Shown: one piece after another, positions 1-64,000 of the stretch | Layout of the letters: the number at the start of each line of letters is the position of its first letter | Numbering within the stretch: position 1 is the first letter of the stretch | DNA from: Flavipsychrobacter sp. | GTDB taxonomy: Bacteria > Bacteroidota > Bacteroidia > Chitinophagales > Chitinophagaceae | Assembly (NCBI GenBank): GCA_016786665.1 | Contig: JAEUVZ010000019.1 | Span: 62,001 to 126,000, forward strand | DNA length: 64,000 nucleotides | Direction of reading: 5' to 3' | The notes under the pieces: generated by a model | Seen by the model: the letters and a program-made list of their open reading frames with translations, nothing else | The model's database searches: none | What the model was told of the DNA's origin: nothing | Made by a program: the position numbers and the translations under genes

Positions 1-1104
1 TATTATCAGCCATTTGCTGATGAGCAGCAGTACGCCTATGATGGTAAGCAGGTGATAGGTGAGCGAAGACCCCTCGCCGGTAAAGGCGTGTACCGAAGTA
101 TCGCCCAGTATGCCGGTGCGGGTAAGGAACGTGGAGTACCAGATGAGCAGGTGCGTGAGCAGCAGCAGTACAAAAGTGATGATGATAGAGCGCTTTGTAG
201 CCTTGTAAATAAGCAGGGTGTGCAGGCCGGCTATGAGTGTGAGCCAGGGCACCAGTGAAGCGTTTTCTACGGGGTCCCAGGCCCAGTAGCCGCCAAAATT
301 CAGCGACTCGTATGCCCACGCGCCACCCATCATAATGCCGGTGCCCAGCGCCGCACCCGAGAACAGCGACCAGGTAAGGGTGGGGCGCACGAAGCTTTGG
401 TAGTCGCCCTTCCACAAGGCTGCGATGCAGTAAGCAAAAGGTATGAGGGTAGAGGCGAAGCCGAGGAACAATACCGGCGGGTGGATGGTCATCCAGTAGT
501 TTTGCAGGGTTTCATTCAGCCCGTCTCCGTCCTTAATAAAATCGAGGTAGTTGGCCTGTGCAAAAATGGGGGCTCCCTGCATCTTCTCGCGCAGCAGGAT
601 GAACGGCGAGCTGCCAATAGCGATGCTATCGCCTATGTAGAAGCCCAGCACGGTGCTGCCGATGGCCACCTGCACCAGCGCTACTATCGCCATGGTGCGC
701 GACTCCAGCGTTTTGCCCCGTGCCATCACTACCAGGCCCAGCACGGCATTCCAGAAGGCCCAGAGCAGGAAGCTGCCTTCCGAGCCCTCCCAGAAGCAGG
801 AGAGCAGGTACTTCATGGGCAGCGATTTGTCGGAGTGGTCGTAGGCGTAATAATACTCGAAGAGGTGGTTGGAAATAATGTAATAGAGGCAGATGAACAC
901 CGCAATGATGGATACGGAGTGTATGATAAAACTATTCCGGCCCATAAGCAGCCAGCCGCGGCTGGCCTTCAGGTCTTTCTGCTCTGTTCCGGCTGCCCGG
1001 AAATAGCTGAATGCACTGAAAATGGCCCCGATAAAGGACAGTAGTATAAAAAAATGGCCCAGCTTCCCGGGCGCAAGATTTTCTCCGATGAATTGTGTGT
1101 CCAA
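1..1104 (-). CDS. ccmF: Cytochrome c maturation haem lyase CcmF (partial, N-terminal 368 residues)
   Basis: Integral membrane subunit of the System I cytochrome c haem lyase, which attaches haem to apocytochrome c outside the membrane. Reading the minus strand back from 1104 gives an unbroken hydrophobic protein. The family's tryptophan-rich haem-handling motif is visible as GGYWAWDPVENAS, followed by further membrane segments; the rest lies beyond the left edge. I chose the TTG start at 1104 because an AGGAG ribosome-binding sequence lies 4 nt before it and no better ATG exists. It lies 87 nt downstream of ccmE on the same strand, so the two are probably co-transcribed. Family assignment is firm; the exact start is likely but non-ATG. 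Confidence 0.88.
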   Translation of the reverse strand, partial: MDTQFIGENLAPGKLGHFFILLSFIGAIFSAFSYFRAAGTEQKDLKASRGWLLMGRNSFIIHSVSIIAVFICLYYIISNHLFEYYYAYDHSDKSLPMKYLLSCFWEGSEGSFLLWAFWNAVLGLVVMARGKTLESRTMAIVALVQVAIGSTVLGFYIGDSIAIGSSPFILLREKMQGAPIFAQANYLDFIKDGDGLNETLQNYWMTIHPPVLFLGFASTLIPFAYCIAALWKGDYQSFVRPTLTWSLFSGAALGTGIMMGGAWAYESLNFGGYWAWDPVENASLVPWLTLIAGLHTLLIYKATKRSIIITFVLLLLTHLLIWYSTFLTRTGILGDTSVHAFTGEGSSLTYHLLTIIGVLLLISKWLII

Positions 1105-1191
1105 TGTTCTCCTGTATTGATTGGTTGATGCGGATGCCCCGGGCGTTACCAACCGCCAAGCAGCGGAATAACGTAAAAGGGCGCACAGAAA

Positions 1192-1587
1192 CTAGCTCAT
1201 ATCGCCTATGGTCTGATCGCGGTCTTTGTACTTAGACGGGCACTTCATTTGTATGCCTGTGCAGTGGAAATTACCGTTATCTATATAGCCTTTCATCACT
1301 ATCTGTTCCGATTTTTCAATATCCTGTGGTTTGCCCTTGTCGAATATCACCTTGGTGACAGCGCCGGCCTTGTCTTTTGCGTAGAACACAAAGCGGTTGG
1401 GGTCAACGCCCGGGTCGTATTCCATAGGCTTATCGGTCTGGAGGTAGCCGATAACGTGAAAACTCTTTCCCGGCGAGGCGGAAGCGGAGGCAAATGTTTC
1501 GTAGGTGCTGAAATCCGCGAACTTCATTACGATGACAGCTATGGCAATGGCAATAAGCCCCAGCAGTACAATTTGCGTCTTTTTCAT
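1192..1587 (-). CDS. ccmE: Cytochrome c maturation haem chaperone CcmE, CxxxY variant
   Basis: Membrane-anchored periplasmic haem chaperone that carries haem to CcmF. The 131-residue product has one N-terminal transmembrane helix (about residues 5-21), then a small beta-barrel (OB-type) domain with the family pattern FVFYAKDKAG. The haem-binding site is CPSKY at residues 116-120, so the usual covalent ligand histidine of the HxxxY motif is replaced by Cys116, with Tyr120 kept. The ATG at 1587 was preferred over the longer open frame because it starts directly before the membrane anchor. CcmF follows on the same strand. Family call is secure; the functional consequence of the Cys variant is inferred from what is known of variant System I. 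Confidence 0.88.
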   Translation of the reverse strand: MKKTQIVLLGLIAIAIAVIVMKFADFSTYETFASASASPGKSFHVIGYLQTDKPMEYDPGVDPNRFVFYAKDKAGAVTKVIFDKGKPQDIEKSEQIVMKGYIDNGNFHCTGIQMKCPSKYKDRDQTIGDMS

Positions 1588-1736
1588 AAGCCACAAAGTT
1601 ACAGCGAATTGCCTTTCAAAACTCAACAACAGATAGCTGATAATAGTCATGCAGGCATTGAATGAAACAATATGCCATACATGAGCTGTTATATGGCAAT
1701 ATGGTGTAAATTCGCGCCTCAAAATCATGTTGCCCC

Positions 1737-2783
1737 ATGGCTGATCTTTCCAATTTCGATCCCAATTCGGTAGGCTTGAAGACCAATAACATCTTCGGGT
1801 TGCCTTTTAAAGAGGATGATGCTGAAGTGGTATTGCTTCCCGTACCCTGGGAGGTGACCGTATCTTACCGGCAGGGTACGGCCCGCGGACCGGAGAACAT
1901 CTTTGACGCATCGATGCAGATAGACCTATACGACCCGGATGTAACCGACGGCTGGAAGAAAGGCTTCTACATGATGCCGGTGGATAAGAACATCCGGAAG
2001 AAGAGTGATTTTCTCCGCCAGTGTGCCGAGCTCATTATCTCCCACCTGACGGAAGGCGGCAGCGTGGAACAGAATGAGCAGCTGGCCGAAAAGCTGAAGA
2101 ACATCAACAACGGCGGAGAGATGCTGTGCAACTGGGTGAAAGAAATGACCGCGCGCCTGTTGAAAGACGGAAAGAAAGTAGGGCTCATTGGAGGCGACCA
2201 CAGTACTCCCCTGGGCTTCATTATGGCGCTGGCCGATATACACCCGGAGTTCGGGGTGCTGCAGATAGACGCCCATGCCGACCTGCGCAACGCCTTTGAA
2301 GGATTCACCTACTCCCACGCCTCTATAATGTACAACGTGCTGCATATGGTGCCGCAGGTGAGCAAACTGGTGCAGGTGGGTATCCGCGATTATTGCGATG
2401 AAGAGCTGGATGTGATACAGGGCAGCAACGGCCGGGTAAACACATTTTTTGATAAAAACATAAAGGAACGCCAGTATGAAGGCGATACCTGGAAGCAGAT
2501 ATGCCAGGATATAATAGCCCAACTGCCGCAAAAGGTGTACATCAGTTTTGACATAGACGGGCTGGACCCTAAGCTATGCCCGAACACGGGTACGCCGGTG
2601 CCGGGTGGTTTTGAAATGGAGCAGGTGTTTTACTTGTTTAAACAATTGCACCTTTCCGGGAAAGAAATAATAGGATTCGACCTGAACGAAGTGTCTACGG
2701 GCATACAGGCTGCCGATAATATTGATGCTATCGTGGGCGCCCGGGTGCTGTACAAGCTATGTAACTATATGGTGGGGCGCTAG
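1737..2783 (+). CDS. Agmatinase/arginase-family ureohydrolase
   Basis: Mn-dependent hydrolase of a guanidino compound (agmatine, arginine or formiminoglutamate; substrate not decidable here). The 348-residue protein shows all metal-ligand motifs in order: GGDHS (152-156, His155), DAHADLR (178-184, Asp178, His180, Asp182) and SFDIDGLDP (270-278, Asp272, Asp274), followed by the TGTPVPGG loop. It is longer than the usual family member of about 300 residues because of an insertion around residues 85-140. It is transcribed divergently from ccmE and ends just before a strong hairpin terminator. Cytoplasmic, with no signal peptide. Confidence 0.87.
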   Translation: MADLSNFDPNSVGLKTNNIFGLPFKEDDAEVVLLPVPWEVTVSYRQGTARGPENIFDASMQIDLYDPDVTDGWKKGFYMMPVDKNIRKKSDFLRQCAELIISHLTEGGSVEQNEQLAEKLKNINNGGEMLCNWVKEMTARLLKDGKKVGLIGGDHSTPLGFIMALADIHPEFGVLQIDAHADLRNAFEGFTYSHASIMYNVLHMVPQVSKLVQVGIRDYCDEELDVIQGSNGRVNTFFDKNIKERQYEGDTWKQICQDIIAQLPQKVYISFDIDGLDPKLCPNTGTPVPGGFEMEQVFYLFKQLHLSGKEIIGFDLNEVSTGIQAADNIDAIVGARVLYKLCNYMVGR

Positions 2784-2807
2784 TGTGCTGCCGCAACGTA
2801 TGTATAC

Positions 2808-2850
2808 GAACAGGGGCTGTCTCTAAAGTGAGACAGCCCCTGTTCCTTTT
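2808..2850 (+). terminator. Rho-independent terminator of the ureohydrolase gene
   Basis: Perfect 16-bp stem (2808-2823 with 2830-2845) around a 6-nt loop, followed by CTTTT. It lies 25 nt after the stop codon. The neighbouring gene converges on it, but there is no T tract on the minus-strand side. Confidence 0.85.
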
Positions 2851-2880
2851 GGCTGCGGAAGCGCCTGGAGGCGGTAAGCC

Positions 2881-3486
2881 TTAGTTCAGGCTTTTCTTCA
2901 GTTCTTCTATTTTCAGCTTTTCGGTATTTATCTGCGCCTGCTTTTGAGAGATGGCGCTGTTCATATCTACCAGCTTCTTTTCAAATTCTTCTTTGCTCTT
3001 TACCAGCTTGGCGTTCTCGTCCTCCATTTTCTTTACCATGGATTCCTGGGTAGCGATGCTTTTACGGGTATTTACGTAGGTACTGAAAGAGTTCAGGAAC
3101 TCCTGTATTTTGCCGGTAGCGGAGGCGTCTTTAGCGCTGGAGATGAAGTTATCGTACCCTTTAGCGGCCAGTATGGTTACCGTGCTTTTACCTTTCTTTC
3201 CGTCTACCTTTATATATACATCCAGTTTTTCAGAAGAGACACGGCCCCACTGCACCGCTTTATAACTCTGGAAGCCACTTTCGGAGCTTTTTTTGCCAAA
3301 ACCTTCGGTGGCCAGTTTTTCCTTCAGGGCATCTTCTACAAAGTCATCATCTGCCATAAAGTCGGCTATAACGGCAGGCTGTTGTGCATTTTTGAACTTC
3401 ACATTTATCTCGCGGGCGTTCTGGGCCATAGCGGTCATCGCTGTCATTACACCAAAGCTCAAAAGGGCTATGCATTTCTTTATCAT
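2881..3486 (-). CDS. Secreted protein of unknown function with C-terminal coiled coil
   Basis: I do not recognise a named family. The 201-residue product begins with a cleavable signal peptide (hydrophobic residues 5-20, ending in AMAQ), so it is exported to the periplasm or beyond. Residues 25-125 are a mixed alpha/beta region. About residues 135-200 form a charged, heptad-like coiled coil (KKMEDENAKLVKSKEEFEKK and onward). A TACCTTTG -7-type promoter element lies on the minus strand at 3510-3517, close upstream, suggesting its own promoter. It converges on the ureohydrolase gene. Confidence 0.7.
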   Translation of the reverse strand: MIKKCIALLSFGVMTAMTAMAQNAREINVKFKNAQQPAVIADFMADDDFVEDALKEKLATEGFGKKSSESGFQSYKAVQWGRVSSEKLDVYIKVDGKKGKSTVTILAAKGYDNFISSAKDASATGKIQEFLNSFSTYVNTRKSIATQESMVKKMEDENAKLVKSKEEFEKKLVDMNSAISQKQAQINTEKLKIEELKKSLN

Positions 3487-3644
3487 ATGTCAATCATTTG
3501 GTTACCCCGCAAAGGTATCAAATTGTGTACCAAACCCGGCAGTTACCCTTTAATCGGTATAGGGGTTAACCCTGCTGCGGGCAAAAAATATTTTTACGGA
3601 CTGTATATGATTGCCGGGGTAGCTTAACCCGGGTGAAGATACCC

Positions 3645-4247
3645 TTACAGTTCTGCGAGGGCCTTTACCTGGCGCATTTCTTCCAGCATGCGTTTTTCCC
3701 AGTTTGAGTCCTCATAGTAAATTCGGCCTACTACCGAACGGCCCTGGGTACTGAGTGCTTTTTGCTGGTTGGCGTTGTATTTTTTGCTGTATTGAACACC
3801 GGGGCAGGTGCTTTTAGTGAGCAAATAGGGCTCCTGGTTGGAGAGGTAGGTGTACTGTCCTTTGTTGTAGTCGGTTGTTGCGGGTGTCCCGTCTTCGTTG
3901 TAGTTCAATGGCACTATGTACACTTTCTCCATCTGGCAAAGCATGCCTGAGTCAGTTACCTGGTAACGGCCTATTATCCACAGGGCGTCCTGCTCGTTGA
4001 GGCAGGAATTGCGCTGTATCACATTTCCTTTTTTGGTGAAGTAGTAGTCCTCTATCCCGCAGTCACTTTGCAGGCAGGAGTCTTTACTGCACAGGGTAGC
4101 CTCCCCGGTCTCGCAGGAGGTGACATACAGCTCTACAGTGGCGGCAGGAGCTTGTTGCTTTTCTTCTTTTTTCTCAGGTGCCTTTTCCGCTTCGCAGGCG
4201 CACAGCCAAAGGGCTCCTGCCAGTATTAAGGGTAAAAACTTTTTCAT
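3645..4247 (-). CDS. Lipoprotein of unknown function, Cys-rich
   Basis: A 200-residue protein starting with MKKFLPLILAGALWLCAC. The hydrophobic segment ends in a lipobox (LCAC), so it is predicted to be lipid-anchored. A short Glu/Lys/Pro-rich linker follows, then a region with several cysteines (CETGEATLCSKDSCLQSDCG) that could form disulfides outside the cytoplasm. I chose ATG 4247 because it opens directly on the signal peptide. It lies 43 nt downstream of the TPR gene on the same strand and is probably in the same operon. No family recognised. Confidence 0.68.
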   Translation of the reverse strand: MKKFLPLILAGALWLCACEAEKAPEKKEEKQQAPAATVELYVTSCETGEATLCSKDSCLQSDCGIEDYYFTKKGNVIQRNSCLNEQDALWIIGRYQVTDSGMLCQMEKVYIVPLNYNEDGTPATTDYNKGQYTYLSNQEPYLLTKSTCPGVQYSKKYNANQQKALSTQGRSVVGRIYYEDSNWEKRMLEEMRQVKALAEL

Positions 4248-4290
4248 CGTGCTGCTGTTATACATTGTAAAGGTACAAAACCAGTGCGGG

Positions 4291-5535
4291 CTATCGCTGC
4301 TGTGAAATGGCCGCTTCCATTTCAGCGGCTTTTTCTTTGTTGCCATTCAGCTCATATATCTGCCCCAGCATCTGTAGCAGGTTCAGGCGGGTTTCTTTTT
4401 CCTGTTCGTTGAGCGTACCTGTTTTCGCTTGCAGTAGGGCGTAGCTTCGCTCAAAATAGCCCAGCGCCCGGCTGAATTCCTGCATCCTCCTGTTGTCAAG
4501 TTCCCGGAATTGAAGCGAGTCGTTCTTTACAGGGTACAGCTTGTTGGTCAGCAGCCTGCCGAGGTTGTAGTAGAGGAGTCCTGCATTGTACTGGTAGCTG
4601 GCGTTGCCGGGTTCCAGGCTTGTGGCCTTGCTGTAAGCGTTTTCCGCTTTTGTGAATAGCTCGGCCAGGTTGAGTGGTTGCACTACAAAAGGCCGGCCGC
4701 GCTGGTCTTTGGGGAAGGCGAGGCGCAGGTAAGCGGTTCCGAGGCTGTTTTGCAGCGCGGCGTTGCCCGGTTCGTTGCGCACGGCCTCTTCCAGTCGGGG
4801 AAGTAACTGCTGCTGCCGGGTGTGGAGCTTTTGCTCCGCTTCGGCAAATAAAGGATTGTCGGGGAACTGCCGGCGCGCGGACTTTATCATCGCCTGCCAT
4901 TTCTGCTCGTTTTGGGTGGCCTGGTAAATCTCTATCAGCGACAGGTAGATGTTGGGGTCATCGGCGGCTTCTTTTTCCACCATGTGTTCCATCAGGGGCA
5001 GAGCGTCGTTGTCGTGCCCGGCGTTGATGGCCGAGTAGGCGGCGTTCTTCCTTGCTTCCACATCCAGTGCCGCAAACTCTTTATTGGCCAGGCTGTGCGT
5101 TCCTCCTGCCGTGTACATATCGTGTACGCTCATGAATTCTTTATATGCCTGTGCGTAAAACGAGGAAGCGTACAGCGATACGGCCGTGTTGAACTTTAAT
5201 ATGGCGGTAGCGTAGAGCGGCTGGTCTATTTCGGTGTTGTAGTCGGGTTTCAGTTCCAGTGTCCTTTTAAACGACAGGTAGGCTTCCTCCGCGGCGGGTG
5301 CTGCCGCGGAAGGCTCGCTGGTGGCCTGCATGAGGTACCCGAGTCCGCGGAGAAACCAGGCTTCTGCATTGTTCCGATAGGCCTCCTGGGTAATAGCCCT
5401 GTTGATGGCGGGCAATGCCTTTGCGTAGTTGTTCTTTTTGAGCAGTGCGCGTGTTTCGGCCACAGGGGCTTTTTGTGCGGGGCACCGGAGCGCCATCGCC
5501 ATGCATACCAGTAGGAACAAAAGCCGGATGTTCAT
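4291..5535 (-). CDS. Secreted TPR-repeat protein
   Basis: A 414-residue exported protein. Residues 1-20 are a signal peptide ending in CPAQ. The rest is almost wholly helical with repeated tetratricopeptide-like pairs, for example ALLKKNNYAKALPAINRAI, NAEAWFLRGLGYLMQA, and later YNAGLLYYNLGRLL and QMLGQIYELNGNKEKAAEME. TPR proteins act as protein-binding scaffolds; the partner is unknown. ATG 5535 was preferred to the longer open frame because it starts directly at the signal peptide. It probably heads a two-gene operon with the lipoprotein downstream. Confidence 0.78.
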   Translation of the reverse strand: MNIRLLFLLVCMAMALRCPAQKAPVAETRALLKKNNYAKALPAINRAITQEAYRNNAEAWFLRGLGYLMQATSEPSAAAPAAEEAYLSFKRTLELKPDYNTEIDQPLYATAILKFNTAVSLYASSFYAQAYKEFMSVHDMYTAGGTHSLANKEFAALDVEARKNAAYSAINAGHDNDALPLMEHMVEKEAADDPNIYLSLIEIYQATQNEQKWQAMIKSARRQFPDNPLFAEAEQKLHTRQQQLLPRLEEAVRNEPGNAALQNSLGTAYLRLAFPKDQRGRPFVVQPLNLAELFTKAENAYSKATSLEPGNASYQYNAGLLYYNLGRLLTNKLYPVKNDSLQFRELDNRRMQEFSRALGYFERSYALLQAKTGTLNEQEKETRLNLLQMLGQIYELNGNKEKAAEMEAAISQQR

Positions 5536-5640
5536 AATTAAGGAATAAATATAATGATTAAACGATTGGCTGGTAGATGAATGAGCGGTTAAATTTTTGC
5601 AGGGGTGCAATTGGGCTTTCTTTTTTTAACATTTAAAATG

Positions 5641-5670
5641 TTGCTTGCAGTTTCCTGGTTATTATCTTTC
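5641..5670 (+). promoter_or_regulatory. Bacteroidota-type promoter of the small lipoprotein gene
   Basis: TTG at 5641-5643, 19-nt spacer, then TATCTTTC at 5663-5670. This matches TAnnTTTG in seven of eight positions, and its 3' end lies 18 nt before the ATG at 5689. Confidence 0.55.
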
Positions 5671-5688
5671 GGGTATAAATAGAGGAAC

Positions 5689-5916
5689 ATGAAATATTTT
5701 ACGCTCGTTTTTGTGCTGGTAGCACTGGCATCCTGCGATAACCGGAGAATGTACCGTTGCGATTGCTCCAGCGTGCGCGGACATAGCCTGGGCTCGTACG
5801 AAAAGAAATATACCAAAGCTGCGGATGGCGTACCGGAGTGCGAGGCCGCCGAGGTGGCACTGGCCGCCGACAGCTCAGAAAAGGGCGTGCAGTGTTTCTT
5901 TTACCGGATAGACTAG
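5689..5916 (+). CDS. Small lipoprotein
   Basis: A 75-residue protein with a lipoprotein signal (MKYFTLVFVLVALASC, lipobox LASC). The mature peptide of about 60 residues contains further cysteines (CDCS, ECEAAE, VQCFF) that could be disulfide-bonded outside the cytoplasm. No family recognised. It has a good promoter match just upstream, runs divergently from the TPR gene, and lies 72 nt before the cation exchanger. Confidence 0.65.
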   Translation: MKYFTLVFVLVALASCDNRRMYRCDCSSVRGHSLGSYEKKYTKAADGVPECEAAEVALAADSSEKGVQCFFYRID

Positions 5917-5988
5917 TGTAAGCTGTTTTCCCTGCGGGGAGTAGCTTGTGCCGGTACTACTTATCGTTACCCATTTACCACTTCCGGT

Positions 5989-6993
5989 ATGAATAGTGTC
6001 ATTGGCTTTTTTGTCTGCGCCGCAGTCATTTTCTTTTGCGGTAAGAAATTATCTCACTACGGCGATATCATCGCTGAGCTTACCGGCATGGGTAAGGCCT
6101 GGCTGGGCCTTATAGTGCTGGCAGGGGTTACCTCGTTGCCAGAGCTGGTGGTAGGCTACAGTTCGGCAGCCATAGTAGGCTCCGCCGACCTGGCGGTAGG
6201 CGATATACTTGGCAGTTGTGCGTTCAACCTGGGGCTGCTTGCGCTGCTGGATGCGTTTGTGCCACAATCTAAGCCCATCCTGGGGCAGGCATCGCTGAGC
6301 CACATACTGGCGGCGGCGCTGGGTATCATCTTGCTGGCGCTTGTAGGCGCGGGTATGTGTCTTGACCGCGACATTATTCTTATACCCGGTATTGGCATCA
6401 CCAGCGTTGGCTTCATGGCCATTTACTTTATAGCCGCCCGGATCATCTATAAATACAACCTGAAGACACCTCACCTTACTGTAACGGAAAGCCTGGAAGA
6501 GAAACACTCCATATCGCTGAAAAAGGCGGTAACGCTATTCGCGCTCTATGCGGTATTTACCGTGGCTGTAGCTCTTTTTCTGCCACACTTTGCTGAGGAG
6601 ATCGCTCTGCTTACCGGGATAGGGCACTCCTTTGCGGGTACTTGTTTCCTGGCCGTCTCCACGTCGCTGCCGGAAATTGCCGTGTCAATAGCGGCCATCC
6701 GCAGAAACAGTATCGACCTCTCGGTAGGTAACCTGCTGGGTAGTAATATGTTCAACATCTTTATCCTGGCCCTTGATGACATTTTCTATACCAAGGGGCC
6801 CCTGCTAAAGGATGCCGCCGATGCCAACCTGATATCGGTATTTGCAGTAATCATCATGTCGGCGATTGCGATAACCGGGCTGATATATAAATCGGAGCAC
6901 AAGCGATTCCGCATGGCGTGGGACGCAATGGTCATTTTCCTGATATACATTGTTAGCCTTGTATTGCTTTTTTACCATACCGCTGGCAGTTAA
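5989..6993 (+). CDS. Na+/Ca2+ (cation/proton) antiporter, YrbG/CaxB type
   Basis: Inner-membrane exchanger with about ten transmembrane helices. The two inverted alpha-repeats of the Ca2+:cation antiporter superfamily are clear: GVTSLPE (46-52) with GDILGSCAFN (71-80) in the first half, and STSLPE (near 225) with GNLLGSNMFN (246-255) in the second. The conserved acidic residues that coordinate the cation are present in both. Length (334) is normal. Whether it moves Ca2+ or another cation cannot be decided from sequence. Confidence 0.88.
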   Translation: MNSVIGFFVCAAVIFFCGKKLSHYGDIIAELTGMGKAWLGLIVLAGVTSLPELVVGYSSAAIVGSADLAVGDILGSCAFNLGLLALLDAFVPQSKPILGQASLSHILAAALGIILLALVGAGMCLDRDIILIPGIGITSVGFMAIYFIAARIIYKYNLKTPHLTVTESLEEKHSISLKKAVTLFALYAVFTVAVALFLPHFAEEIALLTGIGHSFAGTCFLAVSTSLPEIAVSIAAIRRNSIDLSVGNLLGSNMFNIFILALDDIFYTKGPLLKDAADANLISVFAVIIMSAIAITGLIYKSEHKRFRMAWDAMVIFLIYIVSLVLLFYHTAGS

Positions 6994-7043
6994 AGCATAT
7001 CCACATTTTTTTTCCGCTCTGCATTTCTTGTTATTTTTATAGC

Positions 7044-8024
7044 ATGAAGCATATATCTATCATCGTTCCGCGAGGCGCCATACTGGGCAGCCTGGAGGGT
7101 TCTCGCCAGGTATTTTCGCAGGTGAACCAGTTTTGCGCGGCCCAGGGTATGCCCCCGGCCTTCCACGTGCAGCTGGTGGGTATAGATATGGAGACACCGG
7201 TGAGTGGTGGCCGCTTCACGGTGCATGCCGACGTGCTGTTTAACCACGTTACCAACACCGACCTCATCATTATACCCGCTATTGATGGCGACCTTAAAGA
7301 GGGCATAGCGAACAACCGTAAATTCATACCCTGGATAAAGGGCATGTACGCAGGCGGGGCCGAGGTGGCCAGCCTTTGCCTGGGGGCGTTCCTGCTGGCG
7401 GCTACGGGTTTGCTCAACGGGCGTAAAGCCGCTACTCACTGGGTGGCCGCCAATGAATTCCGTATCATGTTCCCCGAGGTGAACCTGGTAGATAATAAGA
7501 TAGTGACCGAAGAGAATGGTATATACTGCAGCGGCGGAGCGTTCTCGTATCTTAACCTGCTGCTGCACCTGGTAGAAAAGCTGGCCGGCCGCGATATGGC
7601 GATACTCTGCGCCAAGGTGTTTGCTATAGAGATAGACAGGAAAGGGCAATCGCCGTTTATGATATTTCATGGCCAGAAGGGGCACGAGGATACGGAGGTA
7701 CGCAAGGCACAGGACTTTATAGAGCAACACTACACCGAAAAGATAACCGTGGACCAACTGGCCGATAAATTTGCCGTAGGGCGGCGGAGCTTTGAGCGGC
7801 GGTTCAAGAAAGCTACGGGCAACACCGTAGCCGAATATATAAACCGGGTGAAAATAGAGGCGGCGAAAAAGGAACTGGAAGCCGGACGCAAGAACGTGAA
7901 CGAAGTGATGTATGACATGGGCTATACCGACAATAAGAACTTCCGCACGCTGTTTAAGAAACTGACCGGTCTTTCTCCCATGGCCTACCGGGCACGCTAC
8001 ACACGCTCAGCGCTTTCCGCATAG
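7044..8024 (+). CDS. GlxA-type transcriptional regulator (DJ-1/PfpI-like sensor + AraC HTH)
   Basis: A 326-residue cytoplasmic regulator. Residues 1 to about 210 form a DJ-1/PfpI-like (class I amidotransferase-fold) domain with the elbow cysteine in SLCLGAF (Cys112). Residues about 220-326 form an AraC-family double helix-turn-helix (ITVDQLADKFAVGRRSFERR, then MYDMGYTDNKNFRTLFKKLT). Such proteins usually sense a small nitrogenous metabolite. Its target is unknown; the ABC operon downstream on the same strand is a possible one. Confidence 0.85.
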   Translation: MKHISIIVPRGAILGSLEGSRQVFSQVNQFCAAQGMPPAFHVQLVGIDMETPVSGGRFTVHADVLFNHVTNTDLIIIPAIDGDLKEGIANNRKFIPWIKGMYAGGAEVASLCLGAFLLAATGLLNGRKAATHWVAANEFRIMFPEVNLVDNKIVTEENGIYCSGGAFSYLNLLLHLVEKLAGRDMAILCAKVFAIEIDRKGQSPFMIFHGQKGHEDTEVRKAQDFIEQHYTEKITVDQLADKFAVGRRSFERRFKKATGNTVAEYINRVKIEAAKKELEAGRKNVNEVMYDMGYTDNKNFRTLFKKLTGLSPMAYRARYTRSALSA

Positions 8025-8152
8025 CTGATACAGCTATATGGTGCCGGTTGATGCCACTACTGTGCTAAAAAAGGTTAAAAGCGGCGGTAACTGCAACAAA
8101 TTACTTTTTTGGTACGTTGTATATGCACTAATTTGCATCATCAATTCAATCA

Positions 8153-9085
8153 TTGGAACCGATCATCCAGGCACGGAACCTTACCAAGACATTCAAGGGC
8201 TTTAAGGCGGTAGACGAGCTGTCCTTTTCCATAACCCCCGGAGATATATACGGCTTCCTGGGGCAGAACGGCGCGGGCAAGAGCACTACTATGCGTATGC
8301 TGCTGGGGCTTATCTTCCCCGACAGTGGCGAAATACTCATTAATGGCAGCCGGCTCAGCAATAGTTCGCGGCATTTGCTATCGGGTATAGGCGCTAGTAT
8401 AGAGCGTCCCGATATGTATGGATACTTATCGGGCTGGGATAACCTGCGCATTTTCGCCGCACTCAGCGGTAAGCCGATACCCTCCTCCCGCCTGTATGAG
8501 GTGCTGGAAATAGTAGGCCTCAGGGGGCGGGAGAAAGACAAGGTAAAAGCCTACTCCCAGGGTATGAAGCAGCGCCTGGGTATAGCCATAGCACTGGTAC
8601 ACAGCCCGCAGCTGCTGATACTGGATGAGCCCACCAACGGGCTGGACCCGCAGGGCATAGCTGAAATGCGGGCGCTGGTATTATCGCTCAGCCGCGACCA
8701 TAATAAGACCATACTTATTTCCTCGCACTTACTGTATGAAATAGAGCAGGTGGCCACCCGTATGCTGGTGATACACCGGGGGCGCAAAGTGGTGGAAGGG
8801 CTGGTGCGCGAACTGCTGAACCCTGACGAAACGCTGGTAGACATACAAGTGGCCCAGGGCGAACAACTCAAAGACAAGCTGGCGGCATCGCAGTGGCAAA
8901 CACACGTAACGGCTATTACCCACAATACGCTCACCCTGAAGATGAATACCGCCCAGGTGCCGGAGCTTAACCGGTGGCTGGTGCAGCAGGGCGCGCTGGT
9001 AAGCGCCATCAATTCCAAACACTCATTAGAAGCCTACTTCTTATCCCTGACCAATGATAAAGCTGCTCCGGATAGAAATATATAA
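8153..9085 (+). CDS. ABC transporter ATP-binding protein
   Basis: ATPase subunit (310 residues) of an ABC-2 type transporter. It shows Walker A GQNGAGKST (37-45), signature YSQGMKQR (near 135) and Walker B LLILDEPTNGLD (near 155-166), followed by the H-loop SSHLL. The start is taken as TTG at 8153: the only nearby in-frame ATG (8123) runs into a stop two codons later. The 3' end overlaps the permease gene by 32 nt, which indicates translational coupling. First gene of a compact operon. Confidence 0.85.
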   Translation: MEPIIQARNLTKTFKGFKAVDELSFSITPGDIYGFLGQNGAGKSTTMRMLLGLIFPDSGEILINGSRLSNSSRHLLSGIGASIERPDMYGYLSGWDNLRIFAALSGKPIPSSRLYEVLEIVGLRGREKDKVKAYSQGMKQRLGIAIALVHSPQLLILDEPTNGLDPQGIAEMRALVLSLSRDHNKTILISSHLLYEIEQVATRMLVIHRGRKVVEGLVRELLNPDETLVDIQVAQGEQLKDKLAASQWQTHVTAITHNTLTLKMNTAQVPELNRWLVQQGALVSAINSKHSLEAYFLSLTNDKAAPDRNI

Positions 9086-9893
9086 GATATTCCGCAGGCC
9101 GCGGACCTATATCAGTTTCGGTATCGTGCTGGCGATAGCCTTTATTATACAGCTGGCGATGTACTCTGGTGGCAAAGACTTTATGTCGTTCGGCATGCAG
9201 GGAGTTACGGAGCAGTTTGACGTGCAGGGCAACATCATTAACGGTTACCTGGTCACTTATATTATTCTCCAGTCGCTGCTCATTCATATCCCCTTGCTGG
9301 TGGCGCTGGTGGCGGGCGATATGCTGGCCGGTGAGGCCAACCTGGGCACCCTGCGTTTGCTGCTTACCAAGCCCGTGAGCCGGGCGCGGCTGGTGCTGGT
9401 GAAGTTTGTAGCCAGTGTAGTGTACACCTTGCTGCTTATCACCTGGCTGGCGGTGACAGCGCTGCTGATATCGCTGCTGATATTTGGCGAGGGCGATATG
9501 GTCAACCTGAAGAGCGACGCCTTTATAGTGCTGCTGAAAGATGACATTATGTGGCGCTACATGGCGGCCTTCGTTTTCGCCGCGCTGGCAATGACAACGA
9601 TTGCAGCGCTGGCGGCCATGCTTTCGGCTTTCGCTGATAACTCCATAGGGCCCATTATGACTACCATGGGTATAGTGGTGGTCCTCACCATACTTACCAA
9701 CCTGGAGCTGCCGATGTTCAACGTTATAAAACCCTACCTGTTCACTACCCATATGATAGGATGGAAGGGCTTTTTTGACGACCCGGTGCCGCTTAAGGCC
9801 ATTGCCAATTCCGCGGTGGTGCTGGCGTTATATACGGTGGGATTCCTGGGTGTTACTATTGCCTACTTTAATAAGAAAGATATAACCTCATGA
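9054..9893 (+). CDS. ABC-2 type transporter permease
   Basis: A 279-residue membrane protein with about six transmembrane helices. It opens with a basic amphipathic stretch (MIKLLRIEIYKIFRRPRTY) typical of ABC-2 permeases and contains the conserved pattern LVAGDMLAGEANLGTLRLLL before a basic KPVSRARLVL segment. It partners the ATPase, whose gene it overlaps. The substrate is unknown; this class includes drug, lipid and copper/NO-related exporters. Its stop overlaps the next ATG (ATGA). Confidence 0.83.
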   Translation: MIKLLRIEIYKIFRRPRTYISFGIVLAIAFIIQLAMYSGGKDFMSFGMQGVTEQFDVQGNIINGYLVTYIILQSLLIHIPLLVALVAGDMLAGEANLGTLRLLLTKPVSRARLVLVKFVASVVYTLLLITWLAVTALLISLLIFGEGDMVNLKSDAFIVLLKDDIMWRYMAAFVFAALAMTTIAALAAMLSAFADNSIGPIMTTMGIVVVLTILTNLELPMFNVIKPYLFTTHMIGWKGFFDDPVPLKAIANSAVVLALYTVGFLGVTIAYFNKKDITS

Positions 9894-10588
9894 CGAAGAA
9901 ATGGATATGGATGCTGTGCCTGCTGCTGGTACACCATGCGGCGAGCGCGGCCGATGCCTCGCAGGTGTTCTACGCGCTGCGGGATAAGATGCTGAAGATA
10001 AAGGACTATACCGCCGATGTGAAAGTGAAAATAGATGTGGCCCACATACGCATACCCGAGGTAAAAGGTAAGCTCTATTTTAAATCGCCCGATAAAATGC
10101 GGCTGGAGCGGAACGGTGGCATCTCTGTATTGCCTAAGAAGAATATCAACATGTCGGTGCGCAATATGATGCCCGCCGGCAACGTGACCGCCCTGGATGC
10201 GGGATACGAAACCATTGATGGTAAAAAGGCGCGCATCATAAAAGTGATACCGGAAGACGAGGGTAATATCGTGCTCTCGAAGCTGTGGATAGACGAGGTG
10301 CTGATGGTGGTGCTGAAAACGGAAACCACTACCCGCGATGAAGGCATGGTGGTGATGAAGCTGAAGTATGGCGCCTATACCGTGCAGGGGCTGCCCGACC
10401 AGCTGACCGTGCTGATGGATGTAAAGGATTACAAACTACCCGCAGGCGTAACCATGGACTACAACGACCCTACGGAGATAAAAAAGCCGAAAGACGGAAA
10501 ACCAAAGAAGGGCTCCATACAGCTCACCTACCTGAAATATACCATAAACACCGGCTTGACCGATGAGGTATTTAACAAAAAGAAATGA
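9890..10588 (+). CDS. LolA-like periplasmic lipoprotein-binding protein
   Basis: A 232-residue exported protein with a signal peptide (MTKKWIWMLCLLLVHHAASA). The mature part resembles the LolA/LolB half-barrel family: an early helix (QVFYALRDKMLKIKDYTADV) followed by beta strands with a typical GKLYFKSPDKMRLE segment. Such proteins carry acylated clients through the periplasm. Its place inside an ABC operon, overlapping both neighbours by 4 nt, suggests a role in outer-membrane lipid or lipoprotein export. Family call is moderate because the group is divergent. Confidence 0.6.
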   Translation: MTKKWIWMLCLLLVHHAASAADASQVFYALRDKMLKIKDYTADVKVKIDVAHIRIPEVKGKLYFKSPDKMRLERNGGISVLPKKNINMSVRNMMPAGNVTALDAGYETIDGKKARIIKVIPEDEGNIVLSKLWIDEVLMVVLKTETTTRDEGMVVMKLKYGAYTVQGLPDQLTVLMDVKDYKLPAGVTMDYNDPTEIKKPKDGKPKKGSIQLTYLKYTINTGLTDEVFNKKK

Positions 10589-11502
10589 CCGCCAACCCGA
10601 ATAAGAGCTGGTTGTCCGCGCTTTTTTTCGGCAACTACTTCTATGGCTTCTGCGCCATGGGCCTGTCGGCGGAGGCCAGCCTGCAGCAGGGGTACCACCT
10701 GCCGGGTTCGCTCTACTACCTGCTGTTGTTTGCCTCGGTAGTGTTTTATTACACCCTGGCCTATATGGGCGAGCCCCGGCCAGCACAGGCGAACGCCCGC
10801 TCGGTATGGTATGCCCGGCACCGGCAATCCATACGCCTGCGCCAGTGGGTGCTGGCGGTGGTTATTGTGGTAGCGGGCGCTTTCTACGTTTACCCGTTGA
10901 TGGGCCACGTGCGTGCTGTTACACCGCTTATGTGGTTGTTGCTTTCCGTGTTCCCCATAGTGGCGGTGTTGTACTATGGCATTAATATTCGATGGTTTGG
11001 CGGCGTAAGCCTGCGGAGCATTGGCTGGCTGAAACCATTTGTTATCGGCTTTACCTGGGCCGGCTTTGTAACGGTGTACCCGGTGGTACTGGCGTGCATA
11101 GAAGACGGGCGTGCATTTGAGCCGGTTTTCCGTAACCTGGTGCTCTTTGTTAAGAACTTTATGTTCGTTAGCGTGCTGTGTATCCTTTTTGATATTAAGG
11201 ACTATGCTACCGACGCTAACCAGCAACTCCAGACTTTTGTGGTGAACAATGGCTTGCGGCGTACTATCTTTTATATCATCATCCCGCTCTCGGCTACGGG
11301 GCTGGGTGTGTTCCTGGCTTATGCCTTTTCGCAGCACTTTTCAGCGGTGAAGATACTGCTGAACTTCCTTCCCTTCGCCGCGCTTATAGGTGTGGCGTGG
11401 TCGCTCCAGCGCCGCCGGCCGATACTTTATTACCTGGCTATTATAGACGGGCTAATGCTGCTGAAGGCTGTGTGCGGCATAACGGCTATGACTTGGTTTT
11501 AG
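10585..11502 (+). CDS. Polytopic membrane protein, distantly UbiA prenyltransferase-like
   Basis: A 305-residue protein with about nine transmembrane helices. A loop reading FDIKDYATDANQQLQT resembles the second aspartate-rich motif of UbiA-type prenyltransferases (DxxxD plus following polar residues). The first aspartate-rich motif (NDxxDxxxD) is not visible where expected, so catalysis is uncertain. It overlaps the LolA-like gene (ATGA) and is fourth in the ABC operon. It could equally be an unrelated family with a chance motif. Confidence 0.5.
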   Translation: MTANPNKSWLSALFFGNYFYGFCAMGLSAEASLQQGYHLPGSLYYLLLFASVVFYYTLAYMGEPRPAQANARSVWYARHRQSIRLRQWVLAVVIVVAGAFYVYPLMGHVRAVTPLMWLLLSVFPIVAVLYYGINIRWFGGVSLRSIGWLKPFVIGFTWAGFVTVYPVVLACIEDGRAFEPVFRNLVLFVKNFMFVSVLCILFDIKDYATDANQQLQTFVVNNGLRRTIFYIIIPLSATGLGVFLAYAFSQHFSAVKILLNFLPFAALIGVAWSLQRRRPILYYLAIIDGLMLLKAVCGITAMTWF

Positions 11503-11541
11503 TACATTTCCTGCTTACTTTTAAAGAAGAGCTATTTATTT

Positions 11542-12552
11542 ATGTATATAAAAAGGCACCTCAGCCCAGCCATTATTTATTTCTACACCTGGCGCATTAC
11601 CCTGGTTTCGCTGGTAACGGGTTTCTTTGCGCTGTATGTTTATGGGTACCTCGGCTGGGACTGGGTGGCGATACCCTGGCTGCCGATATCGCTGATAGGC
11701 CTCGCTACGGCGTTCTTCGTGGGTTTTAAGAACAACCAGGCGTATGGACGCAGCTGGGAGGCGCGAATAGTGTGGGGTGGCATTACCAACACCAGCAGGG
11801 CCTTTGCCGCAACACTCCGCGGCTTTGCCGGTAACGACCTGAACGAGCATCCCGTTCCGCAGCAGCAGGTAGATGCGGAAGTGCGCACTATACTGTACCG
11901 GCACATAGGGTGGTTGTATACGGTAAAGCATGCGATGCGCCAGCGTACCACGTGGGAACATTCCAGCAGGGCGGCAAAGAACCAGCGCAAGGCCCTGAAT
12001 ACCCACATAGAGAACTATGAAGAAGAAATAAAGGAGTTCCTGTCGCCCGAAGAAATTGCATGGATGCACGCGAAGAAAAACCCTTCTACCCAATTGCTGG
12101 ATAAGCAAACCCAGGAGCTGGCGCGCCTGCGGAAAGAGGGGCTCCTTAATGATTTCCGCCACCTGGAACTGCAGCGCCTTATCAACGACCTGTATGCCGA
12201 ACAGGGACGCAGCGAGCGTATAAAAAACACGCCCTTCCCGCGGCAATATGCTACGGTGAGCACTATTTTCATCGCCATATTTGTTATCCTGCTACCGTTT
12301 GGTATGATAGGTGAGTTTAAGAAACTGGATGAGGGCCTGCTCTGGCTGGTCATACCGTTCAACCTCATCGTGTCGTGGGTCTTTATCCTGATGGAGTACA
12401 CCGGCGATGTGAGCGAAAATCCTTTTGAAGGGCTGCTTAATGACGTGCCCCTGCGTAGTATTGTCCGCAATATTGAAATTGATATTAAGGACATGCTGGC
12501 CGATGATGTTATCCCCGAAAAAATTCAGCCTAAGTACGGCGCGCTTTTCTAG
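11542..12552 (+). CDS. Bestrophin-family anion channel (UPF0187)
   Basis: A 336-residue inner-membrane protein of the bacterial bestrophin family (pentameric anion or cation channels). Recognisable parts are the N-terminal TWRITLVSLVTGF helix, the FKNNQAYGRSWEARIVWGGI stretch and the C-terminal GDVSENPFEGLLNDVPLRSI segment, which carries the acidic cluster. It begins 39 nt after the UbiA-like gene and may be read through from it. Confidence 0.85.
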   Translation: MYIKRHLSPAIIYFYTWRITLVSLVTGFFALYVYGYLGWDWVAIPWLPISLIGLATAFFVGFKNNQAYGRSWEARIVWGGITNTSRAFAATLRGFAGNDLNEHPVPQQQVDAEVRTILYRHIGWLYTVKHAMRQRTTWEHSSRAAKNQRKALNTHIENYEEEIKEFLSPEEIAWMHAKKNPSTQLLDKQTQELARLRKEGLLNDFRHLELQRLINDLYAEQGRSERIKNTPFPRQYATVSTIFIAIFVILLPFGMIGEFKKLDEGLLWLVIPFNLIVSWVFILMEYTGDVSENPFEGLLNDVPLRSIVRNIEIDIKDMLADDVIPEKIQPKYGALF

Positions 12553-12721
12553 AGTGTAGCGACGAATATTTTGCTCCCGCCCCGGTAGTGGTTTACAATA
12601 TTTTGAACACCTGCTCGTTATTAGCTAGAATGCTTAAGGTGTTTATATATTGGCTTTAGTTCAAAACTGGCATAGTCTTATGCCGGTACATTTAATGTGT
12701 CGTTCGCATCAAACAATTAAA

Positions 12722-12729
12722 TAGCTTTG
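12722..12729 (+). promoter_or_regulatory. -7 type promoter element before the helicase gene
   Basis: TAGCTTTG matches TAnnTTTG exactly. I see no good TTG 17-23 nt further upstream. If it is used, transcription would start near 12736, which allows only a short leader before the helicase reading frame. Confidence 0.4.
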
Positions 12730-12775
12730 ACAACGCATTTTTTGAACGCGCGAAGAACTGGGCCGGGAGTATTAC

Positions 12776-15187
12776 ATAGCGAATGAATGGTATAGCCGCA
12801 ACGGCTGGCAGCCGCACGACTTTCAGAAGCAGTCGTGGGATGCGCTGGTGAATGGCTATTCAGGATTGCTCAATGCCCCCACGGGTTTCGGTAAGACCTA
12901 CGCTTTGTGGTTTGGCATCCTTGAAAGTTATTTCGCCGCCAGGAAACGGCCGGCGGGATTGCACGCCCTATGGATAACACCGCTGCGCGCGCTCTCAAAA
13001 GAAATATACGCTGCTACCACCCGCGTAAGCGATGAGCTGGGACTCGACTATTCCATTGCCCTGCGCACAGGGGATACCCCTGTTAAAGAGCGCCAGCAGC
13101 AAAAACGAAAAAGCCCTAACGCGCTCATCACTACGCCGGAAAGCGTGCACATGCTGCTTGCCGGCAAGGGCTATGCCGACTACTTTAAGAACCTGGAGTT
13201 TATAGTAGTGGACGAGTGGCATGAGCTGATAGGCACCAAGCGTGCGGTGCTGGTAGAGCTCGCTATCTCCCGCCTGCGGAAGCTGAACCCCAGGTTGCGG
13301 GTGTGGGGTATCTCTGCCACCATCGGGAACCTGGAAGAAGCGAAAGAAGTGCTGCTGGGGGTGGAGCCGGTAAAAAGTAAACTGGTAAAGGCCAGGCTCA
13401 ATAAGCAGATAGAAGTGCACACCATCCTGCCCGATACCATAGAGAAATATCCGTGGGCGGGGCACCTGGGCATCAAGTTGCTGGATGAAGTGCTCCCTAT
13501 TATCCATCGGGCTAATTCAACCATCATATTCACGAATACGCGCTCGCAGTGCGAAATATGGTACCAGCGCCTGCTGGAACGGGAACCCGGGCTTGCCGGT
13601 GTAATGGCCCTGCACCACGGGTCGCTGTCGGAAGAGCTTCGTTTGTGGGTAGAGGACGCGCTGCACGAGGGCAAGCTGAAAGTTGTGGTGAGTACCAGCA
13701 GCCTGGACCTGGGCGTGGATTTCCGCCCCGTGGACACGGTAGTGCAGATAGGCTCCCCCAAGGGCGTGGCACGCTTCATGCAGCGTGCGGGCCGCAGTGG
13801 CCACCAGCCGGGTGCGGTGAGCAAGATACACTTTCTGCCTACGCACTCGCTGGAGATAATAGAGGGCAGCGCGCTCCGCTATGCCATTGCCCACCACGAG
13901 ATGGAACAACGGCTTCCTTACATCCGCTCGTTCGACGTACTGGTGCAGTACCTGGTGACCCTGGCGGTGTCTGATGGCTTCCGCCCCGATGAAGTGTATG
14001 AAGAGCTAAAAAGTACTTATTCATTTTCCTCCGTTACCAGGGAAGAATTTGACTGGTGCCTGTCGTTCATAACCGTAGGGGGAGGCATGCTGGATGCCTA
14101 CGACGAGTACCATAAGGTAGTAGTGGAAGACGGGCTGTACAAGGTTACCAGCAGGGCCATCGCCATGCGGCACCGGCTGAGTATAGGCGCTATTGTAAGT
14201 GAGGCGATGATAACCGTGAAGTACATGGGCGGCGCCCGGATTGGCATGGTGGAAGAATGGTTTATCTCCCGCCTGCGGCCCGGCGATGTGTTTTGGTTCA
14301 CGGGGCGTAACCTGGAACTGGTGCGGGTAGACGGCATGGTGGCGAAGGTGAAGAACGGGAGCAAGGAGAAAGCCATATTCCCCTCCTGGCAGGGAGGCAA
14401 AATGCCCCTGTCGTCGCAACTCTCTAAAACAATACGGCTGAAGCTGGACGATTATTACCTGAAGAAACCACCGGATGCCGAGCTGGCCAAACTGATGCCC
14501 TTGCTGGAAGAGCAGCAGGCACGATCGGTAGTGCCCCATAGTACGGAGTTGCTGATAGAGAAGATACAAATGAAGGAAGGCTACTACGTGTATCTCTACC
14601 CATTTGAGGGGCGAAACGTACACGAAGGGCTGGGAGCGCTTTTCGCTTACCGTATCGCCCAGTTGTTGCCCATGAGCTTTTCCATAGCCTTCAACGATTA
14701 TGGTATAGAGCTGCTGAGCGACCAGGAAATACCAATAGAGAAGGCCCTGGAGAACGGCTTGCTCAGTACCGACGATCTTTCCGAACATATATATGCCAGC
14801 GCCAACATTACCGAGATGGCCCGGCGGAAGTTCCGCGACATAGCTTCCATAGCGGGGCTCATCTTTAATGGCTTCCCCAATAAGCAACTGAAAACCCGGC
14901 ATGTGCAGGCTTCGTCGCAATTGTTCTTTTCCGTGTTTACCGACTATGACCCTGATAACCTGCTGCTGCGACAGGCCTTTGACGAGGTGATGATTTTCCA
15001 GATGGAGCAGGTACGCATGACCGAGGCCCTGCAACGCATGCAGGGGCAGAAGATCATTGTGAAAGACCTCCAGCGCTTAACTCCGTTTTCTTTCCCGATA
15101 TTTGCCGAACGCCTGGGCCGCGACAAGCTCAGCAATGAGAAGTTTGAAGACAAGGTTAAAAAAGTGATCAGGGGATTAACGAAGTAA
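12776..15187 (+). CDS. Ligase-associated DNA damage response DEXH-box helicase (start uncertain)
   Basis: Lhr-like superfamily 2 helicase acting in DNA repair with an ATP-dependent ligase set. Motifs: Q-motif region GWQPHDFQKQSW, Walker A NAPTGFGKT, DEWH box, ISAT, then helicase C motifs and a long C-terminal region. The first conventional in-frame start is GTG 12848, which would cut off the Q-motif. The frame is open back to a TGA at 12743, with no ATG, GTG or TTG in between. I placed the start at ATA 12776 because GGGAG lies 6 nt upstream; CTG 12758 is an alternative. The stop shares one base with the pdeM ATG. Function is firm, start is not. Confidence 0.82.
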   Translation: MANEWYSRNGWQPHDFQKQSWDALVNGYSGLLNAPTGFGKTYALWFGILESYFAARKRPAGLHALWITPLRALSKEIYAATTRVSDELGLDYSIALRTGDTPVKERQQQKRKSPNALITTPESVHMLLAGKGYADYFKNLEFIVVDEWHELIGTKRAVLVELAISRLRKLNPRLRVWGISATIGNLEEAKEVLLGVEPVKSKLVKARLNKQIEVHTILPDTIEKYPWAGHLGIKLLDEVLPIIHRANSTIIFTNTRSQCEIWYQRLLEREPGLAGVMALHHGSLSEELRLWVEDALHEGKLKVVVSTSSLDLGVDFRPVDTVVQIGSPKGVARFMQRAGRSGHQPGAVSKIHFLPTHSLEIIEGSALRYAIAHHEMEQRLPYIRSFDVLVQYLVTLAVSDGFRPDEVYEELKSTYSFSSVTREEFDWCLSFITVGGGMLDAYDEYHKVVVEDGLYKVTSRAIAMRHRLSIGAIVSEAMITVKYMGGARIGMVEEWFISRLRPGDVFWFTGRNLELVRVDGMVAKVKNGSKEKAIFPSWQGGKMPLSSQLSKTIRLKLDDYYLKKPPDAELAKLMPLLEEQQARSVVPHSTELLIEKIQMKEGYYVYLYPFEGRNVHEGLGALFAYRIAQLLPMSFSIAFNDYGIELLSDQEIPIEKALENGLLSTDDLSEHIYASANITEMARRKFRDIASIAGLIFNGFPNKQLKTRHVQASSQLFFSVFTDYDPDNLLLRQAFDEVMIFQMEQVRMTEALQRMQGQKIIVKDLQRLTPFSFPIFAERLGRDKLSNEKFEDKVKKVIRGLTK

Positions 15188-15825
15188 TGCAACTCACGCT
15201 AAAAGAATCCGTATTTACATTATTGCCGGAGAAGGCGCTGTACAAGGAAGATGAACAGTTGCTGATAATAGCGGACGTACACCTGGGGAAAGCTACGCAT
15301 TTCCGCAACGAGGGTATCTATATGCCAGCCATGGCCCACCGGGAAGACTACGAAGCGCTGCGCCGTGTCTTCCTGAAGTTCAGCCCGCGCAAGGTTTACT
15401 TCCTGGGCGATCTTTTTCACAGCAAGCTGAACGGGGAGTGGAGATTGTTTGCGGCGCTGATAAAAGAGTTTCCGCACATCGCTTTTACGCTGGTAAAGGG
15501 GAACCATGATATCATAGACGCCACACTGTTTACGGAACTGAACATAGTGATAGTAGAGGAGGTGCTGGAGGAAGGCGCGTTCGTTTATTCGCACATGCCT
15601 GTGGATACCCCCGCTGATGCGATAAACATTGTAGGCCACATACACCCCGGCGTAGTGCTGAACGGAAAGGCCCGGCAACGGATAAAGCTGCCCTGCTTTC
15701 ACCTGTGCGGTAATACCTTGCTGTTGCCTGCTTTCGGTAAGCTGACCGGGCTGTATATAATAGATTGCGGCAAAGACGACCGCGTCTTCGCCGTGCTGCC
15801 ATCGGAGGTGCTGGAACTGGCATAG
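15187..15825 (+). CDS. pdeM: Ligase-associated DNA damage response endonuclease PdeM
   Basis: Calcineurin-like metallophosphoesterase of 212 residues. The two-metal site is complete: ADVHLGK (Asp30, His32), GDLFHS (Asp75), KGNHDI (Asn106, His107), YSHMP (His136) and GHIHPG (His151, His153). The subfamily is recognised from the N-terminal pattern and from its partner: it overlaps the stop of the DEXH helicase by one base. The ligase and exonuclease of the same repair set are not in the window. Confidence 0.85.
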   Translation: MQLTLKESVFTLLPEKALYKEDEQLLIIADVHLGKATHFRNEGIYMPAMAHREDYEALRRVFLKFSPRKVYFLGDLFHSKLNGEWRLFAALIKEFPHIAFTLVKGNHDIIDATLFTELNIVIVEEVLEEGAFVYSHMPVDTPADAINIVGHIHPGVVLNGKARQRIKLPCFHLCGNTLLLPAFGKLTGLYIIDCGKDDRVFAVLPSEVLELA

Positions 15826-15833
15826 AATAAGGA

Positions 15834-15861
15834 AGCCCCTCCGCGTGTTAGCGAAGGGGCT
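15834..15861 (+). terminator. Hairpin between convergent pdeM and adhesin genes
   Basis: An 11-bp stem with one mismatch (AGCCCCTCCGC at 15834-15844, GCGAAGGGGCT at 15851-15861) and a 6-nt loop, 9 nt after the pdeM stop. The T tract is weak on both sides. Confidence 0.6.
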
Positions 15862-15882
15862 CTGTATGTATCTATTGCGTGG

Positions 15883-18800
15883 TTACTTGATAAGCGATAT
15901 ATCCCCTTTCTTAAACACCCGTTCGCCGTTGGGGCAGGAGGTTTCCAGGAAATACACGTACACGTCGGGAGACAGCGGGTTGCCGCGTAGCGTTCCATCC
16001 CATCCGTACTTAGGGTCGTTGGAAAGGAAGTTGTTGGCTTCGTGCAGCAGCTCTCCCCACCGGTTGTACACTTTAAAGACCTTTATCTTATCCATACCCG
16101 GAGTTTGCGGATAGAAGATGTCGTTGTTGCCATCATTGTTCGGGGTAAAGGTGTTGGCCATAAAGATGTTATTGCCATCGCACGACACGGTGAATGTTAT
16201 ATCATCTACCGCGCGGCAAACATTGTTGTACACCGTAGCCACATAGGTAATAGTGTTGTCTATGGTGGCTGTGGGGTCTATGCAGTCTTCGCAGCTCAGG
16301 CTGGATGCCGGTTCCCAGGTTATCCGCTCTGCATGTGTCGTGTCTGCCAGTATCTGCACCAGTGTTCCGGGTAATACTTTTTTATCGGGCCCCAGCTCTA
16401 TGGTAGGGCGCTCGTGTACTACCACGGTTTGGGTCAGCGTATCGGAGAAGCAGATGTTTTGTGTAATGATCACCGAATAGGTAGTGGTGGCGTCCGGGCT
16501 TGCGGTGGGGTTTGACGGCGCCTCGGTATTTACATTCGGGAGCGGATACCAGTAGTAGTCCGTACCGCCTGAAGCGGAGAGTTGGGCCGTGTCGCCTTTG
16601 CAAAGTTGGATGCTGTCGCCAATGGAGGTGCCTTCGTCGGTGTACACGGTAATGGTTACCCGGTCGGAGTCACGACAGCCATTTGTATCAATGCCTATTA
16701 CTTCAAAGGTAGTGGTGGCATTGGGGTTGGCGCCGGTGGTGGCGCAGCCCGCACAGGCAACCCATTGCGCCGGCGACCACTGGTAATGGGCGGCGCCGGA
16801 AGCGCTTAGTATAATGCTGTCAGCACCATAGCAATGTATGCGGTCGGGTCCCGCTTCTACATTAGGTAGCGGGAAGCCATTTATCGTAATGCTCGCGGTT
16901 TTAACGCAGCCATTGTCATCCGTTACGGTTACCGTATAGGTACCCGGGGATAGCTGCTGTACATTGGTTCCGTACTGCGCAGGTGTAGTGCTCCACGCAA
17001 AAGTGTAGGGTGTAGTGCCGCCAGACGCCACTGCTTCAGCGCTTCCGGTCGCTTCGTTCATACAGCTATTCCCCAGTGTGCTGGCAGCCAGTTGTAGGTC
17101 CGCGGGTTCGTTTACCTGTACTGTTTCCGTATCGGAGCAGCCGTTGGCATCGGTTATGGTTACCGTGTAAGTGCCCGGGTTCATGTTGCCCGCTGTAGCG
17201 CCGGTGCTGCCGTTGCTCCAGAGATAGGAGTAAGGCGCAGTACCTCCGTTAGCGGTTACGCTGGCTGTTCCGTCCTGGCCGCCATAACACTTTATGTGTT
17301 CCAGGTTGGTGACAGCGGCGGTAAGCGGGGCGGGTTCCGTTATGGATGCGCTGGCCGAGTCCATACAGCCCAGGCTGTCGGTCACTACTATGCTGTACAG
17401 CCCCGGTGCCAGCCCCGATATAGTGAGGCCCGGCTGGGCTACATTCCATGCGTAGCTCACCGGTTGCGTACCTCCGCTGATGGTAGCGGTAATGCCGCCA
17501 TTTGCGGCGCCGCTGCACGATACATTGACCGGCGTAGCGGATACCTGTACTGCGGGCGATTGCCCGAGTGTTACCTGTGCGCTGTCGGTACAGCCATTGT
17601 TGTCGGTCACAACCACGGTATAGGTGCCGCCGTTCAGGTTGCCGGCGGTAGCCGTTGTCTGCACGGGTTGCGAGTTCCAGAGATAAGTATATGGGGTAAC
17701 GCCGCCGGTAGCTACTGCCGTAGCGGAGCCATTGGGCAGGCCGCAGGTAGCGTTCACGGGATTGGTGATGGCTACATCAAGCGGGTCGGGTTCGGATATG
17801 GTAATTTGTATGCTGTCGGTACATCCGTGCGCATCGGTTATCAGCGCACTATAGCTGCCCGGTGCCAGGTTGGTGGCTTGCGGAGTGGTTTGCACCGGCA
17901 AGGTGTTCCACAGGAAGGTATAGCCGGGTGTGCCGCCTATTACCGCTATGTTGGCCGAGCCGTTGCCCGCACCGTGGCACAATACATTGGAAGCCCCCGA
18001 AACAATAGCATTGAGCACGCCGGGCTGGGTAATGTTTACCGTGGCGTTCCCGGTACAGCCGTTGCTGTCGGTTACGGTTACCGTGTAGCTGCCCGCACCC
18101 AGGTTGGTAATTGTGGTGGTGGTTTGGGCATTGCTCCACATATAGGTATAGGGTGCCGTACCGCTATTGACGGTGATGCCGGCGCTGCCATCGGCCAGGC
18201 CGTTGCAGCTTACGTTTTGCTGGGTGGTGGCTACCAGTACCGCCGGTGTCTGGTATATTACTACGGTAGCCGTATCGGTGCATCCGTTGGCATCTGTTAC
18301 GGTAGCCTTGTAGGTGCCATTGGGCATATTGGTAGCCGTAGCGGTGGTCTGTACCGGTGTGGTATTCCAGTGATACGTGTAGGGGGCGGTGCCACCCGTT
18401 ACGCCCACGGTGGCGATGCCCGTAGTGTTGGTACACATGGGGCTGTTGGTGTAGCTGATGTATGCATTCAGCAGGGCGGGTTCAGCAATGCTGGTGGTGG
18501 CGCTGGTGATGCATCCCTGCGCATCGGTTACGGTTACCGATACGTTGCCGCCGCCCAGGTTCACCGCCGTTTGCGTGGTTTGTACCGGCAGGGTGCTCCA
18601 GCTATAAGTATAGGGCTGTGTACCCCCGGTTACGGTTACGGTAGCCGTTCCGTTTCCTGCGCCGTTGCAGGTCACGGGTGTATTACTGATGGTTGCCGCA
18701 TACAGCGGTGGCTGGGTGATGGTTACGGTGGCTGTTTGTACGCAGCCTATGGTGTTGGTAACGGTAACGGTGTACGTACCCGCGGCCAGGTTGGTGGCCG

Positions 18801-20073
18801 TTGCGGTCGTTTGCACGGGCTGCGTGCTCCAGCTATAGGTATAGCCGCCCCCGCCGGATACGTTAGCGGTGGCCGTTCCGTTGGTGCCGTTGTAGCACGT
18901 TACATTTTGCTGGCTGGTACTGAGGGTAAAGGCCGGGGCTACGTTTACCTGTATTGTATCCGTCCTGGAGCAGTTGTTGGTGTCGGTAACGGTTACGTAA
19001 TAGGTAGTGTTGCTGGTGACCGTAGCCACGGGGTTAGCGCAGGAAGTGCAGCTCAGGCCCGTTGAGGGTGTCCAGTTGTACGTAAAGGGCCCCATGTTAC
19101 CGGTGGCGCCGGAGGTAAGGGTAATATTGCTGCCGTAGCAGATAGTGGTGTCGGGTGTGCCGTTGAGTTGTATGTTGGAAATATTCAGAACGGTGCTCAG
19201 GGTGTCCGGGCAGCCAAAGCCACTGTAGGGTGTAAGAATAACATGGTAAGTGGAGGTTTGCGGTGGCGTAGGTATAGTGACTACCTGGCCGGACGCGACC
19301 ACGGTGCTGTATGTGGAGTCCATCCAGGTGTAGTATTCAAATCCCGGGGGAGCGGTGAGCGTGGTAGTGGTAGAGCCGCATACGCTGCCCGCTACCTGGA
19401 ACAGGCCACAGCTCATGTCTACATATCCATAGCCAAAGTGTGCGCCGAGGTCGCAATCACCGGTGGAGAAGTTTACTGCGATGGTATGCCCCGCCCAGCC
19501 GGAAAGGTCCAGGGTAGCGGTTGTCCAGTTCTTGTATTTTACAATGGTATCTACTGTTGAGTTTTGAAAGCCCGGCAGGGTAGAGGACGAGACGTAGATG
19601 AATTGCGCGCAGGGAAGGACCACGTTGGTGGCCGAATCGAATGCGACCACCTCGAAGCGGGGCTGCTCAAAAGTCTGGTGCCCCGGGTCTTCAAACACCA
19701 CGGCGTAGCGATAGATGAGGCTGTAATTGTTCACACCGGCGGGCACGTGCACGTAGAAGCGTGCTTTTTCCGCCTGAGAGTTCACATTGTCGTTACCCAA
19801 CTTCATGGAGTAGTTACCTCCGCCCGGCGATACTACCGGGAAGCCTCCATATGGATCGGTTCCGTTGCCACTGGTTATCACGTGCCGGTTGGGCTGTGCG
19901 CCTGTCAGGTTGTTGGCTACTATCGGGCAGCAGCTCCCGGTGTACAATAGCCAGTGCGTAAAATTTCCGTACTCGAATCCGGAGTTCTCCGGGCAGAATA
20001 ATACCTGCGCTCTTGCGGCTGATGATGTGAATAAAACCGCAAAAAATAATAATGTAGCTTTCAAAACATGCAT
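15883..20073 (-). CDS. SprB-repeat adhesin with gliding-motility C-terminal (type IX) sorting domain
   Basis: A 1396-residue surface protein. Residues 1-23 are a signal peptide ending in ARAQ. Residues 24 to about 235 form a jelly-roll-like domain rich in aromatic residues, then Ig/PKD-like domains follow to about 380. Residues about 380-1068 hold nine tandem SprB repeats of 70-78 residues, each ending in a pattern like GTYTVTVTDANGC followed by a TITxP strand. Further Ig-like modules precede a CHU_C/gliding-type sorting domain (about 1305-1396, with FTPNNDGNND and YNRWGE) that directs type IX secretion. A strong AGGAGGAGG ribosome-binding site precedes the ATG. The role in adhesion or gliding is inferred from the architecture. 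Confidence 0.88.
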   Translation of the reverse strand: MHVLKATLLFFAVLFTSSAARAQVLFCPENSGFEYGNFTHWLLYTGSCCPIVANNLTGAQPNRHVITSGNGTDPYGGFPVVSPGGGNYSMKLGNDNVNSQAEKARFYVHVPAGVNNYSLIYRYAVVFEDPGHQTFEQPRFEVVAFDSATNVVLPCAQFIYVSSSTLPGFQNSTVDTIVKYKNWTTATLDLSGWAGHTIAVNFSTGDCDLGAHFGYGYVDMSCGLFQVAGSVCGSTTTTLTAPPGFEYYTWMDSTYSTVVASGQVVTIPTPPQTSTYHVILTPYSGFGCPDTLSTVLNISNIQLNGTPDTTICYGSNITLTSGATGNMGPFTYNWTPSTGLSCTSCANPVATVTSNTTYYVTVTDTNNCSRTDTIQVNVAPAFTLSTSQQNVTCYNGTNGTATANVSGGGGYTYSWSTQPVQTTATATNLAAGTYTVTVTNTIGCVQTATVTITQPPLYAATISNTPVTCNGAGNGTATVTVTGGTQPYTYSWSTLPVQTTQTAVNLGGGNVSVTVTDAQGCITSATTSIAEPALLNAYISYTNSPMCTNTTGIATVGVTGGTAPYTYHWNTTPVQTTATATNMPNGTYKATVTDANGCTDTATVVIYQTPAVLVATTQQNVSCNGLADGSAGITVNSGTAPYTYMWSNAQTTTTITNLGAGSYTVTVTDSNGCTGNATVNITQPGVLNAIVSGASNVLCHGAGNGSANIAVIGGTPGYTFLWNTLPVQTTPQATNLAPGSYSALITDAHGCTDSIQITISEPDPLDVAITNPVNATCGLPNGSATAVATGGVTPYTYLWNSQPVQTTATAGNLNGGTYTVVVTDNNGCTDSAQVTLGQSPAVQVSATPVNVSCSGAANGGITATISGGTQPVSYAWNVAQPGLTISGLAPGLYSIVVTDSLGCMDSASASITEPAPLTAAVTNLEHIKCYGGQDGTASVTANGGTAPYSYLWSNGSTGATAGNMNPGTYTVTITDANGCSDTETVQVNEPADLQLAASTLGNSCMNEATGSAEAVASGGTTPYTFAWSTTPAQYGTNVQQLSPGTYTVTVTDDNGCVKTASITINGFPLPNVEAGPDRIHCYGADSIILSASGAAHYQWSPAQWVACAGCATTGANPNATTTFEVIGIDTNGCRDSDRVTITVYTDEGTSIGDSIQLCKGDTAQLSASGGTDYYWYPLPNVNTEAPSNPTASPDATTTYSVIITQNICFSDTLTQTVVVHERPTIELGPDKKVLPGTLVQILADTTHAERITWEPASSLSCEDCIDPTATIDNTITYVATVYNNVCRAVDDITFTVSCDGNNIFMANTFTPNNDGNNDIFYPQTPGMDKIKVFKVYNRWGELLHEANNFLSNDPKYGWDGTLRGNPLSPDVYVYFLETSCPNGERVFKKGDISLIK

Positions 20074-20150
20074 AAGTCCTCCTCCTCTATATGTTTAGCA
20101 TGTGTAATAAAGCATAATATTACTTCCGCTTCGGGAGCAGTCTCAATCGC

Positions 20151-20210
20151 TTAACCAAATGTTTTGTTAGCGTTAACCAAATCTTTTGTTAACCATTGTT
20201 AACGGGCACA
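20151..20210. repeat. 22-bp tandem repeat, GTTAAC-rich, upstream of the adhesin gene
   Basis: Two adjacent 22-bp copies beginning TTAACCAAAT (20151-20172 and 20173-20194), differing at a few bases, followed by a third partial TTAACC and a GTTAAC. They lie between the adhesin start and the DUF4294 terminator and could be an operator. The stretch from here to the adhesin start holds no gene. Confidence 0.55.
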
Positions 20211-20241
20211 ATAAAAGCCCGCCTGCTGATGCAGGCGGGCT
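20211..20241 (-). terminator. Rho-independent terminator of the DUF4294 gene
   Basis: Perfect 11-bp stem (AGCCCGCCTGC at 20216-20226 and its complement at 20231-20241) with a 4-nt loop. On the minus strand it is followed by TTTTAT. Confidence 0.85.
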
Positions 20242-20280
20242 GGTAAGTATTGTTAACCGCGCTATTTGTTAATAGAAGCG

Positions 20281-20859
20281 CTACCGCTTACCCGCAATGG
20301 GCGCGTAGGAGGCCGGCAGCGGGTAGCCCAGGCGTTCCATAATATGCTCCAGCATCGGCTCCGACTGGGGGGTGTATTTCCTGTTCAGGTTGATGCCGTT
20401 CATCCTGGCCCATCCCTGCCATTTCAGCGCGGTCATGGGGTTTTTGAATTCGTCCAGTATCTGGTATATGTTGGCGCCTGTCTGCCGGGCTATGAGTTTC
20501 ATCAGCAGGGCGCCTTGTGTTTTATTAAGCTGTTTTACTTTTTTCTCAAACTGGTTCCGGAGCTCTTCCTCGCGGCTGTGAATATAACGCCGCTTTTCGG
20601 CGCGGCTTACACCGGGTTCATTCATCTTTGCGTTTATCTCGCCAAACATCTTAGAGGCGGCGTTTACATACGGCAGCACCGACTTCACATACAGCATTGT
20701 CTGGTTGTAACGGTAGCGGGCGGTATCGTTACCCCAGTGCTCGGTTATCAGCACCTCCGGTATGTTGGCGATGTATATCGTATCTACCTCCTGCGCGCGG
20801 GTACCGGTAGCGGTACACAGCGCCAGTAGAATGCCTGCAATGGCTGCTATTGGTTTCAT
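20281..20859 (-). CDS. DUF4294 family exported protein
   Basis: A 192-residue protein with a signal peptide (MKPIAAIAGILLALCTATG). The mature part matches the Bacteroidota DUF4294 family: VLITEHW near the start, then RYRYNQTMLYVKSVLPYVN and the long basic helix ending KKVKQLNKTQGALLMKLIAR. Function is unknown. I prefer ATG 20859, with GGTGGA just before it, to the ATG four codons upstream. A TACATTTG -7-type element lies on the minus strand at 20888-20895. Confidence 0.8.
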   Translation of the reverse strand: MKPIAAIAGILLALCTATGTRAQEVDTIYIANIPEVLITEHWGNDTARYRYNQTMLYVKSVLPYVNAASKMFGEINAKMNEPGVSRAEKRRYIHSREEELRNQFEKKVKQLNKTQGALLMKLIARQTGANIYQILDEFKNPMTALKWQGWARMNGINLNRKYTPQSEPMLEHIMERLGYPLPASYAPIAGKR

Positions 20860-20928
20860 GTCCACCAGCATATTGCAATATCTGTACCAAATGTATCTTC
20901 TGCCGCCATTTCGCTATTTTTACGGTAT

Positions 20929-21474
20929 ATGAAGGTACTGGCCTGGGTAATGGGGTTCCTGCTTTATGGGGTGTGTGCGTCTGCGCAGATATACGATATG
21001 GAAAAAGGAAAGGCTGCGTTTCACTCCGAAGCGCCGCAGGAGCTCATCAGTGCCGAGTCGGTGGAGTTGAAGGGTATTGTAGATGCCGGCAAGAAATCCT
21101 TTGCCTTCCGGGTCAATATCTCCAGTTTCATGGGTTTCAACAGCCCGTTGCAGCGCGAGCATTTTAATGAGAACTATATGGAGAGCAACATCTTCCCCGA
21201 TGCGTCTTTTGCCGGGAAGATCATTGAAGATATAGACTTCAGCAAAGAAGGTAGCTACACCGTGCGGGCCAAGGGGAAGCTCACCATACACGGGGTGCCC
21301 GTAGAGCGCATAGTGCGCGCCGATGTGCTGGTAAAGGGTGGCCGCCTGATACTGTCTTCCCGTTTCATTGTCTCGCTTGCCGACCACAACATAAAAATCC
21401 CCCGGGTGGTCAGCGAAAAGCTGTCGCCTGATATAGAAGTAACGGTAAATGCTACCCTAAAGCAGCGCCCATGA
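20929..21474 (+). CDS. YceI-family periplasmic protein (first copy)
   Basis: A 181-residue exported protein with a signal peptide ending in ASAQ. The YceI lipocalin-like fold binds isoprenoid or other hydrophobic ligands in characterised members. The core HFNENYMES (78-86) and KGKLTIHGVPVE are characteristic. The same core occurs in the second YceI at 26751-27302. The stop overlaps the start of the histidine kinase gene by 4 nt, so the three genes YceI, kinase and regulator are translationally coupled. Confidence 0.82.
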   Translation: MKVLAWVMGFLLYGVCASAQIYDMEKGKAAFHSEAPQELISAESVELKGIVDAGKKSFAFRVNISSFMGFNSPLQREHFNENYMESNIFPDASFAGKIIEDIDFSKEGSYTVRAKGKLTIHGVPVERIVRADVLVKGGRLILSSRFIVSLADHNIKIPRVVSEKLSPDIEVTVNATLKQRP

Positions 21475-24305
21475 GGTACTTGTGGCTGTGCATATTAGTA
21501 GCTGTTTCCGTTGCCGCGCAGGCGCAGCGCCCGTTTAGCCGCGATTTCCGGATGGGCGAGTCGCAATCGCCCGTAAATGTGAATGCCATCGCTGAGTCGC
21601 CTTCCGGCTATATATGGGTGGGTACCGACGAAGGGCTCTTCCGTTTCAATGGCCGTGACTTTGTAAAAATAACAGACAGCGCCAACAAGGGCGTAACCGC
21701 ATTGGCGGCCCTGGGAAGCGAAGTGTACGCAGGCTACGCCGATGGTACGCTCGCCTGCCTTGCCGACGGCGTATTGCGGCCTGTGGGCAAGGCTGCTGCG
21801 GGTCCCCGCTCGCGGGTACAAAGCATTACCGCCGCCGGGGCCGGGCTCCTTTGGCTATGTACCGAAGAGGGGGTGTACCTCTATGCTTACGGACGCTATT
21901 TTCGTATCAGCGGCGCGCAGGGGCTGGCCGATAACTTCACTTACCAACTGGTGGCGAAAGGGGCGTCGTGCGTAGTGGGTACCGATAATGGGGTCAGTTA
22001 CCTGCGTTTCGTGAACGATACCATTACCGCCCGGCGTTACGGAATACAGGATGGGTTGCCTGATAATATTATCAGCGCCATTAAGGCGGTGCCGGGCACT
22101 TCGGCGTACTGGGCCGGTACGCACGAAGGGGGCGCTTTTACATTCCGGCTGGACACTAACGGCATGCATGGCGTGGTAGCCGGATATGCCTCCAGGGGCT
22201 GGGGGCAGGTAAACGACATCTTCGCGGTGTCGGCGACAGAGGCCTGGGCTGTTACGGAGGCCGGCTACTTGCTGCACCTGCGCGCCGGCGATTCGTTGAG
22301 CGTAGTCCCCCTGCATTTTGCGGGAAAGAAGATTCGCCGCTTGCTGTATGTCCGTTCGGGCAACCTGTGGCTGGCCACCAACGAAGGGCTCACGGTGGTC
22401 ACTATCAGCCATGCGTCATACCATATAGCCGGGGCTCCGTATTTTTTCAGTACGCTGACGGCACTCACCGGCGGGGACGGCCGGATGTGGCTGGCGCAGG
22501 GTAGGGAACTACTATCGCTCCACCTGTCCGCTGATACCGTGGTGCCCGCCCGGGAGGCGATGCTGCCGGCGGCCATAACCTGCATGTACCTGCACGGCGG
22601 ACAGGGCATATGGTTAGGGACTTTTGGCCGTGGGCTCTGGCACTACATAGATGGCCGCCTGCGCCAGGTAAAAGGCCCGGCGGGAATGGATAACGCCAAT
22701 ATCCTCAGCATAGCCGCCTACAACAGCAGGCTCTGGGTGGCCAGCCTCAACGGGGTGGACGAGCTGGACGTTTCCGGCGACAAGATGGTGCCGGTAGCTC
22801 ATTACAACAAGGCCGGCGGCATAGGCAGCGATTATGTGTATCAACTGTACAACGATGGCCGCGGACGGCTGTGGCTGGCTACCGATGGCGGCGGTGTGGC
22901 GATGTATGACGGGCGCAGGTTTCACCGTTGGGATAGTACATCGGGGTTAACGGCCCGCGTGGTGTACAGCATTGCTGTCGATTCCTTTGGCCATGCGTGG
23001 GCGGGCACGCCCGATAAAGGTGTTTTCCGGTATGACGGGCGGCGCTGGCAGCAATTTACCCTGCAGAATGGATTGCAGGATATGAATGTGTCTTCTGTAA
23101 TGGCCAATAACTCCGGCCAGGTGATCGTTGTAACGCAGAAGGGTGTTGATGAATGGTTTCCTGGAAGCGGATTGTTCCGGCGGTTCAACAAGAAAACCAA
23201 CCTGGATATAGAGCATACATCGGCCGTGCTGAACTGCATGGCGCGTGATGCCGCCGGTAATGTTTATGTTCCGTTCGATAAGGGCTTTATCTCGTTCACG
23301 AATGTTTCGCGCCCGCTGGACATACGTCCGGGTATTTCAGTAAATGAAGTGCGCCTGTTCTTTAAGCCCGTAAGCTACCGGAGCACGTTCGGCCACGATG
23401 AGAACCAGTTGTCGTTCCAGTATGAGGGAATTAATTATTCCAATATAGAACGCCTCCATTACCGCTACCGGCTGGAGGGCTACCAGAACGAGTGGATTTA
23501 TACCGACGATGAAACGGTGACGTTCTCCCGGCTGCCTGCCGGTACGTTTCACTTCCGCATTCAAGCCTCCCTGGATATGGACTTTGAAGAGGCGAACGAA
23601 GCGGTCTATACATTCCGAATCCGCGCCCCGTTCTGGAAGGCCCCGTGGTTCCTGGTGTTGTCGGTGGGGATTGTTTTTGGATTGCTGTACGCCTACATAA
23701 AAGCCCGCGAGCGCAGCCTCCGGAAGGTGAACGAACTGCAGGAAGAGCGCCTGAAGTTTGAGTACGAACTGCTCCGCAGCCAGGTAAACCCGCATTTCCT
23801 GTTCAACAGCCTGAACACGCTCAGCGCATTGATAGAGGAGGATAAAGACAAAGCGGTGCAATACACCTCCCAGCTATCAGACCTGTACCGCTCGGTACTG
23901 GCGCACAAGGATATGGACCTGATAACCCTGGGGGAGGAACTGCGCATCATAGAGCGGTACATGTTCGTGCAGCAGAGCCGGTTCGGCGATGCGCTTCGGT
24001 TGTCGGTTTCCGTACCGGAAGCGGTAATGAAGAGCGGGAAAGTAGTGCCGCTGGCATTGCAGATACTGGTAGAGAATGCCATAAAACACAATACTGTTTC
24101 GCGCTCCGCCCCGCTGGTGATTTATATAGAAGCCGACGAGTTGCAGGTAACAGTGCGCAATGAGCTGAAGCCCAAAATAACCAAAGAGAAAGGAGAAGGC
24201 CTGGGCCTGCACAATATCCGGAAGCGATATTCGTTGCTCACCAAAAGGCCGCTGGTCAATACCATTGCCGATAATCAATATGTTGTATCATTGCCATTGT
24301 TATGA
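21471..24305 (+). CDS. Two-component sensor histidine kinase with beta-propeller sensor (LytS-type)
   Basis: A 944-residue membrane sensor. After a signal peptide (ending AQAQ), residues about 25-600 carry repeated propeller blades of the two-component-regulator type (GYIWVGTDEGLFRF, RLWLATDGGGVAMYDG, HAWAGTPDKGVFRYDG). A Y_Y_Y domain follows (about 620-710), then one transmembrane helix (near 715-740), a coiled coil and a LytS-type kinase core with NPHFLFN (His775 as phospho-acceptor) and the ATPase motif ILVENAIKHN. It overlaps YceI upstream and the LytTR regulator downstream (ATGA). The signal sensed outside the cytoplasm is unknown. Confidence 0.88.
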   Translation: MRYLWLCILVAVSVAAQAQRPFSRDFRMGESQSPVNVNAIAESPSGYIWVGTDEGLFRFNGRDFVKITDSANKGVTALAALGSEVYAGYADGTLACLADGVLRPVGKAAAGPRSRVQSITAAGAGLLWLCTEEGVYLYAYGRYFRISGAQGLADNFTYQLVAKGASCVVGTDNGVSYLRFVNDTITARRYGIQDGLPDNIISAIKAVPGTSAYWAGTHEGGAFTFRLDTNGMHGVVAGYASRGWGQVNDIFAVSATEAWAVTEAGYLLHLRAGDSLSVVPLHFAGKKIRRLLYVRSGNLWLATNEGLTVVTISHASYHIAGAPYFFSTLTALTGGDGRMWLAQGRELLSLHLSADTVVPAREAMLPAAITCMYLHGGQGIWLGTFGRGLWHYIDGRLRQVKGPAGMDNANILSIAAYNSRLWVASLNGVDELDVSGDKMVPVAHYNKAGGIGSDYVYQLYNDGRGRLWLATDGGGVAMYDGRRFHRWDSTSGLTARVVYSIAVDSFGHAWAGTPDKGVFRYDGRRWQQFTLQNGLQDMNVSSVMANNSGQVIVVTQKGVDEWFPGSGLFRRFNKKTNLDIEHTSAVLNCMARDAAGNVYVPFDKGFISFTNVSRPLDIRPGISVNEVRLFFKPVSYRSTFGHDENQLSFQYEGINYSNIERLHYRYRLEGYQNEWIYTDDETVTFSRLPAGTFHFRIQASLDMDFEEANEAVYTFRIRAPFWKAPWFLVLSVGIVFGLLYAYIKARERSLRKVNELQEERLKFEYELLRSQVNPHFLFNSLNTLSALIEEDKDKAVQYTSQLSDLYRSVLAHKDMDLITLGEELRIIERYMFVQQSRFGDALRLSVSVPEAVMKSGKVVPLALQILVENAIKHNTVSRSAPLVIYIEADELQVTVRNELKPKITKEKGEGLGLHNIRKRYSLLTKRPLVNTIADNQYVVSLPLL

Positions 24306-25051
24306 GGATACTGATAGTAGAAGACGAATTGCCGGCGTTCAATAAGCTGAGCAAACTGGTACTGGAAAGCATTCCCGGCGCGCAGATAGCCGGCCATATA
24401 GACAGCATAGCAGCCGCCCGTGAGTGGTTTGCCGGCAACGCTATGCCGGATGTGGTGCTGATGGACATTCACCTGGCCGATGGTTCGGCTTTCGACTTGG
24501 TGAAGCTGGTGAAGATAGAGTGCCCCGTAATATACACTACCGCTTACGACGAGTATGCGATGGAGGCGTTCAAGACATCCGGTATCGACTACCTGCTGAA
24601 GCCGGTGAAGCAGGAGGAACTGGCGCGGGCCTTTCAAAAGCTCTCGCAGTTCCGGAATTTCTTTTCCGGCCCGGCCGAGGTTCCGCAGGCGGGCGGCCCG
24701 GCGGAATATAAAAAGCGTTTCGTGATACGCTTTGGCGAACATATAAAGACCGTAGGCGCTGAAGAGATAGCTTATTGCTTTAGCGAGAACAAGGCGACCT
24801 ACGCCCGCACGCACGAGGGACGAACCTATCCCATGGACCACAACCTGGACGCACTGGAGAGCATGCTGGACCCTGAAGTGTTTTTCCGGGTCAACCGCCA
24901 GTATCTTATTTGCCTGAAGGCCATAGACGAAATGAAAACCTATAGCAAAGCCCGGGTGATCGTAAGCCTGAAGCCCCCGGTGAAGGAGGCTCCCGTGGTA
25001 AGTTCAGAGCGGGCGGCGCAGTTTAAGCTGTGGCTGGCCGGTGAACTATAA
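24302..25051 (+). CDS. LytTR-family response regulator
   Basis: A 249-residue regulator. The receiver domain (1-120) has the acidic pair in VEDE, phospho-acceptor Asp55 in LMDIHLADG and the conserved Lys in LLKPVK. Residues about 145-249 are a LytTR DNA-binding domain (IKTVGAEEIAYCFSENKAT, then FFRVNRQYLI). It overlaps the kinase gene by 4 nt and is its obvious partner. The cytochrome/YceI genes downstream are plausible targets. Confidence 0.9.
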   Translation: MRILIVEDELPAFNKLSKLVLESIPGAQIAGHIDSIAAAREWFAGNAMPDVVLMDIHLADGSAFDLVKLVKIECPVIYTTAYDEYAMEAFKTSGIDYLLKPVKQEELARAFQKLSQFRNFFSGPAEVPQAGGPAEYKKRFVIRFGEHIKTVGAEEIAYCFSENKATYARTHEGRTYPMDHNLDALESMLDPEVFFRVNRQYLICLKAIDEMKTYSKARVIVSLKPPVKEAPVVSSERAAQFKLWLAGEL

Positions 25052-25118
25052 GACATTTTCCATCTTGCAAAATTCCCGTTTCGTCATTTTATACCGGCCG
25101 ATATCCTTTACTGGCATG

Positions 25119-25126
25119 TATTTTTG
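25119..25126 (+). promoter_or_regulatory. -7 type promoter element before the OB-fold gene
   Basis: TATTTTTG matches TAnnTTTG, 23 nt before the ATG at 25150. No clear TTG at the -33 position, so activator dependence is possible (inference). Confidence 0.4.
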
Positions 25127-25149
25127 ACGCAAAGTGCTATATTAACACA

Positions 25150-25560
25150 ATGAGCAGAAAAGCTAAGTATATATTCCTCCTGGTACTTTTATTCGTGTCG
25201 GCCGCCGGTATCATCGGTTACCGCATATGGAACCGGCCCCCCGATACGGTAGATAGCCAGGAAGGCGTGCCCGTAACAGCGGTGGCGCTGGTGAAAGAAT
25301 TTGCGGCTGACGAAGCCAAGGCCAATACCCGGTATGCGGGCAAGGCCCTGTCGGTATCGGGCATGGTAAGTGGCACGGAGCGAGACCAGGATGGCGGTAC
25401 TATGCTGCTGTTGCAGAGCGAGGACCCCACCATGACCGTGCAGTGCGCCATGCAGCCCGGCAGCCCCGCCGTGGAGAACGGCAGGCAGGTAACGGTAAAA
25501 GGTTTCTATTCCGCCAGCAGCATGTTTGGCGTATCGCTTACCGGTTGTATTGTACAATAA
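25150..25560 (+). CDS. Membrane-anchored OB-fold (tRNA_anti-like) protein
   Basis: A 136-residue protein with an N-terminal transmembrane helix (about 7-25) followed by an extracytoplasmic OB-fold. The pattern NTRYAGKALSVSGMVSG and the closing NGRQVTVKGFYSA strand are typical of the tRNA_anti-like family, which is not known to bind RNA outside the cytoplasm. It opens the cytochrome block, 98 nt after the response regulator. Confidence 0.7.
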   Translation: MSRKAKYIFLLVLLFVSAAGIIGYRIWNRPPDTVDSQEGVPVTAVALVKEFAADEAKANTRYAGKALSVSGMVSGTERDQDGGTMLLLQSEDPTMTVQCAMQPGSPAVENGRQVTVKGFYSASSMFGVSLTGCIVQ

Positions 25561-25574
25561 ACGAAGGCAATTAA

Positions 25575-26288
25575 ATGAGTAAATGGATAAAGGCGCTTGC
25601 CGCCTGTTTCGTGGTGATGCTGGCCGTACTGCCCGCATGCCAGCACAAGAGTAACTTACCGGTGCCGGGTAGCAACGATACCACCGGCGGGGGCAGCCCC
25701 GATACCGGTATCTGTTTTGAGCGGGATATACTTCCTATATTTCGCTCTAACTGCGCCAAGAGCGGCTGCCACGATGCGGCATCGCACCAGGAAGGGTATA
25801 TACTGGATAATTACAACAACATAATGAATACAGGTGACCACGATGGTATTATCCCCGGCAATGCCCACGAGAGCGAAATTTATGAGTCGCTGGTAGAGGA
25901 TGACCTGGATAAGCGCATGCCGCCACCCCCCAACCCGGCCCTGCCTGCTGCCCAGGTAGAGTTGATACGCCGGTGGATAAATGAAGGCGCACAAAACGGG
26001 ACGGGCTGCGCGACGCTTTGCGATACCAATAGTTTCACCTTTAGCGGCGCGGTGCAACCTATATTGCAGCAAAGCTGCGTGGGCTGTCACAATGCATCGC
26101 TGGCCTCGGGTGGGGTGAACCTCAGTAATCATGCCGGTACTGCCGCGTCGGTAAGCAGTGGCAGGCTCCTGGGTGCTATCCGGCACCAGGGGGGCTTTGT
26201 CGCCATGCCGCAGGGCGCACCAAAGCTCTCTGACTGCCAAATCAGGCAGGTGGAAAAGTGGGTAGCGGCAGGCACCCTGAACAACTAG
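25575..26288 (+). CDS. Di-haem c-type cytochrome lipoprotein with one CX4CH and one CXXCH site
   Basis: A 237-residue lipoprotein (signal ending LPAC, Cys22) with two planctomycete-type cytochrome c domains. Domain 1 has an unusual CAKSGCH site (Cys60, Cys65, His66) and a likely distal Met in KRMPPPP. Domain 2 has a classical CVGCH site (Cys168, Cys171, His172) and a likely distal Met in VAMPQG. It probably carries electrons outside the cytoplasmic membrane. It starts 14 nt after the OB-fold gene. Covalent haem at the CX4CH site is inferred. Confidence 0.78.
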   Translation: MSKWIKALAACFVVMLAVLPACQHKSNLPVPGSNDTTGGGSPDTGICFERDILPIFRSNCAKSGCHDAASHQEGYILDNYNNIMNTGDHDGIIPGNAHESEIYESLVEDDLDKRMPPPPNPALPAAQVELIRRWINEGAQNGTGCATLCDTNSFTFSGAVQPILQQSCVGCHNASLASGGVNLSNHAGTAASVSSGRLLGAIRHQGGFVAMPQGAPKLSDCQIRQVEKWVAAGTLNN

Positions 26289-26335
26289 AAAACAATACAT
26301 AAATTTTTGGCAATAAGTTTGCTTATATTCAATAT

Positions 26336-26731
26336 ATGAAAGTGAGTGCGAACATTACACGATGGTTGCTTCCCGCAGCCATTATCCTGGTAGCCGGCTG
26401 CTACAACGACAAGGCCGACCAACTATACCCCGAGCCCCCGGCGGGCGGCAACGCCTGCGATACGGCCGCCGTAAGCTATGCTACTGCCGTGAAGCCGGTC
26501 ATTAAACAATACTGTACCGACCCCGGCTGCCACAGCGGCAGCGGCACCACCGGCAGCTACCTGCTGAACACTTACGAAGGGGTGAAGCTGAGTGCCGACA
26601 ATAACCGTTTGCTGGGCGCCATAAGGCACGACAACGGTTTTGTAGCCATGCCGGCGGGAATGGCCAAACTGACTAGTTGCGACATTAATAAAATAACCGC
26701 CTGGGTGAACCAGGGAAAACAGAATAATTAA
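26336..26731 (+). CDS. Mono-haem c-type cytochrome lipoprotein with CX4CH site
   Basis: A 131-residue lipoprotein (lipobox LVAGC, Cys22). Its single haem domain has CTDPGCH (Cys60, Cys65, His66) and the distal-Met motif VAMPAG. It resembles domain 2 of the preceding cytochrome around RLLGAIRH and GFVAMP, so the two genes are related by duplication. A TAAGTTTG -7-type element lies at 26314-26321, 14 nt before the ATG, but no TTG sits at the proper distance. Confidence 0.78.
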   Translation: MKVSANITRWLLPAAIILVAGCYNDKADQLYPEPPAGGNACDTAAVSYATAVKPVIKQYCTDPGCHSGSGTTGSYLLNTYEGVKLSADNNRLLGAIRHDNGFVAMPAGMAKLTSCDINKITAWVNQGKQNN

Positions 26732-26750
26732 TAAACACCTAAAAGCAAAA

Positions 26751-27302
26751 ATGATGAAAAGAACATGGATGATAGCAGCGCTGGTATTAGCTACGGCAAC
26801 ATCGGGTATGGCGCAGAGGTATATGACGCGCACGGGTAAGGTATCGTTCTTTTCCGGTGCCAGGCTGGAGAACATAGAGGCGTTCAACAACGAAGCCGCG
26901 GCGGTACTGGACGCAAAAACCGGAGACATGGCTTTCCAGGTGCCTGTAAAGAGCTTCAAGTTTGAAAAGGCCCTGATGCAGGAGCACTTTAATGAGAACT
27001 ATATGGAGAGCGATAAGTTCCCCAAAGCAGAGTTTAAAGGAAAGATAACGGACATCAGCAAGGTAGACTTCACTAAAGATGGAACCTACAATGTTTCTTC
27101 CGCCGGCAAGATGACCATTCATGGCGTTACTAAGGATGTGTCCGTTCCCGGAACAATAACCGTTAAGGGCAAGGAAGCGACCCTTAATTCAAAGTTCAGG
27201 ATAAAGGCCGCCGAATATGGTATCAAAATTCCTGCTGCGGTGGTGGGCAAGGTGGCAGAAGTAATGGAAGTAACGGTAAACAGCAACCTGAAAGCACAGT
27301 AA
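26751..27302 (+). CDS. YceI-family periplasmic protein (second copy)
   Basis: A 183-residue exported protein with a signal peptide ending in GMAQ. It contains the same core as the first YceI (HFNENYMES at 79-87, AGKMTIHGVTKDV), so the two are paralogues flanking the kinase/regulator/cytochrome genes. It starts 19 nt after the mono-haem cytochrome and is followed 28 nt later by the DUF5777 barrel. Lipocalin-like binding of a hydrophobic ligand is the family expectation. Confidence 0.84.
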   Translation: MMKRTWMIAALVLATATSGMAQRYMTRTGKVSFFSGARLENIEAFNNEAAAVLDAKTGDMAFQVPVKSFKFEKALMQEHFNENYMESDKFPKAEFKGKITDISKVDFTKDGTYNVSSAGKMTIHGVTKDVSVPGTITVKGKEATLNSKFRIKAAEYGIKIPAAVVGKVAEVMEVTVNSNLKAQ

Positions 27303-27330
27303 TAGCATCACCACACACAGACAACACTAT

Positions 27331-28266
27331 ATGAACATACGCCGCATAATACCCGCCGCCGCATTGCTGCTGAGCCTGTCGGCCCCGGTATGCGCACAAG
27401 ACGATACATCGGGCAACGACCTGATGAAGATGCTGGAAGATGAGCCCGGGGCGGAAGCCACGAGGGAATACACTACCGCTACCTTTAAGGCTACCCGTAT
27501 CATAAACGGGCACAGCATAGAGAACGTAGGGAAGGGCGTGCTCGATTTCCGAATACTGCACCGCTTCGGCGCCCTGAACCAAAGTTTCAGGAACTTCTTC
27601 GGACTCGATAATGCCAATACCAAGCTGGCGTTCGACTACGGCGTTACCGACTGGCTGATGGTAGGCCTGGCCCGTGGTACTTACGATAAGGAATTTGATG
27701 GCTTTGTAAAGGCCAAAATACTCCGGCAGCAGCAGGGTGGCGGCATGCCGTTCAGCATGAGCTACGTAGGCGCTATGTCGGTAAGGACCATCGATGTACC
27801 CGTTCCGGTGGGTACGGAGTATTATTTTACCAATCGCCTGGCATATGTCAACCAGTTGCTTATCGCCCGCAAGTTCAGCAACTGGTTGTCGCTCCAGCTG
27901 ATGCCCACGCACGTACATTATAACCTGGTGCCTACCACCGCCGAGCCTAACGACTTGTTTGCGCTGGGTGTGGGCGGAAGGATAAAGCTGAATAACCGCC
28001 TGGCGCTTACCGGGGAATATTTCTACCGCTTTAACGAGCTGAATGGCTACCACAATTCTCTTTCCGTGGGGCTGGATATAGAAACGGGCGGGCACGTATT
28101 CCAGCTGATGTTCTCCAATGCCACCACGCTTACCGAGCGCGCATTCATTGGCCAGACCTCCGGACGTTGGGATAAAGGCGATATACACTTCGGGTTCAAT
28201 ATCTCCCGTGTCTTCACCATCGTGAAGCCTAAGGGTTTTGAAGGCTCCCGGAACAAGATATACTAA
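27331..28266 (+). CDS. DUF5777 family outer-membrane beta-barrel protein
   Basis: A 311-residue exported protein with a signal peptide (ending in PVCAQ). The mature part alternates hydrophobic and polar residues in predicted beta strands and matches the DUF5777 barrel family (ENVGKGVLDFRILHRFG near the start, TEYYFTNRLAYVNQLLIARK in the middle, a phenylalanine-rich end). It is the last gene of the YceI-cytochrome block, before a bidirectional terminator. Its biochemical function is not known. Confidence 0.78.
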   Translation: MNIRRIIPAAALLLSLSAPVCAQDDTSGNDLMKMLEDEPGAEATREYTTATFKATRIINGHSIENVGKGVLDFRILHRFGALNQSFRNFFGLDNANTKLAFDYGVTDWLMVGLARGTYDKEFDGFVKAKILRQQQGGGMPFSMSYVGAMSVRTIDVPVPVGTEYYFTNRLAYVNQLLIARKFSNWLSLQLMPTHVHYNLVPTTAEPNDLFALGVGGRIKLNNRLALTGEYFYRFNELNGYHNSLSVGLDIETGGHVFQLMFSNATTLTERAFIGQTSGRWDKGDIHFGFNISRVFTIVKPKGFEGSRNKIY

Positions 28267-28288
28267 GCATTGTATCCATCCGCAAATG

Positions 28289-28321
28289 AAAGCGCCCGTC
28301 TCGTAGTGAGGCGGGCGCTTT
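28289..28321. terminator. Bidirectional terminator between DUF5777 and mdh
   Basis: A 14-bp stem including one T-G pair (28289-28302 with 28308-28321), loop GTAGT. An A-rich left foot and TTT right foot suit both directions for the two convergent genes. Confidence 0.8.
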
Positions 28322-28350
28322 ACCGTGGTATTAAAGTGGTATGCTTGCTA

Positions 28351-29289
28351 TTAGTTAGTCACCAGTGTGTCCAGCACCTGGTTCATACTGCGCACGGCAT
28401 CAGCAGACTTGTTAAAGGCTTCCTGCTCTTCAGCATTCAGCTTGTAGTCTATGATTTTTTCCCAGCCATTACGGCCTACTACTACCGGTACGCCCAGGCA
28501 TATGTCGTTCTGGCCATATTCGCCTTCCAGCGATACGCAGCAAGGGAATACTTTCTTCTCATCACGAATGATGCTTTCTACCAGTGCAGCTCCTGCCGCG
28601 CCCGGTGCATACCATGCGGAGGTGCCCAGCAGTTTGGTAAGGGTAGCGCCACCCACCATAGTATCAGCGGCTATTTGCTTCAGTTGCTCTTCGCTCAGTG
28701 TATTAGATACCGGGTTGCCGTTCAGCGAAGCCAGGCGTGTCAGCGGTATCATAGTAGTATCACCATGTCCGCCTATCACCGTTGCGTGCAGGTCGTTGGG
28801 AGAGCAGTTGAGGGCCTGCTGCAGGTAGCACTTAAAGCGTGCGCTGTCCAGTATGCCGCCCATGCCTATTACGCGATGCTTGTCCAGGCCTGTTGCTTTC
28901 AGCGTCAGGTAGGTCATCGTATCCATAGGGTTAGAGATAACAACTATTATCGCGTTCGGAGAATGCTGGAGCAGGTTTTTGCTCACTTCTTCCACTATGC
29001 GGGCGTTGGTGCCTATCAGTTCTTCGCGGGTCATACCGGGCTTACGGGGTATGCCTGAAGTAATAACTACCACGTCAGAGTTCGCGGTTTTGGAGTAATC
29101 GTTGGTAACGCCTATTACGCGCGTATCAAATCCCAGCAGCGATGCTGTTTGGGTAATATCCAGCGCTTTACCTTCTGCAAAACCTTCTTTAATGTCTACG
29201 AGCACCAGCTCTTCTACCAGTTCTTTGCGGGCAATGTTATCGGCGCAAGTAGCACCTACGGCGCCGGCACCCACTACAGTTACTTTCAT
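28351..29289 (-). CDS. mdh: Malate dehydrogenase
   Basis: NAD-dependent oxidation of malate to oxaloacetate in the citric acid cycle. The 312-residue protein has the Rossmann motif VGAGAVG (6-12), the substrate-loop arginines in PRKPGMTREE, the ISNPMD segment and the catalytic histidine in GGHGDT. It belongs to the LDH-like malate dehydrogenases usual in Bacteroidota. ATG 29289 was chosen over the longer open frame because it begins at the conserved beta strand and lies downstream of a good promoter. Confidence 0.92.
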   Translation of the reverse strand: MKVTVVGAGAVGATCADNIARKELVEELVLVDIKEGFAEGKALDITQTASLLGFDTRVIGVTNDYSKTANSDVVVITSGIPRKPGMTREELIGTNARIVEEVSKNLLQHSPNAIIVVISNPMDTMTYLTLKATGLDKHRVIGMGGILDSARFKCYLQQALNCSPNDLHATVIGGHGDTTMIPLTRLASLNGNPVSNTLSEEQLKQIAADTMVGGATLTKLLGTSAWYAPGAAGAALVESIIRDEKKVFPCCVSLEGEYGQNDICLGVPVVVGRNGWEKIIDYKLNAEEQEAFNKSADAVRSMNQVLDTLVTN

Positions 29290-29331
29290 TGTATACGTTA
29301 CTTTTTGGGATGATGAATTTGAAATATGGCG

Positions 29332-29363
29332 CAAATATAGCCATCCCGCACATTGGCAACAAA
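29332..29363 (-). promoter_or_regulatory. Promoter of mdh
   Basis: On the minus strand TTTG (29360-29363), 20-nt spacer, then TATATTTG (29332-29339), an exact match to TAnnTTTG, 42 nt before the ATG. Confidence 0.7.
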
Positions 29364-29448
29364 TCAATATGTATGATGGCGGTCATTTCAGCCTCCAGGC
29401 CTGTTTTTTAGCCTCCCGGTTGATGTTTGTGGCTACCCCGCTGTAAAA

Positions 29449-29484
29449 ATAAACAGGGCTGGCCACGTTTGGTGGTCAGCCCTG
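29449..29484 (-). terminator. Rho-independent terminator of the 56-residue micro-protein gene
   Basis: A 13-bp stem with one mismatch (29454-29466 with 29472-29484) and loop GTTTG. On the minus strand it is followed by TTTATTTTT. Confidence 0.8.
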
Positions 29485-29505
29485 CCAGTAATATCCCGGG
29501 GGATA

Positions 29506-29676
29506 TTAGTGTTGTTTCCTCAGTTCTTTGTATTGGTATTCTATGTGCTTGCCCCTTACTTTAAAGTCTACCTCTACTATGGCGCCCCGGTGTGCGCCCG
29601 GGCTGAACACATAGGTCATGAAGGTACTCATTACGGGCCTTCCTTTCGGGGACGGCTGAGACGACATGGATTTCAT
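29506..29676 (-). CDS. Micro-protein of 56 residues, unknown function
   Basis: Small open frame on the minus strand with ATG at 29676, ending just before a clear terminator. The C-terminal half (IVEVDFKVRGKHIEYQYKEL) looks like a beta hairpin followed by a charged end. It resembles the C-terminal half of the next small gene upstream. There is no signal peptide. The flanking terminator and the conserved-looking pattern support a real gene. Confidence 0.6.
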   Translation of the reverse strand: MKSMSSQPSPKGRPVMSTFMTYVFSPGAHRGAIVEVDFKVRGKHIEYQYKELRKQH

Positions 29677-29812
29677 AATTTGTTTGTTTTGTTGTTGTTA
29701 GCTTAAAGATGCGACAGGATAGATAGAAACAAAAGCCCTTCTGTACGTTTTAACAAATACTTGCTCTTTGCTTAACAAAGTTGTTAACGCTGCATTAGCC
29801 GTAAGGGTAGCC

Positions 29813-29965
29813 CTAGTCTATCACGCGTTTGTAAGTATAGCTGATGCGGCCATTCACTTTGGTGATTTCCACGTCTACCAGTTCGCCTTTCAGCGGGCTG
29901 TTCTTTTCTATCCAGGCGGCCAGTTGGTGCAGGAATTGACGGAAGTTGAAAGTGCTGATCCTCAT
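29813..29965 (-). CDS. Micro-protein of 50 residues, unknown function
   Basis: Open frame from ATG 29965 to TAG 29813. Its first half is helical (FNFRQFLHQLAAWIEKNSPL) and the second half is a hairpin-like strand pair (LVDVEITKVNGRISYTYKRV) that aligns with the end of the 56-residue protein downstream. It may be a small cytoplasmic regulator, but no family is recognised. GTTAAC-rich DNA lies on both sides. Confidence 0.58.
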   Translation of the reverse strand: MRISTFNFRQFLHQLAAWIEKNSPLKGELVDVEITKVNGRISYTYKRVID

Positions 29966-30129
29966 ATGTGTTGCTTTTGTTGATACAAATATGAGACGGC
30001 AATCGCCCGTATTAAAATTTTTCGACCTGGTTAACGGGCGGTTTACAACTGGTTAACATCCGCTTAACCAACGTTAGAGAAATGTTAAAGCCCCGCTATT
30101 GCGCTATGGCTATCAGCAGCTCGTTGGCT

Positions 30130-31185
30130 TTAAGAAGCAGCGGGAATACCCGGCCCATTGTCCGGCCCCAGGCCGCCCGGAAGCGTTTGTAATGTGGATG
30201 GCGCATGTTCTTTTATTAATCTTGATACGATTTCCCCTGTCAGGTCTGGAAAGTGTACGGCAATATGCTGCGGGTTGTTCAGCCACAGGCTGATATCATT
30301 ATAGTGTTTTTTATGCAGTTGGTGAATGATGGGTACGCCCAAGCGCTTTAGTCCGGCTGCGTTGCAATGCTGTTCGTACTGGCCGTTCATGGGGATGCAC
30401 AAGAGCTTCTTGCCCAGGTACAGTGCTTCCGCCGGCCCTTCAAATCCCGCACCGCAGAGCACGCCTTCGCTGGCGGCCATGCTTTTTATGAAGGTGTTGT
30501 TCTCTATGGGGGTTACCTGTATGTTCTGGAAGGAGTAAGCCTGCTGGCTGTGCTTGGTGAATACTTCCCACTTTACATCTTTAAACACCGACAGGTGCTT
30601 CACCAGTAGCTGGTCGTCGTAGGCGGGAAGGTACACGGTATAGTGTCCCTGGTTAGAGACGGCGGCTTCCCGTATCTCACGGCGGATAACCGGGGTGAAT
30701 ATATTTTCCGCAAAGGCCTCAAAGTGAAAACCGTAGGCGGCGGTTACCGGGGCGTAGCGCTGCAGCACCAGCTCGCCGACCAGGTCGCCTTTTTCCGGCT
30801 TCGGCGCAAGGCGGTGCAGCACCGCGCATTGGTGGCTGAGCGATATGCAAGGCACGCGTCTCAGGCGGCAAGCCCAGGCCGATACCGGCTCAAAGTCGTT
30901 GATGACCAGGTCGTATTGCTCAACCGGAAGGTGGCGCATATCGCGCAGAAAGCGAAACAATTTCAGCTTCTTCGCCGTACTGGCTATATCCACGCCACCC
31001 CGTTTCCCAAAGATGAAGCTAACGCCATATAGCTGGTACTTCACCGGGAAGGGCAGGGTTACATCGGCCTGTATGCCGCTTACCAGTACGTCTACCTCTC
31101 CATACTTACACAGCTCCGGGTATATATCCCTGGCCCTGCTCAGGTGGCCGTTTCCGGTACCTTGTATCGCCAATAGTATCTTCAT
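30130..31185 (-). CDS. Glycosyltransferase, GT1/MGT-like
   Basis: A 351-residue GT-B fold transferase. It starts with KILLAIQGTGNGHLSRA, the glycine-rich N-terminal loop of the GT1/GT28-like family, and the C-terminal domain has the donor-binding pattern GVLCGAGFEGPAEALYLGKK then MNGQYEQ. Donor and acceptor are unknown; lipid glycosylation is plausible because an LpxH-like phosphatase gene lies 93 nt upstream on the same strand. Cytoplasmic or membrane-peripheral. A short proline- and glycine-rich tail (LGPDNGPGIPAAS) ends the protein. Confidence 0.78.
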   Translation of the reverse strand: MKILLAIQGTGNGHLSRARDIYPELCKYGEVDVLVSGIQADVTLPFPVKYQLYGVSFIFGKRGGVDIASTAKKLKLFRFLRDMRHLPVEQYDLVINDFEPVSAWACRLRRVPCISLSHQCAVLHRLAPKPEKGDLVGELVLQRYAPVTAAYGFHFEAFAENIFTPVIRREIREAAVSNQGHYTVYLPAYDDQLLVKHLSVFKDVKWEVFTKHSQQAYSFQNIQVTPIENNTFIKSMAASEGVLCGAGFEGPAEALYLGKKLLCIPMNGQYEQHCNAAGLKRLGVPIIHQLHKKHYNDISLWLNNPQHIAVHFPDLTGEIVSRLIKEHAPSTLQTLPGGLGPDNGPGIPAAS

Positions 31186-31215
31186 CGTTTTTGTTTAGTA
31201 CCGGTTACTACGCGC

Positions 31216-31337
31216 GCGCTCTTAAGCTCCACACTATTCACATTCCCCCTCTCCATTTATGGAGAAAACAGGTGTCTATCAGGCGCTCTTCTTAAGATTT
31301 CCACTATTCGCGTCTCCCTCTCCATTTATGGAGAGGG
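31216..31337. repeat. Duplicated palindromic repeat overlapping the LpxH-like 3' end
   Basis: Two diverged copies (31216-31265 and 31283-31337), each starting GCGCTCTT and ending in a palindrome of CTCTCCATTTATGGAGA type. The second, CCCTCTCC...GGAGAGGG at 31316-31337, is a full 22-bp palindrome. It is an intergenic-type repeat that encodes the last residues of the neighbouring gene. Confidence 0.72.
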
Positions 31338-32178
31338 CCGGGGTGAGGTTCAGTTCTGCCATCAGGCTCAGCATCAGTTCTTTCGAGGATTCCTTTTTTT
31401 TGTTCTTCTTATCTATGTTTACGGCCTGTGCCACAGGGTCTTCAGCGTACTTATATATCTGCCAGGCCCCGTTGTCGTATTCCAGGGCTGTGAGGTTTTC
31501 TATCCAGTCGCCGGAATTCATGTATATAACTTCTCCCTTTTCGGTCACCACATTCTTTATTTCCGGGTGGTGAATGTGGCCGCAGATAACACGGTTATAC
31601 GAGTTGTCTATCGCTATATCGCATACGGTTTCTTCAAAGTTGTTGATGAACTTCACCGCGCTCTTTACGCTATTCTTCACCTTTTTAGAGAGGGAGATTT
31701 TTCCGCGCCCCATCTTCAGCGAGAAGTAGTTGACCACCCGGTTGATAAGAATGAGGGTATCGTAGCCTATGGCGCCGAGACGCGCCAGCCATTTGCTGTG
31801 CTGCATCACTACGTCGAACACGTCTCCGTGAAATATCCATACCCGTTCACCATTTATCTTCAGCGATAGCTTGTTGCAGATTTTCAGGCTACCCAGGTGA
31901 AAGCCTTTGAATTTCCGGAGCATTTCGTCGTGGTTGCCCGGTATCAGGTACACCGGTACGCCCTTGGCGATAAGCCCGGTCAGGTGTTTTACCACCATCA
32001 TATGCGTAGCGGGCCAGTAGCGCTTGCTGAACTGCCAGATGTCTATGATGTCGCCATTGAGGATGAGCGCTTTGGGCTTTACGCTTTTCAGGTATTGAAG
32101 GAGTTCCTTCGCGTGGCATCCGTACGTGCCTAAATGTATGTCCGACAGCACCACAATATCCACTTCGCGTTTTGCCAT
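31279..32178 (-). CDS. UDP-2,3-diacylglucosamine diphosphatase-like metallophosphoesterase (LpxH-like)
   Basis: A 299-residue calcineurin-like phosphoesterase resembling LpxH, which cleaves UDP-diacylglucosamine in lipid A synthesis. Metal motifs: LSDIHLG (Asp13, His15), NGDIID (Asp43), GNHDE (Asn82, His83), FHGD (His117) and CGHIHHPE (His201, His203). The last 24 residues, including LTPALSINGEGD, are encoded by a palindromic repeat and look like an added tail. ATG 32178 begins just before the first conserved strand. Operon with the glycosyltransferase downstream is likely. Confidence 0.82.
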   Translation of the reverse strand: MAKREVDIVVLSDIHLGTYGCHAKELLQYLKSVKPKALILNGDIIDIWQFSKRYWPATHMMVVKHLTGLIAKGVPVYLIPGNHDEMLRKFKGFHLGSLKICNKLSLKINGERVWIFHGDVFDVVMQHSKWLARLGAIGYDTLILINRVVNYFSLKMGRGKISLSKKVKNSVKSAVKFINNFEETVCDIAIDNSYNRVICGHIHHPEIKNVVTEKGEVIYMNSGDWIENLTALEYDNGAWQIYKYAEDPVAQAVNIDKKNKKKESSKELMLSLMAELNLTPALSINGEGDANSGNLKKSA

Positions 32179-32354
32179 TTGATAAACCCCGTGCAGGGCA
32201 TTTGGTTGTACAAATTGACAAAACGAGTGTGACGGCAACATTACCGACGCGTTATGTAAATATTATATAACAAAGCTATTTCGCGCCTACCTGTTTGGGT
32301 GACGGATATCACCTTGTGTGCGCGGTGGTTACTCGTTTTCGTATCTTTAACTGC

Positions 32355-33767
32355 ATGAAGATATCCTTCCACGGCGCGGCGCGCACGGTTACCGGCTCTA
32401 AACATTTACTGCACCTGGCATCAGGCAAAAAACTGTTGCTCGATTGCGGCATGTTCCAGGGAATGGGCAAAGACACTACCAAACTCAACAGCGACTGGGG
32501 TTTTGAGCCCTCTGAGATTGACCATGTTATCATTTCGCATGCGCACATAGACCACGTAGGCCTGCTGCCCAAGCTGGTGAAGGACGGCTATGCCGGAAAG
32601 ATTTATTGTACGCCCGCCACCGCCAGCCTGGCCAAGTTGCTCCTGCTCGACTCGGCCCATATACAGGAAGCCGACGTGCGCTATGTAAACAAACACCGCG
32701 CTAAGGAGAACCGCGAATTGGTAGCGCCGCTCTACACGGAAGAAGACGCCCTGGACGTATTCCCGCTGTTTGAGACGATTCCGTACAACGAACACTATCA
32801 TATAGACAACGGTATAGAGCTGATGTACACCGACTGCGGGCACATACTGGGCAGCGCAGCGGTAAACCTGAAGATAATGGAGGACGGCAAACCCGTGCGG
32901 GTTACCTTCAGCGGCGATATAGGGCGGTACCGGGACATGCTCCTCCGCTCACCACAGGAGTTTCCGCAGGCCGACTACATCATTATGGAGTCTACCTATG
33001 GCAACTCCCTGCACGACCTGGTGGCTGCCGCCAACGACAAGCTGTTGCACCACATAGAGCAGACCTGTATAGAGAACAAAGGGAAGCTCATTATCCCGGC
33101 TTTCAGCCTGGGCCGCACGCAGGAGATACTCTATATGCTTAACCGGCTGGAGCTGGAGCGCAGGCTCCCTAAGCTCAATTACTATGTAGACAGCCCGCTT
33201 TCCATAAAAATTACCAATACGGTAAAGCGCTACCCCGACCACTTTAACGGCAATGTGCGCAACCTGCTGAAAATAGATGAAGACGTATTTAAGTTCAACG
33301 GCCTGCAGTATGTAGAGAGTGTGGAAGAGTCGATGGCGCTGAACGACACCAAAGACCCCTGTGTCATTATTTCCGCTTCCGGTATGGCCGAAGCCGGACG
33401 GGTGAAGCACCACATAGCGCACAACATAAGCGATGCCCGTAATACTATTATGTTTACCGGCTACTGCGAGCCCTATTCCCTGGGTGGCCGCTTGAAACGC
33501 CAGCCCGATATGGTAAAGATCTTCGGGCACGAGTATGTAGTAAAAGCCGCCATAGACGAGATAAGCAGCCTCAGCGCCCACGGCGACTACGAAGATATGA
33601 GCCAGTGGCTCGCCTGCCAGGATCCGCGCACGGTAAAGAAGTTGTTCCTGGTGCATGGCGAGTATGATGTGCAGGAAGCCTTCCGCCAGCGCCTTATCCG
33701 TAAGGGCTTCCTGGACGTGGAGATCCCGTCGCTGCACCAGGAGATAGGCTTGGGGAAGATGGAGTGA
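32355..33767 (+). CDS. Beta-CASP metallo-beta-lactamase-fold nuclease
   Basis: A 470-residue protein of the beta-CASP RNA-processing family (relatives of CPSF73/Ysh1). The zinc motif SHAHIDHVG (His62, His64, Asp66, His67) is followed by the GHILGSAA strand, FSGDIGRY, the MESTYGN motif, the beta-CASP helix PAFSLGRTQEI, and the C-terminal ISASGMAEAGR and SLSAHGDYED motifs. It probably cleaves RNA endo- or exonucleolytically in the cytoplasm. ATG 32355 was chosen because conserved sequence starts right there; a longer frame exists but lacks homology-like content. Confidence 0.87.
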   Translation: MKISFHGAARTVTGSKHLLHLASGKKLLLDCGMFQGMGKDTTKLNSDWGFEPSEIDHVIISHAHIDHVGLLPKLVKDGYAGKIYCTPATASLAKLLLLDSAHIQEADVRYVNKHRAKENRELVAPLYTEEDALDVFPLFETIPYNEHYHIDNGIELMYTDCGHILGSAAVNLKIMEDGKPVRVTFSGDIGRYRDMLLRSPQEFPQADYIIMESTYGNSLHDLVAAANDKLLHHIEQTCIENKGKLIIPAFSLGRTQEILYMLNRLELERRLPKLNYYVDSPLSIKITNTVKRYPDHFNGNVRNLLKIDEDVFKFNGLQYVESVEESMALNDTKDPCVIISASGMAEAGRVKHHIAHNISDARNTIMFTGYCEPYSLGGRLKRQPDMVKIFGHEYVVKAAIDEISSLSAHGDYEDMSQWLACQDPRTVKKLFLVHGEYDVQEAFRQRLIRKGFLDVEIPSLHQEIGLGKME

Positions 33768-34280
33768 TGAGTGGGTAAGGTGCCTCCTCTGCAGGCTATA
33801 TCGTAATCCTGCTCACGCAGAGCAGGAAGGCAATTAATGTTTTCCGCATACAGGTATTATGCGTAGCTGAATAAGTACCTGGGTATGAACAGAAATTTGC
33901 AAAAAAGGGTTGGTTTCGGCCAGTTAAATTTGTTTTATATGTCGCCGCCTCCCCTTACCCATTTAACCAAATTTCATCCCAAAATCGCATAAACATATCC
34001 ACATTTCCACACGCCATTCAGGGGCATATCCTACCTTTGAAAGTACCCCCTCCTCATCCGCTGAAATGCATTATTAACAGGGCTTTTGGGCTGCAAATGG
34101 AGTTTTCCACAGGCCGTGTATATTAATTCAGGCAGGGGCGGGTTGGGCTGACTAAATTTGTTTCATCATCAGTTTTTTAGTGGGCCTGGGTAGTTCCTGT
34201 CATTTTTTGTGAAAGGCGGGACTTAAAGGTAACGCTGGCTCTGCTGAAACAGCCGACAAAATCAACAAGTAGCCGTGATT
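33768..34280 (+). promoter_or_regulatory. 513-nt leader/promoter region of nrdB
   Basis: No gene found. It contains an 8-bp GC-rich hairpin without T tract (33807-33827), two similar -7-type promoter elements TAAATTTG at 33925-33932 and 34153-34160 in a shared context (TAAATTTGTTT), and a TTTTCCACA that fits the DnaA-box consensus near 34093-34101. Two further CCACA sequences lie around 34000. I read it as a multi-promoter regulatory region for ribonucleotide reductase. Confidence 0.45.
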
Positions 34281-35246
34281 ATGGAAAATGAAGTTTTACT
34301 AAGGGAGAATAAGGACAGGTTCGTTATCCTGCCCATTAAGTATCCTGCTATCTGGGAAATGTACAAGAAGCACGAAGCCAGCTTCTGGACAGCGGAGGAA
34401 ATTGACCTGGGTTCTGATATGAAGGACTGGGGAAGCCTGAACGATGGCGAGCGCCACTTCATTTCGCACATACTTGCTTTTTTCGCGGCCAGCGATGGTA
34501 TCGTGAACGAGAACCTGGCGGTGAACTTTATGAGCGAAGTGCAGTTGCCGGAAGCCCGTTGCTTTTACGGCTTCCAGATAATGATGGAGAATATCCACTC
34601 TGAAACGTATGCGCTCCTTATAGACACTTACATAAAAGACGCTGTGGAAAAGGACAGGCTCTTCCACGCTATCGATACCGTACCGGCTGTAAAGAAAAAG
34701 GCCGAGTGGGCGCTGCGCTGGATAGAGAATGGCTCTTTTGCCGAAAGGCTGGTAGCGTTCGCCGCCGTGGAAGGCATCTTCTTCAGCGGTAGCTTCTGTT
34801 CCATCTTCTGGTTGAAGAAGCGGGGGCTCATGCCGGGGCTTACCTTCAGCAATGAGCTCATCAGCCGCGACGAAGGGATGCACTGCGAGTTTGCCTGCCT
34901 CCTGTACAGCATGTTGCAGAACAAGCTCAGCCAGCAGGAAGTGTACGCTATCATCGCCGATGCGGTGGCTATTGAAAAGGAATTCGTTACCGAAGCCCTT
35001 CCCGTAGACCTGATAGGCATGAACGCGAAACTCATGCAGCAATACATAGAGTTCGTGGCCGACAGGTGGCTGGTAGAATTAGGCTATCCCAAAATGTTTA
35101 ATGCCACCAATCCATTCGACTTCATGGAGCTGATTTCCCTCCAGGGCAAAACCAACTTCTTTGAAAAACGCGTGGGCGACTACCAGAAGTCGGGTGTGCT
35201 GGGAAATAAAGAATCGCAGACGTTCTCGCTCGACGAGGACTTCTAA
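34281..35246 (+). CDS. nrdB: Ribonucleotide reductase class Ia small subunit
   Basis: Diiron-tyrosyl-radical subunit (321 residues). It resembles eukaryotic-type R2 more than enterobacterial NrdB: the segment [20 protein letters not shown] holds the radical tyrosine and iron ligands, with further ligands in [13 protein letters not shown] and [13 protein letters not shown] 34281 was chosen over the GTG two codons earlier. nrdA follows after 95 nt on the same strand. Confidence 0.92.
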
Positions 35247-35341
35247 CCCCCTCCGCTCCTTAAACGAGGAACCGGGAGAAAAGTTTAGTGAATAGCAAGT
35301 ATCGAATAAAATAATTTACCCACTATATAAAGTACTAACCT

Positions 35342-37822
35342 ATGTATGTAATAAAAAGAAACGGCAAGAAAGAGAGCGTAAAGTTCGACAAGATTACTGC
35401 GCGCATCGAGAAACTCTCTTACAGCCTCAGCCCGCTGGTGAACGTAATAGACGTGGCCAAGAAGGTGATTGAGGGTATATACGATGGCGTTACTACATCG
35501 GAGCTGGACAGCCTGGCCGCTGAAACCGCCGCCTCGCTTACTACCAAGCACCCCGACTATGCATTGCTGGCCAGCCGCATCGCCATCAGCAACCTGCACA
35601 AGAACACAGAGAAGTCCTTCTCTGATACCATGCGCCGCCTGCACCAGTATATAGACGAAGCGTCGGGCCGCCACATGCCCATGCTGGCCGATGATGTGAT
35701 GGACATAATAGAAAAGAACGCCGAGCTGCTGGATAGCTCTATTATATACGACCGCGATTTTGGTTTTGACTACTTCGGCTTCAAGACGATTGAAAAATCG
35801 TACCTCCTCCGCATCAATGGTAAGATTGTGGAGCGCCCGCAGCATATGTACATGCGGGTAGCGGTAGGCATACACCGCGATGACATAGAGAGCGCCATCG
35901 CTACTTACAATATGATGAGTGAGCGCTGGTTTACCCACGCTACGCCTACCCTGTTCAATGCCGCTACGCCCAAGCCGCAGATGTCTTCCTGCTTCCTTCT
36001 TACCATGAAGGACGACAGCATAGAGGGCATCTACGATACCCTGAAGCAAACGGCCAAGATATCTCAGAGTGCCGGAGGTATAGGCCTTTCTATCCATAAT
36101 GTGCGCGCTACCGGTAGCTACATTGGCGGCACCAATGGTACCTCCAATGGCCTGGTACCCATGCTCCGCGTGTTTAACGACACCGCCCGCTATGTAGACC
36201 AGGGCGGCGGCAAGCGCAAAGGTGCCTTCGCCATCTACCTGGAGCCCTGGCATGCCGACGTGTTCGAGTTTCTGGACCTCCGCAAGAACCACGGTAAAGA
36301 AGAGCACCGCGCACGCGACCTGTTCTACGCGCTCTGGATGCCCGACCTGTTCATGAAGCGGGTAGAAGAAGATGGCCAGTGGAGCCTGTTCTGCCCTAAT
36401 GAAGCCCCCGGGCTCCACGAGGTGTATGGCGAAAAATTTGAAGCGCTATACGCGCAGTACGAGCGCGAAGGACGCGCCCGCCGCACCATAAAAGCCCAGG
36501 AGCTGTGGTTTGCCATACTGGATGCCCAGATAGAAACCGGTACACCGTACCTGCTGTATAAAGATGCCGCTAACCAGAAAAGCAACCAGCAAAACCTGGG
36601 TACCATCAAGAGTTCTAACCTCTGTACCGAAATAATAGAGTACACCAGCGCCGACGAGGTAGCCGTGTGCAACCTGGCTTCTATCGCACTGCCGCGCTTT
36701 GTGATAAATGGCAAGTTCGATTTTGATAAGCTGTATGAGGTAACATACCAGGCAACCAGGAACCTGAACAAAATAATTGACTACAACTATTACCCGGTTC
36801 CCGAAGCGTATAATTCCAATATGCGCCACCGCCCCATAGGGCTGGGCGTGCAGGGCCTGGCCGATGCGTTCATCCTGCTGCGACTGCCGTTTGAAAGCGA
36901 TATGGCGAAGCTGCTGAATAAGAACATCTTTGAAACGATCTACTTTGCCGCCATGACGGCTTCTAAAGACCTGGCCAAAGTGGATGGTGCTTACGAAACC
37001 TTCCAGGGCTCGCCGCTCTCGCAGGGTAAGTTCCAGTTCGATATGTGGGGTGTTCAGCCTTCTGACCGCCACGACTGGGAAACGCTGCGCAGGGAAGTAA
37101 TGGAGTTTGGTGCGCGCAACTCACTGCTGGTAGCGCCTATGCCTACCGCTTCTACCTCGCAGATACTGGGTAATAATGAGTGCTTTGAACCGTACACCTC
37201 CAATATCTATACGCGCCGCGTGCTGAGCGGAGAGTTTGTTATTGTAAACAAACACCTGCTGAAAGACCTCGTGAACCTCGGCCTGTGGAACAACGATATG
37301 AAGAACAAGATCATCGCGGCCAACGGCTCGGTGCAAAATATCCGCGAAATACCGCAAGACCTGAAGGAACTGTACAAAACCGTATGGGAGATAAAGCAGC
37401 GTAACCTGATAGATATGGCGGCCGACCGCGGCGCGTACATCTGCCAGTCGCAATCGCTCAACCTGTTCGTAGATAGTCCATCAGCCTCTAAGCTCACCTC
37501 TATGCACTTCTACGCCTGGAAGAAGGGCCTGAAGACCGGTATGTATTACCTGCGCACACAGGCTGCGGCACAGGCGGTGCAGTTTACGGTTGAAAAGCAG
37601 GGTAGTGAAGAGATGGCCCCGGTAATTCCGCAGAGCGAGGCGGGTAATGCGGCACCTGCGGCACCGGTAGCGCAAGAGTCACAGGCTCCGCAGTCGCCAC
37701 AGGCTACATATGGTGCGGCAGCGCCGGCTGTGGCCGCGGGTAATGATTTGGACAGTATAGAAACCACATTTACAGGCGCTACCTGTACCATGGAAGAAGG
37801 TTGTATCACTTGTTCTTCATAG
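35342..37822 (+). CDS. nrdA: Ribonucleotide reductase class Ia large subunit
   Basis: Reduces ribonucleoside diphosphates. The 826-residue protein begins with an ATP-cone ([18 protein letters not shown]). It has the catalytic motifs including SSCFLL, the NLCTEI cysteine region and the [18 protein letters not shown] loop. The C-terminus ends in a redox-active cysteine tail ([12 protein letters not shown]), joined by a long Ala/Pro/Gln-rich flexible linker of about 45 residues. Partner of the upstream NrdB. A terminator follows. Confidence 0.93.
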
Positions 37823-37856
37823 ATAACGCTTACTAACTTCCCAATAAATAGAAAAT

Positions 37857-37886
37857 GGCCTCGCTTCGTGCGGGGCTGTTTTTTTC
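37857..37886 (+). terminator. Rho-independent terminator of nrdA
   Basis: A 7-bp stem (GCCTCGC at 37858-37864 and GCGGGGC at 37870-37876, one G-T pair) with loop TTCGT, then a run of seven Ts starting 2 nt after the stem. Confidence 0.72.
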
Positions 37887-38947
37887 TATACGGCGGCCTC
37901 TTCCTTCGGTATAAAAACAGTTTGTGTGGGGTAAGCAAATTCAATCCCCTCCCGCTCAAACGCTTCTGCAACATCCAGGTAGATATCCTGCTGCTTGTTC
38001 ATAAACAGGGCGTAATCAGGGCTCAGCACATAATACACGAACTCAAAGTCCAGGCTGAAGTCTCCGAAGTTCGAAAAATGGCCACGGTCAAACCGCAATT
38101 CAGATTTACGATCTATGATCTCTTTCACTATGCCGGGTATGCGTCTCAGTTTCGCATGGGGTGTCTGGTAGGTGACGCCCAGTTTGAAGGCGATACGGCG
38201 CTCTTCCATGCGTTTAAAGTTATGGACGCGCGAATTGGTCAGGTAGGTATTGGAGCAGATGAGCTGCTCTCCGCCCAGCGTTTTCAGTCGTGTGGTCTTT
38301 ATGCCAATGTACTCTACGGTGCCCGGTTTGTCTTCCACCACTATAAAGTCGCCTATCTTAAATGGCCTGTCGAAGAAGATGACGAAATAGCTGAATAAGT
38401 CGCCCAGTATGGTTTGTGCCGCCAATGCTATCGCGATACCACCAATCCCCAGCCCGGCTATAATAGTAGTTACATCATAACCCAGGTTGTCAATCAGGAA
38501 CACGATGCCCAGCATCCATATCACTATGTTCACGATAATGAGCAACCCTTTCGCTTCCTTTTGCTTTTCCTGTTTTTCGGTTTTGCTTTTTATAAACGAG
38601 AAGATAGCTTCCCTTATTACCGCGGAAAGGATGCGCAGCACGAAGAACGTAAAGGCGAACAGGTACGCGATATGGACCACCTTGTCGGCGGTAGCTGATA
38701 TGGTGAGTGTGCGGATGGAGAAATAGACGGCTGCCAGGTACATCAGCGGCACTACCGAGCGCTCGGTAACGCTTACGATAAAGTCATCAAGCCCTGTGCT
38801 GGTTCTTGCGCTCCATGCTTTCAGCCGCACTATCAATAGCCGTTTTATAAAGTAGATTGCTGTCATCGCTACCATTAAGGCGACTACTGCCGTCACCCAG
38901 CTCTGCACGCTATTGCCCAGGTACACCTGGTTCCATATATGGCTCAT
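37886..38947 (-). CDS. MscS-type mechanosensitive ion channel
   Basis: A 353-residue inner-membrane channel of the small-conductance mechanosensitive family. There are about four N-terminal transmembrane helices, then the pore helix GLGIGGIAIALAAQTILGDLFSYF, given here only in outline by its Gly/Ala-rich pattern, and the beta domain with FKIGDFIVVEDKPGTVEYIG. It protects against osmotic downshock. It lies 23 nt downstream of the racemase gene on the same strand, so it may share that transcript. Confidence 0.87.
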   Translation of the reverse strand: MSHIWNQVYLGNSVQSWVTAVVALMVAMTAIYFIKRLLIVRLKAWSARTSTGLDDFIVSVTERSVVPLMYLAAVYFSIRTLTISATADKVVHIAYLFAFTFFVLRILSAVIREAIFSFIKSKTEKQEKQKEAKGLLIIVNIVIWMLGIVFLIDNLGYDVTTIIAGLGIGGIAIALAAQTILGDLFSYFVIFFDRPFKIGDFIVVEDKPGTVEYIGIKTTRLKTLGGEQLICSNTYLTNSRVHNFKRMEERRIAFKLGVTYQTPHAKLRRIPGIVKEIIDRKSELRFDRGHFSNFGDFSLDFEFVYYVLSPDYALFMNKQQDIYLDVAEAFEREGIEFAYPTQTVFIPKEEAAV

Positions 38948-38970
38948 CTATGTCTTCTTTTTATGGTTCA

Positions 38971-40113
38971 CTATCTGTATCCGCGGTTCAGCGCTCTGCT
39001 GAGCGCTGCCGGTTTCTGCATACGCCGGTTCAGTACCCGGTCGTCCTCTATACGCTTTTCTATATAGCGCGAGTTCATGAGGCGCAATGCTCCCATATAG
39101 TCTACGTCAAAGGCTATCTTGTCTCCCGCTTTGTAGTGGCCGGCATTAGCGCCCAGGTCCAGCACGGTCATGTCAGAGCTGGCGCCTGCTATGCGTATAT
39201 CTTTGTCTACCGGCCACACATGCCGGGTATCTATGTCCAGCAGCCCTATGTCTATTATGGCCCGGTGTGTATTTTCTACCGGGCCTGAGCCGGCGAATGT
39301 TATCTTCTCTCCCGCCAGGTTATAACCCAGTTCTCCATCGGGCACGTTGGGCTTCTCATACAGCTCAATTATTTCGCCGTATAGCTTAAAGAGATTCTGG
39401 TGCATACCGGGCAGCACGGTGTTGTTATATACATCCGTACCAAAAAAGAGTGTCTCTCCCACGCGGAAGTGATTGATGCCAACCGGTAATTCATTTCGCT
39501 CTATCAGCGGTATGGTAACACTCGCCCCGCCGGTCAGGTAGGGTATTTTCCTGTTGAAGCGTTCTTCTATCAGTTGCCGGTAGCGCTCCAGTTGCCGGAG
39601 TTTTTCGTAGCTGGGCAACACGCCATACATGCAGGTGAGGTTAGTACCCAGGCCCACCACCTCTATGTTGGGTAGGTGGAACACTTTCTCGTAAAAGGGG
39701 AGGATGTTGTCTTCAATCACTCCCTCCCGGAGCTCGCCCAGCTCTATCATAATGACGATTTTGTGTGTTTTACCCAGTGCCCGTGCGGCCTCGGATAGGG
39801 CGTATATAGTGTGCAGGGAGGTGTTGAAGCTCACATCAGCGTAGGCTACTATTTTTCGTACGTTGCGCTCTGCCGGTGGCTTAATAAATACCGTTTCTAT
39901 ATGGGGGTAATTGGTCTTTATCGTCTTCAGGTTAGCGATGCGTGAGTCGCATGCCTGGGTTATTCCCAGGTCCATTACAGCACGCAGGTAGGCGTTGTTT
40001 CCGCACAGCAGTTTCGTTACTACCGACCATTCTATGTTTCTTTTCCCGAACAGGTTGTTGAGAAAATCGAAGTTCTCTTTTAGTTTCTTGGTGTTAAGCG
40101 TTATATGCGCCAT
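38971..40113 (-). CDS. Alanine/ornithine racemase-family PLP enzyme
   Basis: A 380-residue cytoplasmic PLP-dependent enzyme of the alanine racemase fold type III, closest in pattern to ornithine-racemase (OrR/YhfX) proteins. The PLP lysine is in SVVTKLLCG (Lys34); GLGTNLTCMYG and TGGASVTIPLI are phosphate-binding segments. The substrate amino acid is not known. It overlaps the acetyltransferase gene upstream by 20 nt, so the two probably act in one pathway on the same or successive D/L-amino-acid substrates (inference). Confidence 0.78.
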   Translation of the reverse strand: MAHITLNTKKLKENFDFLNNLFGKRNIEWSVVTKLLCGNNAYLRAVMDLGITQACDSRIANLKTIKTNYPHIETVFIKPPAERNVRKIVAYADVSFNTSLHTIYALSEAARALGKTHKIVIMIELGELREGVIEDNILPFYEKVFHLPNIEVVGLGTNLTCMYGVLPSYEKLRQLERYRQLIEERFNRKIPYLTGGASVTIPLIERNELPVGINHFRVGETLFFGTDVYNNTVLPGMHQNLFKLYGEIIELYEKPNVPDGELGYNLAGEKITFAGSGPVENTHRAIIDIGLLDIDTRHVWPVDKDIRIAGASSDMTVLDLGANAGHYKAGDKIAFDVDYMGALRLMNSRYIEKRIEDDRVLNRRMQKPAALSRALNRGYR

Positions 40114-40576
40114 GCTTTTCCTCCTTCTTTTGCGTCATTTTATTCTTGTCCAGTCTCATTTCCAGGTATTTGTTCGTGAAGCCACATTTTTCGTAGAGGG
40201 TTTTCGCTGGGTTGTCCGGTTCTACGTGCAGGGCCAGGTTGCCTTCGGTATGTTCTATTACGCTGTGCATCAGCCGCGAGCCAATACCCTTTCCCCGGTG
40301 CTGGTTGTGGGTGGCTATATATACCAGTATGTTCTCGGGTATATAGCCTTTCATGCCGGTTCGGTTTACTATAGAGGCGCCCACCAGTTCATTTTGTTCC
40401 AGCATGGCTACTATCATACCGCCGTTCTTACTGGTTATAGCATACAGCAGGCATTTTTCGATGTCTTCTTTCCGGTCGCCGTATTGTTCCAGGTGGGTAA
40501 ACAGGAATTCGATAAGGTCTTTTCGTTGTAGATTATTGGGCTGGTTTTCTGGTGAATAGATGATGGTTTGCATCAT
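40094..40576 (-). CDS. GNAT-family N-acetyltransferase
   Basis: A 160-residue acetyltransferase with the acetyl-CoA pyrophosphate loop QHRGKGIGS (92-100) and a C-terminal LYEKCGF motif typical of GNAT enzymes. The substrate is unknown, but the 20-nt overlap with the racemase gene suggests it acetylates an amino acid related to the racemase product. A promoter lies 218 nt upstream of its ATG, leaving a long leader. Confidence 0.82.
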   Translation of the reverse strand: MMQTIIYSPENQPNNLQRKDLIEFLFTHLEQYGDRKEDIEKCLLYAITSKNGGMIVAMLEQNELVGASIVNRTGMKGYIPENILVYIATHNQHRGKGIGSRLMHSVIEHTEGNLALHVEPDNPAKTLYEKCGFTNKYLEMRLDKNKMTQKKEEKHGAYNA

Positions 40577-40793
40577 AAAGAATAGTTTGTTCCCCTTGGG
40601 GAGGTTAAAAAAATAGTAAGGCCCTATCCGTGCGTCAGCACAAATAGCGGGATCGTAAATGCTTTAATAGCTAAAAGACAGCCTTGTATAAGCGCAAAGC
40701 GCTTTTTCGTCAAAGAAATAAGAAACAGGAATCTCTACTTGATATGAATCGGTGAAACACGGAAGAGATATATAGCCGTTTCTGAAACAGCTG
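40577..40793 (-). other. Long leader of the acetyltransferase-racemase operon
   Basis: About 210 nt between the predicted promoter and the ATG. It holds two hairpins: AAGCGCTTTGCGCTT near 40692-40706 and CCCCAAGGGG near 40596-40606, the second just before the start codon. No convincing small gene or known riboswitch was recognised. Confidence 0.4.
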
Positions 40794-40825
40794 CAAAGGT
40801 ACGAAAAACCGTTCTTTCACCCAAA
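40794..40825 (-). promoter_or_regulatory. Promoter of the acetyltransferase-racemase operon
   Basis: On the minus strand TTTG (40822-40825), 20-nt spacer and TACCTTTG (40794-40801), an exact TAnnTTTG match. Confidence 0.62.
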
Positions 40826-40837
40826 CTGCCACCTGGA

Positions 40838-41087
40838 GCCCCCCAACTGCCACCCTGAGCGGTAGCCGAAGGGTTGCCGATGGATGGAACCATCAGCCGG
40901 GAAGCCCCCAAGTTGTCACCCTGAGCGGTAGCCGAAGGGTTGCCGATGCACGGAACCATCAGCCGGGAAGCCCCCAACTGTCACCCTGAGCGCTAGCCGA
41001 AGGGTTGCCGATGGATGGAACCATCAGCCGGGAAGCCCCCAAGTTGTCACCCTGAGCGGTAGCCGAAGGGTTGCCGATGGATGGAAG
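40838..41087. repeat. Tandem repeat, four copies of a 65/66-bp unit
   Basis: CACCCTGAGC recurs at 40851, 40917, 40982 and 41048, giving periods of 66, 65 and 66 bp. Each unit holds ACCCTGAGCGGTAGCCGAAG with an ACCCT/AGGGT inverted pair and a GATGG...CCATC pair, so it can fold. Copies differ by a few bases. The last lacks its end. The unit type is like dispersed intergenic palindromes in many bacterial genomes. Confidence 0.88.
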
Positions 41088-41427
41088 AAAAGCCAAATCG
41101 AGCCCCCGCTGTGCATATCTTTTCCTACATCCTATACCCGCAAATAGTATATTTGTATTGAAATTGTAAACAATTAAAAATCAACAAATTAAAATGAAAA
41201 TGTCACTAAAATGATACTGTATGTAACTATCTGTAAGTGTGATGTAAACCACTGTCGCCAAGATGTGAATGTATGTCGCCAAGCTATCGGCAAAATGTAA
41301 CTAAATGTAAGTAAAATGTAACTAAAAATTCCACAAAATATTGATAATCAATTATTTACGATTTCGTAAGGATTAACCTGAATAGCGCTTAGGTACATTA
41401 ACCCTAACTACTGTATCTTTAGAAAAG
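41088..41427. other. AT-rich intergenic region with short TGTAAC/TGTAAG repeats
   Basis: No gene found. From 41210 to 41330 the words TGTAAC (three times), TGTAAG (twice) and TGTCGCCAAG-like words recur. TATCTTTA (seven of eight to TAnnTTTG) lies about 13 nt before the methyltransferase start. Confidence 0.5.
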
Positions 41428-42090
41428 ATGTCGCCCCTGCTGAAACTGATACACACGCGCACGCCCAAGTTTTACTTCATGAACAAGGTGATGAAGAACA
41501 GGGATTTTACCCTGCTGGACCTGGGTGCGGGCAATGGGTCGCCCTCGCGCACCACCGCCCTCTTTCCTAAGTGTACCTATCATGGCCTGGACCTGGATTA
41601 CAGTTATAATTACTCGCCCGGCGATATAGCGGCTATCGCTAAGTTCTACGAAGCTGACCTCTCTCAATCCCCGCTATCTGAAATACCGGATAATTCCTGC
41701 GACTACATCAATATGGCGCACATCATAGAGCATTTGCCCAATGGGGAGGAAGTGATAGCGCGTATTGCCCCCAAGCTGCGGGAGGGTGGTTTTATCTACA
41801 TAGAGTATCCCGGGGCCCGGAGTACCCGGCTGCCCTCTATGCCCGGCAGCCTCAATTTCTACGACGACCCTACCCACGTAAGGGTATATAGTGTCGCGGT
41901 GCTGGCACAGGCATTAGAGCAGAGCGGGTTTGCAGTAATCGCTTCGGGCACGCGCCGGTCGTGGTTTCATATTCTCACCATGCCCGCCAGGGCCGTCCAT
42001 TATCTGCTCCGCGACCGCAAGGTATATGGCAGTGTCTTTTGGGATATGCTTGGCTTTGCCGAGTATGTATTTGCCAGGAAGGTTAGCTAG
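41428..42090 (+). CDS. Class I SAM-dependent methyltransferase
   Basis: A 220-residue Rossmann-fold methyltransferase. Motif I is LLDLGAGNGS (29-38), followed by an acidic residue binding the ribose (GLDLDY), an EHLPNGEE segment and a post-motif FIYIEYPG. The acceptor is unknown. The gene stands alone behind an AT-rich, repeat-containing upstream region. Confidence 0.78.
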   Translation: MSPLLKLIHTRTPKFYFMNKVMKNRDFTLLDLGAGNGSPSRTTALFPKCTYHGLDLDYSYNYSPGDIAAIAKFYEADLSQSPLSEIPDNSCDYINMAHIIEHLPNGEEVIARIAPKLREGGFIYIEYPGARSTRLPSMPGSLNFYDDPTHVRVYSVAVLAQALEQSGFAVIASGTRRSWFHILTMPARAVHYLLRDRKVYGSVFWDMLGFAEYVFARKVS

Positions 42091-42155
42091 CCCGCCATTC
42101 ACAGGGCCGTACCCCGCTGCCCGCTCCATTTAATGGAAATTATTTCTATGCTGGA

Positions 42156-42187
42156 TTGGAAAGTTTACGCCATAATTATTAAGTTTA
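42156..42187 (+). promoter_or_regulatory. Putative promoter of the cold-shock gene
   Basis: TTG at 42156-42158, 21-nt spacer, then TAAGTTTA (42180-42187, seven of eight to TAnnTTTG), 36 nt before the ATG. Confidence 0.45.
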
Positions 42188-42223
42188 TAGAAATATTATT
42201 TTCCAGTTAAAATTTTTTTTCAA

Positions 42224-42424
42224 ATGAAAACAGGTACGGTTAAGTTCTTTAATGTGACAAAAGGCTTTGGCTTTATTAAGGATGATGCGGATGGAACCGA
42301 GATTTTTCTGCATGTAACGGGCCTGGGAGGCCTGTCAGTAAAAGAAAACGATCGCGTCTCCTTCGATGTAGTTGACGGTAAGAAGGGAAAAAACGCGGTA
42401 AACGTAAAAAAGCTGGACAGCTAG
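42224..42424 (+). CDS. CspA-family cold-shock protein
   Basis: A 66-residue single-stranded nucleic-acid-binding protein of the cold-shock domain. RNP1 is KGFGFI (13-18) and RNP2 is IFLHVT. It has the standard start MKTGTVKFFN. Acts as an RNA chaperone. It has its own terminator and a plausible promoter. Confidence 0.9.
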   Translation: MKTGTVKFFNVTKGFGFIKDDADGTEIFLHVTGLGGLSVKENDRVSFDVVDGKKGKNAVNVKKLDS

Positions 42425-42455
42425 ATTTCCGCAGGATATATAGAAGGGTAGCCGT

Positions 42456-42495
42456 GCCTACGCATGGTACATATGTTAATGCGTAGGCCTGTTTT
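42456..42495 (+). terminator. Terminator of the cold-shock gene
   Basis: Perfect 10-bp stem (GCCTACGCAT at 42456-42465 and complement at 42479-42488) with a 13-nt loop, then CTGTTTT. Confidence 0.75.
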
Positions 42496-42568
42496 ATGCA
42501 CCACCACCCACCCGCACTTTTGTGCAGAATCATTCAGAAAATTACTTTTTACTTAGATGTGCTTATAC

Positions 42569-42576
42569 TACCTTTG
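42569..42576 (+). promoter_or_regulatory. -7 type promoter element before atpG
   Basis: TACCTTTG matches TAnnTTTG exactly. A weak CTTTTT is at the -33 distance. It lies 88 nt before the atpG ATG. Confidence 0.45.
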
Positions 42577-42664
42577 CGCAGCAAACGAGGCATTATAGAA
42601 TAAAATAATGTAATGTGCGTTTCAGGGCTTTGTATATTTTACTAACTACTTTCTACTATATAGT

Positions 42665-43549
42665 ATGTCAGGACAGCTTAAAGAGGTACGTAACCGGATA
42701 AAATCAGTAACGTCTACCCAGCAGATAACGAAGGCGATGAAGATGGTGAGTGCCGCTAAACTCCGCCGTGCTCAGGATGCCATTTTGCAAATGCGCCCCT
42801 ATGCCGAAAAACTGCAGGAGATGCTCAGCAACATAGTGAGCAATGCGGGTGGCGATATGGCGCTGCCCCTGGCTGAAGAGCGCCCTGCCGAGCGGATACT
42901 GCTGATACCCGTTACCAGCGACCGCGGACTTTGCGGCGCCTATAATACCAACGTCATAAAAATGACTCGTGGCCTTATTAACGATAAGTACGCGGCGCAG
43001 CAAGCGAAGGGCAACGTAACCATACTGCCCCTGGGAAAGAAGGGATACGAGTACTTTCAGCGCTACGGCTTTAAGGTGGTAGATAGTTTCTGGACGGTCT
43101 TTTCCGACCTCAGCTTCGATAATGTTCGCGAGGCGGCGGTGTATGCCCAAAAGGCATTCCTGGATAAGGAGTACGACAGGGTAGAGATAGTGTATAGCCA
43201 GTTCCGCAACGCGGCTACGCAGGTGTTTGTGGCAGAGCCTTACCTGCCCATCCCCCGTACCGAGAACAAAGGCGAGAACAACACTACGTCCGATTTCATT
43301 TTTGAGCCTTCCAAGGAGATTCTCCTGCAGGAGCTCATGCCGAAGATATTGAATACGCAAGTTTTTAAAGCGGTGCTGGATGCCAATGCATCGGAGCACG
43401 GCGCCCGTATGACCGCTATGGACAAGGCGAGCGAGAACGCAAATGAATTGCTCCGTAACCTGAAGATAAGCTACAACCGTGCGCGCCAGGCGGCTATCAC
43501 TACCGAGCTTACGGAAATAGTGAGCGGTGCGGCTGCCCTGCAGGGATAA
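42665..43549 (+). CDS. atpG: F1F0 ATP synthase gamma subunit
   Basis: Central rotor shaft of the F1 sector. The 294-residue protein starts with the family pattern (KEVRNRIKSVTSTQQITKAM), has SDRGLCGAYN in the middle and ends in ARQAAITTELTEIVSGA. No other ATP synthase gene is near: a cold-shock gene lies upstream, and downstream a terminator and unrelated genes. It therefore appears to be a monocistronic atpG in this organism. Confidence 0.93.
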   Translation: MSGQLKEVRNRIKSVTSTQQITKAMKMVSAAKLRRAQDAILQMRPYAEKLQEMLSNIVSNAGGDMALPLAEERPAERILLIPVTSDRGLCGAYNTNVIKMTRGLINDKYAAQQAKGNVTILPLGKKGYEYFQRYGFKVVDSFWTVFSDLSFDNVREAAVYAQKAFLDKEYDRVEIVYSQFRNAATQVFVAEPYLPIPRTENKGENNTTSDFIFEPSKEILLQELMPKILNTQVFKAVLDANASEHGARMTAMDKASENANELLRNLKISYNRARQAAITTELTEIVSGAAALQG

Positions 43550-43573
43550 TGTGCGGAATAAATAATATTTTCT

Positions 43574-43616
43574 CAAAACCCTTCCGGCTAAACCGGGAGG
43601 GTTTTGTTATTTTTAG
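43574..43616 (+). terminator. Rho-independent terminator of atpG
   Basis: Stem CAAAACCCT-CCGG (43574-43587) with its complement at 43593-43606, one mismatch, 5-nt loop, followed by TTATTTTT. Confidence 0.85.
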
Positions 43617-43634
43617 GGTATAAATACAGAAACG

Positions 43635-45509
43635 ATGAGAACAGGCCTCCTGACCATACTATTGTTTGCCGCTATGCAGGTTTCCGCACAGCAGGCGCGC
43701 GTTACCCGGTACCAGGCTCCGCTCGCCGGCACCGCGGTGATGAGCGAGATAGACGATAAGTACGCCGCCACCGTGTTTAACCTGGAGGCGCCCAATGTGG
43801 ACGGTAATGCCGACAAGGCGCGCCTCAGGGCCATTAAGCAGGAGATTGCCGCCCGGTATCCGCATAAGCGGCTCAGCAAAGGACTGGCCAAGTCTACCCA
43901 GGCGGCAATGCCGGTGGTGCTCAATAGTTTTGTGGCCGATAGCTTCCCCGGCATACCGCCCGATAATTATATGGCTATATCGCAGGGGTACAAAGCGGTA
44001 TCGGTAATGAATACCTTCATAGCCGTACTGGACCCGGTCACCCAGCAGATGGTGCAGCGCAAGTCGCTCAGCGGGTTTACGCAGGCGGTAGGGCTCCCAC
44101 AGAACATACAGAACCCCAACAACTATAAGTACGACCCCAAGATTATTTACGACCCGGAAGCTGATCGATATATTGCCGTAGTACTGAATGGCGTTAACCA
44201 GTTTAACTGGGTCATCTTCGGCTTCTCGCAAACCAACGACCCGGCGGCCGGCTGGAACTTCTACAAGCTTTACGGAGACTATGCTGCCGATACTACCTGG
44301 TTCGATTATCCTACCATCGCGCTCACGCACAATGAGTTTTTCCTCAGCGGCAACAAGATCACCTATAGCGGTAGCTGGCAGGCGGGCTTCCGCCAGTCGG
44401 TAATATACCAGGTGCGCAAAGAAGATGGCTATGCAGGTGCGCCCAACCTTACTTACCAGTTGTGGGACAGCATTGGCATTAACAACAACATGTTTATCCG
44501 CAACCTGTTCCCCGTTAAGGGCGGGGGCGTTATACATGGCCCGGAACAGTATTTTTTGTCCAACCGGAATTTCGATATCCAGAACGACACCATTTTGTTG
44601 CTCAAGATTCCGGATACCATTGGCAGCACCAACAATGCCATGAGCCTTACGGTGCTTCAGTCCAATCTTCCCTATGGCGTGCCTCCTGATGGCCGCCAGG
44701 ACTCCAGTTACAATGTTAACCTGGGGAGGCTCACTACCAACGATGGCCGCATATTGGGCGCCTATATAGAGAACGACGAAATACAGTTCGTAAGTGCCTC
44801 GCTGAATACAGGCACAGGTTCCTCGGGTGTCTATCATGGGCGTATAGCCAATGTAAGTACCGCTCCCGCGGTTACAGCCAATATTTATGCTATCGATACC
44901 ATCGATTTCGGCTACCCCAATATTTCTTTCGCGGGCAACCAGGGCGGAAACACTTCCATCATTTCGTTCGACTATACGGGCCCCAGGACCTTTGCTGGCC
45001 TGGGCGCTATCTATTTTGACGGCAGCCAATACTCAGACTTGCTGAAGGTAAAGCAGGGCGATAGTATTATAGAAGTAATGAGCGGCCTGCAGCGCTGGGG
45101 CGATTATACCGGTTCCCAGCCTTTCTGGAGCGCGATAGGGCGGGTTTGGATAGAAGGTATCTATGGCCGTAAAGACCGAAAGTACGGTAACTATATGGCC
45201 GAGATTGGCGTGCCCGCGCTGGCGGGAGTGGGCAGCACCAACCACCAGGCCAGCCAGGGAACATTGTACCCTAACCCGGCTTACGATTTTATAGAACTTG
45301 ATTTTTCGGTAGCAGAGAACGGGCCGGTGAATTTTACCGTGTACGATATGAGTGGCCGCGTAGTAGACAAGGTGTTGCATACCGAATGCCGCAAGGGGAA
45401 GAACCGACTGCAGTTTAATACCGCTCCCTTTGCGCAGGGCAACTATATATTGAAAGGAATGAATGCCCGCGGAGAAACAATACTGGCCGAAAAATTTACC
45501 CGCCAGTAA
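43635..45509 (+). CDS. Secreted protein with type IX (type A) C-terminal sorting domain
   Basis: A 624-residue exported protein. The signal peptide ends in QVSAQ. The central region (about 60-520) looks like a beta-propeller-type domain (KIIYDPEADRYIAVV, WFDYPTIALTHNEFFLSG). Residues about 545-624 are a T9SS type A sorting domain beginning YPNPAYDFIEL with the later GRVVDK and GNYIL motifs. It is probably displayed on or released from the outer membrane. Its ligand or substrate is unknown. Confidence 0.82.
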   Translation: MRTGLLTILLFAAMQVSAQQARVTRYQAPLAGTAVMSEIDDKYAATVFNLEAPNVDGNADKARLRAIKQEIAARYPHKRLSKGLAKSTQAAMPVVLNSFVADSFPGIPPDNYMAISQGYKAVSVMNTFIAVLDPVTQQMVQRKSLSGFTQAVGLPQNIQNPNNYKYDPKIIYDPEADRYIAVVLNGVNQFNWVIFGFSQTNDPAAGWNFYKLYGDYAADTTWFDYPTIALTHNEFFLSGNKITYSGSWQAGFRQSVIYQVRKEDGYAGAPNLTYQLWDSIGINNNMFIRNLFPVKGGGVIHGPEQYFLSNRNFDIQNDTILLLKIPDTIGSTNNAMSLTVLQSNLPYGVPPDGRQDSSYNVNLGRLTTNDGRILGAYIENDEIQFVSASLNTGTGSSGVYHGRIANVSTAPAVTANIYAIDTIDFGYPNISFAGNQGGNTSIISFDYTGPRTFAGLGAIYFDGSQYSDLLKVKQGDSIIEVMSGLQRWGDYTGSQPFWSAIGRVWIEGIYGRKDRKYGNYMAEIGVPALAGVGSTNHQASQGTLYPNPAYDFIELDFSVAENGPVNFTVYDMSGRVVDKVLHTECRKGKNRLQFNTAPFAQGNYILKGMNARGETILAEKFTRQ

Positions 45510-45518
45510 TCACTTACC

Positions 45519-46763
45519 ATGACAGGGCTCTTTAATGCAACATTGGCCTTCAGGGCAATAAGGAACAACCGCCTGCGGTCGGCGCTCACTATTTCCATCA
45601 TTGGGCTCGGTATCATGGCGCTGGTAGCTATACTTACCGCTATTGACATACTGAAGGATAATGTCTATTCCAACTTCAGCAGCCTGGGCGCCAACTCGTT
45701 CCAGATAACGGGAGATGTAATAAAGGTGAAGAAACGTACCCGGGGCGGTATGCGAATGAGCATGTCGCAGGAGCAGGATATAACCTACGAGCAGGCGCGC
45801 CTGTTCAGGCAACGCTACCACATCAATGCTATGGTGGGGCTATCTACCACGGGCACGGGAACCGCTACGGTACGGTTCCGCTCGGAGAAGAGCAACCCCA
45901 ATGTGCGCGTGCTGGGTGTAGACGAAGCATACCTGCCTATCTCGGATACCAAACTGGAAGTGGGGCGCAACTTTACCGCCAACGAGCTGGAAACGGTTAC
46001 CTATGCCTGCATTATGGGGAACGGCTTGGCCCGTAAACTGTTTAAGCGCAATATGGCCGACGCCGTAAACCAGGTGGTGACCGTAGGGGATAAGCGTTAC
46101 CGGGTAATAGGTATTGCGGAGTCTAAAGGTGGCAGTATGCTGATGGATGCCGATAACTCTATATTGATTCCCTTGAGTACGGCGCGCTCGGTATTTGGGG
46201 GAGGGCAGGCATATGTGATAACCGTGATGGTAGGCGATATAAAACTAAAAGAAGTAGCCGCTGAGGAGGCCGAGGGCCTGATGCGCTCCATAAGGAAGCT
46301 GGCCATAGGCACCGAAAGTGATTTTACGGTAAACCAGAACGACAACATTGCCACCATGTTGCTCGATAACATAAAGTACATTACGCTGGCTGCGGTGGCC
46401 ATAGGCATCATCACCCTGCTGGGGTCTGTTATCGGGCTGATGAATATCATGCTGGTTTCGGTAGCGGAGCGCACGCGCGAGATAGGTATCAGCAAGGCAC
46501 TGGGTGCGCGGGCCTCCAGCATCAAGCGCCAGTTCCTTACGGAGTCGGTAATGATCAGCCTTTTGGGCGGGTTGCTGGGCGTGGTGCTGGGTATACTGGC
46601 CGGCAATACATTGGCGCTGGCGTTTAAGTCGGGCTTTGTTATACCCTGGCTTTGGGTGTCGCTGGGTTTTGGCTTATGCGCGGTGGTAGGCATCCTGTCG
46701 GGGGTGTACCCCGCTATTAAGGCCTCCAGGCTAGACCCTATCGTTGCTTTGCGATATGAATAG
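45519..46763 (+). CDS. MacB-like ABC transporter permease
   Basis: A 414-residue protein with the topology of MacB/FtsX permeases: one N-terminal transmembrane helix (SALTISIIGLGIMALVAIL), a large periplasmic domain, then three C-terminal helices including LLGSVIGLMNIMLVSVAERTREIGI, given here only as its outline. It lacks its own ATPase domain and no ATPase gene is adjacent. It begins 9 nt after the type IX-sorted protein. Confidence 0.82.
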   Translation: MTGLFNATLAFRAIRNNRLRSALTISIIGLGIMALVAILTAIDILKDNVYSNFSSLGANSFQITGDVIKVKKRTRGGMRMSMSQEQDITYEQARLFRQRYHINAMVGLSTTGTGTATVRFRSEKSNPNVRVLGVDEAYLPISDTKLEVGRNFTANELETVTYACIMGNGLARKLFKRNMADAVNQVVTVGDKRYRVIGIAESKGGSMLMDADNSILIPLSTARSVFGGGQAYVITVMVGDIKLKEVAAEEAEGLMRSIRKLAIGTESDFTVNQNDNIATMLLDNIKYITLAAVAIGIITLLGSVIGLMNIMLVSVAERTREIGISKALGARASSIKRQFLTESVMISLLGGLLGVVLGILAGNTLALAFKSGFVIPWLWVSLGFGLCAVVGILSGVYPAIKASRLDPIVALRYE

Positions 46764-46820
46764 TGGATGCCGCCGGGAGTAGTAACAACTAATAAATAAC
46801 ATAAACACACGAAACACTAA

Positions 46821-47747
46821 GTGCAGGGAGTAGTATATAAGTCAACTGGAAGCTGGTATCATGTAAAGGAGCAGGATGGTACCAGCTGGCAGGCGCGCAT
46901 AAAAGGCAAGCTGCGTATAGACGGGGAGATATCCTCTACTAATCCCATAGCGGTAGGCGATGTAATAGACTTTGAAGCGGATGACGAGCAGGTGAAGACG
47001 GGCATCATCAGCCAGGTGCGGCCCCGGGAGAACTACATTATCCGTGTGTCGCCGCACAACAGGAACCAGAAGCATATAATAGCATCCAACCTGGATAGGG
47101 CGCTGGTGGTGGCTACCATAGCATCGCCCCGCACCTCTATGGGTTTTATAGACCGCTTCCTGGTAACGGCGGAGGCGTATCACGTGCCGGCTACCATAGT
47201 GTTTAACAAAGTAGACGTGCTGAACGATAAGCACCGCGCCACACTGGAGGAATGGACAGGCATATACGCCCGGGCGGGTTATAAAGTACACCACATAGTA
47301 GCCCTGCAGCCCGAAACGGTAGCTCCACTGCTGGACGACCTGGCAGGTAAAACAACCCTGTTCAGTGGCCACTCAGGGGTAGGGAAGAGTACGCTGATCA
47401 ACCAGCTGATACCCGACATAGGCCTGCGCACCCAGGAAGTTTCTGACTGGAGCGGGAAGGGGCAACATACTACCACGTTTGCCGAGATGTTCGATTTGCC
47501 CGATGGTGGCCGCATTATAGATACCCCGGGGGTAAAGGAATTTGGGCTGATAGACATGGAGAAAGAAGAGTTGGCTCATTACTTCCCGGAAATGCGCCGG
47601 GTAATGAACGACTGCCGTTTCAATAATTGCCTGCATATAAATGAACCCGGATGCGCCGTGAAAGACGCCCTGAACGAAGGGGTCATTTCCGTAGACCGGT
47701 ATGCCAGCTATATGACCATTATGGATACGATAGAGAAGAAGTGGTAG
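46821..47747 (+). CDS. rsgA: Ribosome small-subunit-dependent GTPase RsgA
   Basis: Circularly permuted GTPase (308 residues) that helps 30S ribosome maturation. Order of motifs: OB domain (1-70), NKVD (129-132, G4), GHSGVGKST (183-191, G1), DTPG (near 234, G3) and a C-terminal zinc finger with C-x4-C-x-H-x5-C spacing (CRFNNCLHINEPGC). The start is GTG 46821. An independent gene of translation or ribosome biogenesis. Confidence 0.9.
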   Translation: MQGVVYKSTGSWYHVKEQDGTSWQARIKGKLRIDGEISSTNPIAVGDVIDFEADDEQVKTGIISQVRPRENYIIRVSPHNRNQKHIIASNLDRALVVATIASPRTSMGFIDRFLVTAEAYHVPATIVFNKVDVLNDKHRATLEEWTGIYARAGYKVHHIVALQPETVAPLLDDLAGKTTLFSGHSGVGKSTLINQLIPDIGLRTQEVSDWSGKGQHTTTFAEMFDLPDGGRIIDTPGVKEFGLIDMEKEELAHYFPEMRRVMNDCRFNNCLHINEPGCAVKDALNEGVISVDRYASYMTIMDTIEKKW

Positions 47748-47771
47748 CGTTCTTAAAAAAAATCAAGAGTC

Positions 47772-48077
47772 ATGATAATATACAATGTAACCGTAAAGGT
47801 GGAAAACGCGACGGCGGAGGAGTGGGTGCAGTGGATGAAGCAGGAACATATACCGGAATTGATGAAAACTGGGCTTTTTGTAGACTATCGCCTGTGCCGC
47901 CTGCTGGAGCAGGACGAGGAGGAGAGCAAAACCTATGTGGCCCAGTATTACCTTGACAGCATGGAGCACTACCATACCTACATAGCCGAGCACGCCCCTC
48001 AAATGCGCGAAAAAGGGCTCAGCCGCTTCGGAAACAGGTTTATTGCTTTCCGGACGGTAATGCAGGTAGAATCGTGA
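47772..48077 (+). CDS. DUF4286 family protein
   Basis: A 101-residue cytoplasmic protein matching the Bacteroidota DUF4286 family (YNVTVKVENATAEEWVQWMK at the start, FVDYRLCRLLEQDEEE in the middle). Alpha/beta, ferredoxin-like in pattern. Function unknown. It starts 24 nt after rsgA and may be co-transcribed. Confidence 0.8.
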   Translation: MIIYNVTVKVENATAEEWVQWMKQEHIPELMKTGLFVDYRLCRLLEQDEEESKTYVAQYYLDSMEHYHTYIAEHAPQMREKGLSRFGNRFIAFRTVMQVES

Positions 48078-48264
48078 AAAATATTGTCCACAGGGCATTT
48101 CAGCGTTTCCAGGGGGTAGCAAAATCCTTGCCATTTCGCTGAAATCCTTTACTGGTGCGGTTTTACGGTTTTTTTAAAAAGCAAATGACGGTGGTCAACT
48201 GTGAATAAGTTGTGGAAATCCGCTACTGGCAAGGGTTTGAGCAGATAAAAAAAATTAAGTGATA
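48078..48264. other. Intergenic region with DnaA-box-like sites before the HU gene
   Basis: No gene found. It contains TTGTCCACA (48084-48092, one mismatch to TTWTNCACA), an exact DnaA-box match on the minus strand (TTATTCACA near 48200-48208), TTGTGGAAA just after it, and two imperfect direct repeats starting GAAATCC. Confidence 0.4.
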
Positions 48265-48295
48265 TTTGGAAGTGTACCAAAGGGTGGTATATTTG
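48265..48295 (+). promoter_or_regulatory. Promoter of the HU gene
   Basis: TTTG (48265-48268), 19-nt spacer, TATATTTG (48288-48295), an exact match to the Bacteroidota consensus. Confidence 0.8.
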
Positions 48296-48343
48296 CTTAT
48301 CTTCTTAAAAAAAATTATTTCACAACAAAACACAAAAGAGGCT

Positions 48344-48625
48344 ATGAACAAAGCTGAATTAATTGACAAAATTGCCAAAGACGCAGGCATCACTAAAGCA
48401 CAGGCAAACGACGCTTTAGATTCATTCACTAACGGCGTAGTAGCTTCCCTGAAAAAAGGTGATCGCGTAACGCTGGTAGGATTTGGTACTTTCTCTGTTT
48501 CTGAGCGTTCTGCCCGTAACGGCCGCAACCCTCAAACAGGTGAAGTGATCAAGATCAAAGCGCGCAAAGTGCCTAAGTTCAAGGCAGGTAAAGAGTTTTC
48601 TACAAAGATCAGCGGTAAGAAATAA
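48344..48625 (+). CDS. HU family DNA-binding protein
   Basis: A 93-residue nucleoid protein. It begins [20 protein letters not shown] and has the conserved beta-arm motif [14 protein letters not shown]. It bends and compacts DNA. The codon choice is unlike the neighbours: isoleucine codons are ATC or ATT, and ATA is absent, as expected for a highly expressed gene. It has a consensus promoter and a strong terminator. Confidence 0.93.
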
Positions 48626-48645
48626 TCGCTTTCTTTAATGAAGTT

Positions 48646-48679
48646 AAAAGCAAGAGGCATAAGTTTCTTGCTTTTTTTT
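48646..48679 (+). terminator. Terminator of the HU gene
   Basis: A 10-bp stem (AAAAGCAAGA at 48646-48655 and its complement at 48666-48675) with a 10-nt loop, then a T run that is directly followed by the next gene's promoter. Confidence 0.85.
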
Positions 48680-48686
48680 ATATTTG
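48679..48686 (+). promoter_or_regulatory. -7 type promoter element of the bTHX gene
   Basis: TATATTTG, an exact match to TAnnTTTG, 19 nt before the ATG. It begins inside the T run of the HU terminator; no clear TTG stands at -33. Confidence 0.55.
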
Positions 48687-48705
48687 CACTCTAAAAATTT
48701 ATATC

Positions 48706-48822
48706 ATGGGAAGAGGTGACAAGCGTACCAAACGTGGTAAGATAACATTAGGCAGCTATGGTAAATCACGTCCTGCGCGCCCGGCTAAGAAAGCCGCTGA
48801 TAAAACTGCAAAGAAAGCGTAA
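48706..48822 (+). CDS. 30S ribosomal protein bTHX
   Basis: A 38-residue, strongly basic protein, MGRGDKRTKRGKITLGSYGK and then an Ala/Lys-rich tail. It matches the small THX protein of the bacterial 30S head. A -7 element and a terminator flank it. Confidence 0.85.
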   Translation: MGRGDKRTKRGKITLGSYGKSRPARPAKKAADKTAKKA

Positions 48823-48837
48823 TTGCTAAAGTTTTCG

Positions 48838-48865
48838 AGACCGTCATTAAAACGGTCTTTTTTTT
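48838..48865 (+). terminator. Terminator of the bTHX gene
   Basis: A 7-bp stem (AGACCGT at 48838-48844 with ACGGTCT at 48852-48858) and a following run of seven Ts. Confidence 0.85.
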
Positions 48866-48926
48866 GTCCTTCCCCTGTTATATTTGTTTCATCATTATTT
48901 ACATTTTTTAGAGGGTGAGTATCGCT

Positions 48927-49916
48927 ATGAGTATCTTTCATACCACAGACATCAGCAGTAAAAGCTTCCTGGTTACCGGCGGCGCGGGTTTTATCGGTTC
49001 GCATATTACCGAGTACCTGCTGCGCCACGGCGCGGGAAAGGTTACCGTGCTGGATAACCTTTCCACGGGATTTCAGAAGAATATAGACTTGTTTACCGGC
49101 TACAGCCAGTTCCGCTTTATAGAAGGGGATATCCGCGACTATGATACCTGCATGAAGGCCTGCGAAGGGATAGACCATGTAACGCACCAGGCGGCGCTGG
49201 GTTCCGTACCCCGCTCTGTGAAAGACCCGGTGACCAGCAACGCGGTAAACGTAGACGGCCAACTAAACATGCTGACCGCGGCGAAGGAGCAAGGGGTGAA
49301 GACCTTTGTCTACGCTTCTTCTTCATCGGTGTACGGCGATGAACCTAACCTGCCCAAACACGAAGAGCGTACCGGCAACCCGCTCTCGCCCTATGCGGTC
49401 ACCAAGAAGACGAACGAACTGTATGCCGATGTATTTGGCAAGCTGTATGGTATGAAGATAGCCGGTCTGCGGTACTTTAACGTGTTCGGCCCCCGCCAGG
49501 ACCCCGATGGCCCGTATGCAGCGGTAATACCGCTTTTCGTGAGCGGCATATTAAAGCAGACACCTGTGTACATAAACGGAGACGGCGAGCAGACCCGCGA
49601 CTTTACCTTTGTTGATAACGCTGTGCAGGCCAATATAAGAGCCATGCTGGCGGAGAATGATTCGGCATTTGGCAAAGCGTACAATGTGGCGGTAGGAGAG
49701 AATTTCTCCGTCAACCTGCTGTACCGTTCTATACGCGAAATGCTGGGTAAGGAGAACGAGCACGAGGCTACCTACCGCGAAGAGCGCGAAGGCGATATCC
49801 GCAACTCGCTGGCAGATATTTCACGCGCCACGGAATTCCTGGGGTATCAGCCTACCAAACGTTTTATGGACGGCCTGGCGCAGACGGTGGACTTCTTTAA
49901 GGAATTGTACAGCTAA
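48927..49916 (+). CDS. NAD-dependent nucleotide-sugar epimerase (UDP-GlcNAc 4-epimerase type)
   Basis: A 329-residue short-chain dehydrogenase-family epimerase. Rossmann motif GGAGFIG (18-24), the SSSSVYGD strand, and the catalytic Tyr-x3-Lys in SPYAVTKK. The spacing and QAALGSVPRSVKDP resemble the WbpP/TviC subgroup that acts on UDP-N-acetyl sugars. It faces away from the glycosyltransferase genes but sits at the edge of that locus. Start taken as ATG 48927 with GAGGG upstream; GTG 48915 is the alternative. Confidence 0.82.
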   Translation: MSIFHTTDISSKSFLVTGGAGFIGSHITEYLLRHGAGKVTVLDNLSTGFQKNIDLFTGYSQFRFIEGDIRDYDTCMKACEGIDHVTHQAALGSVPRSVKDPVTSNAVNVDGQLNMLTAAKEQGVKTFVYASSSSVYGDEPNLPKHEERTGNPLSPYAVTKKTNELYADVFGKLYGMKIAGLRYFNVFGPRQDPDGPYAAVIPLFVSGILKQTPVYINGDGEQTRDFTFVDNAVQANIRAMLAENDSAFGKAYNVAVGENFSVNLLYRSIREMLGKENEHEATYREEREGDIRNSLADISRATEFLGYQPTKRFMDGLAQTVDFFKELYS

Positions 49917-49917
49917 A

Positions 49918-51150
49918 TTATTTGCCGGTATATAAGGAGTGGCGGGCACCGCTCCGGGACTTGCTTTCGTCCATCAGGCGATAGTAGTAGCCCGACATAT
50001 CGGTGATGAGGCGCTGGTAAGAAAACTTCTGGTATACAAACTTCCGGCCTTCCGCGCCGAATTCCCTCCTCAGGTCTTCGCTCTCGGCAAGCATCAGTAT
50101 CGCTTCCGCAAACTGGGCGGCATTATTCGGTTCGGTAATGAACCCGGAAACATTGTGGTGCACCACATCGGCTACTCCACCTACATCCGTTGATATTACG
50201 GGGCGCGATGCGGCCTGCGCTTCAATAAGCGATACCGGCGTACCCTCGTTGTGCGAGGTGAGCGTTACTACATCCAGCCCGGCCAGCACCATGTCCATCT
50301 CCGTTTGCCACGAGGTACAGATAGCGGTAGCTTCTCTCTGCTCCCGCGGAAAGTAAGCATAGTCTACACCGGCCTCCCGGAATTCGGCTTCCATTTGTTC
50401 CCGGCTCTCTCCATCACCTATCACTATGAACTTTATCTTTTTATCTAACCGTTGCAGCACCCGTGCCGCTGCGGCAACAAAGAGTGTATGGTTTTTGACA
50501 GGCACTATACGCCCTATAATGCCCACGGCCAGCTCATCATCTTTTATAAAGTACTTGCTGCGGAAGCGCGCCCGCTTATCGGCCAGGTTATCGGAGAATT
50601 TATCCAGGTCAAGACCCAGCGGAATGATGTTCACTTTTTCCTCGGGACATATGCGGTAGGTATGGCACAGCTCTTCCTTTTGCGAATTGCTGATGGCAAT
50701 AATGCCGCTGGAGCGCTTGGCCAGGTAACGTTCTATATGGATAAAGGTATTGGTAGTCAGTTTGTTGAAGTAGCTGTGAAACACATGGCCGTGAAAGGTA
50801 TGCACAATAACAGGAACCTTGCAGGCATCGGCCGCCATTCGCCCGATAACACCCGACTTGGCCGCATGGGTATGCACTATATCCGGCTTGAATTTCTGTA
50901 TCAGTTCCTTTACCCTTCTGTATGCCTGGCCATCGCTGATGGGATGTATGGCGCGTTTCATTTCCGGTATTACTACCGGGTCTATGCCCAGGTTGTAAGT
51001 CAGGTGGTCGGCATCCTGCTCATGATCGTCCTTGCCACCTATCACTAGTGTGGTTTCAAACTCAGGAGCCATGTATTTGGTCAGGTAAGTTGCGTTCAGC
51101 GCCGGCCCTCCAATAATCAACCTGTTTAATATTCTCAGTACCCTCGGCAT
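49918..51150 (-). CDS. Glycosyltransferase family 4
   Basis: A 410-residue GT-B transferase that adds a sugar from a nucleotide donor. N-terminal glycine-rich loop GGPALNA, the HTHAAKSGVIGR segment, central VGIIGRIVPVKN, and the C-terminal EX7E donor motif in SHNEGTPVSLIEAQAASRPV. Donor and acceptor unknown. It is the last gene of the amidotransferase/transferase pair and converges with the epimerase gene, 1 nt apart. A TACTTTTG element lies on the minus strand at 51169-51176. Confidence 0.85.
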   Translation of the reverse strand: MPRVLRILNRLIIGGPALNATYLTKYMAPEFETTLVIGGKDDHEQDADHLTYNLGIDPVVIPEMKRAIHPISDGQAYRRVKELIQKFKPDIVHTHAAKSGVIGRMAADACKVPVIVHTFHGHVFHSYFNKLTTNTFIHIERYLAKRSSGIIAISNSQKEELCHTYRICPEEKVNIIPLGLDLDKFSDNLADKRARFRSKYFIKDDELAVGIIGRIVPVKNHTLFVAAAARVLQRLDKKIKFIVIGDGESREQMEAEFREAGVDYAYFPREQREATAICTSWQTEMDMVLAGLDVVTLTSHNEGTPVSLIEAQAASRPVISTDVGGVADVVHHNVSGFITEPNNAAQFAEAILMLAESEDLRREFGAEGRKFVYQKFSYQRLITDMSGYYYRLMDESKSRSGARHSLYTGK

Positions 51151-51265
51151 CTACGAATTATACGAGTTCAAAAGTAGAAAAGTTTTCTTCAATATGTACA
51201 CCTGGCTTGTGTATCAGGGTGCATATTAGCACAGATATAATTATTTCTGCGTTATTGGCTCGTTA

Positions 51266-53176
51266 TCAGGCAAAGTATTTCTTCCACCAATACTGGAAAA
51301 CGATGAGCGCCCATATAGTGGCGTGCGTATCCTCCGGGTTATTGCTGAGCAACTTTTGTTTCAGTCCCTCTGTAGCGGTTACATTAAATATGCCTTGCTC
51401 TTCTACAAACTCTTTCTTTAAGAGGTCATTATCTATCAGTTCCCACAACTCGTTCTTAAACCAGTCGAGCAAGGGGATTTCAAAGCCATGCTTGGGCCGG
51501 TTGTATATTTCCGCGGGTAGCATCGGGCGGAACGCATCCTGCACTATTCTCTTCTTCAGTTTGCCGTCTATCTTATAAGCGGCAGGCAGCCCGAAAGCGA
51601 AGTCTACCACTTTATGGTCCAGGAAGGGGCTTCGTACTTCCAGGCTGTTGGCCATGCTCATCAGGTCTACTTTTACCAGCATGTCTCCCGCCAGCACCAG
51701 GTTCATATCGGTGAGCAGTATTTCGTTGAAGTCATCACTCTTTATATGCCGCAGGAAGTATTGTTTCTCCTGCTCCAGCATGGCCATATCAATTTCTTCG
51801 GCTATTCCTTTCCTGAATATGCGCGATGCCTCTTTCTCATTAATAAACGATGCCCAGCGCCAGTAGCGGTCTTTTACGGGCAGCTCGGCGCCTTCCGCAA
51901 AGCGGTGCAGCTGGCGGAACAGGTTGGTGAATTTGTTGTTGCGGCTGCGCGGAAGTGCGTTCCAGAGGGGCATGCCGGCTTTCACCATTTTATTAGCCAT
52001 CGACTCCTGGCGTATCTTCCACTCCGCGGCGTGTTTGTTGTATCCGGCAAACACCTCGTCGCCACCGTCTCCGCTGAGGGCTACCGTTACGTGCCGGCGT
52101 GTATGCATGCTCAGTATGTACACTGGCAGTGCGGAGGAGTCGGCAAAGGGCTCGTCTATGTAGTCAAGCACCTGGTACAGGTGCTCCAGGAAGTCGTTGT
52201 TGGACAGGGAGAAGACGGTATGGTTGGTTTTGTACTTTTTGGCAACCAGCTGGGCATACTTGGTTTCGTCGAAGAACTTATTGTCTTTATAGCCTATGGA
52301 AAAGGTATTCAGTTGCGAGGTGTACCTGCTGGCCAGCGCTACGATTACTGATGAGTCAATACCGCCGCTGAGGAACGCCCCCAGCGGAACATCGGCTATC
52401 ATACGTTCCTGCACGGAAGCGTCCATTTTGTCAATCAGCAGCTTCTTTGCCTCTTCGTACGTGTATTGGCTGTAGCGTTCCGGGTGTGTGGCGAGTGTGT
52501 AGAAGGGCGCATATTCTTCCAGCCCGTTGGGGGAGAATACCAGGTAGTGCGCCGGCTTCAGCTTAGCCACTCCCTTTAGTATGCTCTGTGGCTGAGGGAT
52601 ATAGTTCAGCTGAAAGTATTGATTAGCAACGGTGTAGTCAATCTCTTTGGGAATGCCGTACTCCAGTAGCGCTTTCATTTCAGAAGCGAAGGCCACAAAG
52701 CCGTTGCCCATATAATAGTTCAGCGGTTTTTTTCCGTAACGGTCGCGGGCGAGTATGAGTTTGCCGGTTTCCTTATCGTAGAAGGCAAAGGCGAAAAAGC
52801 CACTCAGCCATTCCAATGCGCCGGTGCCGTACTCGGCCAGCAGGTATAAAAGTACTTCCGTGTCGGAGGAGGTTTTGGGGCCACCTATTCGCCGCCAGGT
52901 ATCGCCCAGGTATTGCTCGGATAGCTGCCGGTAATTGAATATTTCGCCATTGAAAACCAGCACATATCTTCCGGAGGCGTCGCTCATGGGTTGATTGGCT
53001 ACCGATGATGTATCGATGATGGAAAGGCGGCGGTGCCCCAGCGCAATGTTAAAATCGTTGTAAATATTACCGCTATCCGGCCCCCTTAACGAGTGCTTAA
53101 GATTTGACTGTGATATTTTTGCTATGTTAGTGCTATGCTTTTCTTTATAAGCATAGTAACCTGTAATGCCACACAT
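51266..53176 (-). CDS. Asparagine synthase-type amidotransferase (first copy)
   Basis: A 636-residue glutamine-dependent amidotransferase. The N-terminal glutaminase nucleophile is Cys2 (MCGITGYY), and the ATP pyrophosphatase loop FLSGGIDSS is intact. In polysaccharide loci such enzymes often amidate a sugar carboxylate rather than making asparagine; either is possible. It lies upstream of the glycosyltransferase on the same strand. Confidence 0.85.
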   Translation of the reverse strand: MCGITGYYAYKEKHSTNIAKISQSNLKHSLRGPDSGNIYNDFNIALGHRRLSIIDTSSVANQPMSDASGRYVLVFNGEIFNYRQLSEQYLGDTWRRIGGPKTSSDTEVLLYLLAEYGTGALEWLSGFFAFAFYDKETGKLILARDRYGKKPLNYYMGNGFVAFASEMKALLEYGIPKEIDYTVANQYFQLNYIPQPQSILKGVAKLKPAHYLVFSPNGLEEYAPFYTLATHPERYSQYTYEEAKKLLIDKMDASVQERMIADVPLGAFLSGGIDSSVIVALASRYTSQLNTFSIGYKDNKFFDETKYAQLVAKKYKTNHTVFSLSNNDFLEHLYQVLDYIDEPFADSSALPVYILSMHTRRHVTVALSGDGGDEVFAGYNKHAAEWKIRQESMANKMVKAGMPLWNALPRSRNNKFTNLFRQLHRFAEGAELPVKDRYWRWASFINEKEASRIFRKGIAEEIDMAMLEQEKQYFLRHIKSDDFNEILLTDMNLVLAGDMLVKVDLMSMANSLEVRSPFLDHKVVDFAFGLPAAYKIDGKLKKRIVQDAFRPMLPAEIYNRPKHGFEIPLLDWFKNELWELIDNDLLKKEFVEEQGIFNVTATEGLKQKLLSNNPEDTHATIWALIVFQYWWKKYFA

Positions 53177-53229
53177 GCGCAGGAGAAATGGTTGTAAACG
53201 TAATGCTCAAAAAGAGAACCCAAAAGTAA

Positions 53230-54582
53230 ATGGATTATTTTATAAATTTACTTGACTACCTGTTACTGCCATTCTATTTGCTGATAATTTATATTATCGC
53301 ATTTATCTTCCGCGAACGGCGCTACCCGGTTGGTCATCCCTGGCGTAAGTATTTTATGCCCGGCCTCAGCCTTAAGATAGGTGGCGCTATCTTTATAGGG
53401 CTCATTTACCAGTATTATTATGGCGGGGGGGATACTTCCGAGTATTACCGGCACGCACAGATCGTGAACGACGCGTTCGATGAGTCGACCGGCAAATGGC
53501 TTTCCCTTGTTTTCCGGGTACCCAGCCCTTACGACTCAGAATATTACGAGTACACCCGGCAGATAATGGCCTGGTACGAGTCGCCGGCGGAGTACACCAT
53601 CGTGGCCATCACAGCCTTTATCAACATCCTGACCTTCAATACCTACCTGCCAACGGCGGTGGTTTTCGGTGTTATTTCCTTTACGGGCATGTGGGCGCTG
53701 TTCCGCACCTTCGCTTTAAAGTACCCTGCCTACCTGAAGTTTGTAGCCATATGTACGTTGTACATACCCAGCACCATCATGTGGGGTTCCGGTATCTTTA
53801 AGGACACAATCTGTATGTTCGGGCTGGGCTGGATGACCTATGGCGCTTTCCGCCTGCTGATACACCGGGATTTTACCACGCAGAACATTGTACTCACTAT
53901 CGTCAGCTTTTACCTGGTTGCGGTTATCAAGGTGTATATATTACTGGCGTTCATACCGGCGCTGGCCCTGTGGATATTGTTTACCTACTCGCACAATATC
54001 GCGAACAGCTCGGTGCGGCTGGCGGTGAAGACGTTCTTTATCATTTTTTCGGTGGGGGGCCTGGTGTACTTTTCCAGCGCGTTTTCCAAGAGCCTGGGGC
54101 GCTACTCGCTGCAAGAGGTGGCGCAGACATCTACTATAACCCGCGACTATATTAAGGGCGTATCGGGTGATGATGGCTCCGGTTATACGCTGGGCGATTT
54201 TGAACCCAGTATCGCCGGTATGCTGAAGAAGTTTCCGCTGGCGGTAAACGTAAGTTTGTTTCGTCCGTATATCTGGGAGACGCGTAAGCCCATACAGTTG
54301 CTGAATGCGGTAGAAGCGATGCTCTTTATGTGGGTAACTATAAAGGTGGTAGTGAGTGTAGGGCTGGGGCGTGTGTGGCGAACCATAAAGGCCGACCCAA
54401 CGATACAGTTCTGTCTCATTTTTGCGATTGTGTTTGCCTTCGCGGTAGGGATATCTTCGTACAACTTTGGTGCCTTGTCGCGGTACCGGATACCTTGCTT
54501 GCCGTTCTATGGCCTGGCGCTGGTGCTTGTTTATTACAAGAACAAGCCCATCACCAGCAACATATTCTCTTTCCGCTCTTAG
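53230..54582 (+). CDS. Multi-spanning membrane protein of the glycan locus
   Basis: A 450-residue integral protein with about eleven transmembrane helices. The loop GGGDTSEYYRHA near residue 65 has an acidic residue placed as in GT-C-type transferases or polymerases. A long extracytoplasmic segment (about 280-345) precedes the last helices. No family recognised with certainty. It is alone on the plus strand inside the locus and its stop codon overlaps that of the convergent glycosyltransferase gene. It may polymerise or modify the glycan at the outer face of the membrane (inference). Confidence 0.6.
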   Translation: MDYFINLLDYLLLPFYLLIIYIIAFIFRERRYPVGHPWRKYFMPGLSLKIGGAIFIGLIYQYYYGGGDTSEYYRHAQIVNDAFDESTGKWLSLVFRVPSPYDSEYYEYTRQIMAWYESPAEYTIVAITAFINILTFNTYLPTAVVFGVISFTGMWALFRTFALKYPAYLKFVAICTLYIPSTIMWGSGIFKDTICMFGLGWMTYGAFRLLIHRDFTTQNIVLTIVSFYLVAVIKVYILLAFIPALALWILFTYSHNIANSSVRLAVKTFFIIFSVGGLVYFSSAFSKSLGRYSLQEVAQTSTITRDYIKGVSGDDGSGYTLGDFEPSIAGMLKKFPLAVNVSLFRPYIWETRKPIQLLNAVEAMLFMWVTIKVVVSVGLGRVWRTIKADPTIQFCLIFAIVFAFAVGISSYNFGALSRYRIPCLPFYGLALVLVYYKNKPITSNIFSFRS

Positions 54583-55658
54583 CGGAACAAACCGAGAAAT
54601 CGTTCTTTCATTGATTGTGTGCTGTAGCCGGAAACCATCTTCTGACGTCCGGCGGCCCCCATCTTTTTGCGCACTTCGGTGTCTTTCATCAGTTGCAGCA
54701 GGTAGGTCTTCCATTCGGCGGGTGATGCCGCCAGGTACCCGTTTACGCCGGGTTCTATTATTTGCCGGTTCACTCCCACGGGTGATGCAACTGCGGGTAT
54801 GCCCAGCGCCAGGTATTGAATGAGCTTAAAGCCACATTTTCCTTCGCTCCAGGCATCGGGCGTGAGGGGCATAATGCCAATATCGGTATGCAGCAGGTCC
54901 TCAATTTCGGTATCCTCCCGCCAGGGTATGTACATTAAGGCGGGTATATCGTAATCGGGTTTTTTGTCTGCTATTACCAGCAGGGTGAAGTTCATTTCTG
55001 AATGAAGTTCTTTCAATACCGGAACCAGCGCATCCAGGAAGGGAAGGGTAGAATGGCTGCCCGTCCAGCCTATAATGATGCTGTCCGTGCGGTGTTCTTT
55101 TATCTTGCTGTGTCCCTGCTCTACATCTACACAGGTAGGCAGCAGCGTAACGTTGTTGTTGTGCTTAGCGGCGAAGGCTGCCAGGTATTCGTTGCCTGCT
55201 GTTACGGTAGCCGACCAGCGACAGATGTGTTTCACTTTCCAGTTAGCCTTTAGCAGAGAGGCTATTTTGTTCTGGCTGCTGGTATTGGGAATCCAGATAG
55301 CATCGTCGAAATCATAAATGACCTTCTTGCGCCAGAGTCGGGCGATGATCCATTCAAATATGGGAGGCCCCAGCGGTGCCGCCTCTCTGTGGATGAATAC
55401 ATGCGAATACTTGCGTACATCCCAAAGTGCGTTTTTGATACGACGGAGGTATCCCTTGAGTATGCCGGCTATTTTTTTCCCGCTGTTGCCTTCTTTATAG
55501 AGAACATCCCAGGTGGGCGCATCCAGGAAGGGGCTTATGGTATAAGGGATGCCCGCCTCTGCCAGGTAGGGCTCAAACAGCTCTACGCGGAAGCGCTGTG
55601 ATGGTGCACGGCGTTCCGGGTAAGGTACCAGGAAGAGTATGTTCGTTCTTTGAGGCAT
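54579..55658 (-). CDS. Glycosyltransferase family 4
   Basis: A 359-residue GT-B transferase. Start ILFLVPYPERRAPSQRFR, the DFDDAIW segment, donor-binding strand IIIGWTGSHSTLPFL, and the conserved end region GKCGFKLIQYLALGIPAVAS with the EX7E-like glutamate replaced by a short variant. It shares one base with the next glycosyltransferase gene upstream and converges with the membrane-protein gene. Confidence 0.83.
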   Translation of the reverse strand: MPQRTNILFLVPYPERRAPSQRFRVELFEPYLAEAGIPYTISPFLDAPTWDVLYKEGNSGKKIAGILKGYLRRIKNALWDVRKYSHVFIHREAAPLGPPIFEWIIARLWRKKVIYDFDDAIWIPNTSSQNKIASLLKANWKVKHICRWSATVTAGNEYLAAFAAKHNNNVTLLPTCVDVEQGHSKIKEHRTDSIIIGWTGSHSTLPFLDALVPVLKELHSEMNFTLLVIADKKPDYDIPALMYIPWREDTEIEDLLHTDIGIMPLTPDAWSEGKCGFKLIQYLALGIPAVASPVGVNRQIIEPGVNGYLAASPAEWKTYLLQLMKDTEVRKKMGAAGRQKMVSGYSTQSMKERFLGLFR

Positions 55659-56767
55659 TAATTCAGTTCTGCTAATATTTTTTCAAATTCCACTACAAAC
55701 TTTTCTGCGGGGAACTCCCGCATCACCCGTTGCCGGGCGGCGGTAGCGAACGACTTACGAAGCCCGGCATCGCCCGCCAGTTTCAAAATGGCTTCCGCCG
55801 CGGCCGGATAGTCGTGCAGCGGTACCAGGAAACCTGTTTCGCCATCAACAATTATTTCCTCCGGGCCGCCACACCTGGTAGCTATTAAAGCCGTGCCAAA
55901 GAAGGACGCTTCCAGGCACGTCATAGAAAAAGATTCCGATTCGGAAAAGTTGAGCACTATATCCGCATTTTTTACACCTTGTTCCACGCTGGGCGCGAAG
56001 GCGGTAAATGTTACTACCTGCTCCAGTCCCAGTTCTTTTACCCGGTTTTGCAATTGCTCTTTGTATTCCCGGTTCTTTTCCAGCCCCATGTCGCCACCTG
56101 AGAAGGTGAGGCGTATGGCGGGGTTGTTGCGGTAGGCTATCGCGAAAGCTTCCAGGCCGGCGTCCTGTCCTTTGCCCCGGATGTAGTTCCCCTGGAAGAG
56201 GATGTTTACCGTAGGGCCGGGTGTATACTCTTTAGGCGAAAGTTTCTCTTGCAGGTTTATAGGGTCGTAGATAAATGATGTGTTGGGGTGGGGCGGCAAC
56301 TGGCTCATCGCCACTTTCGATACGGTAATGACTTTATCGGAGTACCGCTGCGCGTAGGTGGTCCATAATTTTCGAAGTGGTGCCGGCCTGGACATGGGCA
56401 GGAACCGGACGTACGTTATCAGTTTGCCCGTGTAGCCCATTCGTTTCAGCATCACGCCCAGCAGGTTGTAGAAGTCGTTCATCTGCACTACATCTATCTG
56501 TTCCTGCTGCACGATTTTTTTAAGCAAGCGAGCATTTTTGTAGAGGGCCGGGAGGTAGGTAACCATGCTGGTCAGCGATTTGCGTATCTCTACCATCGGC
56601 AGCATGTGTACCTTAAAGCCTTTCTGTTCCAGGTAGGGGCGAAGGTTGCTTTGCTGTGGAAGCACGAACGAAAACTCATGGTTTCCCGATAACAGTTCCG
56701 CCTCGGTAACCGCACAATTGAACGCGCCCGTAAAAGCAATGGAACTGTCTACTATTAAAATTTTCAT
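55658..56767 (-). CDS. Glycosyltransferase family 4
   Basis: A 369-residue transferase starting MKILIVDSSIAFTGAF. Donor-binding features: NILFQGNYIRGKGQDAG in the middle and the EX7E motif in FSESESFSMTCLEASFFGTALIA. The product is one sugar step of the locus. ATG 56767 overlaps the stop of the upstream transferase by 4 nt and was chosen for that reason. Confidence 0.84.
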   Translation of the reverse strand: MKILIVDSSIAFTGAFNCAVTEAELLSGNHEFSFVLPQQSNLRPYLEQKGFKVHMLPMVEIRKSLTSMVTYLPALYKNARLLKKIVQQEQIDVVQMNDFYNLLGVMLKRMGYTGKLITYVRFLPMSRPAPLRKLWTTYAQRYSDKVITVSKVAMSQLPPHPNTSFIYDPINLQEKLSPKEYTPGPTVNILFQGNYIRGKGQDAGLEAFAIAYRNNPAIRLTFSGGDMGLEKNREYKEQLQNRVKELGLEQVVTFTAFAPSVEQGVKNADIVLNFSESESFSMTCLEASFFGTALIATRCGGPEEIIVDGETGFLVPLHDYPAAAEAILKLAGDAGLRKSFATAARQRVMREFPAEKFVVEFEKILAELN

Positions 56768-57975
56768 GGTGTTTTGTTTTCCACCACCTCTACCCATTTT
56801 TTCAGCATTTCATCGCGGGTAAAGCGGTTGGTCAGTTTTTCGAAATCCTCTTTTGTGGGTTTAGGTGCCTGCAGCCAATATACAATTTCTTTCGCCCAGG
56901 TATCAAATCGTTTTTCGTCTATTTTATCAAGCATTGGTAACAAGGAACCTATGCTGGTACGGTGCGCGTCTTCTGTTTGGGTGGTGAGGCCATGTATGTT
57001 CAGTATTTCGCGCGGGCCGGTATAGCAGTCGGTACTAACTACGGGCAAATCGCAGATGAGCGCTTCCGCAAACACATTGGGGAATCCCTCCCAGGAGGAG
57101 GACAGCGCGAATAACCGGCTGTGGCGATAGTACTTAAAGGCATTGTGCTGGTAGCCCATAAAGTATACGTCGGCATCGGTATCCCGTGGCGATTCCGTCC
57201 AGTCACAAACTTTCAGTCCCAGTTCGCCTGCCAGGTTTTCCAGGTAGCTTTTCAGTTCTCCCTGCCCCAGTATCATCAGCCGTGCATTTATCGTTCCCTT
57301 CACACGGGCCAGTATGCGCAGCAGGCTATCCTGCGCTTTGGATACGTGCAGTCTGCCCGAGGTAACGATAACGGGCCGGGAGAATATTTTTTGCTCTTCT
57401 TCGGTAAGCGGCTCCCTGCTTTGTGCTACTATGCGGTCGTTCTCATAGAAGTTGTAGATAGTACGCAGCCGGTTTCGGTCGAGGTTGAAGTAGCGGTGCA
57501 GTTCGTCCGCAAGAGCGGAGGAAACGCAAACTATCTCATCCGCTTTCCGGTACAGGAACGGAATCAGGATTTTTTTTCTCACCTTTCCGGCCCACCCGGC
57601 AATTACTTTATCGTAGGCTTTAGAGCCACGGATGCTCAGTACTACTTTTTCTTTTCCCCGGCTGAGCACATTGGCGTAATCAGGGCCTTCAAGGAAGCTG
57701 ATGGAGACATCTATGCGGCGTTCTTTCTTTAGTTCTTTCAGTTTCTTTATCCGGTATCGCCATGCGGATACTTTTGCCAGCCGCGAACTTTTTACGGGCG
57801 GGTCTATGAATAGGATGTCCTTACACGTTTCGTAGTAGCTGGTGCGGTCGGTACCGGAAATAATACAGAGGGTAACCCCGTAGCCCAGCTTTTCCAGGTA
57901 CAGGCTCAACAACGAGAAGGAGCGCTGTGCGCCACCTCCCCCCAGTTCAGACCCTATGATCAGTACGTTTTTCAT
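56764..57975 (-). CDS. Glycosyltransferase family 4
   Basis: A 403-residue GT-B transferase. N-terminal loop GSELGGGGAQRSFSLLS, central RPVIVTSGRLHVSKAQD and the C-terminal EX7E motif in SSWEGFPNVFAEALICDLPV. It follows the second amidotransferase by 1 nt and overlaps the next transferase by 4 nt, so these are one operon. Confidence 0.86.
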   Translation of the reverse strand: MKNVLIIGSELGGGGAQRSFSLLSLYLEKLGYGVTLCIISGTDRTSYYETCKDILFIDPPVKSSRLAKVSAWRYRIKKLKELKKERRIDVSISFLEGPDYANVLSRGKEKVVLSIRGSKAYDKVIAGWAGKVRKKILIPFLYRKADEIVCVSSALADELHRYFNLDRNRLRTIYNFYENDRIVAQSREPLTEEEQKIFSRPVIVTSGRLHVSKAQDSLLRILARVKGTINARLMILGQGELKSYLENLAGELGLKVCDWTESPRDTDADVYFMGYQHNAFKYYRHSRLFALSSSWEGFPNVFAEALICDLPVVSTDCYTGPREILNIHGLTTQTEDAHRTSIGSLLPMLDKIDEKRFDTWAKEIVYWLQAPKPTKEDFEKLTNRFTRDEMLKKWVEVVENKTP

Positions 57976-57976
57976 G

Positions 57977-59845
57977 TTAGAGTTTCGAGTGCCATTTATC
58001 CCACCACATCATAAAGCTGAGAATGCGCCACATTTTTTCGATGTTGTATTCTTTGCCGTGCTTTTTATTCCACTGGTACTTGCTGTACTCATTAAGTACT
58101 TCGGCGGAATGGAAAATGCCGGTTTTATCCAGCCTTGATTTATCAAAATAATGTGCGAATAATTCGTCCATATGCCGGGCGAACCATTTGAATATAGGTA
58201 TAGAGAAGCCTTGTTTAGGGCGGTTGTAATATTCTTCGGGTATGTACTGGCCCAGCACCTGGCGGAGTATCCACTTGCTCTGGCCATCCCGGTATTTGTA
58301 TTCAGCGGGCATTTGCAGCGCCAGTTCCACTATCCGGTGGTCCAGGAATGGCTCGCGGCCTTCAATACTGCTGTACATAGTTGCCCGGTCCATTTTTATG
58401 AGCAGGTCGTCGGGCAGATAGGTGGTCATGTCGTAGAACATCAATCCTTCCATATCTTCCGAGATAATCTCGCGGGTGTAGTTATCGGAGGGCCGCTGCT
58501 GTAGCATGCTATTCAGCTCCACCCCTGCCTGGTTGGCTATATGATTGTTGTAGAAGCTGCCCAGGTCGCGCGAGTCGAGTAGTTCCGACAGGGCCGCTAT
58601 CTTGTGTTCGGCGTTTCCGCGGTAGATTGATTGAGCCACGCGGCTTTTATACAGTGCGCGTGTTGCCTTTGCAAAGGGCGCCCGCACTATGTGGGGAACC
58701 GTATTGGCTTTTTTGAACAGGCGTACCGTGTCGGGGTAGCGGCCATAACCGCAGAAGAGTTCGTCGCCTCCCTCGCCCGAAAGGACCACTTTGATGCCGG
58801 CCTTTGCCGCCAGGCGCGACACGATAGCGGTGGGTATACCGGAGGAATCGGCAAAGGGTTCGTCGTATATATCGTAGAAGTGGCCCAGCATGTCATTCGC
58901 ATCGCCGGCATCCAGGGTGAATTCCGTGTGCCTGGTGCCGAGGTGCTCCGCTACCTTCCTGGCCATGTGGGCCTCGTTGTACCGGGCATCGTCAAAGCCG
59001 ATGGTGAAGGTGTGTATGTTGCCGTGATGCTTTTGCAGGATGGCGGTAACCAGGGAACTGTCAATGCCCCCGCTCAGGAATACACCTACGGGCACATCGG
59101 CTACCATCCTCAGGCTGAAAGCGTCTTTCATCAGGTGGTGCAGCCGCTCTTCCCATTCCCGGGCGTTGCCTTCCGGTATAGAGCTGCGGAATGCATCCGC
59201 TGGTTTCCAGTAGGCACCGGTAGTGGCTTCGCCACCGCGGTAGCAGAGGTAGTGCCCGGGCTCCAGTTTCTTTACTGCTTTGAATATCGTTTTGTCGGCA
59301 GAGATGTAGCCCAGGCGGAAGTATTCGTACACACTGTCGGGGTCTGTCTCTTTATTGTCCAGCACCGGTATAATGGTGCGTAGTTCGCTGCCGAATGCCA
59401 GCCCGTTTTCCAGCGTGTAGTAGAGTGGCTTTACCCCCATCCGGTCGCGGCAAAGGTACATGCTCCGCTCCCTGGTATTGTACACCGCGAAGGCGAACAT
59501 GCCGATGCATTTGTCCAGTGCTTTTAAGTTCCAGCAATGGAATGCTTTTATCAGTACTTCGGTATCGGAGTTGGTACTAAACGTGTAGCCTTTGTCGGTA
59601 AGTTGCCGGCGGATATCCTGGTAGTTGTAGATTTCTCCGTTATACACCAGCACCAGGTGCTCAAAATGGTAGGGCTGATTGGCGTGCTCCGACAGGTCGA
59701 TAATAGATAGCCGGTGGTGGGAGAGAGTGAAGTGCTCATCCTGGTAGTAGGCATGTGCGTCGGGCCCGCGATGGCGTATGGATTCCGCCCCCTCCTTTAC
59801 CGAGGTGGAATTATAGTTGGTAGTATAGCCGCTGAATCCACACAT
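57977..59845 (-). CDS. Asparagine synthase-type amidotransferase (second copy)
   Basis: A 622-residue amidotransferase paralogous to the one at 51266-53176. Cys2 (MCGFSGY) and the ATP loop FLSGGIDSS are intact. It is embedded between GT25 and GT4 genes with 1-20 nt spacing, which strongly ties it to glycan synthesis. Amidation of a uronic acid is a likely role; it could also be a true asparagine synthetase. Confidence 0.86.
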   Translation of the reverse strand: MCGFSGYTTNYNSTSVKEGAESIRHRGPDAHAYYQDEHFTLSHHRLSIIDLSEHANQPYHFEHLVLVYNGEIYNYQDIRRQLTDKGYTFSTNSDTEVLIKAFHCWNLKALDKCIGMFAFAVYNTRERSMYLCRDRMGVKPLYYTLENGLAFGSELRTIIPVLDNKETDPDSVYEYFRLGYISADKTIFKAVKKLEPGHYLCYRGGEATTGAYWKPADAFRSSIPEGNAREWEERLHHLMKDAFSLRMVADVPVGVFLSGGIDSSLVTAILQKHHGNIHTFTIGFDDARYNEAHMARKVAEHLGTRHTEFTLDAGDANDMLGHFYDIYDEPFADSSGIPTAIVSRLAAKAGIKVVLSGEGGDELFCGYGRYPDTVRLFKKANTVPHIVRAPFAKATRALYKSRVAQSIYRGNAEHKIAALSELLDSRDLGSFYNNHIANQAGVELNSMLQQRPSDNYTREIISEDMEGLMFYDMTTYLPDDLLIKMDRATMYSSIEGREPFLDHRIVELALQMPAEYKYRDGQSKWILRQVLGQYIPEEYYNRPKQGFSIPIFKWFARHMDELFAHYFDKSRLDKTGIFHSAEVLNEYSKYQWNKKHGKEYNIEKMWRILSFMMWWDKWHSKL

Positions 59846-59865
59846 TATGCAATTAAAATACTACG

Positions 59866-60654
59866 TTAGTTTTCGAGTATAATATTTTTGTGCCTGGCGG
59901 AGTAAGACGCCCGGCGTTTCTTAAATAAGTAGGTGAGTACCGGTATGTTCTGGTAGATGGTCCAGGTAATGATTTTTTTACCGATCATCTCAAGGGCATT
60001 CCGGGTATAGTTTATTTCCGAGCCGTGCTGGTAATTTTCCGTTACCGGCATGGGATACAGGCAGTTGAGGGTTTCAATGAGGCCGTGCTGTTGGTACACC
60101 TCCCATTCATCGGCCCGGCAGTGTATCTGCGCCGCGTGGAAATCTACGATGGCTGCCGCAATACTGCGCGGTATAATGTAAGCGCCCGCCCGCGCCAGGT
60201 TATTGGCGGCTGAGGGCTGGCAGATGTAATACTTTTCACCTGCTCCCTGTATGTCTTTCAAGCCGAGGACTTTTTTAAGGTACACCTTCTCATCGCGCAC
60301 GCCAAAGTAGGTGAGCAGTGTTATGGTATTCCTGTTCAGGAAGTGTTTCAGGGTTTCAAACATGGCGGGCATGTTCAGTTCCGTAATTAGTATGTCGTCT
60401 TCCAGTACCAGTGCGAATTCATGGTCGCTTTCCGCCAGCGCTTTATACGCTTTCAGGTGCGACAGCATACAGCCCAGTTCCGATTTGCTCAGTTCTATCT
60501 GCCGGCCCAGGGGCTGCTGCATAAAGCCGTCCGGCAAAGTATTGCCGTCAATCGCCCGGATGATTTCAAACGGAATACCCATCTGGCCGAGATGCTGCTC
60601 CATCGATTTTCTTCGCTGGACGCTGCGTTCCATGTTAATAACGTAAACTTTCAT
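59866..60654 (-). CDS. Glycosyltransferase family 25
   Basis: A 262-residue LPS-type transferase of family 25. The start KVYVINMERSVQRRKSMEQ, the FEIIRAIDG strand, SELGCMLSHLKAYK and the acidic ALVLEDDILI donor site are all typical. It adds a galactose or similar sugar in lipopolysaccharide-like glycans. Confidence 0.85.
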   Translation of the reverse strand: MKVYVINMERSVQRRKSMEQHLGQMGIPFEIIRAIDGNTLPDGFMQQPLGRQIELSKSELGCMLSHLKAYKALAESDHEFALVLEDDILITELNMPAMFETLKHFLNRNTITLLTYFGVRDEKVYLKKVLGLKDIQGAGEKYYICQPSAANNLARAGAYIIPRSIAAAIVDFHAAQIHCRADEWEVYQQHGLIETLNCLYPMPVTENYQHGSEINYTRNALEMIGKKIITWTIYQNIPVLTYLFKKRRASYSARHKNIILEN

Positions 60655-60673
60655 CTGAAATAAAATAGGTGTA

Positions 60674-62431
60674 TTATTCTTTTATTAGCTCGCTGTAAGC
60701 GAAAGACGAACTGAGCTGGCCGTTTTGCAGCTCATATATGCGGTTGCAGTACTTCAGTGAAGTATAGCGGTGCGCAATTATTATGATCGTCAGGTCTTCG
60801 CTTCCCAGGCGTTGTATGGCATTCGTAATCTCTTCTTCAGTTTGTGCGTCCAGCGCGGATGTCGCTTCGTCGAATACCAGCACTTTTGCGCCTTTATACA
60901 AAGCGCGTGCTATCGCTATCCGTTGCTTCTGCCCGCCCGACAGATTGTTGCCTCCTTCGTTCAGCACGGTATAGATACCCTCGGGCAGTTCCTTCACCAG
61001 GCTTTCCAGGCTGGACATCCGCAGTGCGTACCACAGTTTATCAAGGTCTACAGAATCGGCGTTTTCGCCAATGGCTACATTTTGCAGCAGGGAGGTATTC
61101 ATAATAAATACCTCCTGGCGCACGTAGCCCACTATCTTTCTCCATTCGGCGATGTTATTGCCGGTGAGCTCTTTGCCGTCTACATGTATGCTGCCGGAGG
61201 TGGGTTGCAAAAAGCCCAGTATGTTACTCACCAGTGTCGATTTTCCCGCCCCTGACTTTCCTATTATGCCTATTTTTTCTCCTTTCTCAATGCGCAGGCT
61301 GCAGTTTTCTATCACATTCCTGGTGTCCTGGCTGTAGCGGTACGATACGTTCCGGAAGGTGATGGCTTCCCGGAAGGGCATGGCGGGTATATCGCTGTCC
61401 GGCTCATACTCCATGTAAGCAAAGTCCGGGTCGTTCAGAATGAACTGGTTAGTATTTATGTTGTTGGCGGCTATTACGAAACGGTTGATAGAAGGGACGC
61501 TCCGGTACGCTACTATACCGAAAAGGCTGATGAGCGTTATTATCGCTTCGGTATTGCCTATAAAGTAAATGCCGTAGAGCATTATCAGCACTACGCAAAA
61601 GAATATCGCTACCTCTATAATACGGGTAGGTATAAACAGCATGAAATCCAGCTTCCCCTGGAAGATGCTGTACTTGCGGGCGGTGTCTTCAAAGTGGGCC
61701 TTAAAGTTCTGCTCCGTACCGGCTATTTTTATGTCGGTATATCCCAGTATCATTTCCTGCGCGCTTTCACGCAGTTTTATTTCGTTATTGCTCCGTTCCG
61801 TTCCTGCCTCTTTAATCATTTTCTTCACCCGCATGTAGAAGAAGCCCATGGCCGGTATTATTACACAAACCATTAGCAGGAACAGTTGCCAGTTGGCCCA
61901 GCAGAGGATGATAGCCGTGAGCCCGAAAACGATGGCCTCGTTAATAACTATGATAAGGGAAATGGCCGCGTAGCTGCATAGGTCTACCTGCATACTGGTC
62001 AGTTTTTGAATCCAGTGATTGGAAGAGTCTTTCTGCAACTCTGTGAGCGACCTGCGGTAGATATTGCGCAACACGTTCATAGAAGAGCTGACAAACAATC
62101 CTTCAACAAAGCGCACCTGCATTTTGTTGATGTACAGGCCAAAGAGGTTCTTGAGTATAATGAGCGCGGTAAATATACCCACGGAGAGCATCAGCAGGTG
62201 CTGCTTGTCGAGCCCCGCGAGGGCCGGTACCCGCGTGATGAAGGTATTATAAAAGGTATCGGAAAGCACCAGGCCTATGACCGGGATAACGGTGAACAAT
62301 CCCAGCAGGTCGGTAATGGAACTGATAAAAGTAAAGAACACCAGTACCCGGAAGCGTTTCCGCTGCTTAGGTGTGAAAATTCTCTGAAGTTTACTTACGG
62401 CACTAAAAATGCTGCCCCCTCTGGCGTTCAT
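60674..62431 (-). CDS. ABC transporter, fused membrane and ATPase domains (glycan flippase-like)
   Basis: A 585-residue half-transporter. Residues 1 to about 320 carry six transmembrane helices. Residues about 345-585 are the ATPase: Walker A GKSGAGKST, signature LSGGQKQRIAIA, Walker B VLVFDEATSALD and the H-loop IAHR. This arrangement is that of PglK/MsbA-type flippases moving lipid-linked sugars across the membrane, which fits the neighbours. Confidence 0.86.
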   Translation of the reverse strand: MNARGGSIFSAVSKLQRIFTPKQRKRFRVLVFFTFISSITDLLGLFTVIPVIGLVLSDTFYNTFITRVPALAGLDKQHLLMLSVGIFTALIILKNLFGLYINKMQVRFVEGLFVSSSMNVLRNIYRRSLTELQKDSSNHWIQKLTSMQVDLCSYAAISLIIVINEAIVFGLTAIILCWANWQLFLLMVCVIIPAMGFFYMRVKKMIKEAGTERSNNEIKLRESAQEMILGYTDIKIAGTEQNFKAHFEDTARKYSIFQGKLDFMLFIPTRIIEVAIFFCVVLIMLYGIYFIGNTEAIITLISLFGIVAYRSVPSINRFVIAANNINTNQFILNDPDFAYMEYEPDSDIPAMPFREAITFRNVSYRYSQDTRNVIENCSLRIEKGEKIGIIGKSGAGKSTLVSNILGFLQPTSGSIHVDGKELTGNNIAEWRKIVGYVRQEVFIMNTSLLQNVAIGENADSVDLDKLWYALRMSSLESLVKELPEGIYTVLNEGGNNLSGGQKQRIAIARALYKGAKVLVFDEATSALDAQTEEEITNAIQRLGSEDLTIIIIAHRYTSLKYCNRIYELQNGQLSSSFAYSELIKE

Positions 62432-62496
62432 TATCCCTTGTTCAGTTTAAGCTTTACAGCTATTGGTAAAAATAAAGCTTTGTTGTTATAAGTATG

Positions 62497-62527
62497 CCAA
62501 TAGCTCCTGCAGAACAGGAGCTATTGG
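62497..62527 (-). terminator. Hairpin just after the tyrosine kinase gene
   Basis: Perfect 13-bp stem (62497-62509 with 62515-62527) with a 5-nt loop, 2 nt after the kinase stop on the minus strand. The T tract is poor, so it may be a partial terminator or mRNA-stabilising hairpin. Confidence 0.55.
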
Positions 62528-62529
62528 GC

Positions 62530-64000
62530 CTATTTTGTGAAAAACTTTGATACGGGGTTCTTTTTCTTCTTTTTCGGTTCTTCGCCTGTTGCGCCATATC
62601 CCTGGCCGTAGCTGTAACCATATCCATAGCCGGACCCATAACCATATCCGTACTTTTTCTTGAACTCCACGCCATTGAAGATAATGGCCGGGTTGTGCAG
62701 CTTCTTGTCTTTGTTCAGTACGTCGAACATACGGAGTTGGTCTTTCACGGTGTAGGCCTGGCGTACCACGAACATATTGATGGTAGCATATTGAGACAGT
62801 ATCAGCGCATCAGACACGAGGCCGATAGGCGCGGTATCGATGATGATCACGTCAAACATTTCGTGCAGTTCGTCAATCAGTTCTTTGCAGGTAGGGAGTA
62901 CCAGCAGTTCTCCGGGGTTGGGAGGTATGGGGCCGCAATTGGCGATATAAAGGTTCTCGTGTACGCCCGACGCTTTCAGTACCTGGCTCAGGTCGGATAT
63001 GCCGGCCAGGTAGCCGCTGATACCGCCTTCGTTGCTCAGGCCCAGGTAAGAGCTGATGCGGGGCTTTCTCAGGTCAAACTCCATAATTACCACGCGCTTC
63101 TTAGCCAGCGTCATCGTGATGCCCAGGTTGATGGACACGAACGACTTACCTTCTCCGCTGGTGCTGGAGGTGATCACGAATACCTTCTTCTCACTGGAGG
63201 CCGACATGAATTCGAGGTTGGCTCGTATGAGGCGGAATTGTTCCGCTATACCAGTGCGCACGTGCGGGCCTACTACTATGGAATTTTCTTTTCCATTAGT
63301 ATCCTCCGACAGGCTTACCGAACCAATGATAGGGATAGTAGTGAGCGACTCGATGTCATTCTCATTGATGACGCGGTTGTTCAGCAGTTCCTTTATCACC
63401 AGCACCAGGGTTGGTATCATCAGCCCCAGTACCATCATCGCCAGGTACACGTTCTTGTTTACCGGTGAGATAGGCGCAGGGCTGGAGAATGGCGCGATAA
63501 CAACTTTAGATTTATTAGTTGCGGCATACATGGATATCTCGTTCTCTATTCCTTTCTGGTAGAGGTAGAGGTAGACATTTTGCGATACATCATAATTACG
63601 GCGTACATCTTTAATGGTACGGTCTATTTCGGGCACGGCCTTTATACGGCTGCTGCTCACGGCTACGTTGCGGTTAGCGCTCTGCAGGCTGATGTTCAGC
63701 GAGTTGTAGATGCGTTCGGTGGCATCCAGCAAGCGGCGGCGCATAGATGCCAGTTCGTTGGTCACCTGCTGTATAGAGGGGTGCGAAGGTCCGTAGTTAG
63801 CCAGCTGGTCATCCAGGCGTTGCACCGCGGCATTGTAGAGTGTTACCTGGTTCAGCAGTATGGGGTCGTCTACACCCAGCCCGGCAATTACCTGGTTCTT
63901 GTTAGAAGATAGTATCTGCTGCAGGTTGGCTATCGCTTGTTTTTGTGTGGTGAGCTGGTTGATGCGCTGCTCATTCATGGTTTTCTCCGTCAGGTAGCTG
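62530..64000 (-). CDS. Wzc-like polysaccharide tyrosine autokinase (partial, C-terminal part)
   Basis: The reading frame continues through the right edge, so the N-terminus is missing. The visible 490 residues contain a coiled-coil periplasmic part, one transmembrane helix (near NVYLAMMVLGLMIPTLVLVI, given in outline) and a cytoplasmic kinase with Walker A TSGEGKS, Walker A' EFDLRKPR and Walker B VIIDTAP. The C-terminus has a Gly/Tyr-rich stretch (KYGYGYGSGYGYGYSYGQGY) that probably holds the autophosphorylated tyrosines, then a lysine-rich end. It controls chain length and export of the polysaccharide made by the neighbouring genes. Confidence 0.86.
   Translation of the reverse strand, partial: SYLTEKTMNEQRINQLTTQKQAIANLQQILSSNKNQVIAGLGVDDPILLNQVTLYNAAVQRLDDQLANYGPSHPSIQQVTNELASMRRRLLDATERIYNSLNISLQSANRNVAVSSSRIKAVPEIDRTIKDVRRNYDVSQNVYLYLYQKGIENEISMYAATNKSKVVIAPFSSPAPISPVNKNVYLAMMVLGLMIPTLVLVIKELLNNRVINENDIESLTTIPIIGSVSLSEDTNGKENSIVVGPHVRTGIAEQFRLIRANLEFMSASSEKKVFVITSSTSGEGKSFVSINLGITMTLAKKRVVIMEFDLRKPRISSYLGLSNEGGISGYLAGISDLSQVLKASGVHENLYIANCGPIPPNPGELLVLPTCKELIDELHEMFDVIIIDTAPIGLVSDALILSQYATINMFVVRQAYTVKDQLRMFDVLNKDKKLHNPAIIFNGVEFKKKYGYGYGSGYGYGYSYGQGYGATGEEPKKKKKNPVSKFFTK

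Follow-up and report, generated by a model that had tools for sequence, protein, structure and literature searches.

The window analysed here is a stretch of 64,000 nucleotides from Flavipsychrobacter sp. that contains, between positions 20929 and 28266, eight co-directional open reading frames on the + strand. A previous sequence-only reading of this DNA had described eight co-directional genes in 7.3 kb with the first three translationally coupled. Both statements hold with simple longest-ORF calls: all the frames are present and each of the first two junctions is a 4-bp overlap (gaps of -4 and -4, ATGA). A 98-bp gap (25052-25149) separates the third gene, coding for a regulator, from the fourth, coding for an OB-fold protein, and since it contains a promoter-like element, the genes more likely form two transcription units than a single one. 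The five genes downstream of the gap are spaced by 14, 47, 19 and 28 bp. The layout thus looks like a signalling triad (YceI-A, kinase and LytTR regulator) followed by an operon (OB-fold protein, diheme cytochrome, monoheme cytochrome, YceI-B and DUF5777). A single obligate eight-gene operon is ruled out by the many loci that hold just one of the two units.

A strong terminator had also been proposed at the end of the set. A hairpin with a 14-pair stem is indeed found 3' of the DUF5777 gene, between convergent genes (28289-28321, no strand assigned; -30.9 kcal/mol and z -5.9 for the 66-nt stretch 28270-28335), and it is probably a bidirectional terminator, although its T run is short and a generic terminator scan does not list it. 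A generic sigma-70 promoter scan found 9 sites for 9.7 expected. On the other side of the locus, positions 15883-20073 of the - strand encode a repetitive secreted protein of 1,396 aa whose end, by reading of the sequence, resembles gliding/T9SS cargo. Its gene adjoins a DUF4294 gene that is divergent from YceI-A.

The first gene of the triad (20929-21474, +) encodes YceI-A, a YceI lipocalin (Pfam YceI, E 6.9e-9) assigned by its tree group to a regulator-linked type and whose signal peptide was read from the sequence. It is followed by a LytS-type sensor kinase (21471-24305, +) in which Pfam recognizes a Reg_prop propeller, a Y_Y_Y part and a His_kinase domain, with a membrane helix also read from the sequence, and by a response regulator (24302-25051, +) composed, according to Pfam, of Response_reg and a LytTR DNA-binding domain. 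The features of a LytTR two-component system are thereby present, namely His_kinase, receiver and LytTR domains by Pfam and, by reading, the motif NPHFLFN in the window kinase; NxHFL[FY]N occurs in 56 of the 66 proteins labelled HK. The window genome (3.5 Mb) has five YceI places altogether and nine His_kinase places, and none of the other eight kinases adjoins any of these YceI places.

The operon starts with an OB-fold protein with an N-terminal membrane anchor (25150-25560, +; PF12869, tRNA_anti-like), as indicated by Pfam and by a model (pLDDT 94.7) that shows a helix at residues 3-27 and then the OB fold. The folds nearest to this model are another lipoprotein (3f1z, Z 12.6) and the haem chaperone CcmE (Z 10.1), and cysteines at 99, 120 and 133 are found in 28, 28 and 23 of 36 aligned OB proteins. 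Two c-type cytochromes, both probable lipoproteins, are encoded next. The diheme cytochrome (25575-26288, +) matches PSCyt1 and Cytochrome_CBB3 in Pfam, carries the haem motifs CAKSGCH (CX4CH) and CVGCH (CXXCH) and has a lipobox read from the sequence. The monoheme cytochrome (26336-26731, +) has the motif CTDPGCH (CX4CH) and a lipobox. It has no Pfam match at E 0.1, and its match to NCBIfam LIC11213_lipo (E 0.001) reaches 19.2 bits, under the cut-off of 100. The family labels used across loci come from profiles grown on the window proteins, and the diheme (CytD) and monoheme (CytM) types may take in unrelated cytochromes; under these labels, CX4CH is present in 102 of 111 CytD proteins, while the 158 CytM proteins have CXXCH in 95 cases, CX4CH in 50 and neither in 13. 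A lipobox heuristic was positive for 92/158 CytM and 59/113 CytD against 0/114 operon YceI, 8/183 DUF5777 and 1/127 OB proteins.

YceI-B (26751-27302, +; Pfam YceI, E 9.2e-18) is by its tree group an operon-type YceI lipocalin. Both window YceI proteins pass the curated PF04264 cut-off, with 36.7 and 65.5 bits against 23.7. The last gene (27331-28266, +) encodes a DUF5777 protein (PF19089, E 3.7e-95; 318.3 bits against a curated cut-off of 23.1), predicted to form an outer-membrane barrel. Its AlphaFold2 model, built with 38 sequences, has 12 strands (pLDDT 88.9) and supports the suggestion that DUF5777 is the outer-membrane part of the set. The nearest solved folds are KdgM (Z 17.8), FapF (Z 17.7), NanC and a COG4313 channel (Z 16.5), at an identity of just 6-13%; FadL and OMPLA rank lower, and conduit porins are absent among the fold matches listed. 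The four residues H77, Q133, T252 and H255 are invariant in the 38 sequences. DUF5777 differs from these barrels in its genomic setting, which contains cytochromes and YceI.

DUF5777 is present in 54 of 59 relatives and, across the phylum, in 115 of the 296 genomes sampled, five of which match weakly only; the 14 control genomes gave no match. From the relatives, 60 stretches around DUF5777 were fetched, a part of all the DUF5777 places found. From the named genomes, the best 80 DUF5777 loci among the matches listed were taken; these include Taibaiella koreensis, Mucilaginibacter, Salibacter, Tenacibaculum, Polaribacter and Emticicia. A run was defined as co-directional genes with gaps of up to 350 bp, and removal of duplicates by sequence left 143 distinct DUF5777 loci. 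The same run contains a cytochrome in 129 of them, YceI in 121, an OB protein in 96 and kinase plus regulator in 23, counts that are inflated by relatedness and in which a contig end, or a second DUF5777 copy that lacks YceI, accounts for some absences. YceI and a cytochrome occur together in 110 loci, and with the OB protein in 87. Set against the five YceI places of the 3.5-Mb window genome, the figure of 110/143 puts the gene set far beyond chance. The sequence-only reading had named a gene order found in no other genome as grounds for giving up its proposal; a count across Bacteroidota shows that the set recurs.

Its broader view, in which the eight genes make one system, stands in part. 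The set does recur, but ten triads lie away from DUF5777, and at most DUF5777 loci a triad is not seen, 120 of the 143 being without kinase plus regulator in the run. Where kinase and regulator are in the run, at least two YceI genes are found in 22 of 23 loci. In addition, COX1 is present in 283 of the 296 genomes, which makes its co-occurrence with DUF5777 hardly informative; the 13 genomes that lack COX1 all fall outside the DUF5777 genomes (hypergeometric 0.0014, kinship ignored). A contig filed as a Comamonas MAG also holds the operon (L149). The YceI tree places it with Bacteroidota, and the filing is probably a binning error.

The YceI proteins of these loci fall into two groups. In a first, quick tree of 148 sequences, 25 kinase-linked rows and 1 regulator-linked row came together with 1 other row (L101) with a support of 99; in L101, the kinase and the regulator sit beyond DUF5777, on its far side. 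A careful tree of a 75-row subset, with randomly drawn operon rows and without three regulator-linked loci that are near-copies or short, separated 35 regulator-linked rows from 40 operon rows (support 99/99), and 11 of these 35 are loci not beside DUF5777 (L224 included). To lessen the bias towards proximity to DUF5777, an alignment of the regulator-linked YceI group was used to search the order, in 248 genomes. Four of the best 43 places had already been fetched, and the other 39 were fetched and labelled. The regulator-linked YceI label was the best one for the anchor in 37 of these 39 regions; the anchors of L240 and L243 are operon-type, so the border between the groups is soft.

In 35 of the 37 loci, the gene next to YceI-A is the kinase, and in the other two (L215 and L224) it is the regulator. 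Ten kinase-bearing triads (L209, L210, L217, L219, L221, L225, L231, L232, L237 and L241) have their nearest DUF5777 at about 14 kb or more, or on another contig. DUF5777 is present in all 29 genomes of the YceI-A set that were searched for it, two of which (G178 and G164) have operon-type YceI only. As judged from tree and neighbourhood, YceI-A goes with the signalling genes and not with the operon. In three genomes of one family (L065, L215 and L224), the LytTR regulator comes directly after YceI-A, and the kinase seems to have been lost or moved. Along with L101, where YceI-A is apart from the kinase, these loci weaken the view of YceI-A as the kinase's partner. Very long open reading frames (1,945 to 2,930 codons) come after the unlinked triads L217, L231 and L241 and may be additional targets or mere neighbours.

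The two window YceI proteins had been singled out for a shared HFNENYMES core. The core is exact in both copies, but it marks the family as a whole, since 61 of 148 neighbourhood YceI proteins have it unchanged, and it is ruled out as a special tie between YceI-A and YceI-B. The two proteins are identical at 77 of 185 alignment columns. Their separate tree groups rule out YceI-A as a recent duplicate of YceI-B.

Upstream of the operon, a motif search revealed a tandem direct repeat of 21-bp period (25053-25086, +), a predicted binding site of the LytTR regulator. At 33 bp from the repeat end lies TATTTTTG (25119-25126, +), a -7-like promoter box that agrees with TAnnTTTG at 6/6 consensus positions. 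A Gibbs search of 29 regulator-to-operon regions, the window's included, returned TTCA.C with a 21-bp period in a 34-bp span, at 20.2 bits compared with 10.0-10.3 in three shuffled sets in which single-base composition was kept. The score threshold of 9.4 is the 99% level of 2,136 dinucleotide shuffles, and in a leave-one-out procedure 26 of the 29 regions were above it, the window region scoring 20.0. The repeat is the top-scoring place of the window (24.2, the next one 17.1), and a pattern made from the repeat and its relatives has the repeat itself as its sole match in 64 kb (0.10 expected).

A further set was made of 20 DUF5777 loci from 14 triad genomes, mostly with the triad away from the operon (one of them, G195, has a linked triad too) and with several second DUF5777 copies. 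Seven of these 20 loci were above the level (L245, L246, L247, L248, L249, L254 and L263), and in L258, which this count misses owing to the gene start called there, a site scoring 22.1 lies just upstream of CytD. When L263 is set aside, sites are found at the operon in six genomes whose triad is elsewhere (G250, G189, G143, G236, G200 and G111). Among the controls, which are relatives' loci without a triad in the fetched stretch and from genomes only some of which were searched wholly for a triad, 1 of 50 was above the level (L079). These 50 leave out the triad loci as well as L065, L067, L093 and L094, the last in error, no YceI-A having been found in its genome. Upstream of YceI-A, 15 of 60 regions score, eight of which belong to unlinked triads; two duplicates from the same contigs (L036 = L096 and L113 = L206) are kept in this count and removed in the strict-border one.

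With strict intergenic borders and shuffles that keep dinucleotides, the repeat was found in 26/26 training loci, which are scored with a matrix built from themselves, in 10/20 triad-adjacent loci outside training, a held-out set in which two kinase loci not of the YceI-A kind (L043 and L084) were left, and in 6/19 of the unlinked set, where the limits of the gene calls explain part of the misses, as with looser borders L245 and L249 score 24.8 and 22.4. The remainder gave 1/42 for the controls, 0/6 for a few others and 7/59 for the named loci without a kinase in view. In L206, L207 and L208, where the triad is downstream of the operon, the repeat lies upstream of the OB gene, which is what a site serving the operon should show. 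In an independent check, a TAnnTTTG box (at least 5/6 positions) lies 32 or 33 bp downstream of the repeat in 32 of 50 sites, for at most 0.58 per distance in shuffles, and in some of the others the downstream sequence is too short to tell.

This architecture resembles the one described for LytTR repeats, for which spacers of 11-13 bp are given (PMC6193735). In two Bacteroides, the same work reports 11-bp repeats and an offset of 11+4+19 = 34 bp to TATCTTTG (PMC6193735); the window 11-mer, placed by eye, spans 25074-25084 and the box starts at 25119, which is the same 34-bp offset. As for a wider regulon, a whole-genome pattern search, a blunt tool, gave 12 matches (at most 3 mismatches) against 23 for the reversed pattern, and in 3-kb stretches around the genome matches the best matrix score after the window's 24.2 was 14.6, so that a wider regulon is not indicated. 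The repeat is read as a candidate binding site of the LytTR regulator, and another LytTR regulator could use it. The earlier claim that the kinase and the regulator control the cytochrome, YceI and DUF5777 genes gains from the shared repeat, from its fixed promoter spacing and from the way it tracks the triad, but it is not proved.

Computation provides the gene content, its conservation, the separate YceI groups and a promoter architecture that tracks the triad. From there, we lean towards a two-component system with a dedicated lipocalin that switches on an outer-membrane redox operon. YceI-A would be co-produced with the propeller kinase and the LytTR regulator, and the phosphorylated regulator would bind the tandem repeat some 33 bp upstream of the TAnnTTTG box and activate the OB/cytochrome/cytochrome/YceI-B/DUF5777 operon; we infer the binding as well as activation rather than repression. 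The products would span the envelope, with a membrane-anchored OB-fold protein, a soluble YceI-B, lipid-anchored c-type cytochromes and the DUF5777 barrel. YceI-B may carry an amphiphile (an isoprenoid or a quinone, by family precedent). At the outer membrane, the operon would most likely pass electrons to envelope lipids or lipid-soluble redox compounds, or take electrons from them. Its purpose might be protection or disposal, after what has been proposed for BcnA/LcoA in Proteobacteria. The cargo, the ligand, the electron path and the redox chemistry, like a role of YceI-A as co-sensor, are what we infer on top of the regulatory scheme.

The closest known system is indeed BcnA/LcoA of Burkholderia cenocepacia. 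According to its description, mutants in the YceI lipocalin and in the linked cytochrome b561 have more membrane lipid peroxidation, the cytochrome is proposed to re-reduce lipocalin-bound quinone, and other YceI members hold a hydrophobic or isoprenoid ligand in their barrel (PMC9113575). The common ground is a YceI lipocalin in conserved linkage with a cytochrome, the envelope and a role in redox stress, putative for the present set (PMC9113575). The latter differs by its c-type cytochromes, its OB protein, its outer-membrane barrel and its linked two-component control. None of its eight proteins is a cytochrome b561, the partner to which BcnA/LcoA is linked, or another such electron donor, which counts against the redox-operon reading. 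Compared part by part, the set resembles BcnA/LcoA without being a member. By analogy, its best reading would be a regulated outer-membrane redox module with a lipocalin handling a lipid-soluble carrier.

On the signalling side, LytTR two-component systems with LytS-type kinases share with the triad a His_kinase, a LytTR regulator and a tandem-repeat site upstream of the promoter. Such systems have tandem direct repeats with a period of 21-22 bp upstream of the target promoter, and the repeat found here agrees with this. What sets the triad apart is the Reg_prop/Y_Y_Y part of its kinase and the dedicated YceI lipocalin encoded just before it. In the same way, the LytTR Regulatory Systems have LytTR repeats of 21-22-bp period at a set promoter distance, but they pair the LytTR regulator with a membrane protein (PMC6193735). 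The present regulator carries a receiver domain and is paired with a kinase, as is usual for two-component systems. It is conceivable, and we put it forward tentatively, that YceI-A binds a lipid or a quinone and reports its presence or redox state to the kinase propeller, matching the operon to the redox state of envelope lipids. If true, a lipocalin co-sensor would give two-component systems a sensing principle new to them. It would point to a way for bacteria to detect, outside the cytoplasm, redox carriers that are lipid-soluble, and would bear on the role of YceI lipocalins. For the DUF5777 family, the analysis adds a genomic setting, a predicted place in the outer membrane and a regulator with a concrete candidate site.

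Other readings of the operon can be proposed. An outer-membrane electron conduit for extracellular exchange, with electrons passing from the outer-membrane-anchored cytochromes through the DUF5777 barrel and with YceI and the OB protein as shuttles, would fit the association of a predicted barrel with probable lipoprotein cytochromes and the EB_dh-type, 4Fe-4S and NrfD proteins that adjoin certain DUF5777 loci. Mtr-type conduits, however, consist of a large MtrB-like barrel and multihaem cytochromes with about ten haems, and the porins of known conduits are much wider than a 12-strand barrel; the DUF5777 model has 12 strands and the two cytochromes bear just two and one haem motifs. To our knowledge, YceI is no part of known conduits, and such a role is unlikely. 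It is similarly improbable that DUF5777 forms a channel for the uptake or export of a compound, hydrophobic or sugar-like, that YceI-B would carry and the cytochromes oxidise. The KdgM/NanC, FapF and COG4313 folds, ahead of FadL and OMPLA, and the four invariant residues of DUF5777 speak for it. A common fold nevertheless proves no function, and no catabolic enzyme was detected among ten neighbour representatives run against Pfam.

There is still less reason to see the operon mainly as a cytochrome-assembly or metal-stress module in which the OB protein and YceI handle haem or metal for the cytochromes. The window OB protein shares with CcmE a membrane-anchored OB fold with an N-terminal helix, and its family has the recurrent cysteines mentioned above. 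The haem-binding His of CcmE lies in a C-terminal extension, while the window chain stops at the last OB strand and leaves no room for it; in addition, the best fold match is the other lipoprotein, and the OB protein is found in only 96 loci for 129 with a cytochrome. Finally, it is very improbable that the triad and the operon are mere neighbours, with a repeat that serves a different regulator or is common to promoters in general. In favour of this, most operon loci show no triad in view, triads also occur away from the operon and the motif is absent from half of the strict held-out set. Against it, the repeat is nearly absent from controls, is present at the operons of the six triad-elsewhere genomes and keeps a fixed distance to the box.

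The sequence-only reading knew of no published function for this set, and the literature on YceI with cytochromes, on LytTR kinases and on lipocalin two-component systems, mostly open-access, yielded none. DUF5777 is unnamed in the literature searched, outside of which subscription journals mostly fall. An RNA-seq study of iron limitation lists one YceI-like gene, with no tie to the present set noticed in the part available (PMC5429918).

The outer-membrane redox operon proposed here has other neighbours in some genomes. Genes for an ECF-type sigma factor and for a partner protein are found upstream of the operon in nine of the 60 stretches (L043, L046, L047, L050, L051, L054, L063, L082 and L095) and in L164. 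For one representative of each, Pfam identifies the first as a sigma-70 protein, and the match of the partner to an outer-membrane barrel, at 23.8 bits, stays below the threshold of 27; the partner is taken for an anti-sigma factor by its place. This pair is perhaps an alternative regulator of the operon genes. By reading of the sequences, an M23 peptidase and a peroxiredoxin of Bcp-like type are encoded at some DUF5777 loci. In L081, L084, L148 and L135, DUF5777 copies adjoin EB_dh-type proteins and CytD-type cytochromes, which is a second, different setting, with additional redox genes (4Fe-4S and NrfD types) next in L081 and L084. The peroxiredoxin, M23 and EB_dh neighbours are envelope or redox settings that fit a redox role without proof. 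In Polaribacter sp. WD7 (L174), two OB-YceI-DUF5777 modules are divergent, with a gene that matches the regulator profile between them.
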